In this document: positions 1-34,417 of the stretch, piece by piece
Numbering within the stretch: position 1 is the first letter of the stretch
How the letters are laid out: every line of letters starts with the position of its first letter
Assembly (NCBI GenBank): GCA_017935575.1
Contig: JAGBHI010000033.1
Location: 1-34,417, forward strand
Source of the DNA: Bacteroidales bacterium
GTDB taxonomy: Bacteria; Bacteroidota; Bacteroidia; Bacteroidales; G3-4614
DNA length: 34,417 bases
Reading direction: 5' to 3'
Notes under the pieces: model-generated
The model's input: the letters and a program-made list of their open reading frames with translations, nothing else
What the model was told of the DNA's origin: nothing
Databases searched by the model: none
Program-made: the position numbers and the translations under genes

Positions 1-1
1 A

Positions 2-838
2 TCATTATCAGATGCAATGCACGATAAAATGATGGATCTCTTCAAAAAATATTTATTGGTTGGGGGTTTGCCAAAAGCGGTTGAAACATTTGTAGAAAGT
101 CGTAATGTCGTTGAATTTAGGTCAATACAAAAAGAGACTCATGATTTGTACGGAATAGATGCCTCTAAATACGAAGCAGAGAACAATAAAAAATTAAAGG
201 TTCGTCGTATCTTTGATATGATACCCTCAAATCTTGAGAACAAGAAAAAAAGAGTAATAATTAAGGATATTGAGGATAAAGATTGGAAACGTTCAAGTGA
301 CTATTTAGATGAATTTGAATACTTGATTTCTGCAGGAATAGCTCTTGAAGTAAAAGCAATTAGTAAGCCATCATACCCATTAGCAGAGAATAGTGGAAAA
401 AATCTTCTAAAACTATATTTAAACGATGTAGGTATTCTATCAGGAATATATTATCGTAACAATATTAAAGCTGTAATGTCCGATATTCGTAGTATAAACT
501 TAGGTTCAATTTATGAAACAGTTGTAGCACAAGAACTAAAGGCTCACGGTTATGATTTATATTATTACGACAATAAGAAAAATGGCGAGGTGGACTATTT
601 AATTGATGATGTAGATAATCTATCAAACATTCCAATTGAAGTAAAATCAGGAAAAGATTATACTATTCATAGTGCATTAGATAAATTCATATTAAATAAA
701 GAATATAATATTAAGCGAGCCTATGTACTATCTAACGAACAAAAAATTTACTCTGAAAATGGAATAACATATATACCCATATATTATATAATGTTCTTTC
801 AGAATGACTCTAATGTAGTAGAACAATTTTTAGATTAA
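2..838 (+). CDS. AAA-type ATPase with DUF4143 C-terminus, 5' end outside window
   Basis: The frame is open to the left edge, so this is the C-terminal part of a longer protein; the Met at position 17 is internal. The visible part starts at the LVGGLPKAVETFVE segment that follows the ATPase core in the AAA_14/DUF4143 family. It continues into DUF4143, with an LYLNDVGILSG motif, LGSIYETVVAQEL, and a late nuclease-like GEVDYLI...IPIEVKSGK motif. Members of this family are common in Bacteroidetes as isolated genes of unknown role; the E-VD-L/E-K signature resembles PD-(D/E)XK enzymes. The Walker motifs are not in the window, so activity cannot be judged. It has no obvious functional link to rnhB downstream, from which 458 bases separate it. 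Confidence 0.8.
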   Translation, partial: SLSDAMHDKMMDLFKKYLLVGGLPKAVETFVESRNVVEFRSIQKETHDLYGIDASKYEAENNKKLKVRRIFDMIPSNLENKKKRVIIKDIEDKDWKRSSDYLDEFEYLISAGIALEVKAISKPSYPLAENSGKNLLKLYLNDVGILSGIYYRNNIKAVMSDIRSINLGSIYETVVAQELKAHGYDLYYYDNKKNGEVDYLIDDVDNLSNIPIEVKSGKDYTIHSALDKFILNKEYNIKRAYVLSNEQKIYSENGITYIPIYYIMFFQNDSNVVEQFLD

Positions 839-1074
839 AGAACTTTCTCCATTTATAATAAACAGATTACATGCTAAATTTGAAGAGATAAGCAAATCTT
901 GAAATAAAAGTTCTAAATAACTCAACTAAAGAAGGGGCTTAGGTCTCTTCTTTGGTTTATAATAGTGATAAATGTTTGAGGAAAGGTTGTAGCAGTATAA
1001 CCATTTTACTTATTTACTCCCCTTTGAGGTAATCCTTTAAGATTCTCTCACCTGCTGTAAGATATCCAAACAAG
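839..1074. other. intergenic stretch with one weak hairpin
   Basis: I see no gene here. A hairpin at 928-953 (AAAGAAG paired with CTTCTTT, 12-base loop) could end transcription of the ATPase gene, but it lacks a good T-run. Confidence 0.4.
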
Positions 1075-1107
1075 TTTGATATTATTTTGCTCGCTTATTT
1101 ATCTTTG
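1075..1107 (+). promoter_or_regulatory. Bacteroidetes-type promoter, first copy, upstream of rnhB-feo
   Basis: TTTG at 1075-1078, a 21-base spacer and a perfect TAnnTTTG box (TATCTTTG) at 1100-1107. This fits the primary sigma consensus of Bacteroidetes. Transcription would start about seven bases further on, inside a small hairpin (1107-1125), and read into rnhB. Confidence 0.65.
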
Positions 1108-1290
1108 CAGAAGATGAACTTCTGCGAAAATACTCTCGCTCGCGGTAAAAAATACTGAAGTAAACTTCGTATTTTTTGCTCACTTATTCGTATCTTTGCA
1201 GAAGATGAACTTCTGCGAAAATACTCTCGTTCGCGGTGAAAAATACTGAAGTAAATTTGTATTTTTCGTTCACTTATTCGTATAAGTGCC
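1083..1290 (+). repeat. tandem 90-91 bp repeat carrying promoter box and hairpin
   Basis: Two nearly identical units lie in tandem with a 91-base period; TATCTTTG occurs at 1100-1107 and again at 1191-1198. The beginning of a third unit (CACTTATTCG at 1181 and again at 1271) follows. Each full unit holds the -7 box, a hairpin GCAGAAG/CTTCTGC (1107-1125 and 1198-1216) and a TACTCTCG(C/T)TCGCGGT segment. Differences between copies are few. The array ends 7 bases before the rnhB start codon. The unit is too long, with no spacer structure, to be CRISPR. Confidence 0.8.
1166..1198 (+). promoter_or_regulatory. second copy of the repeat-borne promoter
   Basis: TTCG at 1166-1169 (one change from TTTG), a 21-base spacer, then TATCTTTG at 1191-1198. 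This copy is about 100 bases from the rnhB start and could be the main promoter, or one of two in tandem. Confidence 0.5.
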
Positions 1291-1296
1291 ACATAT

Positions 1297-1893
1297 ATGC
1301 TATTGAGTTATAAAAATAGGGGAATTGTTGAGGCAGGGTGCGATGAGGCAGGACGTGGTTGTCTTGCCGGTCCAGTTTTTGCAGCTGCGGTTATTTTGCC
1401 CCCCGATTTTGAGCATGAGCTTATTAGCGATTCTAAGAAACTTTCTGAGAGCATGCGCTATAAGTTGCGCCCCGTTATTGAGGAGTGCGCCATTGCTTGG
1501 GCTGTTGGTGTGGTTACTGCCGAGGAGATTGACAAAATTAATATTCTTAATGCCTCTATTCTTGCCATGCATCGTGCTTTGGAACAGTTGAAGGTTCAGC
1601 CCGATTTTATTTTGGTTGATGGCAATAGGTTTAAGCCTTATGGCAAGGTGCCTTATTCTTGCGAGGTTAAGGGCGATGGAAGGTTTTTGTCTATTGCTGC
1701 TGCCTCTATTTTGGCTAAGACTTATCGCGACGACTATATGTTGGGTATTGATAAGGGGTTTCCGCAATATTTGTGGAGGGTAAACAAAGGGTATCCTACT
1801 AAGGCTCACCGCGAGGCTATAAGGGAGTTTGGCATTACTCCGCATCACAGAAAATCGTTCCAACTGTTGGAGCGTCAGTTAACTCTATTTTAA
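1297..1893 (+). CDS. rnhB: ribonuclease HII
   Basis: This enzyme removes RNA from RNA/DNA hybrids, including single ribonucleotides left in DNA, in the cytoplasm. At 198 residues it has the usual length. The signature [13 protein letters not shown] gives metal ligands D16 and E17. The third acidic ligand lies in the ILVDGNR motif, and the C-terminal [12 protein letters not shown] segment is typical of the family. The ATG at 1297 follows the promoter repeat directly and needs no alternative. It lies 18 bases upstream of feoAB and is probably co-transcribed with it. Antisense open frames over this gene are shadows. Confidence 0.97.
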
Positions 1894-1911
1894 ATTGTAG
1901 TAGGGAAGAAG

Positions 1912-4254
1912 ATGTTTTTGTCTGAGTTAAAAACCGGCGATTCTGCCGTTATTCTTAAGGTTAAGGGACATGGTGGTTTCCGTCGCCGTATTATGGAGAT
2001 GGGCTTTGTCCGTAATAAGCAGGTTAAGGTTATTCTTAATGCTCCGTTGCAAGACCCCATTAAGTACGAGATTATGGGGTACGAGGTATCTCTTCGCCGT
2101 AGCGAGGCTGCTATGGTTGAGGTTATTACTGAGGAGGAGGCTCTTAAATTAATTCCTGCTGATAGCGCTGTTTCTACTACCGAGAATAGGAGTATTGAAG
2201 ATGTTATTACTCAGCGTAACAGGGAGATTACGGTTGCTTTGGTTGGTAATCCTAATAGTGGTAAAACGTCTTTGTTCAATGCTATTTCGGGTAGCCACGA
2301 GCATGTGGGTAATTATAGCGGTGTTACCGTCGATGCCAAGAAGGGCGAGTGTCGTTACAGAGGTTATAATTTTATTATTACCGATTTGCCCGGTACTTAT
2401 GCTTTGTCGGCTTATACTCCTGAGGAGCGTTATGTTAGGGAGCATCTACAAAACGAGGCTCCTGATGTTATTATAAATACAGTTGTGGCTTCAAATCTTG
2501 AACGTAATCTATATCTTACTACTGAACTTATTGATATGGACGAAAAGATTGTGGTCTCGTTGAATATGTTTGACGAGCTTGAGCGCACGGGAGCTGTTCT
2601 TGATTATGATGCTTTGGGTTCGCTATTGGGCTTGCCCATGATTCCTGTTTCTACAAAGAGCGGTAAGGGTGTTGAGTGGTTGCTTGATACGGTTATTGAG
2701 GTTTATGAGAACACCAACTCTCAGATGCGACATATTCATATTAATAACGGTAATATCATTGAAGATGGTTTGGCTAAACTGAAGGAGGCTTTGAAGCGTA
2801 GCAGTGAACAGCTTCCTAAGTATTTCCCACCGCGTTATTATGCTTTAAAGTTATTGGAGCGCGATACGACAGTTGAGAAACAGCTTTCGTCGTGTCCTGA
2901 TTATAATAGTTGGATTACTATTCGCGATCATGAGGTTCAGCATATTGAACGCGATTTGAACGAAGATATTGAGAGTGCTGTCACTAACCAGAAGTATGGT
3001 TTTATTTCGGGTGCTTTGAAGGAGACTTTCACACCGGGTAAGGTTGATGGTGTTGCTGTTACTCGTATAATTGATACTTTGGTAACGCACAAATTGTGGG
3101 GCTTCCCCATATTCTTTTTATTGATGTTCCTGATGTTCTACTGTACCTTTAGCCTTGGTGCTTATCCGCAAGAGTGGATTGAAGCTGGTGTTGCCTGGTT
3201 GAGCGAGTTTGTGGGAACCTTTATGCCTGAGGGTATATTAAAGGATTTGATTTGCGATGGTATCATTGGTGGAGTGGGCAGTGTTATCGTGTTTTTACCC
3301 AATATCATGATTTTGTATCTCTTTATATCTTTTATGGAGGATTCGGGTTATCTTGCTCGTGCTGCCTTTATAATGGATAAGATAATGCATTGCATAGGAT
3401 TGCATGGAAAATCATTTATTCCACTTGTTATGGGCTTTGGTTGTAATGTGCCGGCTATAATGGCTACCCGTACTATTGAGAGCCATACAAGCAGGCTTAT
3501 TACTATAATGATTTCGCCGTTTATTTCGTGCAGTGCCCGATTGCCTATCTTTATTTTGTTTATTGGTACATTCTTCCCAAATAATGCAGGGTTGGTTCTC
3601 TTTTTGTTTTATATTGGCGGTATTCTTATGGCTATTGTAACATCTAAACTTCTGCGTAGGTTTATGTTTAAGGAAGATGATACTCCGTTTGTTATGGAGC
3701 TTCCGCCTTATAGAGTGCCTTCGTTGCATACAACTGTTACGCACATGTGGGATAAGTGCCGACACTATTTGCGCAAAATGGGTGGTCTGATTTTGATTGC
3801 TTCGGTTGTGGTGTGGTTCTTAAGTTACTTCCCTCACGGAAATAGTGATAATGGCGAACCTAAGGCTTCGTATATGGAGCAGATTGGTAAGGTATGCGAG
3901 CCTGTTATGGAGCCTCTTGGAATGGATTGGAGAGCCTCTGTGGCAGTTCTTTCGGGTTTGCCTGCTAAGGAGATTGTGGTTAGTACTTTGGGTGTTCTCT
4001 ATTCTGATGACAGGGGCGAGGAGCTTTCGGAGAGTGCTTTGTCAAAAAGGCTTGTTTCAACAGGCGGATTTAACACAGCTTCGGCGTTGTCGTTCCTTGT
4101 CTTTATTTTGTTATACTTCCCATGTATAGCCACTCTTATAGCTATAAAAAATGAGAGCAGTTGGAAGTGGGCAACCATATCAATGCTTTATAATACAGCA
4201 GTGGCATGGTTATTTGCCTTTATAACTTATAATATTGCTTTAATGATAATTTAA
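1912..4254 (+). CDS. feoB: ferrous iron transporter, FeoA-FeoB fusion
   Basis: This is a GTPase-gated inner-membrane Fe(II) uptake protein of 780 residues. Residues 1 to about 73 form a FeoA-like SH3 domain (LKTGDSAVILKV...RRIMEMGF). After a linker comes the G domain, with P-loop GNPNSGKTS near residue 113, DLPGTYAL as G3 and an SLNMFDE segment as G4. The membrane domain starts near residue 395 and holds the Gate motifs, including LVMGFGCNVPAIMATR and LSGLPAKEIVVSTLGVLY. Fusion of FeoA to FeoB is common in Bacteroidetes. A Cys-rich partner follows without a gap, completing a compact feo operon. No Fur box was identified with confidence. Confidence 0.97.
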   Translation: MFLSELKTGDSAVILKVKGHGGFRRRIMEMGFVRNKQVKVILNAPLQDPIKYEIMGYEVSLRRSEAAMVEVITEEEALKLIPADSAVSTTENRSIEDVITQRNREITVALVGNPNSGKTSLFNAISGSHEHVGNYSGVTVDAKKGECRYRGYNFIITDLPGTYALSAYTPEERYVREHLQNEAPDVIINTVVASNLERNLYLTTELIDMDEKIVVSLNMFDELERTGAVLDYDALGSLLGLPMIPVSTKSGKGVEWLLDTVIEVYENTNSQMRHIHINNGNIIEDGLAKLKEALKRSSEQLPKYFPPRYYALKLLERDTTVEKQLSSCPDYNSWITIRDHEVQHIERDLNEDIESAVTNQKYGFISGALKETFTPGKVDGVAVTRIIDTLVTHKLWGFPIFFLLMFLMFYCTFSLGAYPQEWIEAGVAWLSEFVGTFMPEGILKDLICDGIIGGVGSVIVFLPNIMILYLFISFMEDSGYLARAAFIMDKIMHCIGLHGKSFIPLVMGFGCNVPAIMATRTIESHTSRLITIMISPFISCSARLPIFILFIGTFFPNNAGLVLFLFYIGGILMAIVTSKLLRRFMFKEDDTPFVMELPPYRVPSLHTTVTHMWDKCRHYLRKMGGLILIASVVVWFLSYFPHGNSDNGEPKASYMEQIGKVCEPVMEPLGMDWRASVAVLSGLPAKEIVVSTLGVLYSDDRGEELSESALSKRLVSTGGFNTASALSFLVFILLYFPCIATLIAIKNESSWKWATISMLYNTAVAWLFAFITYNIALMII

Positions 4255-4431
4255 ATGGGTGTTCAAGAGATAATAGTTACTGCCATTGGAGTATTAGTTG
4301 TTGCCTATATTGTGCGCCGACTATATTGTATCTTCGCAAAGCGTAATATTAATGCATGCGAGTGTTGCGATAAGAGTTGTCCCATGAAACGACAAAAGCG
4401 CAATAAAGGTGATAAAGAACCTGAGAAATAA
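4255..4431 (+). CDS. FeoB-associated Cys-rich membrane protein
   Basis: A 58-residue gene starting at the base right after the feoAB stop codon. The product begins with one hydrophobic helix (residues 5-20, IIVTAIGVLVVAYIV), followed by basic residues. A Cys cluster follows, with C25, C35, C37, C38 and C42, and then a Lys/Arg-rich tail. Position and architecture match the small FeoB-associated Cys-rich proteins found beside feoB in many anaerobes. These are proposed to help Feo-mediated iron uptake, perhaps in the way FeoC does, but the mechanism is not established. The direct abutment with feoAB implies translational coupling. Confidence 0.85.
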   Translation: MGVQEIIVTAIGVLVVAYIVRRLYCIFAKRNINACECCDKSCPMKRQKRNKGDKEPEK

Positions 4432-4461
4432 TAGGAGTTGATAAAGATTTTATCGTAAAAA

Positions 4462-4812
4462 ATGGGAACAATTTTACAGCTTGCAATAATTTTTGCTTGT
4501 CTTGCAGTAGGGGAGGCGGTGGTTATGCTTACTGGGATAAAATTTCCGTCAAGCATTATAGGTATGTTATTGCTTTGTACTTTGCTAAAACTTGGTGTTG
4601 TAAAATATGAGAAGATTAAGGGGGTTGCCAATACTCTTATCTCAAATATGGGCTTCTTTTTTATTCCTCCGGGTATTGCCATAATGCTCTATTTTGATAT
4701 TATCAAGGCTCAGTTCTTTCCTATAATTACAGCCGCTTTTATCAGCACCATAATTGTTATTGTTGTTACAGGCTGGGTTTATCAACTTTCAAATCGTAAA
4801 AAGAATGGATAA
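4462..4812 (+). CDS. lrgA: CidA/LrgA family membrane protein
   Basis: A holin-like protein of 116 residues with four predicted membrane helices. The family signature GIKFPSSIIGMLLL (residues 25-38) and the later GFFFIPPGIAIM segment are present. LrgA/CidA proteins are linked to control of murein hydrolases and cell lysis in Gram-positive bacteria, and to transport of small metabolites (LrgAB/PlsAB-type) elsewhere. The next gene is its usual LrgB partner, overlapping by 8 bases. The start ATG at 4462 lies 30 bases after the Cys-rich feo protein, so it may share the feo transcript. Confidence 0.88.
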   Translation: MGTILQLAIIFACLAVGEAVVMLTGIKFPSSIIGMLLLCTLLKLGVVKYEKIKGVANTLISNMGFFFIPPGIAIMLYFDIIKAQFFPIITAAFISTIIVIVVTGWVYQLSNRKKNG

Positions 4813-5491
4813 TCCTATTGTTTGGCTTGCTATTACCTTCGCATTCTATTATGTTGCAGGGCTGTTGCGTAAAAGAACCGGTTGGGTGGTTCTTAACCCT
4901 ATACTTATTACTATTATAGTTATTATATGTTTGCTTAAACTTTCTGATGTAACTTATGATACTTATCAAGAGGGTGGCAAATATATTGAGTTTTGGTTAA
5001 AGCCTGCTATTGTGGCATTGGGTGTGCCTTTATATAAACATCTAAATTCAATCAAAGAGCATTTTATCCCTATATTTTTATCTCAACTTGCAGGGTCGCT
5101 TGTAGGAATTGTTTCGGTTGCTGCAATTGCCGATGTTTTAGGCGCAACAAATGAGGTTATAATATCGCTTGCTCCAAAATCGGTAACTACTCCTATTGCT
5201 ATTGAGATATCTTCTACTCTTGGTGGAATACCCTCTCTGACTGCTGCAGTTGTTGTTCCTGTTGGTATTTTAGGTGCTGTTTTGGGTTATAAAACCATGG
5301 AATTGGCAAGACTTAAAGATGATATTTCAAAGGGTCTTTCAATGGGAACTGCATCGCATGCTGTTGGTACTGCTGCTTCAATGGAGATTAATCCCATTCA
5401 TGGGGCGTATGCTACTCTCGGTCTTATCCTCAATGGTATTCTTACCTCTCTGTTTGCTCCGTTTGTTTTAAGGATAATGGGATATTTGTAA
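4805..5491 (+). CDS. lrgB: LrgB family membrane protein
   Basis: 228 residues from the ATG at 4805, which overlaps the end of lrgA by 8 bases; this start gives MDNPIVWLAITFAFY, the normal LrgB beginning. There are several membrane helices and the conserved segments LAPKSVTTPIAIEIS and GTASHAVGTAASMEI. LrgB works with LrgA, either in regulating autolysis or as a transporter of organic acids such as glycolate or pyruvate; the sequence cannot decide which. The 13-bp stem just after the stop codon ends the transcript. Confidence 0.9.
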   Translation: MDNPIVWLAITFAFYYVAGLLRKRTGWVVLNPILITIIVIICLLKLSDVTYDTYQEGGKYIEFWLKPAIVALGVPLYKHLNSIKEHFIPIFLSQLAGSLVGIVSVAAIADVLGATNEVIISLAPKSVTTPIAIEISSTLGGIPSLTAAVVVPVGILGAVLGYKTMELARLKDDISKGLSMGTASHAVGTAASMEINPIHGAYATLGLILNGILTSLFAPFVLRIMGYL

Positions 5492-5500
5492 AGTAAAAAG

Positions 5501-5538
5501 AGAGGCTGTCATAACAAAAAACTTGTATGACAGCCTCT
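5501..5538. terminator. strong bidirectional hairpin terminator
   Basis: A perfect 13-bp stem (AGAGGCTGTCATA at 5501-5513, TATGACAGCCTCT at 5526-5538) with a 12-base loop. It sits between two convergent transcripts, lrgB from the left and the topA run from the right. The minus-strand side has a T-rich tail. Confidence 0.9.
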
Positions 5539-5561
5539 TCTGTAAGGTTATTATTCTGTTA

Positions 5562-6062
5562 TTAATTTTTCAATAATGAGATTAATGATGCCATTGTTTT
5601 AACTTGGCTTACAGTCTCTTCTCCTAAAAGCGAACTTATTTTTGTGTTATTGGCAAGTGTTTTTGTTGCCAATGATTTTAATGAAAATCCTTTAAGGTTT
5701 TTTATTTGAGATGTTGCTTCTTTTGCTGTTGAGAAAACATTCTTAGCTTTTGCTGATGCATCAGATATTTTTGTTGATAAAGAGTTTGCCTCTGCAAGTG
5801 CTGAAACTTTTGAAACGGCTCCACTCTTTACATTCTCAAGAAGTGTTGTCAAATCTTTTCCGTTATCTACAACATCATCGGTTAAATCGTACAATGCATC
5901 AGTATAGTTGTCAATAATATCGTTTCCTGTCTCTTTTACATTATTGGCTGTAAGTGATGCTAATTGACTTAATCTCTCTTGTGTAACTGTTAATGCCTCT
6001 TGTGCCGATGCCATATTTAATGCTATAAATGCAAGTATGGCTGATAAAACTACTTTCTTCAT
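5562..6062 (-). CDS. small secreted helical protein of unknown function
   Basis: I do not recognise this 166-residue protein. Residues 1-20 form a clear signal peptide (MKKVVLSAILAFIALNMASA, cut before QEA). The mature part is almost all predicted helix, rich in Ala, Ser, Thr, Asn and Lys, and without Cys, so it is probably a periplasmic or surface amphipathic protein. It starts 20 bases after the topA stop codon on the same strand and ends 23 bases before the terminator, making it the last gene of the acpP-topA run. No catalytic motif is visible. Confidence 0.75.
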   Translation of the reverse strand: MKKVVLSAILAFIALNMASAQEALTVTQERLSQLASLTANNVKETGNDIIDNYTDALYDLTDDVVDNGKDLTTLLENVKSGAVSKVSALAEANSLSTKISDASAKAKNVFSTAKEATSQIKNLKGFSLKSLATKTLANNTKISSLLGEETVSQVKTMASLISLLKN

Positions 6063-6082
6063 AATTCTTAAAATTTTCTTTA

Positions 6083-8410
6083 TTATTTCTTTCCTTTACG
6101 AGTGGTTTTTTTTGCGGGTTTTTCTCCTTGTTCAGCAATTATCTTTTTGCAGTCATCAAGAGTTAGCTCCTCTGCTACTGCCCCTTTGGGAAGTTTATAG
6201 TTGCTTTTGTTATATGCTATATATGCTCCGTAACGTCCGTTTATGATTTGAAGAGTTGGCTCTTCTTCAAATGTTTTGATAATACGGCTGTTATCTTCGT
6301 CACGTTTTGCAACTATTAACTGACTTGCCTCTTCAAGAGTAATCTCTAATGGTTTATACTCTTTGGGAAGCGATGTGAACTTTCCGTTATGACGAATATA
6401 TGGTCCAAATTTGCCGACACCTATTACAACCTCTTTGTCTTCAAATTTACCAAGTGTACGAGGTAAAGCAAATAGTTTAAGAGCCTCATCAAGTGTTATG
6501 TTGTTAAGGGTTTGCCCTGTCATTAGTGATGCAAAGATAGGTTTTTCCTCTTCGTCGGCTGTCCCTATTTGAACAACAGGTCCAAAGCGTCCAATTTTTA
6601 CCGAGACTCTTCTGCCTGTTGTAGGGTCGGTTCCGAGTATTCTTTCGCCTACTTTATTGTCGGAGTGTTGCGCCGATGCATTTATAACTTCGGGGTGGAA
6701 TGTCTCGTAAAACGATGCTATTGAACTATTCCATGTGTTATCTCCGTCAGCGATACGGTCAAACTCCTCTTCAACTTCTGCTGTAAAGTTGTAGTTTAGG
6801 ATATCAGGGAAGTTCTCAATTAGGTAATCATTAACCACCATACCTATATCGGTAGGTATTAGTTTGCCTTTGTCTCCGCCAACGTTTTCGCTCTTTTCTG
6901 CTGATGTTATTTTGCCCTTTTTTAGGGTAATAATTTTGTATTGGCGTTTGTCTCCGCTTTTGTTCCCGCGTTCAACATACTCTCTTTGTTGTATGGTTGA
7001 GATTGTGGGTGCATATGTTGATGGACGTCCAATTCCTAACTCTTCAAGTTTATGAACCAAACTTGCCTCAGAATAGCGCGGTGGTGCCATTGTAAAACGC
7101 TCAACGGCTTCTCCCGAATATAGAGTCAGCATGTCGCCTTTGTTTACGATTGGGAGTACGTTGCTCTCGTTCTCTTTTTCGTTCTCTTCATCGTTTGATG
7201 TTTCGCCATAAAGATGTAGGAAACCGTCAAACTTTATTACCTCTCCCGTAATGACAAATTTCTCTTTTCCATTAACTGCCTCAACTCCTATTGTGGTCTT
7301 CTCAGTTTGGGCATTGCTCATTTGTGAAGCAACGGTACGTTTCCAAATTAGGTCATAAAGGCGTTTTTCTTGCGAATTTCCATCTATTTCCCGGTTGGCT
7401 ATATATGTGGGTCTTATTGCCTCGTGAGCCTCTTGTGCGCCTTTAGACGAGGTGTGGAAGTTGTGAGGATTTGAGTACTTCTCACCAAATAGGTTTATGA
7501 TAGTCTCTTTTGCTGTGTTTATGGCAAGTGATGATAGGTTTACAGAGTCGGTACGCATATAGGTAATGAGTCCTGCTTCGTAAAGGTGTTGTGCCACTCG
7601 CATTGTCTGAGATACGGTAAAACCTAATTTTCTGGCTGCTTCTTGTTGCAACGTTGATGTTGTAAAGGGAGGCGCTGGATATTTTTGTAGCGGTTTTACG
7701 GTTATATCTGTTACAGTAAACTCATCAGTAGATAGTTTTGATAGTAGAGCCTCAGCATCTGTCTCATTTGCAGGGCGGAATATCAATTCTCCCTTCATTT
7801 TGTTCCCGCCTGCATCTTTGAATATTGCAGTTACGCGGAATGATGCTTCGGGTGAGAATTTCTCAATTTCTCGTTCACGTTCAACAATTAATCGCACTGC
7901 TACTGATTGAACACGCCCTGCCGATAGTGCGGGTTTTATCTTTCTCCAAAGAATGGGAGATAGCTCAAATCCTACTATGCGGTCTAATACTCTGCGAGCC
8001 TGTTGTGCATTGACAAGATTTTCGTCAATTTTTCTGGGATTCTCTATTGCTGAGAGAATTGCATTTTTTGTTATCTCGTGGAATACTATACGACGAGTCT
8101 TCTCGGGAGTTAGCCCAAGTACTTCATATAGGTGCCATGCTATGGCTTCTCCTTCGCGGTCTTCATCGGAAGCTAACCATACCATATCTGCCTCTTTTGC
8201 TGCCTTTTTTAGAGTATCTACCACCTGTTTCTTATCAGAGGGTATCTCATATATAGGCATAAATCCCTTTTCAACATCAATGCTGAAATCTCTCTTTTTG
8301 AGATCGCGTATATGTCCGTAGCTTGATAGGACCTTGTACTCTTTCCCTAAAAATTTCTCTATTGTCTTTGCTTTTGCAGGAGACTCAACTATAACTAAGT
8401 TTGATTGCAT
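6083..8410 (-). CDS. topA: DNA topoisomerase I (type IA)
   Basis: This enzyme relaxes negative supercoils by cutting one DNA strand. 775 residues. The Toprim domain begins at once (LVIVESPAKAKTIEKFLG, with the catalytic Glu in VESP, and a later ASDEDREGEAIAWH acidic motif). The strand-cleaving tyrosine is Y284 in LITYMRTDS. The C-terminal third carries repeated topoisomerase C-terminal modules (GRFGPVVQIG, GKFGPYIRHNG, GRYGAYIAYN) instead of Cys4 zinc fingers, and ends in a basic KKTTRKGKK tail. This is the usual form in Bacteroidetes. It lies 16 bases downstream of the DUF3109 gene and is probably in one transcript with it. Confidence 0.97.
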   Translation of the reverse strand: MQSNLVIVESPAKAKTIEKFLGKEYKVLSSYGHIRDLKKRDFSIDVEKGFMPIYEIPSDKKQVVDTLKKAAKEADMVWLASDEDREGEAIAWHLYEVLGLTPEKTRRIVFHEITKNAILSAIENPRKIDENLVNAQQARRVLDRIVGFELSPILWRKIKPALSAGRVQSVAVRLIVEREREIEKFSPEASFRVTAIFKDAGGNKMKGELIFRPANETDAEALLSKLSTDEFTVTDITVKPLQKYPAPPFTTSTLQQEAARKLGFTVSQTMRVAQHLYEAGLITYMRTDSVNLSSLAINTAKETIINLFGEKYSNPHNFHTSSKGAQEAHEAIRPTYIANREIDGNSQEKRLYDLIWKRTVASQMSNAQTEKTTIGVEAVNGKEKFVITGEVIKFDGFLHLYGETSNDEENEKENESNVLPIVNKGDMLTLYSGEAVERFTMAPPRYSEASLVHKLEELGIGRPSTYAPTISTIQQREYVERGNKSGDKRQYKIITLKKGKITSAEKSENVGGDKGKLIPTDIGMVVNDYLIENFPDILNYNFTAEVEEEFDRIADGDNTWNSSIASFYETFHPEVINASAQHSDNKVGERILGTDPTTGRRVSVKIGRFGPVVQIGTADEEEKPIFASLMTGQTLNNITLDEALKLFALPRTLGKFEDKEVVIGVGKFGPYIRHNGKFTSLPKEYKPLEITLEEASQLIVAKRDEDNSRIIKTFEEEPTLQIINGRYGAYIAYNKSNYKLPKGAVAEELTLDDCKKIIAEQGEKPAKKTTRKGKK

Positions 8411-8426
8411 AATCTCTTAATAGCAT

Positions 8427-9044
8427 TTATATATTTTCGCCTTTTTGGCGAAGATACTCTTCGGCAACGAGCTTTAACTCATCGTACCACTCTTTGCCAA
8501 AGAATCTTGTGAGAGGACCCTCAAGAAATTGATAAACTCTTATGCCTTTCTCTGTCCCAAGTTTTACAGCTCCTTTACATATGCTCCTCTCATCATAATT
8601 TACAGCCGTGAATGTTGGGTATTGTGTAAGTCTTACAGGATATAAATGACACGAAACGGGTTTTTTGAATTTACATTTCCCGCTGTTGTAACCTATCTCT
8701 AATGCACACAGACATACTCCTTTATTGTCGTATGTGCAGAATACACAATCTTTGTTCCCAATAATTGAGGTAACAAGGTCTCCCTCTTCGTCAACATATG
8801 AAACGCCTTGTTTGTCAATTACCTCAACAGCCTCTTTAGGCAGATTATCAATTACAGCGGGGAGTGCCTCTTTTATGGCAACCTCTTCCTCTTGGGTTAT
8901 TGGAGCCCCGGCATCTCCCTCTATACAGCAAGCCCCTTTGCAATCGTCTAAATCGCAACAGAAGTAACGTTCTATTACATCAAGACTTACTACTGTATCG
9001 CCAATTCTTATCACTCTATTACTCTTTAATAAGATTTTTACCAC
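8427..9044 (-). CDS. DUF3109 family Cys-rich protein
   Basis: 205 residues with many conserved cysteines: [13 protein letters not shown] near residues 28-41, CVFC, a VCLCALE motif, and [14 protein letters not shown]. The spacing matches DUF3109, a YkgJ-like family thought to bind metal or an Fe-S cluster; its biochemical role is unknown. The start ATG overlaps the end of gpmI by 26 bases, indicating translational coupling. It sits between gpmI and topA in the minus-strand run, a context that says little about function. Confidence 0.88.
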
Positions 9045-10536
9045 TCATCTCTGCAGGTTGCTCCAATCCCATTATTTTTAGAATTGTTGGTGCAACGTCT
9101 GCCAAAATTCCATTTTCAACTTTTGCCTCTTTGTTAGCTGTTACATAAACACATGGAACAGGATTTAGTGAGTGTGCTGTATTTGGAGTGTCATCGCTGT
9201 TTACAGCATTGTCGGCATTACCGTGGTCTGCAATTATTATTGCCTCATAATCTGCAGCTTTTGCAGCTTCAATAACATCTTTAACGCAAGCATCAACTGC
9301 TACAACAGCTTTTTCAATTGCTTTGTAAATTCCTGTATGTCCAACCATATCTCCGTTGGCAAAGTTTACAACGATGAAATCAAATTTCTCTGATTTGATA
9401 GCCTCTACAAGTTTATCTTTAACCTCGTATGCACTCATTTCAGGTTTTAGGTCGTATGTTGCAACTTTAGGAGAGGGGACAAGAATACGCTCTTCGTTAT
9501 CGTATGGTGTTTCGCGTCCGCCATTGAAGAAGAATGTAACGTGTGCATATTTCTCTGTCTCTGCAATGTGAAGTTGAGTTTTGCCTTTGCTTGCAAGATA
9601 CTCTCCAAGTGTGTTTACTACATTCTCTTTGTCAAACAAGATATGAACTCCTTTGAATGATGCATCGTATGGAGTCATGCAGTAATATTGCAATCCGGGA
9701 ATTGTTTTCATTCCTGCCTCCGGCATATCTTGTTGTGTAAGTACAATTGTAAGCTCTTTTGCTCTGTCGTTACGGTAGTTGAAGAATATTACAACATCTC
9801 CCTCTTTTATTGTGCCGTCAAAGGCACTGTTTACAATGGGTTTGATAAACTCATCGGTAACACCTTCATCGTACGACTCTTGCATTGCAGCAACCATATC
9901 TGTTGCTTTTTTACCTGTTCCGTAAACAAGTAGGTCATAAGCCTCTTTTACACGTTCCCAACGTTTATCGCGGTCCATTGCATAGTAACGACCTATGATT
10001 GATGCTATTTTTCCTGCACTTTGAGAGCATTTTTCTGTTAATGCTTCAATAAAGCCTTTTCCGCTTTTGGGGTCGGTATCTCTTCCGTCCATAAAGCAGT
10101 GGATATAGCAGTTGTCTATTGCGTACTCTTTAGCAATGTCGCAAAGTTTGTAAAGATGCTCTAATGAACTGTGTACTCCTCCGTCAGAGGTTAATCCCAT
10201 AAAGTGAATGTTTTTACCATTCTCTTTTGCATATGAGAATGCCGAAACTATTTCAGGGTTTTTAAGTATAGAATTGTCTTGACATGCTTTGTTTATTTTA
10301 ACAAGATCTTGATATACTACACGTCCTGCGCCAATATTAAGGTGCCCTACTTCAGAGTTACCCATTTGTCCATCGGGCAAACCAACATTCTCTCCACTTG
10401 CTTGAAGTTGTGAGTTAGGATATGTGCTTATTAGATAATCCCAATAAGGAGTAGGTGTATTGTAGATAACATCTGCTTTATCGTGGTTGCCTATTCCCCA
10501 ACCATCTAAAATCATTAAAAGGGCTTTCTTACTCAT
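9019..10536 (-). CDS. gpmI: 2,3-bisphosphoglycerate-independent phosphoglycerate mutase
   Basis: This glycolytic enzyme interconverts 3- and 2-phosphoglycerate using two Mn ions. From the ATG at 10534-10536 it has 505 residues, the normal family length. It begins [14 protein letters not shown] with metal ligand D11, and the phosphoserine nucleophile is S61 in QMGNSEVGH. Later metal motifs include [31 protein letters not shown] and [10 protein letters not shown]. The gene lies in frame with rnc, and no stop separates them. A promoter-like pair of boxes at 10579-10609 suggests it is also expressed independently. The DUF3109 gene overlaps its 3' end by 26 bases. Confidence 0.96.
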
Positions 10537-11376
10537 AGTCTTAATTATTTTGTTGTTATTATTGTCTGAATTTTGGTGCGAAGTTACGCTATTTTCTTTT
10601 AAACGCGAAGAGTTTTGTGCGTCAAAAATGCGTTTTCTGAATTCTTCATCGTTTAAAATCAGTTTATAGGCTTTTCTCGCTGCATTTTGTTGTGCCTCTT
10701 TTTTTGAGAAACCTTTCCCTCGTCCGCAAGGTATGCCTTCAATGTAAACTTCAAATTTGAAAACATGATGGTTCCCGCTTTCGGTATGGCTGTCAAGCAA
10801 AATATAATCAATATCTGCTCTGTTTTTTTGCCCCCATTCCATAAGTCGCGATTTGTAGTTCTCTTCCGTTATTGCTAATTTCTCCAAATCTACAAATGGG
10901 GTTATAATTTTTTCGTTAACAAATTTATAACATGTGCTATAGCCTTTGTCAATGTAAATAGCTCCAACGAGAGCTTCAAGGGCATTTCCTCCAATATGGT
11001 TATGTTCTAACGAGATATCTCCTGCGATAGATAAAATATCTCGTATATTCATCTCTTGAGCAATATGGTTTAAACTTTTTCTTTGAACAATACTCGCCCT
11101 CATATTTGATAAGAACCCTTCTCGTTCGTTAGGATATTTCCTATATAAAATATCGCTTATGATACTATCCAAAATAGTATCTCCCAAAAACTCCAAACGT
11201 TCATTATTAATCTTTTCTCCACTCTTGCGCGATACGTTTGCCGAGCCATGGGATAGCGCCTCTATATAGATGTTTATATTATCGGGAATAAACCCTAACA
11301 CTTTATAGAGTAAAAAATAAGGCTTCTTACCCCAAAGAGTAAAAAGCCTTATCTTAGAAAATAGTTCACTTAACAC
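9019..11376 (-). CDS. rnc: ribonuclease III, in one open frame with phosphoglycerate mutase
   Basis: One uninterrupted 785-codon frame. Residues 1 to about 245 are RNase III. The catalytic signature [13 protein letters not shown] spans 58-70, a second acidic motif [17 protein letters not shown] follows, and a double-stranded RNA-binding domain runs from about 167 to 240 ([11 protein letters not shown]...[16 protein letters not shown]). Residues 246-280 are a polar linker rich in Asn and Lys. Residue 281 is the Met where a complete phosphoglycerate mutase begins. RNase III processes rRNA precursors and double-stranded RNA. The start codon is two bases after the fabF stop, preserving the acpP-fabF-rnc order of Bacteroidetes. 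RNase III here lacks its own stop codon, so it is either made as a true fusion or has read-through homology with a separately started gpmI. Confidence 0.9.
10579..10609 (-). promoter_or_regulatory. possible internal promoter for gpmI
   Basis: Reading the minus strand: TTCG, a 19-base spacer, then TAACTTCG. Each box is one base from the Bacteroidetes consensus and the spacing is right. It lies about 43 bases before the gpmI ATG, inside the region coding for the RNase III linker. Confidence 0.4.
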
Positions 11377-11378
11377 TG

Positions 11379-12641
11379 CTATTTTACAAATTTTTTCACT
11401 ATAAGACTTGCATTATGTCCTCCAAATCCAAAAGTATTTGAAAGGGCAATGTTTACAACTCTTTTTTGTGCTTTGTTAAATGTATAGTTAAGAGAATAAT
11501 CAATTTCCGGATCTTCGTCTCCCTCCTCGTGGTTGATTGTAGGAGGAATAATGTCCTCTGCTACAGTTTTAACACAAATCAAGGCCTCCATAGCTCCTGC
11601 AGCACCAAGTAAGTGTCCGGTCATAGATTTTGTAGAACTAATGTTCAATTTCTTAGCATGTTCTCCAAACACCTCTTTAATAGCTTTTACTTCAGATATG
11701 TCTCCTACAGGAGTTGAGGTTCCGTGAATATTGATATAATCAACATCTTCGGGGTTAATCTCTGCATCAGCAAGAGCATTCTTTATAACCAATTTGGCTC
11801 CAAGTCCTTCAGGGTGTGATGCTGTCAAGTGGTGAGCATCAGCTGATAGACCACCTCCAATAACTTCGGCATAAATTTTTGCTCCACGAGCTATTGCGTG
11901 TTCTCTCTCCTCAAGAACCAAACATGCAGCTCCTTCTCCAAGAACAAATCCATCGCGGCTTGCACTTAGTGGACGGCTGGCTGTTTCAGGTGAATCGTTA
12001 CGAGTTGATAATGCATGCATTGCATTAAAACCTCCGATACCTGTAATGTTTACTCCTGCTTCTGCTCCTCCCGAAATAATAACATCTGCTTTGCCAAGAC
12101 GAATTAAATTAAATGCGTCTATTAATGCATTTGTTGATGATGCACAAGCCGAAACTGTTGCGTAGTTTGGTCCTCTAAAACCATAACGCATTGATATGTG
12201 ACCTGCTGCTATATCGGGAATAATTTTGGGGATAAAGAAGGGGCTAAACCTTGGTCCTTTTTCGGGATTTAAGAAATATTCTCCTACTTCTTCTTCAAAT
12301 GATTTCAATCCTCCGATACCTGCTGAATAGACAACTCCCACACGGTCTTTATTTATAGTTTCCATATCAAAATTAGCATCTTCAACTGCTTGAATTGCAG
12401 ATGTTAGAGCCAATTGAGTGTAACGGTCTAATCTGCGAGCATCTTTGCGCTCAATATATTGTGAGGGATCGAAGTTTTTAACTTCGCATGCAAATTTTGT
12501 CTTAAATAAAGAGGCATCGAAAAGAGTAATAGGTCCGGCACCGCTTACTCCGTTAATAAGAGCATTCCATGTAGTTTCTACATCGTTGCCTAACGGGGTA
12601 ACCGCTCCCAAACCCGTTACTACAATTCTTTTTAATTCCAT
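11379..12641 (-). CDS. fabF: 3-oxoacyl-[acyl-carrier-protein] synthase II
   Basis: This condensing enzyme extends fatty acyl chains using malonyl-ACP. 420 residues with a full thiolase fold. It starts [18 protein letters not shown]; the nucleophilic Cys is in [14 protein letters not shown], the two catalytic His are in [11 protein letters not shown] and [11 protein letters not shown], and the Lys is in SSTKSMTGH. The glycine-rich C-terminal loop [15 protein letters not shown] is intact. It lies 21 bases after acpP, its carrier protein, and two bases before rnc, so all three are surely co-transcribed. Confidence 0.97.
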
Positions 12642-12662
12642 AAATGTATAAAAGTAATCTTA

Positions 12663-12899
12663 TTACTGTAGTTTAGACTCGATAAATTTGATAGCGTCAC
12701 CTACAGTAGAGATAGACTCTGATTGATCTTCAGGAATAGTAATGTCAAATACTTTCTCAAACTCCATGATCAACTCTACAGTGTCAAGTGAATCAGCACC
12801 AAGATCATTAGTGAAGCTTGCATCTTCAGTAACTTCAGACTCAGAAACGCTAAGTTTGTCTACAATAATTGCTTTTACTTTTTCAGAAATCTCAGACAT
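12663..12899 (-). CDS. acpP: acyl carrier protein
   Basis: A 78-residue acidic carrier for growing fatty acyl chains. S37 in the [15 protein letters not shown] motif takes the phosphopantetheine arm. Length and motif are standard. It is the first gene of the minus-strand run acpP-fabF-rnc-gpmI-DUF3109-topA. Confidence 0.97.
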
Positions 12900-12942
12900 A
12901 ATTTTAAGATTTAAATTAATAAATAATGTTTCTAATCAAATG

Positions 12943-12970
12943 CAAAGAAACAACTTTTAAAGTTCACAAA
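12943..12970 (-). promoter_or_regulatory. weak promoter candidate for acpP
   Basis: On the minus strand, TTTCTTTG (plus positions 12943-12950) is one base from TAnnTTTG, with a TTTG 16 bases upstream. The short spacer lowers confidence. Confidence 0.3.
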
Positions 12971-12997
12971 AAAATATTTGGCTATCAAAATTAACAG

Positions 12998-13028
12998 AAT
13001 TGCACAATAGACCCCCTGTTGTGCAATT
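12998..13028 (-). terminator. hairpin between pdxB and acpP
   Basis: A perfect 10-bp stem (AATTGCACAA at 12998-13007 with TTGTGCAATT at 13019-13028) and an 11-base loop. It lies 45 bases past the pdxB stop, so it should end the pdxB message. The T-run is stronger on the plus strand, so it may work in both directions. Confidence 0.65.
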
Positions 13029-13073
13029 TTTTGAAAACTTTTAAAATAGTATATTTATATGCCAGATATTGTG

Positions 13074-14174
13074 TTATAGTTTAAACCCCAGACTTTTAAG
13101 TTGCTCTAATATTTCTCCTTTAATACCTGTTACTTTATAAGCACAAAATTCTCTTCTGAATGGATATTCAACTCTCAATTTTTCAAAATGAGATGGGTTA
13201 TTTTTTAACCTTTCAAAATCTTTTGTAGGATTATAGCTGTACAAAACGGCATCTAAAAGTGGATTTTTTGACCCTGATAGATTAATAATGTTATTTTGTG
13301 GAGTTGCAGGCGTGGGAGAGAACTCTATTTCAGTTCCTAAAAATTTGGCAATCTCCTCAACAGAAGTTTTTGATCCGTTATATTTGCCGTCGTCAGAGTA
13401 GCCTGCAATGTGTGAAGTTGCGATAAATGCATCATCAATGAGAGGGGTATATATGCCGTTTGGCTCGTTCTCCCAAGTGTCAATAACAAAATCGCATATT
13501 TTACCTTCTGTTTTTGCTTGCAAGAGAGCTTTGTCATCAACAACTCCACCTCTTGCACTATTTATAAATAGTGGTTTGCGTGTTAATTTGTCAAAAAACT
13601 CTTTGTCGGCAAGATGAAAGGTCGGATATTCACCTTTCTTTATTAATGGGGTGTGCATGGTGATTACATCACAATGTTTTGCAATGTAATCAAGCGATAC
13701 GAAATTATTGTTTCCTTCACGTTCTGCTCTTGGAGGGTCGTTAAGAAGAAGATTAAATCCTGCTTTTGATAGATAATCACATACGGCCTTCCCTACATTT
13801 CCAACTCCAACAACTCCAACGGTAAGTTTGTTTGGGTTAATACCTTTTTTATCGCAGTACAAAAGTAACGATGCTAATACATATTGTGCTACTGAATAGG
13901 CATTACAGCCTGGAGAGTTACGCCACATAATTCCGTTTTCAATGCAATAATCAGTATCAATATGGTCAATACCAATACTTGCTGTCATAATAAATTTACA
14001 GCTACTCCCTTTTAAAAGAGCAGGAGTACATTTTGTAGGTGTACGTATTATAAGTGCATCGGCATCTTTAATGGCTTCGTTGTCAATATTTTCGGCAGGA
14101 ATGTATTCAACATTGGCATGCTTATCTATAACTCCTCTTAAATAAGGGATATGTGCATCAATTACTACTTTCAT
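13074..14174 (-). CDS. pdxB: 4-phosphoerythronate dehydrogenase
   Basis: This enzyme performs the NAD-dependent second step of the DXP-independent pyridoxal phosphate pathway. 366 residues: a D-2-hydroxyacid dehydrogenase core plus the PdxB C-terminal dimer domain. The nucleotide-binding motif is VGVVGVGNVGKAV, the catalytic Arg is in NSARGGVVDD, Glu in DTWENEPNG, and His in TSHIAGYSDDGK. The C-terminal region after about residue 285 distinguishes it from SerA and lactate dehydrogenases. It is a single-gene unit with a promoter box upstream and a hairpin downstream. Confidence 0.94.
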   Translation of the reverse strand: MKVVIDAHIPYLRGVIDKHANVEYIPAENIDNEAIKDADALIIRTPTKCTPALLKGSSCKFIMTASIGIDHIDTDYCIENGIMWRNSPGCNAYSVAQYVLASLLLYCDKKGINPNKLTVGVVGVGNVGKAVCDYLSKAGFNLLLNDPPRAEREGNNNFVSLDYIAKHCDVITMHTPLIKKGEYPTFHLADKEFFDKLTRKPLFINSARGGVVDDKALLQAKTEGKICDFVIDTWENEPNGIYTPLIDDAFIATSHIAGYSDDGKYNGSKTSVEEIAKFLGTEIEFSPTPATPQNNIINLSGSKNPLLDAVLYSYNPTKDFERLKNNPSHFEKLRVEYPFRREFCAYKVTGIKGEILEQLKSLGFKL

Positions 14175-14193
14175 AATTTTTGTTTATTCAAAA

Positions 14194-14201
14194 CAAAAGT
14201 A
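14194..14201 (-). promoter_or_regulatory. -7 box for pdxB
   Basis: TACTTTTG on the minus strand is a perfect TAnnTTTG, 20 bases before the pdxB start codon. No clear TTTG partner is visible upstream. Confidence 0.45.
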
Positions 14202-14244
14202 ATCAATATCTTCTACTAAATAAAAAATAAATATTAAAAAAATT

Positions 14245-14434
14245 AGAGGGAGTCAAAATACAAAATTCTGAATTCAAAACTTTTAGTTTGTAAGTACCCT
14301 ATTTTAAAAATTTGAAAACGGCAAAGAAAAGTCCATCTCAAAGCCATATTTTGGACTAAGAGATGGACTTTTTAATTCTTAAGTTTCAAATTGTAAGATT
14401 TTCAAAGTGGCATTTGCATTTTGACACAGCCTCT
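14245..14434. repeat. possible MITE-like remnant with imperfect inverted ends
   Basis: A 190-base non-coding block. Its left end (14245-14264, AGAGGGAGTCAAAATACAAA) resembles the reverse complement of its right end (14413-14434, AGAGGCTGTGTCAAAATGCAAA read on the minus strand). The match is imperfect and includes a 2-base gap. The middle contains the strong hairpin at 14327-14372. No coding sequence is present. It could be a non-autonomous transposable element remnant or just a terminator region. Confidence 0.35.
14327..14372 (-). terminator. terminator of the eight-gene operon
   Basis: A perfect 13-bp stem (AAAAGTCCATCTC at 14327-14339 with GAGATGGACTTTT at 14360-14372) and a 20-base loop. 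It lies 118 bases past the last gene of the operon and just upstream of pdxB. On the minus strand a T-rich tail follows. Confidence 0.75.
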
Positions 14435-14489
14435 TCAGATTTATAGTTTATGTAATATCAAATATTAATATTATTTTAACACTTTTATT

Positions 14490-14837
14490 TTACATGCCTG
14501 CTCTATATATAGAATTATATATTAATAAATATATTAATAAAATAAGTCCGTTTATGATTATATAAACAGGTATTGAAAAATCAGCGAAAACAAAACAGCT
14601 ATTTGTAATGATTTCTACTATAAATGTTATCCACGAAACAATACTTAGCATTATAAGACTTCTCTCTTTTTCTGCACAAATACCCATAGCTAAAGTAAGG
14701 GGTATCGTTAAAGTAATAAAGCTTCCAATGGTGATAACCCATTTTACGTCATCTACGTTGCAAATTTCGTAGCACGCATAGGCAAGAATCACACCTATTG
14801 CAATTGCAATAATTGTTCTTAATAAATCTACTTTCAT
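14490..14837 (-). CDS. four-helix inner-membrane protein, unknown
   Basis: I do not recognise this 115-residue protein. It is almost wholly hydrophobic, with four predicted membrane helices, at about residues 7-24, 33-52, 62-80 and 87-110, and short loops. It is the last gene of the operon under the invertible segment, starting 4 bases after the GYF_2 gene, so translation is likely coupled. It may anchor the SPFH/GYF_2 proteins in the membrane; that is inference from context only. Confidence 0.7.
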   Translation of the reverse strand: MKVDLLRTIIAIAIGVILAYACYEICNVDDVKWVITIGSFITLTIPLTLAMGICAEKERSLIMLSIVSWITFIVEIITNSCFVFADFSIPVYIIINGLILLIYLLIYNSIYRAGM

Positions 14838-14841
14838 AATC

Positions 14842-15195
14842 TTATAGTGTTTTTGGTACAGGTGGAGGAGCCAAAGCTACAATTTTTAATACTTCGGGTA
14901 CAGACTCTATTGTCTTCCAACCACACATTCCTGGCATCCAAACCAATGTATTTTTATCTATCTTCTTTTGTGCAATTAAATGCATCATTTCTCCGTCGTT
15001 AAGTGGCCCAACAGGAGCATTATCTATTGCTACATAATAGACTTTTGATAAAACGGGCTGCATGCTGTTATCTACTCCGGGAATATGCATTGTTTTTATA
15101 CTCTCATTCATCACATTTATCATTTGACGAGCCATTCCTAGACCCAATCCAAACTCAACCAAGCGGTCAAGCGAGAAAAAATCATTATCACTCAT
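14842..15195 (-). CDS. GYF_2 domain protein with proline tail
   Basis: 117 residues from the ATG at 15195; the longer frame to 15258 would overlap the SPFH gene and adds a non-conserved stretch. Residues about 1-50 are helical and amphipathic. Residues about 52-105 form a GYF_2 domain (VYYVAIDNAPVGPLNDGEMMHLI...TLVWMPGMCGWKTIES), a fold linked to binding proline-rich peptides. The end, APPPVPKTL, is itself proline-rich. The same GYF_2 module closes the SPFH protein encoded 13 bases upstream, so the two probably act together. There is no signal peptide, so it should be cytoplasmic or at the inner membrane face. Confidence 0.85.
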   Translation of the reverse strand: MSDNDFFSLDRLVEFGLGLGMARQMINVMNESIKTMHIPGVDNSMQPVLSKVYYVAIDNAPVGPLNDGEMMHLIAQKKIDKNTLVWMPGMCGWKTIESVPEVLKIVALAPPPVPKTL

Positions 15196-15208
15196 ATCCT
15201 TATATTTT

Positions 15209-16567
15209 TTACTTTTGTGGTAATGGAGGAGGTTCAGAGCCCGGAACAGGTGGTGCAAAAAGTACTACTAATTCGGGTTGATTGCCTGCAAAGTCCCATG
15301 CAGACATTCCTTGTTTCCACACATAAGTTTGTTTTGTAATTTGGCCTACTTGCGCCATTTGTTGCATTTGCTGTATTGTAAATGGTCCACTTTGTACCCC
15401 ATTTAATGAAACGTGATACATTACTGTTGGCATAGGTGGGGGTGCATTGAACGATTGTTGCATCTGTTGACCCATATTGTTCATCATGCCACTCATTTGC
15501 TGGCCCATAGCTCCGCCCAACATCATACCAGTCATCATACCGGCAGGATTTAAGCCGCCTCCTTGGCCGCCACCATTAATATCAATATTCCCCATTGAGC
15601 CAAGATTTTCTGCTGCTGCTTTAAGCACTGATGTTTGTTGATCGAGAGCATGAGCACCAATAAAGTTAGACTCTGTTTGAAGGCGTTGAGATCGTTGCGA
15701 CTCCTCACGTTGTATTCGTAATGTTTCAGCCATATTCTCCGCATTGATACGTGAAGTTTCGGCAAGATTTTGAATATTAATCTCTGTTTGAGCATCAATT
15801 GTTTTTGTTTGTTGCTCAGCTGTTACTTTGCGTAGTTCAAGCCAACCTTCACTCTCTTTGTCAATCTCTATTGTGGAGATGTCACAACCGCGAACATTTA
15901 CATAAAAATTGTTTTTCAACTCGGTTACCAAGTAAGATTTAACAATATCGCTTATATCCATTATTCTACGTTCAAGTTGTAAAACAGGTATTTGATAATC
16001 TGATGGAGCGTTTGCAACAACTCCTTTTACTCGTTTTACAACCGCATCTTTTATCTTACTTTTGAGATCTTCAATTTCAAAGTTAATCAAGCGGTAGTGT
16101 TTTACGAACTCCTCATAATCTTCTATATTGAACGTAATTGTTCCTCGTACTGCCACAGGTACTCCAAAATCTAAAAAACGAGGGTCATAAACATCAAAAT
16201 ATGGCAAGCCAAATCTTATTTGTATAACATTTGAGATATTGATGAAATATATCTCTGCTTGGAATGGAGTATTACCTCCCCAAGCAAGGCCCACCAATTG
16301 GGTAAGTACCGGGAAGTTTGCTGATTCTATTTTTTTGTCATGCGGACCTACAATAAAATCTTGCATCTCTCCTCCGGGTTGTGAATATACAAATACGGCA
16401 ACCTCTCCGGATTTTACTCGCAATGAACTTCCGTAACGAATAGAATTCTCTTTTTTTGTAGAGTTAGCCTCGCCTGATGGACGCCATTTCCATACCAAAT
16501 ATTCTTGTTCATCACAGCGGATTACATCCATTAATCCGCCTTCTTTTTTACTACTAAAAAACCCCAT
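15209..16567 (-). CDS. SPFH/Band 7 protein with C-terminal GYF_2 domain
   Basis: 452 residues resembling the YdjI-type SPFH family (also annotated as virion core-like). Residues about 30-235 hold the SPFH domain (LRVKSGEVAVFVYSQPGGE, then FPVLTQLVGLAWGGNTPFQAEIYF and PVAVRGTITFNI). Residues about 240-300 are a Gln/Glu-rich coiled coil, and 320-370 are a Gly/Met/Gln-rich flexible stretch. A GYF_2 domain follows at about 375-430 (YHVSLNGVQSGPFTIQQM...YVWKQGMSAWDF), then a PPPLP-containing tail. SPFH proteins form membrane scaffolds, and relatives in Bacillus sit with zinc-ribbon proteins in membrane-stress operons. There is no obvious membrane helix. It is three bases from the zinc-ribbon gene. 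Confidence 0.9.
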   Translation of the reverse strand: MGFFSSKKEGGLMDVIRCDEQEYLVWKWRPSGEANSTKKENSIRYGSSLRVKSGEVAVFVYSQPGGEMQDFIVGPHDKKIESANFPVLTQLVGLAWGGNTPFQAEIYFINISNVIQIRFGLPYFDVYDPRFLDFGVPVAVRGTITFNIEDYEEFVKHYRLINFEIEDLKSKIKDAVVKRVKGVVANAPSDYQIPVLQLERRIMDISDIVKSYLVTELKNNFYVNVRGCDISTIEIDKESEGWLELRKVTAEQQTKTIDAQTEINIQNLAETSRINAENMAETLRIQREESQRSQRLQTESNFIGAHALDQQTSVLKAAAENLGSMGNIDINGGGQGGGLNPAGMMTGMMLGGAMGQQMSGMMNNMGQQMQQSFNAPPPMPTVMYHVSLNGVQSGPFTIQQMQQMAQVGQITKQTYVWKQGMSAWDFAGNQPELVVLFAPPVPGSEPPPLPQK

Positions 16568-16570
16568 AAT

Positions 16571-17590
16571 TTAGTATTTTATTCCGTTTTTTGTTAAAAA
16601 TTCTATTACAACAGGGTCGTTTGTTTGTAACGCACGACGATGCAAATTGTAATCATATCTCACAAATGAATTTGAATATTTACGATAAAATCGTAAAGCA
16701 TCATCATTACTCATCTCGATATATGCTTTTAACACAAAGACCAATGATTCAATATCTCTTGTGTTGATATATTGCTCTGCCTTAGTAATATCTCCATTTG
16801 CAAGATATTTCTTTACAAAAATTTGTTTTATTTTGTTCTCAACTTCGGTTTTTCTTTTAGCTGAGGCATATGAACTACAGTTTTTCAAAAGCAATTCGGC
16901 TTCAATCATTCTATCCTTATCAACAAGTTGCTTTATCAATTGCACATAGTCATCAGTGATAAGAGAGCCCATTTGAGGGTATTTATTGATATATTTTAAA
17001 GCCTTATCTACCTTCCCATCAACGACGGCTTCGTTAAAGCGTATGGCATACTTTTCAGGTGAAGTATTTTTTGCCGGTATAATTAGGATTAAAATAAAGA
17101 CTATCGTCAATATAAATAGAACTTTTGAGCGACTTGACATAAGATGCCACCAATTGAATATCTTTTTACCCGAAGCCTTTTTCAACTCCAACTCATAACG
17201 AGTTATGATGCTCAAATGTTTCTTATCTTCCTTACAAATTACTTTGGCTCTTTCAAAGACTTCGCGTTGTCTTGACCTCCATGCTAAAGAGATATTAGAG
17301 GTTTTTTCTAATGCCTTAGGCTGAATAAAGAACATAACATCTAAAATCTCATCTTTTAGGTGAGGAATTGGGAAATTACGTATAATCTCTATATATCGTT
17401 TGTTGTATTCTTTCCCGGTCAAAGAAGTTGCATTGAGGCTTTGAATACTGTCGTTAATATCCGACACTACTCGTGTGTTTATCTGCGTGAACGTATAACC
17501 GCAATCTGGGCATACAGCCACCATAGCCTCGCGTAATGCGCCACAAGCTGGACATTTGTTTATATATCCATTCATTGCCATATTATTCAA
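16571..17590 (-). CDS. zinc-ribbon membrane protein with helical-repeat C-terminus
   Basis: 339 residues. The N-terminus has a zinc ribbon, CPACG and CPDCG with a 13-residue gap (residues about 14-32). A basic, helical cytoplasmic part follows, then one membrane helix near 155-172 (VLFILTIVFILILIIPA). The C-terminal half is predicted all-helical with TPR-like spacing (FNEAVVDGKVDKALKYINKY, LVDKDRMIEAELLLKN, YLANGDITKAEQYINTRD). Zinc-ribbon plus membrane-anchor proteins often neighbour SPFH genes. It could pass signals across the membrane, but no enzymatic motif is present. The exact Met used (first, fourth or sixth residue) is uncertain. It starts three bases after the preceding gene. Confidence 0.8.
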   Translation of the reverse strand: MNNMAMNGYINKCPACGALREAMVAVCPDCGYTFTQINTRVVSDINDSIQSLNATSLTGKEYNKRYIEIIRNFPIPHLKDEILDVMFFIQPKALEKTSNISLAWRSRQREVFERAKVICKEDKKHLSIITRYELELKKASGKKIFNWWHLMSSRSKVLFILTIVFILILIIPAKNTSPEKYAIRFNEAVVDGKVDKALKYINKYPQMGSLITDDYVQLIKQLVDKDRMIEAELLLKNCSSYASAKRKTEVENKIKQIFVKKYLANGDITKAEQYINTRDIESLVFVLKAYIEMSNDDALRFYRKYSNSFVRYDYNLHRRALQTNDPVVIEFLTKNGIKY

Positions 17591-17593
17591 CTT

Positions 17594-18661
17594 TTATAAA
17601 AACCAAGTGCTAACCTTTTCTGCCACATCAGTTACAATAGAGGGCCCCTTTTTTAAGAATAACTCAGTATTTTTCTTTACCTCTTCAAGTGCCATTTGAG
17701 ATGCAAGAGAAGCATTGTCTGATTGACGCATTGCTAATTCATGGTTAAGATTCATTTTATCGCGTTGTAATTGTCGCTCCTCTGCCTCTACCATTACTTT
17801 GTATTCCCATTCGCGTTCTTTAACCATACGATTATAGGCTGCTATTTCTGCATAATGTGATTCAATCTGTTTTACAAGAGCATTTCCAGCCGCAGCACTA
17901 CTTGATAAAGGATTAATATTTGCCAAAAGATCTATGCACGCTTTAGCTCCTTCTTTACTCTTGTTGGTACTCCATGCAGCATTTGCTTGGTTGTAAAATT
18001 TAGCTCCTTCAACATCAATTTTCTTTTGATATACTATTGCAATCTCTTTCATCGCTTTAGTATAGGCCTCTTTACATACATCAGGAACACTTGCTAAAAG
18101 GTTCATAGCTCCCTCGTAATCCTCTTTGTCCGAAAGTGATTTTGCCTCGGCAAGCAGAAAATCTATCTGAGAATTATAATATTCTATTATTTTTTGCTTA
18201 CCATTATCAATAAATGTGGCTAATTCATTTTCACTTGCTTTTAAATTTTTAAAAGCGGCTAAATATGCGCGTTGGTCGTTTGTGCCAAGTCCTTTAACAG
18301 AATTATATGTGTATGTTGAAAATAGCTGACCAGAAATAGCATCTCCTATATAAATAGTTGTTGCCAATTCTACTGCTGTCATAGGAGGTGCGGTAGAAGT
18401 CATCTCCTTGTTTAGTAGGTTTACTGATGCAGTAATTACAAAACGAGGAGAAACTGTTGTTGATGCCATTCCATTTTTAGTAGCCATTTCTTTCAATTTT
18501 GATGAAAGAACTTTTCTAGCATATGATGGTATCCCCGACTCTTCAATAATAACAGGTGTTAGCGCAATCCTTCCTAAATCATCAGCTGCATTAAGATTAT
18601 TTTGAGCAAAAGAGTTTTGTAGTGATGCTAATGCAAACAGAATTATAATAATTCTTTTCAT
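17594..18661 (-). CDS. secreted protein with long coiled coil, unknown
   Basis: 355 residues from the ATG at 18661, chosen because it places a signal peptide first (MKRIIIILFALASLQNSFAQ). I do not recognise the family. The first 140 residues look like a mixed alpha/beta domain (RIALTPVIIEE, PRFVITASVNLL, ELATTIYIGDAISGQLFSTYTY), a pattern seen in periplasmic assembly-type lipoproteins. The rest is helical repeats and a charged coiled coil (residues about 265-330). The protein is probably periplasmic and may contact the other secreted products of the operon. Confidence 0.7.
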   Translation of the reverse strand: MKRIIIILFALASLQNSFAQNNLNAADDLGRIALTPVIIEESGIPSYARKVLSSKLKEMATKNGMASTTVSPRFVITASVNLLNKEMTSTAPPMTAVELATTIYIGDAISGQLFSTYTYNSVKGLGTNDQRAYLAAFKNLKASENELATFIDNGKQKIIEYYNSQIDFLLAEAKSLSDKEDYEGAMNLLASVPDVCKEAYTKAMKEIAIVYQKKIDVEGAKFYNQANAAWSTNKSKEGAKACIDLLANINPLSSSAAAGNALVKQIESHYAEIAAYNRMVKEREWEYKVMVEAEERQLQRDKMNLNHELAMRQSDNASLASQMALEEVKKNTELFLKKGPSIVTDVAEKVSTWFL

Positions 18662-18677
18662 AATGCTAATATTCTTT

Positions 18678-19628
18678 TTATTTACCTCCAATTACAATAG
18701 TTGCTTGACCAAGTCCTTTAGTCATAATTTTTGTTGTGATGCCGTATTTGTCGCGAAGCATTTTTGTTAAACCTCTAACCCATCTTCTAGCATCTATCGC
18801 TGTTCCTGATTCGTTAACCATGGGTATTCTTACATTACTGAAGACCATCATGTTCTCTGTTGCATTATCAGTAGTGAATTGACCTTTAACAGTATTGGCT
18901 CCAACCCAATCTTCAATTATGAATCCTAACTCTTCTCCATCAAACTCGCTCTCTAAATCGTATTCAGCATCTGACCAACGTTTTATTTGTAATTTTATTT
19001 GACGTCCATTCTCAAACCAATCGTTGAATTTGTTCAGCAATTGCTCATTAAAATTATCTAAATGCATTGTGACGCACTCCTCAAGTAGTACTGGAACTTC
19101 TGATGCATATGAGGGTTGACCTGTTCCTTGACAATTCGCAATTTGTTCATCGGTATAGGCGTCAACACCAGATAAGTTAAAAGTTAATGAAGTTTTTAAG
19201 CCTATGTTTTTAAGCCAATAAACTTCTAACCATATATCAGCTTTTGCTGTCTTTCTTAATTTGTCAATAGGGCTTTCTTCAACTCCTGCTCCGCCATCTT
19301 TAGACGACATCATCATCTCTTCTGTTGCTTCATTTTGTAGAGATTGTAGTGCTGATGACATCAAGCGAAGGTCAAAACCTCTATCAGACATCATTTGTCC
19401 AATTTTTGCTACTACTAAATGTAGCTCATTAGATGTATCAAATGCTTTTTGATAGTCAGGAATAAGCATCTTTTGACCCATATTATCATACTCAACCATG
19501 AAATTATTTTCTTGGCACCAAGTACGTGCAGGTACTACCATCAATGATGGTTTTTTGGCCGGGCCTTGACTAACAGCTGGCGTAATAGCTATAATTGCAA
19601 AGATTGCAATTAATATGCAACGTTTCAT
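18678..19628 (-). CDS. DUF6175 family secreted protein
   Basis: 316 residues from the ATG at 19628; this start gives the signal peptide MKRCILIAIFAIIAITPAVSQ and avoids overlap with the preceding gene. The mature start KKPSLMVVPARTWCQENNF and the segments IPDYQKAFDTSNELHLVVAKIGQMMSDRGFDL and KADIWLEVYWLK match DUF6175, a Bacteroidetes family of unknown function. The fold looks like a mixed alpha/beta periplasmic domain. A second domain (about 215-310) ends GLGQATIVIGGK. Its place between two other secreted proteins points to a common periplasmic complex. Confidence 0.8.
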   Translation of the reverse strand: MKRCILIAIFAIIAITPAVSQGPAKKPSLMVVPARTWCQENNFMVEYDNMGQKMLIPDYQKAFDTSNELHLVVAKIGQMMSDRGFDLRLMSSALQSLQNEATEEMMMSSKDGGAGVEESPIDKLRKTAKADIWLEVYWLKNIGLKTSLTFNLSGVDAYTDEQIANCQGTGQPSYASEVPVLLEECVTMHLDNFNEQLLNKFNDWFENGRQIKLQIKRWSDAEYDLESEFDGEELGFIIEDWVGANTVKGQFTTDNATENMMVFSNVRIPMVNESGTAIDARRWVRGLTKMLRDKYGITTKIMTKGLGQATIVIGGK

Positions 19629-19638
19629 ATTTTTAATT

Positions 19639-20169
19639 TTAATTAAAACCATGGCTAAGTGATTTGATGATACCACATTGCTCAAGATACTTTCTAAGAG
19701 CAGCTATTTCAACCATAACGACAACACCAACTTTATATTTCATATCTTTTTTGCCATAGTTGATAATATCTGCTAATCCGCTATTAGATATTCTTGCGAA
19801 GCGTTTGTATTCTCCACCTTCAGCAAAGAATTTTTTAAAGAAATCAGCATGTTTCTCTTCCAATATAGGATCTTGTAATAAAGGTTTTAGCGGTGTTATG
19901 CGTTTTTCTTTATTTGCAGGAGCTCCTTGAAATACAATTGCGTGGACAGCGTTCTTTTTAGCTTGCTCTTCAGCAATAAATGTGTTTTTTGAAAAGCTCC
20001 ATACTTTTAATAAATAGTTACCTGACGCATTCTTTGCGGTAGTCTCTACTTCATAGTTCCATGTGGCAGTATGTTCGTCAGCTTTCTTTTTTTGGCTTTT
20101 TGTGCCAGCACAAACAGTATTACCTGCAATAAGTAATACCAATACGAATAGGCTTAATATCTTTTTCAT
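19639..20169 (-). CDS. secreted protein, unknown
   Basis: 176 residues with a signal peptide (MKKILSLFVLVLLIAGNTVCAG). The mature part starts with a basic KSQKKKAD stretch followed by a strand-rich segment (TWNYEVETTAKNASGNYLLKVWSFSK) and an alternating helix-strand region ending KVGVVVMVEIAALRKYLEQCG. I do not recognise the family. It lies 23 bases after the first gene of the operon and 10 bases before DUF6175, so all are one transcript. Confidence 0.72.
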   Translation of the reverse strand: MKKILSLFVLVLLIAGNTVCAGTKSQKKKADEHTATWNYEVETTAKNASGNYLLKVWSFSKNTFIAEEQAKKNAVHAIVFQGAPANKEKRITPLKPLLQDPILEEKHADFFKKFFAEGGEYKRFARISNSGLADIINYGKKDMKYKVGVVVMVEIAALRKYLEQCGIIKSLSHGFN

Positions 20170-20192
20170 ATATTATAGTATAAATAGGTTTA

Positions 20193-21518
20193 TTATTTTT
20201 TTGTTTGGCGAATTAACATTCCTGGTGCTGCATTTTTAGGCACTTTACCTTTGAAAGTTGTAAATGTATTTGTTGATGCATTTTCATCATCATTATCTTC
20301 ACCCATATTATTACCTACGGTATCTACTTTAATTTTTCCTATAACTTTATATGTCTCTTTTTGAGTTTTTGGATCAATCTGACGCATCAATATTTCATAT
20401 TTGTCTCCCTCTTCTATGCACTCTTTTGTTCCAATATTTGCAGTCATATTTGGCTCTATTGTTGCCAATGGAGTCTTTGTACGGAATACTTCGTATTCTC
20501 TTTCAAGTTTAGATAAAACTTTGTCCAATGCTCTAGATGTTGCTTTCTTAACAGCTTCTTCTTGTGAATATTTTTTTGCTGCTACCGAGCAATAAGCTTT
20601 TTCGCTACCAATGTAATCTAACTCAAAGCAATCAAGAGCGTTAAATTTTTCAATTTCTGGAGCTTTGTTAATAGCGTTAAATATCTCTTCATTCCATCTT
20701 AAACGATATAGATATGTTGTTGAATATACAAAATATCCTCCTCTTGCAGTAATTGCCATTCCTGCTCCCTCTGCGGCTGTCATAGCTATTTGTTGTGCTG
20801 TTGGAATAGGTATTAAGCTTGCTGCCATTTTAGCGTAAGCTACAACTTCAGCAGCCAAATCTTCTGCTGATAAATAGCGGAAGCGTGTTACAGGTACGAA
20901 TGTATTTCCTACGATTTCATCTCCTCCGTTATCCATAAGGTATTCTATAGGTGAGCGTCCTGTTGTTGCTTCTTCAGCTGCGACTTTTTCAAGTTCAGTG
21001 GCATTCCATGCAACTCGTTCATGCAATAGGTTAGTGTTGATAGTTGCGTTATCTGGATTATCTGCACCCCACCATCTTGCCATTAATTTTTTAGCAAATT
21101 CTTTGTCTTGCAAATATTTGTATGCAACATAAGGAGCCTCATCTTTGTTTGGGTCAAGAGCAAGAATTTCTGCTGCATAATCTTTTGCAATATTAGCTAT
21201 AGCTGATTGCTCCTTTTTTCCTGTCAATGCGTTATATGCCTTTTTGTCGGCATCAGTAACTGTTACGTCAGAGTATGAGAATGTGCATATTGATTTATCA
21301 ATACCATGATCATTATATTTTGGGGGCATAGGATTATTAATAAATGCCTCTTTTACTAATCCTGCAACAGATGCATCTAAATTTGGATCTTCAAGCATAA
21401 CCATGCAAAGTGAGCTACGACGATATTGCTCTGAAATTTCTCGTTTTTTAACTTGTGCGGTTAAACTGAATACAGAAAGAGTTACAAATAAAACTCCCAA
21501 AAACAAATTCTTTTTCAT
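20193..21518 (-). CDS. secreted protein, first gene of the phase-variable operon, unknown
   Basis: 441 residues with a signal peptide (MKKNLFLGVLFVTLSVFSLTAQ). I do not recognise the family. The mature protein starts with RRSSLCMVMLEDPNLDASVAGLVKEAF, has a helical middle with an Ala/Met/Ile-rich stretch (about 215-250) and an aromatic TTYLYRLRW segment. A C-terminal beta-rich domain (about 340-441) carries an acidic insert (NMGEDNDDEN). It is probably periplasmic or surface-exposed. Its ATG is 64 bases from the left inverted repeat of the invertible segment, so a promoter facing left from that segment would drive it directly. Confidence 0.75.
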   Translation of the reverse strand: MKKNLFLGVLFVTLSVFSLTAQVKKREISEQYRRSSLCMVMLEDPNLDASVAGLVKEAFINNPMPPKYNDHGIDKSICTFSYSDVTVTDADKKAYNALTGKKEQSAIANIAKDYAAEILALDPNKDEAPYVAYKYLQDKEFAKKLMARWWGADNPDNATINTNLLHERVAWNATELEKVAAEEATTGRSPIEYLMDNGGDEIVGNTFVPVTRFRYLSAEDLAAEVVAYAKMAASLIPIPTAQQIAMTAAEGAGMAITARGGYFVYSTTYLYRLRWNEEIFNAINKAPEIEKFNALDCFELDYIGSEKAYCSVAAKKYSQEEAVKKATSRALDKVLSKLEREYEVFRTKTPLATIEPNMTANIGTKECIEEGDKYEILMRQIDPKTQKETYKVIGKIKVDTVGNNMGEDNDDENASTNTFTTFKGKVPKNAAPGMLIRQTKK

Positions 21519-21582
21519 AATTTCGGTTTATTAAAAATTAATATTGTTGATATAAATTATTATAATTGATTCATACATAAAA

Positions 21583-21774
21583 TCTCTTCCTAAGAGACAA
21601 ATCATGCAATGATATTATATTATAATTTAGATATTTGGAGTTTTATATAAGTATTAAATTTTGAATATTTATATACATTTTGTTGCATAACTTTAAAAAA
21701 ATTCAGATAATTGTGTTTCTATTTGCAATATTTTATATAATTTCGCATTGCATGATTTGTCTCTTAGGAAGAGA
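21583..21774. repeat. invertible segment: perfect 29-bp inverted repeats around 134 bp
   Basis: The left arm, 21583-21611, is exactly the reverse complement of the right arm, 21746-21774, over 29 bases; both flanking positions stop matching at once. Each arm starts with its own small palindrome, CTCTTCCTAAGAG, a plausible recombinase half-site. The 134 bases between are extremely AT-rich and non-coding. The block lies between a tyrosine recombinase gene and the head of an operon, the arrangement of phase-variable promoters in Bacteroidetes. Confidence 0.9.
21716..21745 (+). promoter_or_regulatory. candidate promoter inside the invertible segment, facing away from the operon
   Basis: TTTC at 21716-21719, an 18-base spacer and TAATTTCG at 21738-21745, abutting the right repeat. 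Each box is one base off consensus. No comparable motif reads the other way within the segment or in the 64 bases before the operon. After inversion this motif would sit beside the left repeat and fire into the operon. A second, poorer box (TAACTTTA at 21688) reads the same way. Confidence 0.4.
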
Positions 21775-21814
21775 ACAATCTTTTTATTTAATCTCACTCT
21801 CGATGTATAAATGG

Positions 21815-23014
21815 TTATAAATCCTTTAAGATTTTCAAATTAGCATTATCAACTATTTTAGTGTCAAGAGAAGCTAAGTATATTTGTGTTGTTAATTCTG
21901 AATTATGTCCCATACCCTCGCTGATTATGGATATTGGTATGTTTTTATCCCTCGCTATACTTGCCCAAGAATGACGAGCTACGTACATTGTTAATGGGAG
22001 TTGGCAACCTATTTTTATGCCTAATATTTTAAGTTTCTTATTTATTAAATACATGGCATTCTGATATTGTCTCCGTTCATCTTTATTAGTGGGTTTTATG
22101 ATTGGAAGCAGATATTCCGATAGAGGATTATTATATTTACTCACTATCTCTTGCATACATTTTTCCCAACGAATAAAAAGTTGTTTTCCTGTCTTACGTC
22201 TATAATATGACAGAGTACCATTTGATAAGTTGATTTTTTTTAAGTAGGCCATATCAATAAACGACATACCTCTGGTATAAAACGAAAATAGGAACATGTC
22301 TCGAGCAAAATCTTGTGAGGAATATGGTAATAGGTCAAGAGTTTTAATTTTTTTAATTAGTTCTAATGAAATTGCTCGTTTTTTTGTCTTGTCAATACCT
22401 GTGTAAACGTGTTTAAATGGTTTTAGATCATAGATCAGCTCCTCTCTCACAATCCTATTATATACGGCTCTCAATATCCTCATATAAAATGAGATGCTGT
22501 TTTTAGTTAGCCATTTTTTAGATAAATAGGCTTCGTACATTTGCATCATTGACGAATCAATTTCTTCAAACAAAACATCTTTGCCTTCTCGAAATTGCAT
22601 AAAACTTTTTAAGGTTGAGATATATGTTTCAGATGTCCGATACTTTCCTATTTGTCTAAACTGCTCAATAATTCTCTGCATATAACTGAATAACGATAGC
22701 TCATAAGCTCTTTCTTTAAATGCTAAAATAATATCATCAGCAGTATATTTTATATGTTTGCTATCAAACCGCTCTATTATACATTTAAATCTTTTAATAT
22801 CCCAATCAATAAGTTCTTCTATTATTTTTAAATGATTTCTTCTGCCTTCATTGGTTGTATGAGGCTCTTTTGCTCGCTCCTTCCACTCATATTCAAATAA
22901 TTGATAATTGGTCCTTAAATGCCGCGATACACGGTCTTTAATTACTTGATAATAAACTAATCCTTCCTTGCCTGATACAATTGAGGTTCTAAATCTTACT
23001 TTTATGGTTGCCAT
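21815..23014 (-). CDS. tyrosine recombinase, probable DNA invertase
   Basis: 399 residues from the ATG at 23014 (MATIKVRFRTSI, the usual start in this family); a further ATG 36 bases upstream gives a hydrophobic, atypical extension. The N-terminal arm domain covers about 1-95 and the SAM-like core-binding domain about 105-200. The catalytic domain has R248 (YTRGMSFIDMAYL), K274 (YRRKTGKQ), R347 in YVARHSW, H370 in GMGHNSE and nucleophile Y379 in QIYLAS. This matches Bacteroidetes site-specific recombinases that act on invertible promoters. The gene is chromosomal, with no phage or transposon genes near, and ends 41 bases from a 29-bp inverted repeat, its likely substrate. It could instead be an orphan integrase, but the repeats argue against that. 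Confidence 0.92.
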   Translation of the reverse strand: MATIKVRFRTSIVSGKEGLVYYQVIKDRVSRHLRTNYQLFEYEWKERAKEPHTTNEGRRNHLKIIEELIDWDIKRFKCIIERFDSKHIKYTADDIILAFKERAYELSLFSYMQRIIEQFRQIGKYRTSETYISTLKSFMQFREGKDVLFEEIDSSMMQMYEAYLSKKWLTKNSISFYMRILRAVYNRIVREELIYDLKPFKHVYTGIDKTKKRAISLELIKKIKTLDLLPYSSQDFARDMFLFSFYTRGMSFIDMAYLKKINLSNGTLSYYRRKTGKQLFIRWEKCMQEIVSKYNNPLSEYLLPIIKPTNKDERRQYQNAMYLINKKLKILGIKIGCQLPLTMYVARHSWASIARDKNIPISIISEGMGHNSELTTQIYLASLDTKIVDNANLKILKDL

Positions 23015-23065
23015 AGTTTTGTAATTATAAAAAAAGAAAATAACAACCAAATAGAGTGCTTAAAA

Positions 23066-23096
23066 TTGTAAAATTGTAAAACATTTATTTACTTTG
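23066..23096 (+). promoter_or_regulatory. promoter of the DUF4254-LPS core operon
   Basis: TTG at 23066-23068, a 20-base spacer and TTACTTTG at 23089-23096, one base from TAnnTTTG. It lies 34 bases before the DUF4254 start codon, in the region shared with the divergent recombinase gene. Confidence 0.55.
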
Positions 23097-23130
23097 CAAA
23101 ATATAACATTGAAAAAATAGAAGAACTGAT

Positions 23131-23736
23131 ATGACCTTTACTGAGAAAAGCAACCGAATATTCTGGAACGTATGTCTTGATTATCATAAACATGATGATG
23201 TTGATGCTTGTATGCAAAACCCATATGAGGCCTCAACAATTGAGTATTCATTATACAAGAAGTGTTGGATTGATGCTGTACAATGGCATCTTGAAGATAT
23301 AATACGTAATCCCGAAATTGAGCCAATAACAGCTCTTTACATTAAAAGACGTATTGATAAGTCAAATCAAGACAGAACCGACTTGGTGGAGGCAATAGAT
23401 AGTTTTTTCCGTGATAAATATAAAGATGTTAAGGTCTTGCCAGAGGCAACAATCAATACCGAAAGTCCTGCATGGGCTATTGACCGTTTGTCAATTCTTG
23501 CATTAAAAATTTATCACATGCAACAAGAGGTTGAGCGTACTGATGCTTCTGTTGAGCACATTGCAAAGTGTAAAGCTAAATTAGATGTCTTATTGGAACA
23601 GAGAGTTGATTTGTCATCGGCAATTGATACTCTGTTGGTCGATATAGAAGGGGGTAGAAAATATATGAAGGTATATCGTCAAATGAAAATGTATAACGAC
23701 CCCGAAACAAATCCTGTATTGTACGGGAAAAAATAA
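23131..23736 (+). CDS. DUF4254 domain protein
   Basis: 201 residues, all-helical, without signal peptide or membrane helix. The motifs YHKHDDVDA, PYEASTIEYSLYKKCWIDAVQWHLEDIIRNP, the long helix around LYIKRRIDKSNQDRTDLVE and TESPAWAIDRLSILALKIYHM are typical of DUF4254. The family usually sits directly before a heptosyltransferase and an LPS kinase in Bacteroidetes, as here (next gene 7 bases on). It is therefore probably concerned with LPS core synthesis, but its biochemical role is unknown. Confidence 0.88.
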   Translation: MTFTEKSNRIFWNVCLDYHKHDDVDACMQNPYEASTIEYSLYKKCWIDAVQWHLEDIIRNPEIEPITALYIKRRIDKSNQDRTDLVEAIDSFFRDKYKDVKVLPEATINTESPAWAIDRLSILALKIYHMQQEVERTDASVEHIAKCKAKLDVLLEQRVDLSSAIDTLLVDIEGGRKYMKVYRQMKMYNDPETNPVLYGKK

Positions 23737-23743
23737 AAGGGCA

Positions 23744-24781
23744 ATGAGTAAAAACCCCGAAAAAATCCTTGTCATAAGATTATCGGCATTAGGAGATGTG
23801 GCAATGGTTATACCTGTGCTATATCCAATATGTCTGTCAAATCCTCATAGAAACTTCACCATTATAACCTCTCCGATGGCGGCTGAGCTATTTATTGACT
23901 TGCCTAAAAATCTGGAAGTTATAAAAATTGATACAAAGAGGGAGTATAAAGGAATTAAGGGTATTTTCTCTCTATTTAAGCGTTTGCGCAAGCAAAGATA
24001 TTCGGCAGTTGCCGATTTACACGATGTTTTAAGGTCTAAAATATTATCACTGCTTTTTAGGCTTGTTGGTGTAAAGGTTGTAGAAATAGATAAAGGTCGT
24101 GCAGAAAAACGAGCTATAACAGCAGATAATAAAACCATCTTTAAACAACTTAAAACCTCATTTGAGCGTTATGCTGAGGTTTTTGAGAAATTGGGTTTGA
24201 AGAGCAATCAGGAATTTGACCCTTTTGAAGCACCAACTTCGCTCCCCGATTTTATTAATACTTCAAATGAAAAACTCCTATCCATAGGGGTGGCACCAAT
24301 ATCAAAGCATCAGGGCAAGAACTATCCATTACAAAAGATGAAAGAGGTAGTTGATTCTTTAGTGAAGAGCGGGAAATATAGAGTATTCTTGTTCGGTTCT
24401 CCTTTAGATGGTGAAATATTAGATGGCTGGCAAGATAAAGAGGGTCGTGTAGTATCTCTATGTAATCGCAAATTGGGCTTAAAAAAAGAGATGTCTGTTA
24501 TAAAAACGCTCTCTCTTATGGTGTCGATGGATTCGGCAAATATGCATATAGCATCTTTGATGGGAGTTCCTACAATCTCAATTTGGGGAGCAACACACCC
24601 TTATACAGGATTTTTAGGTTGGGGCTTAACTCAAGATTCTGTTGTGGAGCGAGAGGATTTGCCATGTCGCCCCTGTTCGGTGTTTGGAAACAAACCTTGT
24701 CGTTTAGGAGATTACCCATGTTTGAATATTGATGTGGACTATATCGTTAACAGAATTGAAAATCACATAAAGGAGGTTTGA
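23744..24781 (+). CDS. glycosyltransferase family 9 (heptosyltransferase-like)
   Basis: 345 residues. Family 9 enzymes transfer heptose from ADP-heptose to the LPS inner core on the cytoplasmic face of the membrane. It starts with the GT9 motif KILVIRLSALGDVAMVIPVL. The C-terminal nucleotide-sugar domain has IGVAPISKHQGKNYPL, VSMDSANMHIASLMGVPTISIWGATHP and the late Cys-rich segment DLPCRPCSVFGNKPCRLGDYPCL. The acceptor sugar cannot be told. It is 3' coupled to the LPS kinase gene. Confidence 0.9.
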   Translation: MSKNPEKILVIRLSALGDVAMVIPVLYPICLSNPHRNFTIITSPMAAELFIDLPKNLEVIKIDTKREYKGIKGIFSLFKRLRKQRYSAVADLHDVLRSKILSLLFRLVGVKVVEIDKGRAEKRAITADNKTIFKQLKTSFERYAEVFEKLGLKSNQEFDPFEAPTSLPDFINTSNEKLLSIGVAPISKHQGKNYPLQKMKEVVDSLVKSGKYRVFLFGSPLDGEILDGWQDKEGRVVSLCNRKLGLKKEMSVIKTLSLMVSMDSANMHIASLMGVPTISIWGATHPYTGFLGWGLTQDSVVEREDLPCRPCSVFGNKPCRLGDYPCLNIDVDYIVNRIENHIKEV

Positions 24782-24783
24782 TT

Positions 24784-25551
24784 ATGAAGTTAGTAATAAA
24801 TAAAACCTTTGAAAATATAGAGGAGTGGTGTAAGTCGTTACCCCATATTTTTGAGCAAGAGGGAGAACTTGTATATCATGCTCGTAATACTCTAAAAAAA
24901 TTGCAATTACCAAATGGAGAAGAGGTGGTTGTAAAAAAGTATGCAGTGCCAATATTCGTTAATAGAATTGCATATACATTTATCCGTGAGAGTAAACCTC
25001 GCAGGGCATATGAAAATGCCGTAAAATTGTTATCTTATGGGATATCAACACCAATACCGGTTTGTTATATTGAGATAAATTCTGGAGGACTATTCAAACA
25101 AGGTTATTTCGCGTGTATGAATAATCCTACACCAAATATATTACGTGAATTTGTTGATGGAGTGAATAATGGTGAAAATATTTTAAAGCAATTTGCCGTA
25201 TTTACAAAAGATATGCACGACAAGGAGGTTTTACACCTTGATTACTCTCCAGGAAATATAATATATGAACTTGATAAAGAGGGTAAGGCTGTATTTTCAC
25301 TTCTTGACCTTAATAGAATGAGATTTGGCAAACCTATTTCGCGTAAAGAGAGGTTGTATAATTTCAGGCGAATGTTCCGTAGCGAAGAGTCGTTGGCAAT
25401 ACTTGTAAAGGAGTATGCGCGCTTATGTGGCTGGAACGAAGAGGGAGCTGTTGCAGAGGCGATAGAATATTGTAGAGAGTTTTGGCGCAAGAAAGATAGA
25501 AAAAACGAATATAAACGTCGTTTGCGTGAGAGAAAAAACAGAAAATCATAA
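24784..25551 (+). CDS. LPS core kinase (Kdo/WaaP family)
   Basis: 255 residues from the ATG at 24784, chosen over an in-frame TTG six bases earlier. The start is preceded by a rare clear Shine-Dalgarno AGGAGG at 24771-24776, overlapping the end of the upstream gene. A protein-kinase-like fold: the ATP-binding Lys in VVVKKYAVP, the catalytic loop HLDYSPGNI with Asp, and the metal site LLDLNRMRF. The C-terminal tail is very basic (KDRKNEYKRRLRERKNRKS), suited to the membrane face. It likely phosphorylates a Kdo or heptose residue of lipid A-core. Confidence 0.87.
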   Translation: MKLVINKTFENIEEWCKSLPHIFEQEGELVYHARNTLKKLQLPNGEEVVVKKYAVPIFVNRIAYTFIRESKPRRAYENAVKLLSYGISTPIPVCYIEINSGGLFKQGYFACMNNPTPNILREFVDGVNNGENILKQFAVFTKDMHDKEVLHLDYSPGNIIYELDKEGKAVFSLLDLNRMRFGKPISRKERLYNFRRMFRSEESLAILVKEYARLCGWNEEGAVAEAIEYCREFWRKKDRKNEYKRRLRERKNRKS

Positions 25552-25557
25552 AAAGTG

Positions 25558-26583
25558 ATGGATCAAGATTTTGATATACGAAATATTAACGCATACGAAG
25601 AGAAAGATACCGATAAGGTGTTGCGACCTCTGAGTTTTGAAGATTTTAGCGGACAAAATAAAATCATTGAAAACTTAAGGGTGTTTGTTGCTGCGGCAAA
25701 ACTCAGAGGAGAATCGCTTGACCACTTGTTGTTGCATGGACCTCCGGGATTGGGAAAAACAACACTTGCAAATATAGTTGCAAACGAACTCGGCGTAGGA
25801 TTTAAAGTAACATCAGGTCCGGTATTGGATAAACCCGGCGACCTTGCAGGATTACTTACCTCGCTTGAACCTAACGATGTGCTTTTTATTGACGAAATTC
25901 ACCGTTTAAGCCCTATCGTAGAGGAGTATCTCTATTCGGCAATGGAGGATTTTCGCATTGATATAATGATAGATAAGGGTCCCAGCGCACGTTCAATACA
26001 GTTGAGTCTTAACCCCTTTACCCTTGTGGGAGCAACAACCCGAAGCGGTTTGCTTACAAGCCCTTTGAGAGCTCGTTTTGGTATAAACAGCCATTTGGAG
26101 TATTACGACCATAAAACACTTGCAAATATTATAAAACGCTCTGCAGGTATTCTAAAAGTGCCTTGCACTGCCGAAGCGGCAACCGAGATAGCTCTGCGTA
26201 GTCGTGGAACTCCACGTATAGCCAATGCCCTTTTACGCCGAGTTCGTGACTTTGCACAGATAAAGGGTAGTGGAGAGATAACTCTTGAGATAGCCCGTTT
26301 TTCGTTGGAGGCGTTGAATATTGACAAGTTTGGCTTAGACGAAATTGACAACAAGATACTTACCATAATAATTGATAAGTTCAAAGGAGGTCCTGTTGGT
26401 GTAAATACAATAGCGACAGCGTTGGGCGAGGACTCAGGAACTCTTGAGGAGGTTTACGAACCATTCCTTATAAAAGAGGGCTTTATAAAACGCACTCCTC
26501 GCGGACGCGAAGTAACCGAGTTGGCATACAAACACCTTGGGCGTACTCCTGCGGCACAACAAGGGACACTATTTGAATTGTAG
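25558..26583 (+). CDS. ruvB: Holliday junction branch migration ATPase RuvB
   Basis: 341 residues from the ATG at 25558, preferred to the GTG three bases before it. This AAA+ motor drives branch migration with RuvA. Walker A is GPPGLGKTT with K67, Walker B is [10 protein letters not shown], sensor 1 is LVGATTRSG, the Arg finger region is SPLRARFG, and the winged helix at the end contains [26 protein letters not shown]. It follows the LPS kinase by 6 bases and precedes the flippase by 18, so it is expressed in an envelope operon, a common linkage in Bacteroidetes. Confidence 0.98.
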
Positions 26584-26601
26584 AACTATCACCTACGCAA
26601 A

Positions 26602-28077
26602 ATGTCAGGGTTAAAAAGTTTGGCAAAAGATACCGTAATATACGGCTTGAGCAGTATATTGGGCAAGTTCCTTAACTGGTGCTTTGTATTTTTGTATATA
26701 AACGTACTGAAATCGGCATCGGATTACGGAATTGTAACCAACCTCTATGCCTATATGGCTCTGTTGCTGATACTCCTTACCTATGGAATGGAGACAGGAT
26801 TTTTCCGTTTTGCAAACGATAAGGAGTGCGACAACCCAATGTCGGTTTACAGCACTACGCTAATATCACTTGCTACAACATCAATACTATTTATAATAGG
26901 AGTAGCTATATTTTTAAACCCTATCTCCGCAATAATGGGGTATCCCAACGGGCAGGCATGTATAATGATGCTGGCAATAATAATAGCCATTGATGCCTTT
27001 ATGTCGTTACCCTTTGCCTATCTTCGTTACCAGAAAAAAGCATTGAGGTTTGCCACACTAAAGCTTATATCAATAGCATTGAATATAGCTCTTAACCTCT
27101 TCTTCTTCCTGTTATGCCCCTATATCTATAAACATAACCCCGAAGCAGTATCGTGGTTCTTCTCGTACGATAAATTGGTATATTATATATTTGTATCAAA
27201 CCTTGCAAGTTCGTTTATAACATTGCTTTTGTTAATCCCCGAACTTAAAGGATTTAAATATACTTTTAATCCTGCGCTATGGAAACGAATGATTCGCTAC
27301 TCCTTCCCAATCCTTATATTGGGAATAGCAGGTATTATGAATCAGACTTTCGATAAGATGTTCTATCCCCACTTGGCAGCCGACAGACCTGCCTATATGG
27401 AGGAATTGGGCATATACGGAGCAGTATTTAAAATAGCCATAGTAATGGTAATGTTTACACAAGCATTCCGCTTTGCTTATGAGCCATTCATATTTGCCAA
27501 AAACAAGAGTGAAGGAGGTGATGCAAAAGCAATGTATGCATTGACTATGAAATACTTTATAATAACCTCGCTACTGATATTCTTGGGAGTGATGTTTTAT
27601 ATAGATATAGTGTCGTTTATAATGCCTGCAACCTATTTTGCAGGAATAAATATAGTGCCTGTTGTAATGATGGCGGAGGTATTCTTTGGCGTAATATTCA
27701 ATCTGTCGTTATGGTACAAACTTACCGACCGTACACAGTGGGGAGCATACCTCTCAATATTCGGCTTTGTCATATTGGCAGTAGTCAATATAATATTTGT
27801 TCCTGAGTATGGATATGTAGCTTGTGCATGGGCATCGTTTATATGCTATTTGGCGATGATGCTCGCATCGTACTTTATAGGACAACACTATTTCCCAATT
27901 AAATATCCCATAAAAGAGATTGCCCTATACACTCTACTTGCGGTAGTGCTTTATGTAGCAGGTATGTATGCACCAATAGAAAACAATATTCTCAAATACA
28001 CACTGCGTACAATATTACTTCTCGTTTATTTAGTGGCAGTAGCAAAACCTTTGCTTAAAGGCAGATTAAGAGGTTGA
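26602..28077 (+). CDS. polysaccharide flippase (MATE-like/Wzx family)
   Basis: 491 residues with 12-14 predicted membrane helices, beginning LKSLAKDTVIYGLSSILGKFLNW, the start typical of oligosaccharide flippases of the MOP superfamily. Such proteins flip lipid-linked glycans across the inner membrane. The LPS genes just upstream suggest an O-antigen or core-linked glycan, but the substrate cannot be read from sequence. Codon use is GC-richer near ruvB than in the neighbouring operon on the minus strand. Confidence 0.88.
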   Translation: MSGLKSLAKDTVIYGLSSILGKFLNWCFVFLYINVLKSASDYGIVTNLYAYMALLLILLTYGMETGFFRFANDKECDNPMSVYSTTLISLATTSILFIIGVAIFLNPISAIMGYPNGQACIMMLAIIIAIDAFMSLPFAYLRYQKKALRFATLKLISIALNIALNLFFFLLCPYIYKHNPEAVSWFFSYDKLVYYIFVSNLASSFITLLLLIPELKGFKYTFNPALWKRMIRYSFPILILGIAGIMNQTFDKMFYPHLAADRPAYMEELGIYGAVFKIAIVMVMFTQAFRFAYEPFIFAKNKSEGGDAKAMYALTMKYFIITSLLIFLGVMFYIDIVSFIMPATYFAGINIVPVVMMAEVFFGVIFNLSLWYKLTDRTQWGAYLSIFGFVILAVVNIIFVPEYGYVACAWASFICYLAMMLASYFIGQHYFPIKYPIKEIALYTLLAVVLYVAGMYAPIENNILKYTLRTILLLVYLVAVAKPLLKGRLRG

Positions 28078-28130
28078 ATATTTTTATTTAGGAGTGTTTC
28101 TATAGTATCAACTATTAAGATATAGCAAAA

Positions 28131-28182
28131 AAGAGGACAACTTTTGTTATCCTCTTCCTTAAGAGATCCGCCTGGGGTCGAA
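28131..28182 (-). pseudogene. tRNA-Lys 3' end fragment with its terminator
   Basis: Minus-strand remnant. GATCCGCCTGGGG at 28165-28177 is identical to the 3' acceptor and T-arm end of the intact tRNA-Lys, exactly 200 bases away. The downstream terminator hairpin is copied too (AAGAGGA/TCCTCTT at 28131-28156, followed by a T-run on the minus strand). The rest of the tRNA is missing. Between the copies is an 11-bp inverted repeat (28182-28192 with 28215-28225). It could be an integration scar or a decayed second tRNA gene. Confidence 0.7.
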
Positions 28183-28329
28183 TTTTTGTATTCAATTAAA
28201 AAACTAAGGATATAAATACAAAAATCAACGAACAAACGGAGTTGGTGTATTTCAGAAGAATGAAGAAATACGCAACGACCGCAATCTGTTTGTGAGTTAA
28301 CTTTTCTGTGAGAGCCACAGGCAATAAAA

Positions 28330-28355
28330 AAGAGGACAACAATTGTTATCCTCTT
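28330..28355 (-). terminator. terminator of tRNA-Lys
   Basis: A near-palindromic hairpin (AAGAGGA/TCCTCTT stem with a self-complementary AACAATTGTT core) followed by six T on the minus strand, eight bases past the tRNA end. Confidence 0.75.
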
Positions 28356-28363
28356 CCTTTAAG

Positions 28364-28436
28364 TGATCCGCCTGGGGCTCGAACCCAGGACCCCAACATT
28401 AAAAGTGTTGTGCTCTACCTGCTGAGCTAGCGAATC
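28364..28436 (-). tRNA. tRNA-Lys (UUU)
   Basis: 73 nucleotides on the minus strand. The acceptor stem GATTCGC pairs with GCGGATC, the D-arm is AGCTCAGCAGGTAGAGC, the anticodon loop is CTTTTAA (anticodon TTT), and the T-arm GGGTTCGAGCCC is standard. The discriminator base is A and CCA is not encoded. Confidence 0.95.
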
Positions 28437-28471
28437 TCCCTTATTGTGCATTCGTTTTCCGAAATGCGTTG

Positions 28472-28502
28472 CAAAAGTAATACATTTTTTATTACCTGCA
28501 AA
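28472..28502 (-). promoter_or_regulatory. promoter of tRNA-Lys
   Basis: On the minus strand, TTTG, a 19-base spacer and TACTTTTG. Both boxes are perfect, 36 bases before the tRNA. Confidence 0.75.
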
Positions 28503-28637
28503 ATATTTAAGGATATTTTTTATAATATTTTATGCTATCAGCTGATTTTCAGCAAACTATTTTTTGTAATTATATCAATAAAAATTATCGTTCTTATATA
28601 AATATTCAATTATTTGATGAATATTTTGGTATTTGTA

Positions 28638-28668
28638 TTTGCAAATTCAGAAAATGCTATTATCTTTG
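28638..28668 (+). promoter_or_regulatory. promoter of tRNA-Ser
   Basis: TTTG at 28638-28641, a 19-base spacer and TATCTTTG at 28661-28668. Both boxes are perfect, 29 bases before the tRNA. Confidence 0.8.
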
Positions 28669-28697
28669 CACTCGCTAAAGGTTAAGGCACGAGCCAA

Positions 28698-28784
28698 GGA
28701 AGGATGGGTGAGTGGCTGAAACCAACAGTTTGCTAAACTGTCGTACTCGTATGGGTACCGGGGGTTCGAATCCCCCTCCTTCCG
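28698..28784 (+). tRNA. tRNA-Ser (GCU)
   Basis: 87 nucleotides with a long variable arm. The acceptor stem GGAAGGA pairs with TCCTTCC, the anticodon loop is TTGCTAA (anticodon GCT), and the T-arm GGGGGTTCGAATCCCCC is clear. The discriminator is G and CCA is not encoded. Confidence 0.95.
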
Positions 28785-28793
28785 CAGCTGTTT

Positions 28794-28825
28794 AAAGAGT
28801 TTGAATACGTTCAAACTCTTTTTTT
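28794..28825 (+). terminator. terminator of tRNA-Ser
   Basis: A perfect 12-bp stem (AAAGAGTTTGAA at 28794-28805 with TTCAAACTCTTT at 28810-28821), a TACG loop and a T-run. Confidence 0.9.
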
Positions 28826-28868
28826 ATATCAAAAATTTTGAGAAACTTGCTTGCAGAAAAAGTAATCC

Positions 28869-29414
28869 TTAAATTTCGCCTTTCTCTTCGTGAATTTTAA
28901 GTAATCGGTTAAAATCGTAGTCGCTCCTTATTTTGAATAGAATGCGTTTAACTATCTTGTGCATATCTTTCCCTTGGCGATAGTCGGCATTACATATAAA
29001 ATTTACTCTATCCTCTTTTATCAGTTTCTTAGCTGTTTTTTGTTTCTCTTTTGTTCCATATACAGCAATGGAGTGTCCGCCATAATCTTTAACCATCTTC
29101 ATGCTTGGAATATCGGTCTCTCCGTCTCCAAAATATATCATATGTTCAAACGGAACAGGGCGTTTCTCTTTGGGAATATATTCGTTTATCTTTATATTAT
29201 CGCTAATCTCCTTAATCCCTTTGTTTATTTTGAAAAGGAACTGAGTTTTTCCGGTATAATCAATGGCAACACCGGGCCAATATGCAACTCCGTTAACGTC
29301 GTATAAGAAAGGGTAAGCCTCCTTCCGCTGTATAGCCTCCATGAATCTGAAGAATCCATTCATGATAGGTTTGGTACCAATAGCCGGCAGACCTTGGAAG
29401 TTGTCACGTCCCAT
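28869..29414 (-). pseudogene. HAD phosphatase, N-terminal half lost
   Basis: The open frame codes for 181 residues, but only residues about 35-181 belong to a HAD phosphatase: YDVNGVAYWPGVAID, TGKTQFLFKINKG with the catalytic Lys, and IYFGDGETDIPSMKMVKDYGGHSIAVY as the last acidic motif. The usual protein is about 270 residues and begins with the nucleophilic DFDGT motif; this is absent. Residues 1-34 (MGRDNFQGLPAIGTK...) are the antisense reading of a trpA remnant on the plus strand. The gene is therefore a broken 3' fragment joined to foreign sequence near 29314. Without the nucleophile it should be inactive. Confidence 0.8.
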
Positions 29415-29519
29415 GCCCCAGGTGCCATTATTGGAAGCAAGTTCGTGAGTTTGTTGAATGAGGCGAAAGTGAATGCTTACGTAGCTATAGATAAACTATT
29501 AGAGTTTTTGAAAAATTGA
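29317..29519 (+). pseudogene. trpA: tryptophan synthase alpha chain, 3' remnant with frameshift
   Basis: Plus-strand translation gives MNLKNPFMIG from 29341. A shift of one base then occurs at 29370, giving FGTNSRQTLEVV...HAPGAIIGSKFVSLL and ending IDKLLEFLKN with a TGA at 29517-29519. These segments correspond to the C-terminal fifth of TrpA, including the phosphate-binding GFGIS and GAIIGS regions. Restoring one T in the GGTTTGG run would rejoin the frames. The rest of trpA is missing to the left, where HAD sequence starts. This is a relic of a trp operon end; trpB with its leader lies 2.8 kb to the right. Confidence 0.75.
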
Positions 29520-29643
29520 AAGGGGTGAGAGGACAATATTAAATTTAGGTGCGGATCTTCTACTTTTCTCAAGCGGAAAATTCGCACCTGAATATATATG
29601 GAGCATTTTGGAACTGCTTCTTGTGCTTTGCAGGCAAAAAGTT

Positions 29644-30291
29644 TCAGATGTAGTACTCCATCATCTCTACCAACCCGGCTCGCAGTGCAAACTTAGTAGC
29701 CTCGTAGATATTGTTTACCTCCAATTTACGGAATATGTTCTTTTTGTGAGTGATGATGGTATGGATACTTGACACACGTATGGTAGCAATTTCCTTCACC
29801 GTCTTTCCTTGAGCGATAAGGCGTAATATTTCCAATTCAGAGGCTGTAAGTTCTGTTTGAGTATCTCGTTTGTATGGACTGGTAGCCAGTATGTTGGTTG
29901 TCTGCTGGCAGAGATAGCGTTTACCACGTAGCATGCACTTTAGTGCCGTTACAATCTCATTGCCTGAACATTCCTTGAGCAGTACACCGATGTTCTGTTC
30001 TATTACTGACTGACGAATAAAATCTTCGCTCAGTTCGTGTGAGAAAAGTAGCCACTGGCTCTTTGGGTAGCGACGGGCAATTACCTGTAAATCCTCCACT
30101 CCATTGAGATCAAAGAGTGTATAGTCTAATACCACTATGGGAGCTCCATCGGCGTTTTTGGACAGTTTGTCAAGCAGTTCGCGCTTATTGGTAGCTTGGC
30201 AGATGGAGGCTCTTACTGTAAGGTGTGACACATAGGACTCCAGTCCTGCACGGGTTATGTCCTGATTATCGGCTAAAATAAATGATTCCAT
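29644..30291 (-). CDS. LuxR-type response regulator
   Basis: 215 residues. An N-terminal receiver domain has acidic residues D8 and D11, the phosphorylation site D56 in PIVVLDYTLFD and the late Lys in GVLLKECSG. A C-terminal LuxR/NarL helix-turn-helix follows (LTASELEILRLIAQGKTVKEIA...SSIHTIITHKKNIFRKLEVNN). It binds DNA, probably under control of an unlinked histidine kinase, since none is adjacent. It follows cysK by 18 bases on the same strand, so it may belong to the same transcript and regulate sulfur or redox genes; that is inference. Confidence 0.93.
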   Translation of the reverse strand: MESFILADNQDITRAGLESYVSHLTVRASICQATNKRELLDKLSKNADGAPIVVLDYTLFDLNGVEDLQVIARRYPKSQWLLFSHELSEDFIRQSVIEQNIGVLLKECSGNEIVTALKCMLRGKRYLCQQTTNILATSPYKRDTQTELTASELEILRLIAQGKTVKEIATIRVSSIHTIITHKKNIFRKLEVNNIYEATKFALRAGLVEMMEYYI

Positions 30292-30309
30292 CTGTTGAAA
30301 CGTAAAAGG

Positions 30310-31257
30310 TTACACAGGATACTCTTCAAAGGCATATAGCACTGTGGAGAGGTAACGCTCGCCTGTATCGGGTAACAGAGCCACAATAGTTCTTCCTGCA
30401 TTTTCCTCTAATTTTGCCAATTGCAGGGCTACATGTAATGCTGCCCCTGAGGAGATTCCCACCAACAAACCTTCTTTACGAGCCAGAAGGCGCGAAGCCC
30501 GTATGGCATCGTCATCTTTGACAGAGATAATTGCATCTGCCACGTGAGGGTGAAAATTCTTTGGTACGAAGCCAGCTCCGATTCCCTGTATCTTGTGTGC
30601 ACCGGGATTGCCACCGCTCAGAACAGGAGAATTTTCAGGTTCTACAGCTACTGCTTTGATGGCAGGATTGTAACTCTTCAGCCCTTCAGCCGTACCGCTT
30701 AGCGTACCTCCTGTGCCTACTCCTGCCACAAAGATGTCCACCTTACCATCAGTGTCGCGCCATATCTCTTCTGCTGTCGTACGGGTGTGTACGGCAGGGT
30801 TTGCTGGATTCTCAAACTGTTGCAGAATTATGCTTCCAGGCGTTTCTTCTTTCAGTTCATTGGCTCGTCGGATAGCTCCTTTCATTCCTTCGCTACCAGG
30901 GGTTAGTACAAGGGTTGCACCGAGAGCTTTTAGCAAGTTTTGTCTCTCGACGCTCATCGTTTCAGGCATGGTCAGAATAAGACGATAGCCTTTCACAGAG
31001 GCGACCCAAGCCAATCCGATACCTGTATTTCCGCTCGTCGGTTCAATGATGATAGAGTCTGGTTTCAGCAAACCATTTGCTTCGGCATTTTCTATCATGG
31101 CTAAAGCTATACGGTCTTTTACGCTGCCACCTGGATTGAAATATTCAATTTTAACGACGAGGCGTGCTTTCAGCCCTTCAGATTTTTCAATGTTCTTTAC
31201 TTCTAAAAGAGGTGTATTTCCAATGAGGGAAGTCAAGTTCTGATGAATCTTTTCCAT
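30310..31257 (-). CDS. cysK: cysteine synthase A
   Basis: This PLP enzyme makes cysteine from O-acetylserine and sulfide. 315 residues. The PLP lysine is K47 in [12 protein letters not shown], the substrate loop is [14 protein letters not shown], the phosphate-binding loop is [16 protein letters not shown], and the C-terminal [14 protein letters not shown] is typical of CysK. The GC content is clearly above that of the region left of 29.3 kb, as also for its neighbours. Palindromes upstream may control it. Confidence 0.96.
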
Positions 31258-31595
31258 AATTAATTTCTTTTATGATTAATCTTTTTCAAAACTACTATCC
31301 TTTTAAAGAATGGGCAATACCATAAATGTGGTATTTTTCAAAAGGATATGATTTTAGTCTTGTCTGCAATAAAATAAATTTTATAAAGTTTATACTTTCC
31401 GTCATTTCTGTTATTTCCGTGGGGGTTCTAATCAACAGTCTCAAGAGGGAAGATGTAAAGGTACAATATAGCACTATATTTTGCGAAATATAGCATTATA
31501 CTTTTTAAGATACGCAGATTAGGGGGGGTGGAGAACCAGAACAGTTTAATGTAGAATTCCATATTTTAAAGGCTTGTATAAGTATTTACCCAATT
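31258..31595 (-). promoter_or_regulatory. cysK upstream region with nested palindromes and direct repeats
   Basis: Two ordered elements lie here and no gene. A nested inverted repeat has outer arms TATCCTTTT (31296-31304) and AAAAGGATA (31340-31348), and inner arms AATACCA (31316-31322) and TGGTATT (31329-31335). Further up are two direct repeats AATATAGCA(C/T)TATA at 31465-31478 and 31487-31500, 22 bases apart, about two helical turns. A weak promoter pair reads toward cysK between them (TTCG, 20 bases, TACCTTTA). These could be regulator sites; the first may also form RNA structure in a long leader. Confidence 0.45.
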
Positions 31596-31697
31596 TTACA
31601 AACAACTAATCGTCCCACCGCCTATGCATAAGCGATGTCCGCGATCATATATCATGCCGAACTCATGAAGAAGACCGATGCTACGAAACCAGCTCTT
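31596..31697 (-). pseudogene. mnmA 3' remnant
   Basis: The minus strand reads ...IGLLHEFGMIYDRGHRLCIGGGTISCL and then stops (TAA at 31596-31598). This matches the end of the intact MnmA encoded 2.2 kb to the right ([28 protein letters not shown]). A TAG closes the frame on the other side at about 31695, and no more MnmA sequence is found. It is a separate diverged copy, not a recent duplicate. Confidence 0.7.
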
Positions 31698-32040
31698 CTA
31701 ATCGATCAACAGCCATATGAAGTGGGAAGAAGGACAGCCTCGGCATCAACAGCTATTTCAGCGGGCATACCCACAGCGGACAAGTATGACTACTCAGCCT
31801 ATTGGTGGACAATATGTACGAGCAGAGCCATGGTTATCGTAAATGGACCCACTCTCATGTATATGTATCCAGTTTATTGTTCCTTTTAGAGCCTCCTTTC
31901 CGTATAGGAATGGATAGTGATATGTTGGTGATGACTATTCTTTGATTTAAACAGATTGTGACTATGAAACAAATGAGAAGAACCACCATTGAGCAAGCGG
32001 AAGGGATACGATGAACATGGAGAAGAGAGATTCTCTTAAA
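31698..32040. other. non-coding stretch, nothing recognised
   Basis: GC-richer DNA without a convincing gene on either strand. Short open frames break up within 30-80 codons and resemble no family. It is probably decayed sequence between the mnmA remnant and the trp promoter. Confidence 0.4.
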
Positions 32041-32057
32041 AAAAAGTCAGCAATTTC

Positions 32058-32088
32058 TTTGTTTATTTAAACAAAATAGATACATTTG
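32058..32088 (+). promoter_or_regulatory. promoter of the trp leader
   Basis: TTTG at 32058-32061, a 19-base spacer and TACATTTG at 32081-32088. Both boxes are perfect, 21 bases before the leader peptide start. Confidence 0.8.
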
Positions 32089-32109
32089 CCGTTGAAATAA
32101 AAAAAGACA

Positions 32110-32202
32110 ATGAGAACTATGATGGTAAATACAAATTGGTGGCGCTCTTACAACTCCAACAGTCGTAAGGGAAGCAAGCCGTATGTATTCATCTACTCAT
32201 GA
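32110..32202 (+). CDS. trpL: trp leader peptide
   Basis: A 30-codon gene, MRTMMVNTNWWRSYNSNSRK and on to a TGA at 32200-32202, with two adjacent Trp codons (TGG TGG at 32137-32142). Two Trp in a row in a short peptide between a strong promoter and a terminator, just before trpB, is the hallmark of ribosome-mediated attenuation. Stalling at these codons when charged tRNA-Trp is scarce should allow transcription into trpB. The start could be any of three nearby Met codons; the first gives the best distance from the promoter. Confidence 0.85.
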   Translation: MRTMMVNTNWWRSYNSNSRKGSKPYVFIYS

Positions 32203-32236
32203 TATACTTATATAATATAGAAAGGAAACGCAAGAA

Positions 32237-32266
32237 GGCCTGTCGTACTTACGACAGGTCTTTTTG
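32237..32266 (+). terminator. trp attenuator terminator
   Basis: A 10-bp stem (32237-32246 with 32251-32260, one G-T pair) with an ACTT loop and a T-rich tail at 32261-32270. Its 3' side, CTTACGAC at 32248-32255, can instead pair perfectly with GTCGTAAG at 32162-32169 inside the leader gene, which would break the terminator. Confidence 0.8.
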
Positions 32267-32301
32267 TTTTGCCCATTATTAACATTTTAATATTATCAAT
32301 T

Positions 32302-33483
32302 ATGAAAAAGTATCAAGTGAATCAGGAAGGTTATTACGGAGAATTTGGCGGTGCTTACATTCCCGAAGTATTAAAACCGCGTATCAGCGAATTACGCAAC
32401 ACCTATTTGCAAGTACTGGAAGACGAAGGGTTCCAACGTGAGTTTCATCAGTTGCTTCGTGACTATGTAGGTCGTCCTTCCCCTCTCTATTTGGCTCACC
32501 GATTGAGTGAAAAGTATGGATGCAAGATTTATCTGAAACGTGAAGACTTGAATCATACCGGAGCACACAAAATCAACAATGCCATCGGTCAAGCCTTGTT
32601 GGCCAAACGGATTGGGAAGAAACACATCATCGCCGAAACAGGAGCCGGCCAACATGGAGTAGCAACGGCTACCATCTGTGCACTGATGGATATGAAATGT
32701 ACCATCTTCATGGGAAAAATGGACATGGAGCGTCAACGAGTGAATGTGGAAAAGATGAAGATGCTGGGAGCTGAGGTTGTTCCTGCCACTTCGGGTTCCA
32801 TGACTTTGAACGATGCCGTGAACGAAGCCTTACAATATTGGTGTTCTCATGCCGAAGAGGCTTACTATTTGATTGGCTCGGCTGTGGGACCTCATCCTTA
32901 TCCGGATATGGTAGCCCGGCTTCAGTCCGTCATTAGCGAAGAAATCCATAAACAGCTCATGGAACAGGAAGGACGGGACTATCCCGATTATTTGATGGCA
33001 TGTGTGGGAGGGGGAAGCAATGCGGCTGGTACCATCTATCATTATTTGGATGATGAACGGGTAAAGATTGTTCTGGCTGAAGGCGGAGGCAAAGGACTTG
33101 AAACCAACCAAACGGCAGCTACCATGCTTTTAGGAAAGACTGGTATTTTGCATGGCTCAAAAACATTAATCATTCAGAACGCAAATGGTGAACCGGAAGA
33201 AGCCTATTCTATTTCGCCAGGATTAGACTATCCAGGGGTAGGTCCTCTGTATGCTCATCTCACCAAAGAAAAGCGTGCCAACGTCTTTGCTATCAACGAT
33301 GATGAAGCCATCCGAGCTGCTCGCTTGTTGACGCGATTAGAAGGTATCATTCCTGCTCTTGAAAGTTCACATGCCCTTGGAGCTTTGGAAAAGATGAACT
33401 TCCGTCCTACAGATATAATAGTATTAACTGTGTCGGGAAGAGGAGACAAGGACATCGAAACATACCTTACTTACGAAAGGTGA
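32302..33483 (+). CDS. trpB: tryptophan synthase beta chain
   Basis: This enzyme condenses indole with serine on PLP. 393 residues from the ATG at 32302 (MKKYQVNQEGYYGEFGGAYIPE); an upstream in-frame Met at 32269 lies in the attenuator tail and is unlikely. The PLP lysine is K90 in NHTGAHKINNAIGQ, and the glutamate region ETGAGQHGVAT and the phosphate loop CVGGGSNAAGT are intact. It is the normal TrpB1 type that needs TrpA. In Bacteroides-type operons trpB comes first, followed by trpE, G, D, C, F and A; here a terminator follows and no other intact trp gene is in the window. Confidence 0.96.
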   Translation: MKKYQVNQEGYYGEFGGAYIPEVLKPRISELRNTYLQVLEDEGFQREFHQLLRDYVGRPSPLYLAHRLSEKYGCKIYLKREDLNHTGAHKINNAIGQALLAKRIGKKHIIAETGAGQHGVATATICALMDMKCTIFMGKMDMERQRVNVEKMKMLGAEVVPATSGSMTLNDAVNEALQYWCSHAEEAYYLIGSAVGPHPYPDMVARLQSVISEEIHKQLMEQEGRDYPDYLMACVGGGSNAAGTIYHYLDDERVKIVLAEGGGKGLETNQTAATMLLGKTGILHGSKTLIIQNANGEPEEAYSISPGLDYPGVGPLYAHLTKEKRANVFAINDDEAIRAARLLTRLEGIIPALESSHALGALEKMNFRPTDIIVLTVSGRGDKDIETYLTYER

Positions 33484-33496
33484 AGAAAAAAATATC

Positions 33497-33535
33497 ATGA
33501 TGCAAAGACGACAAATACTTGTGTCTTTGCATCAT
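33497..33535 (+). terminator. terminator after trpB
   Basis: A perfect 13-bp stem (ATGATGCAAAGAC at 33497-33509 with GTCTTTGCATCAT at 33523-33535) followed by an AT-rich tail. It lies 14 bases past the trpB stop and cuts the operon after one gene. Confidence 0.85.
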
Positions 33536-33804
33536 ATTCTTATTTGCTTGATATGTTGTAGAAAAACACGTTCGTAAGCCAATCCACTCCACGTATAAGA
33601 TAGCGGTTGGTTAATGGTTTGTGACTAGTAATTGGATGTTCTGCTCGTAAACTATAACATGGATTTATAAAAACCCAACTTTATAGTTCTCCAAATATAC
33701 ATATGAAATACATGATTTGGCAAATTATATCACATCAAATATACCCTCCTCGTCATTTTTATATAATGGAATTTCCCATGCGATACTCGCTTCCAAGGCT
33801 TTCA
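33536..33804. other. intergenic stretch, nothing recognised
   Basis: AT-rich DNA between the convergent ends of trpB and mnmA. I see no gene, strong hairpin or promoter. Confidence 0.4.
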
Positions 33805-34416
33805 TCAATACACAATCTCTCCACTGCCCAAGCAGAAACGATGCTCTTGGTCATATATCACACCGAATTGTCCGGGAGCTATGCCTTGGATGGAACCATC
33901 GGCCTCAATATGCCAGGTTCCGTCATCGCATACAGAAAGTTTACCAGTGAAGTATTTTGGAGTATGCCTTATCTTGAAACTGATTTCCACCGGACCAACC
34001 TTGTCATGCCAAGGATTCTCTGTAATAAACCTAAAGTCATGCATACGGAATGAACGGCCATATTGCAAGGGGGTATCGTAGCCGCGGGATACATAGATGA
34101 TGTTCTGTGCGATGTCTTTTCCCACTACATACCAAGGTCCTCCACCAAGCCTCAATCCTTTGCGTTGACCAATAGTATAAAACCAATATCCTTGATGAAT
34201 ACCTATTCTGCGGTTTGTCTCTTTCTCTATCACATATCCTGGTTTGATGCCCAATAAACGACAAACCAAATCCTTGTAATGGGTCTTCCCCAAAAAACAG
34301 ATTCCTTGACTGTCACGTCTTCGGGCAGCTAATAGTCGTGCTTTCTCAGCTATATGGCGTACTTCAGATTTCATCAGTCCACCTATCGGGAACATGGTCC
34401 GAGAAAGTTGCAGTCC
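33805..34416 (-). CDS. mnmA: tRNA-specific 2-thiouridylase MnmA, 5' part outside window
   Basis: The C-terminal part of MnmA, which puts sulfur on U34 of Lys, Glu and Gln tRNAs. The frame is open to the right edge; the first visible residues [20 protein letters not shown] continue the known family sequence. The catalytic persulfide Cys is in DSQGICFLG. Then come the [13 protein letters not shown] segment and the C-terminal beta-barrel ending [10 protein letters not shown]. The N-terminal ATP pyrophosphatase domain lies outside. A diverged remnant of another mnmA 3' end lies on the same strand at 31.6 kb, on the other side of trpB. Confidence 0.95.
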
Positions 34417-34417
34417 G

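Follow-up and report, generated by a model that had tools for sequence, protein, structure and literature searches.

We analysed a window of 34,417 nucleotides, the whole of one contig in a 2.03-Mb draft genome of a Bacteroidales gut bacterium. A tyrosine recombinase gene, a pair of inverted repeats and eight further genes lie next to each other in it. The recombinase, a predicted invertase of 399 aa (21815..23014, minus strand), has Pfam SAM-like and Phage_integrase domains. Its catalytic residues, R248, K274, R347, H370 and Y379, which the first-pass annotation had listed as complete, are all intact and are invariant among 9 relatives. The box-II histidine position is occupied by Y344, likewise invariant in these relatives. 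The same genome holds two more copies of the recombinase/segment system. A motif scan for a serine recombinase beside the related recombinases (compare mpi and tsr19 of B. fragilis) found none.

The left (distal, operon-side) arm of the repeat lies at 21583..21611 on the plus strand, and the right (proximal, recombinase-side) arm, its perfect complement, at 21746..21774 on the minus strand. Complementarity is 29/29, and each 29-bp arm has an internal palindromic core, TCTCTTCCTAAGAGA. Between the arms is a segment of 134 bp (21612..21745, no strand assigned) with an A+T content of 85% (114 A/T positions), which we predict to be invertible, on comparative grounds as well. The longest perfect inverted repeat observed in 60 Markov-shuffled windows was 16 bp (arms within 1.5 kb), versus 29 bp for the real pair. 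A search of the genome assembly for further copies of the 29-mer, with up to 3 mismatches, returned none. The left arm is separated from the first operon ATG by 64 bp and the right arm from the recombinase stop by 40 bp. Repeats, AT-rich segment and operon start are thus as first annotated; the recombinase end was rightly placed to the right of the repeats, at a distance of 40 bases and not 41.

The eight genes beyond the left arm are co-directional on the minus strand, with no more than about 25 nt between neighbours when the likely starts are taken, matching the operon originally described. Gene 1 (20193..21518) encodes a predicted exported protein of 441 aa. Gene 2 (19639..20169) encodes a small predicted exported protein of 176 aa, a conserved partner of DUF6175; an LPP20-like label for it had no Pfam support and was rejected. 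Gene 3 (18678..19685, likely start 19628) is the DUF6175 gene itself, its product also predicted to be exported. Gene 4 (17594..18691, likely start 18661) encodes a further predicted exported protein, with TPR-like matches in its relatives. Genes 1–4 form a conserved module, present in about a fifth of the genomes sampled from the order (65/295 have DUF6175).

Genes 5–8 form a second module. Gene 5 (16571..17590) encodes a zinc-ribbon protein of 339 aa with a hydrophobic stretch, gene 6 (15209..16567) an SPFH protein (Band_7_1, YdjI family; PF13421, E 5e-24) with a C-terminal GYF_2 domain, gene 7 (14842..15258, likely start 15195) a GYF_2 protein, and gene 8 (14490..14837) a membrane protein of 115 aa that is conserved beside SPFH/GYF genes elsewhere. 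This module occurs without genes 1–4 in four other genomes (G172, G019, G157 and G190); the two modules were seen joined in the window only.

Structure models gave some hints on the first module. The DUF6175 model (mean pLDDT 86) resembles the periplasmic domains of GNA1162, CsgG and PelC, and the gene 1 model (pLDDT 73) has FlgT as its weak best fold match. The Foldseek E values were 2e-4 (GNA1162) and 1e-5 (FlgT), with low TM-scores of about 0.2–0.3 by query length, and we treat these predicted fold resemblances as leads only. Sequence profiles found no convincing PDB relative for genes 1–4 and a single, weak match for gene 6, to the GYF domain of its product. None of the eight proteins matched the PADLOC anti-phage defence models, and no PspA-like gene was matched among the eight. 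The operon is, by these assignments, a secreted CsgG/FlgT-like (DUF6175) module joined to a YdjI-like SPFH/GYF module. It may act in envelope maintenance or remodelling.

Many related recombinases are followed by similar repeats and a promoter box

The recombinase was used as a query on related and named public genomes, which yielded about 90 loci. For 72 of the named loci, 390 nt or more of sequence was available past the recombinase gene; in 48 of these, a pair of inverted repeats lies shortly 3' of the recombinase stop. The arms usually begin about 30 nt past the stop and are separated by a gap of about 150 nt, and most of them share the same palindromic core, TCTCTTnnTAAGAGA-like. With distant tyrosine recombinases, on the contrary, only 2 of 21 loci reached the repeat score, and these had weak repeats more than 300 nt away and no core. 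Two loci with long, unrelated repeats (L146 and L161) were excluded from the switch set. To the 48 loci we added the window, the two other copies in its genome and four segments from other genomes, giving a set of 55 segments that are not independent, as several are near-identical. Five or six of the six core pairs are palindromic in 53 of the 55.

The segments also share a promoter signal. A perfect Bacteroidota −7 box, TAnnTTTG, faces outward near an arm in 44/55 segments, versus a mean of 4.1 and a maximum of 10 in shuffled segments, and the distance from box to core is nearly always 13–15 nt. Three homologous pairs of loci from other species (L121/L137, L127/L134 and L135/L140) are colinear except for the segment, which is inverted. 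Read from these assemblies, the opposite orientations show that inversion occurs within the family, as distinct from the window's own copy. Almost every locus whose sequence extends far enough has, beyond the distal arm, a gene in the reading direction.

The earlier proposal, that the recombinase flips a promoter ahead of the operon, is strongly supported by four features of the relatives: the conserved site, the fixed promoter distance, the occurrence of both orientations and the conserved place 3' of one recombinase clade.

The assembled segment is predicted to be in the OFF orientation

In the window, the predicted −7 box is TAATTTCG (21738..21745, plus strand), 14 nt from the right-arm core and facing the recombinase. 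It has one mismatch to the consensus, TTCG in place of TTTG. The same TAATTTCG box was found in L182 and beside the recombinase of G028:C1. A clear −33 TTTG is absent 19–21 nt upstream of the window's box, and the family alignment has no strong column there.

A simple promoter rule extended by the core distance gave a tie for the window, with TATCATTG on the opposite side. A promoter weight matrix trained on 39 other members resolved this tie. Each member was tested with itself left out, and 39/39 were assigned correctly. The window segment scored +20.9 bits toward the recombinase, and its best site toward the operon scored −9.8 bits; on these scores, the assembly is predicted to show the OFF form for the operon. 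The first-pass annotation had missed this orientation.

By the simple promoter rule itself, 42 of the 55 family segments are assembled OFF and 13 ON, and sequencing reads of related switches are likewise predominantly OFF (PMC8748976). Thus OFF is the usual state and no sign of decay.

This bears on the possibility that the locus is a former switch locked OFF, in which the repeats and recombinase remain and either the segment has ceased to invert or the promoter has failed. The imperfect −7 box and the assembled orientation would fit such a relic. However, decay would have eroded the arms and the catalytic residues, and the arms are identical at 29/29 positions and the residues intact; the same imperfect box is present in other family members, and an OFF assembly is what most of the family displays. 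We consider a locked switch improbable.

No other promoter box precedes the operon

The absence of another visible promoter, as first described, held up: the sense strand of the operon has no TAnnTTTG from about 16085 to 23200, a range that takes in the stretch upstream of the first six genes. Among 18 DUF6175 operons examined elsewhere, 11 have a perfect TAnnTTTG in the right direction, and no upstream inverted repeat exceeds 12 bp.

We found no terminator-like hairpin in 21300–22100, between the recombinase gene and the operon. Because of this, read-through from the recombinase gene is possible and could give some operon expression in either orientation. One could then imagine that the segment mainly controls the recombinase, through RNA antisense to the 3' end of its gene, toward which the assembled promoter faces, and that the operon is transcribed by read-through. 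The family argues against such a role: its target side varies while segment and recombinase stay the same, nearly all sufficiently long loci place a gene in the reading direction past the distal arm, and homologous loci occur with the promoter turned toward the target as well. Control of the recombinase as the main function appears very improbable.

The switch and its operon form an apparent island

In five sister species (G002, G003, G005, G006 and G007), pdxB directly adjoins the counterpart of the gene at 23131–23736. In the window, about 9 kb comprising the recombinase, the segment and the operon lie between these two genes. By this comparison, the switch and operon unit is an island beside pdxB that is absent from the five sister species. 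A dispersed repeat lies at the island's left edge. A sixth sister species (G004) has a recombinase of 63% identity beside the same gene, on a contig that ends in an arm (TCTCTTAAAAAGAGA). The genes ahead of its pdxB, on another contig, are different ones and encode a repeat protein and a lipoprotein-like protein of 944 aa.

An island with a dispersed repeat at one edge could suggest that the 29-bp repeats serve a mobile element for attachment or integration and are no switch at all, but they are inverted, 134 bp apart, internal to the island rather than at its ends and hold a promoter at fixed spacing across the family, so that we give this reading almost no weight.

Elsewhere in the family, cassettes whose DNA is 82–95% identical have different genes behind them, and the homology stops at the distal arm or within about 10 nt of it. 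The 95%-identical cassettes of L110 and L117, which come from different genera, are homologous as far as the distal repeat's outer edge. Family cargo includes type ISP and Eco57I-type restriction enzymes, helicases, HerA, NusG-like capsule regulators, DUF3575 proteins, a TonB receptor, radical-SAM clusters and a dynamin-like GTPase. The window's cargo was not found behind any of the about 90 related recombinases.

The end of homology in L110/L117, together with two sister species that have a related recombinase and different cargo at the same site, raises the possibility of a portable switch cassette made up of recombinase, segment and promoter. The distal repeat would be a natural join for varied cargo, perhaps through recombination at the repeat, and the cassette would have been combined elsewhere with restriction systems, capsules or fimbriae and in the window with a hybrid SPFH/DUF6175 envelope operon. 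We regard such portability as rather unlikely.

Discussion

Taken together, these results suggest that the locus is a local phase-variation switch, in which a recombinase-inverted promoter segment controls the eight-gene operon. We put the probability of this reading, which is built on sequence comparison, at close to nine in ten. Inversion of the window's own copy, promoter activity and operon function are what we infer within it.

The switch would work as follows. The tyrosine recombinase would bind the palindromic cores in both 29-bp arms and invert the 134-bp segment, which holds a single outward-facing Bacteroidota promoter with its putative −7 box 14 nt from the core. With the promoter leftward, the eight genes would be transcribed from a start within the left arm or beside it (ON). 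With the promoter rightward, as assembled, it would fire into the recombinase 3' end, and no recognisable promoter would face the operon (OFF). Part of the population would thereby gain an added envelope complex, composed of the secreted CsgG/FlgT-like module and a cytoplasmic or inner-membrane SPFH-GYF-zinc-ribbon module of the YdjI type. What the operon does is the least secure part of this explanation, a part that we propose tentatively and judge slightly more apt to be wrong than right.

If the switch operates as proposed, the reversible DNA switches of Bacteroidales extend from capsules, pili, nutrient receptors and resistance genes to an operon that looks like envelope machinery, with an SPFH scaffold and CsgG/FlgT-like secreted proteins. 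Because homologous DUF6175 operons lack an inverton and in many cases carry an ordinary promoter box, a switch on this one suggests that its expression is costly and, on occasion, beneficial. The fixed 14-nt spacing between −7 box and core also offers a sequence rule with which such switches could be found and called ON or OFF from one assembly.

The operon itself resembles known systems in part. In Bacillus subtilis, the SPFH protein YdjI links PspA to the membrane via YdjG/H (PMC8581546). The window shares with that system a Band_7_1 SPFH protein beside a zinc-ribbon protein (PMC8581546), but it lacks the PspA-like gene, adds GYF domains and the secreted DUF6175 module, and appears to be controlled by DNA inversion. 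The resemblance to CsgG/FlgT-type envelope assemblies is at the level of folds only (gene 3 to CsgG, GNA1162 and PelC; gene 1 to FlgT), with the low TM-scores given above and no sequence similarity found.

No description of a switch of such a kind on an SPFH or DUF6175 operon emerged from our literature search, in agreement with the first-pass annotation, which knew of no recombinase-flipped promoter on an SPFH/GYF_2/zinc-ribbon operon. DUF6175 was mentioned nowhere in the literature searched, and phase variation, SPFH and invertible were nowhere combined.

Promoter inversion is an established mechanism in Bacteroidales (PMC4747536, PMC8748976, PMC11892184). Two systems studied before have the same layout. 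One is Tsr19 (BF2766) of B. fragilis, where the orientation of the invertible promoter IVp-I controls polysaccharide and vesicle production (PMC4747536). There, too, a promoter that can invert, with a −7 box of the form TAnnTTTG and inverted repeats on both sides, follows directly on a tyrosine recombinase and drives an operon. However, the cargo of Tsr19 is extracellular polysaccharide genes, whereas that of the window is the SPFH/DUF6175 operon, and Tsr19 also flips a distant promoter (PMC4747536), whereas the window's assembly has no second copy of the repeat. The invertible promoters of Bacteroidales resistance genes have in common with our locus and its family an invertase immediately upstream, a −7 TANNTTTGY box, a mostly OFF state, and a conserved invertase and promoter with variable cargo (PMC8748976). 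Those promoters are carried by conjugative elements, and the genes behind them are glycan and resistance genes (PMC8748976); the unit in the window, by contrast, lies between housekeeping genes and has the SPFH/DUF6175 operon as its target. The mechanism of the switch is a known one; the operon it faces is unusual, a new kind of target.

Possible origin of the DUF6175 gene and left edge of the island

A single DUF6175 gene, the third gene of the eight-gene operon (14490-21518) and predicted to encode an exported protein, was found in the window's genome, whose assembly is 89% complete. Its product shares ∼50% identity with distant families but only 43–45% with the sister-species copies. Because DUF6175 is thus closer to distant families than to its sister-species counterparts, sequence comparison suggests acquisition from elsewhere.

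The left edge of the island carries a repeat of ∼120 nt (14314-14434), which contains a hairpin and has GAGGCTGTGTCAAAA at one end. Copies or fragments of this repeat occur on at least five other contigs, and it resembles either a small transposable element or the end of an insertion sequence.

Related switches and their targets

The recombinase-plus-segment cassettes of Bacteroides sp. An322 (L110:6778-8190) and Parabacteroides faecalis (L117:8001-9413) are 95% identical. Beyond the distal repeat's outer edge the homology is lost, and the two loci carry different cargo.

Two additional copies of the switch system were found in the window's own genome (L053:9820-10001 and L054:8779-8981). The copy on contig C92 appears to be ON, facing a small lipoprotein gene, and that on C81 appears to be OFF, its target being a gene cluster that includes several radical-SAM genes.

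The nearest named relative of the window's recombinase (67% identity) belongs to locus L103, where the segment precedes an operon including a dynamin-like GTPase (L103:9452-14248). Two other switches (L133:1784-5155 and L136:9478-12548) lie upstream of operons encoding a protein that starts with MAKxxxxGIGGTGxR. A Pfam search with the L133 protein returned no match; the proteins of both operons are possibly tubulin/FtsZ-like.
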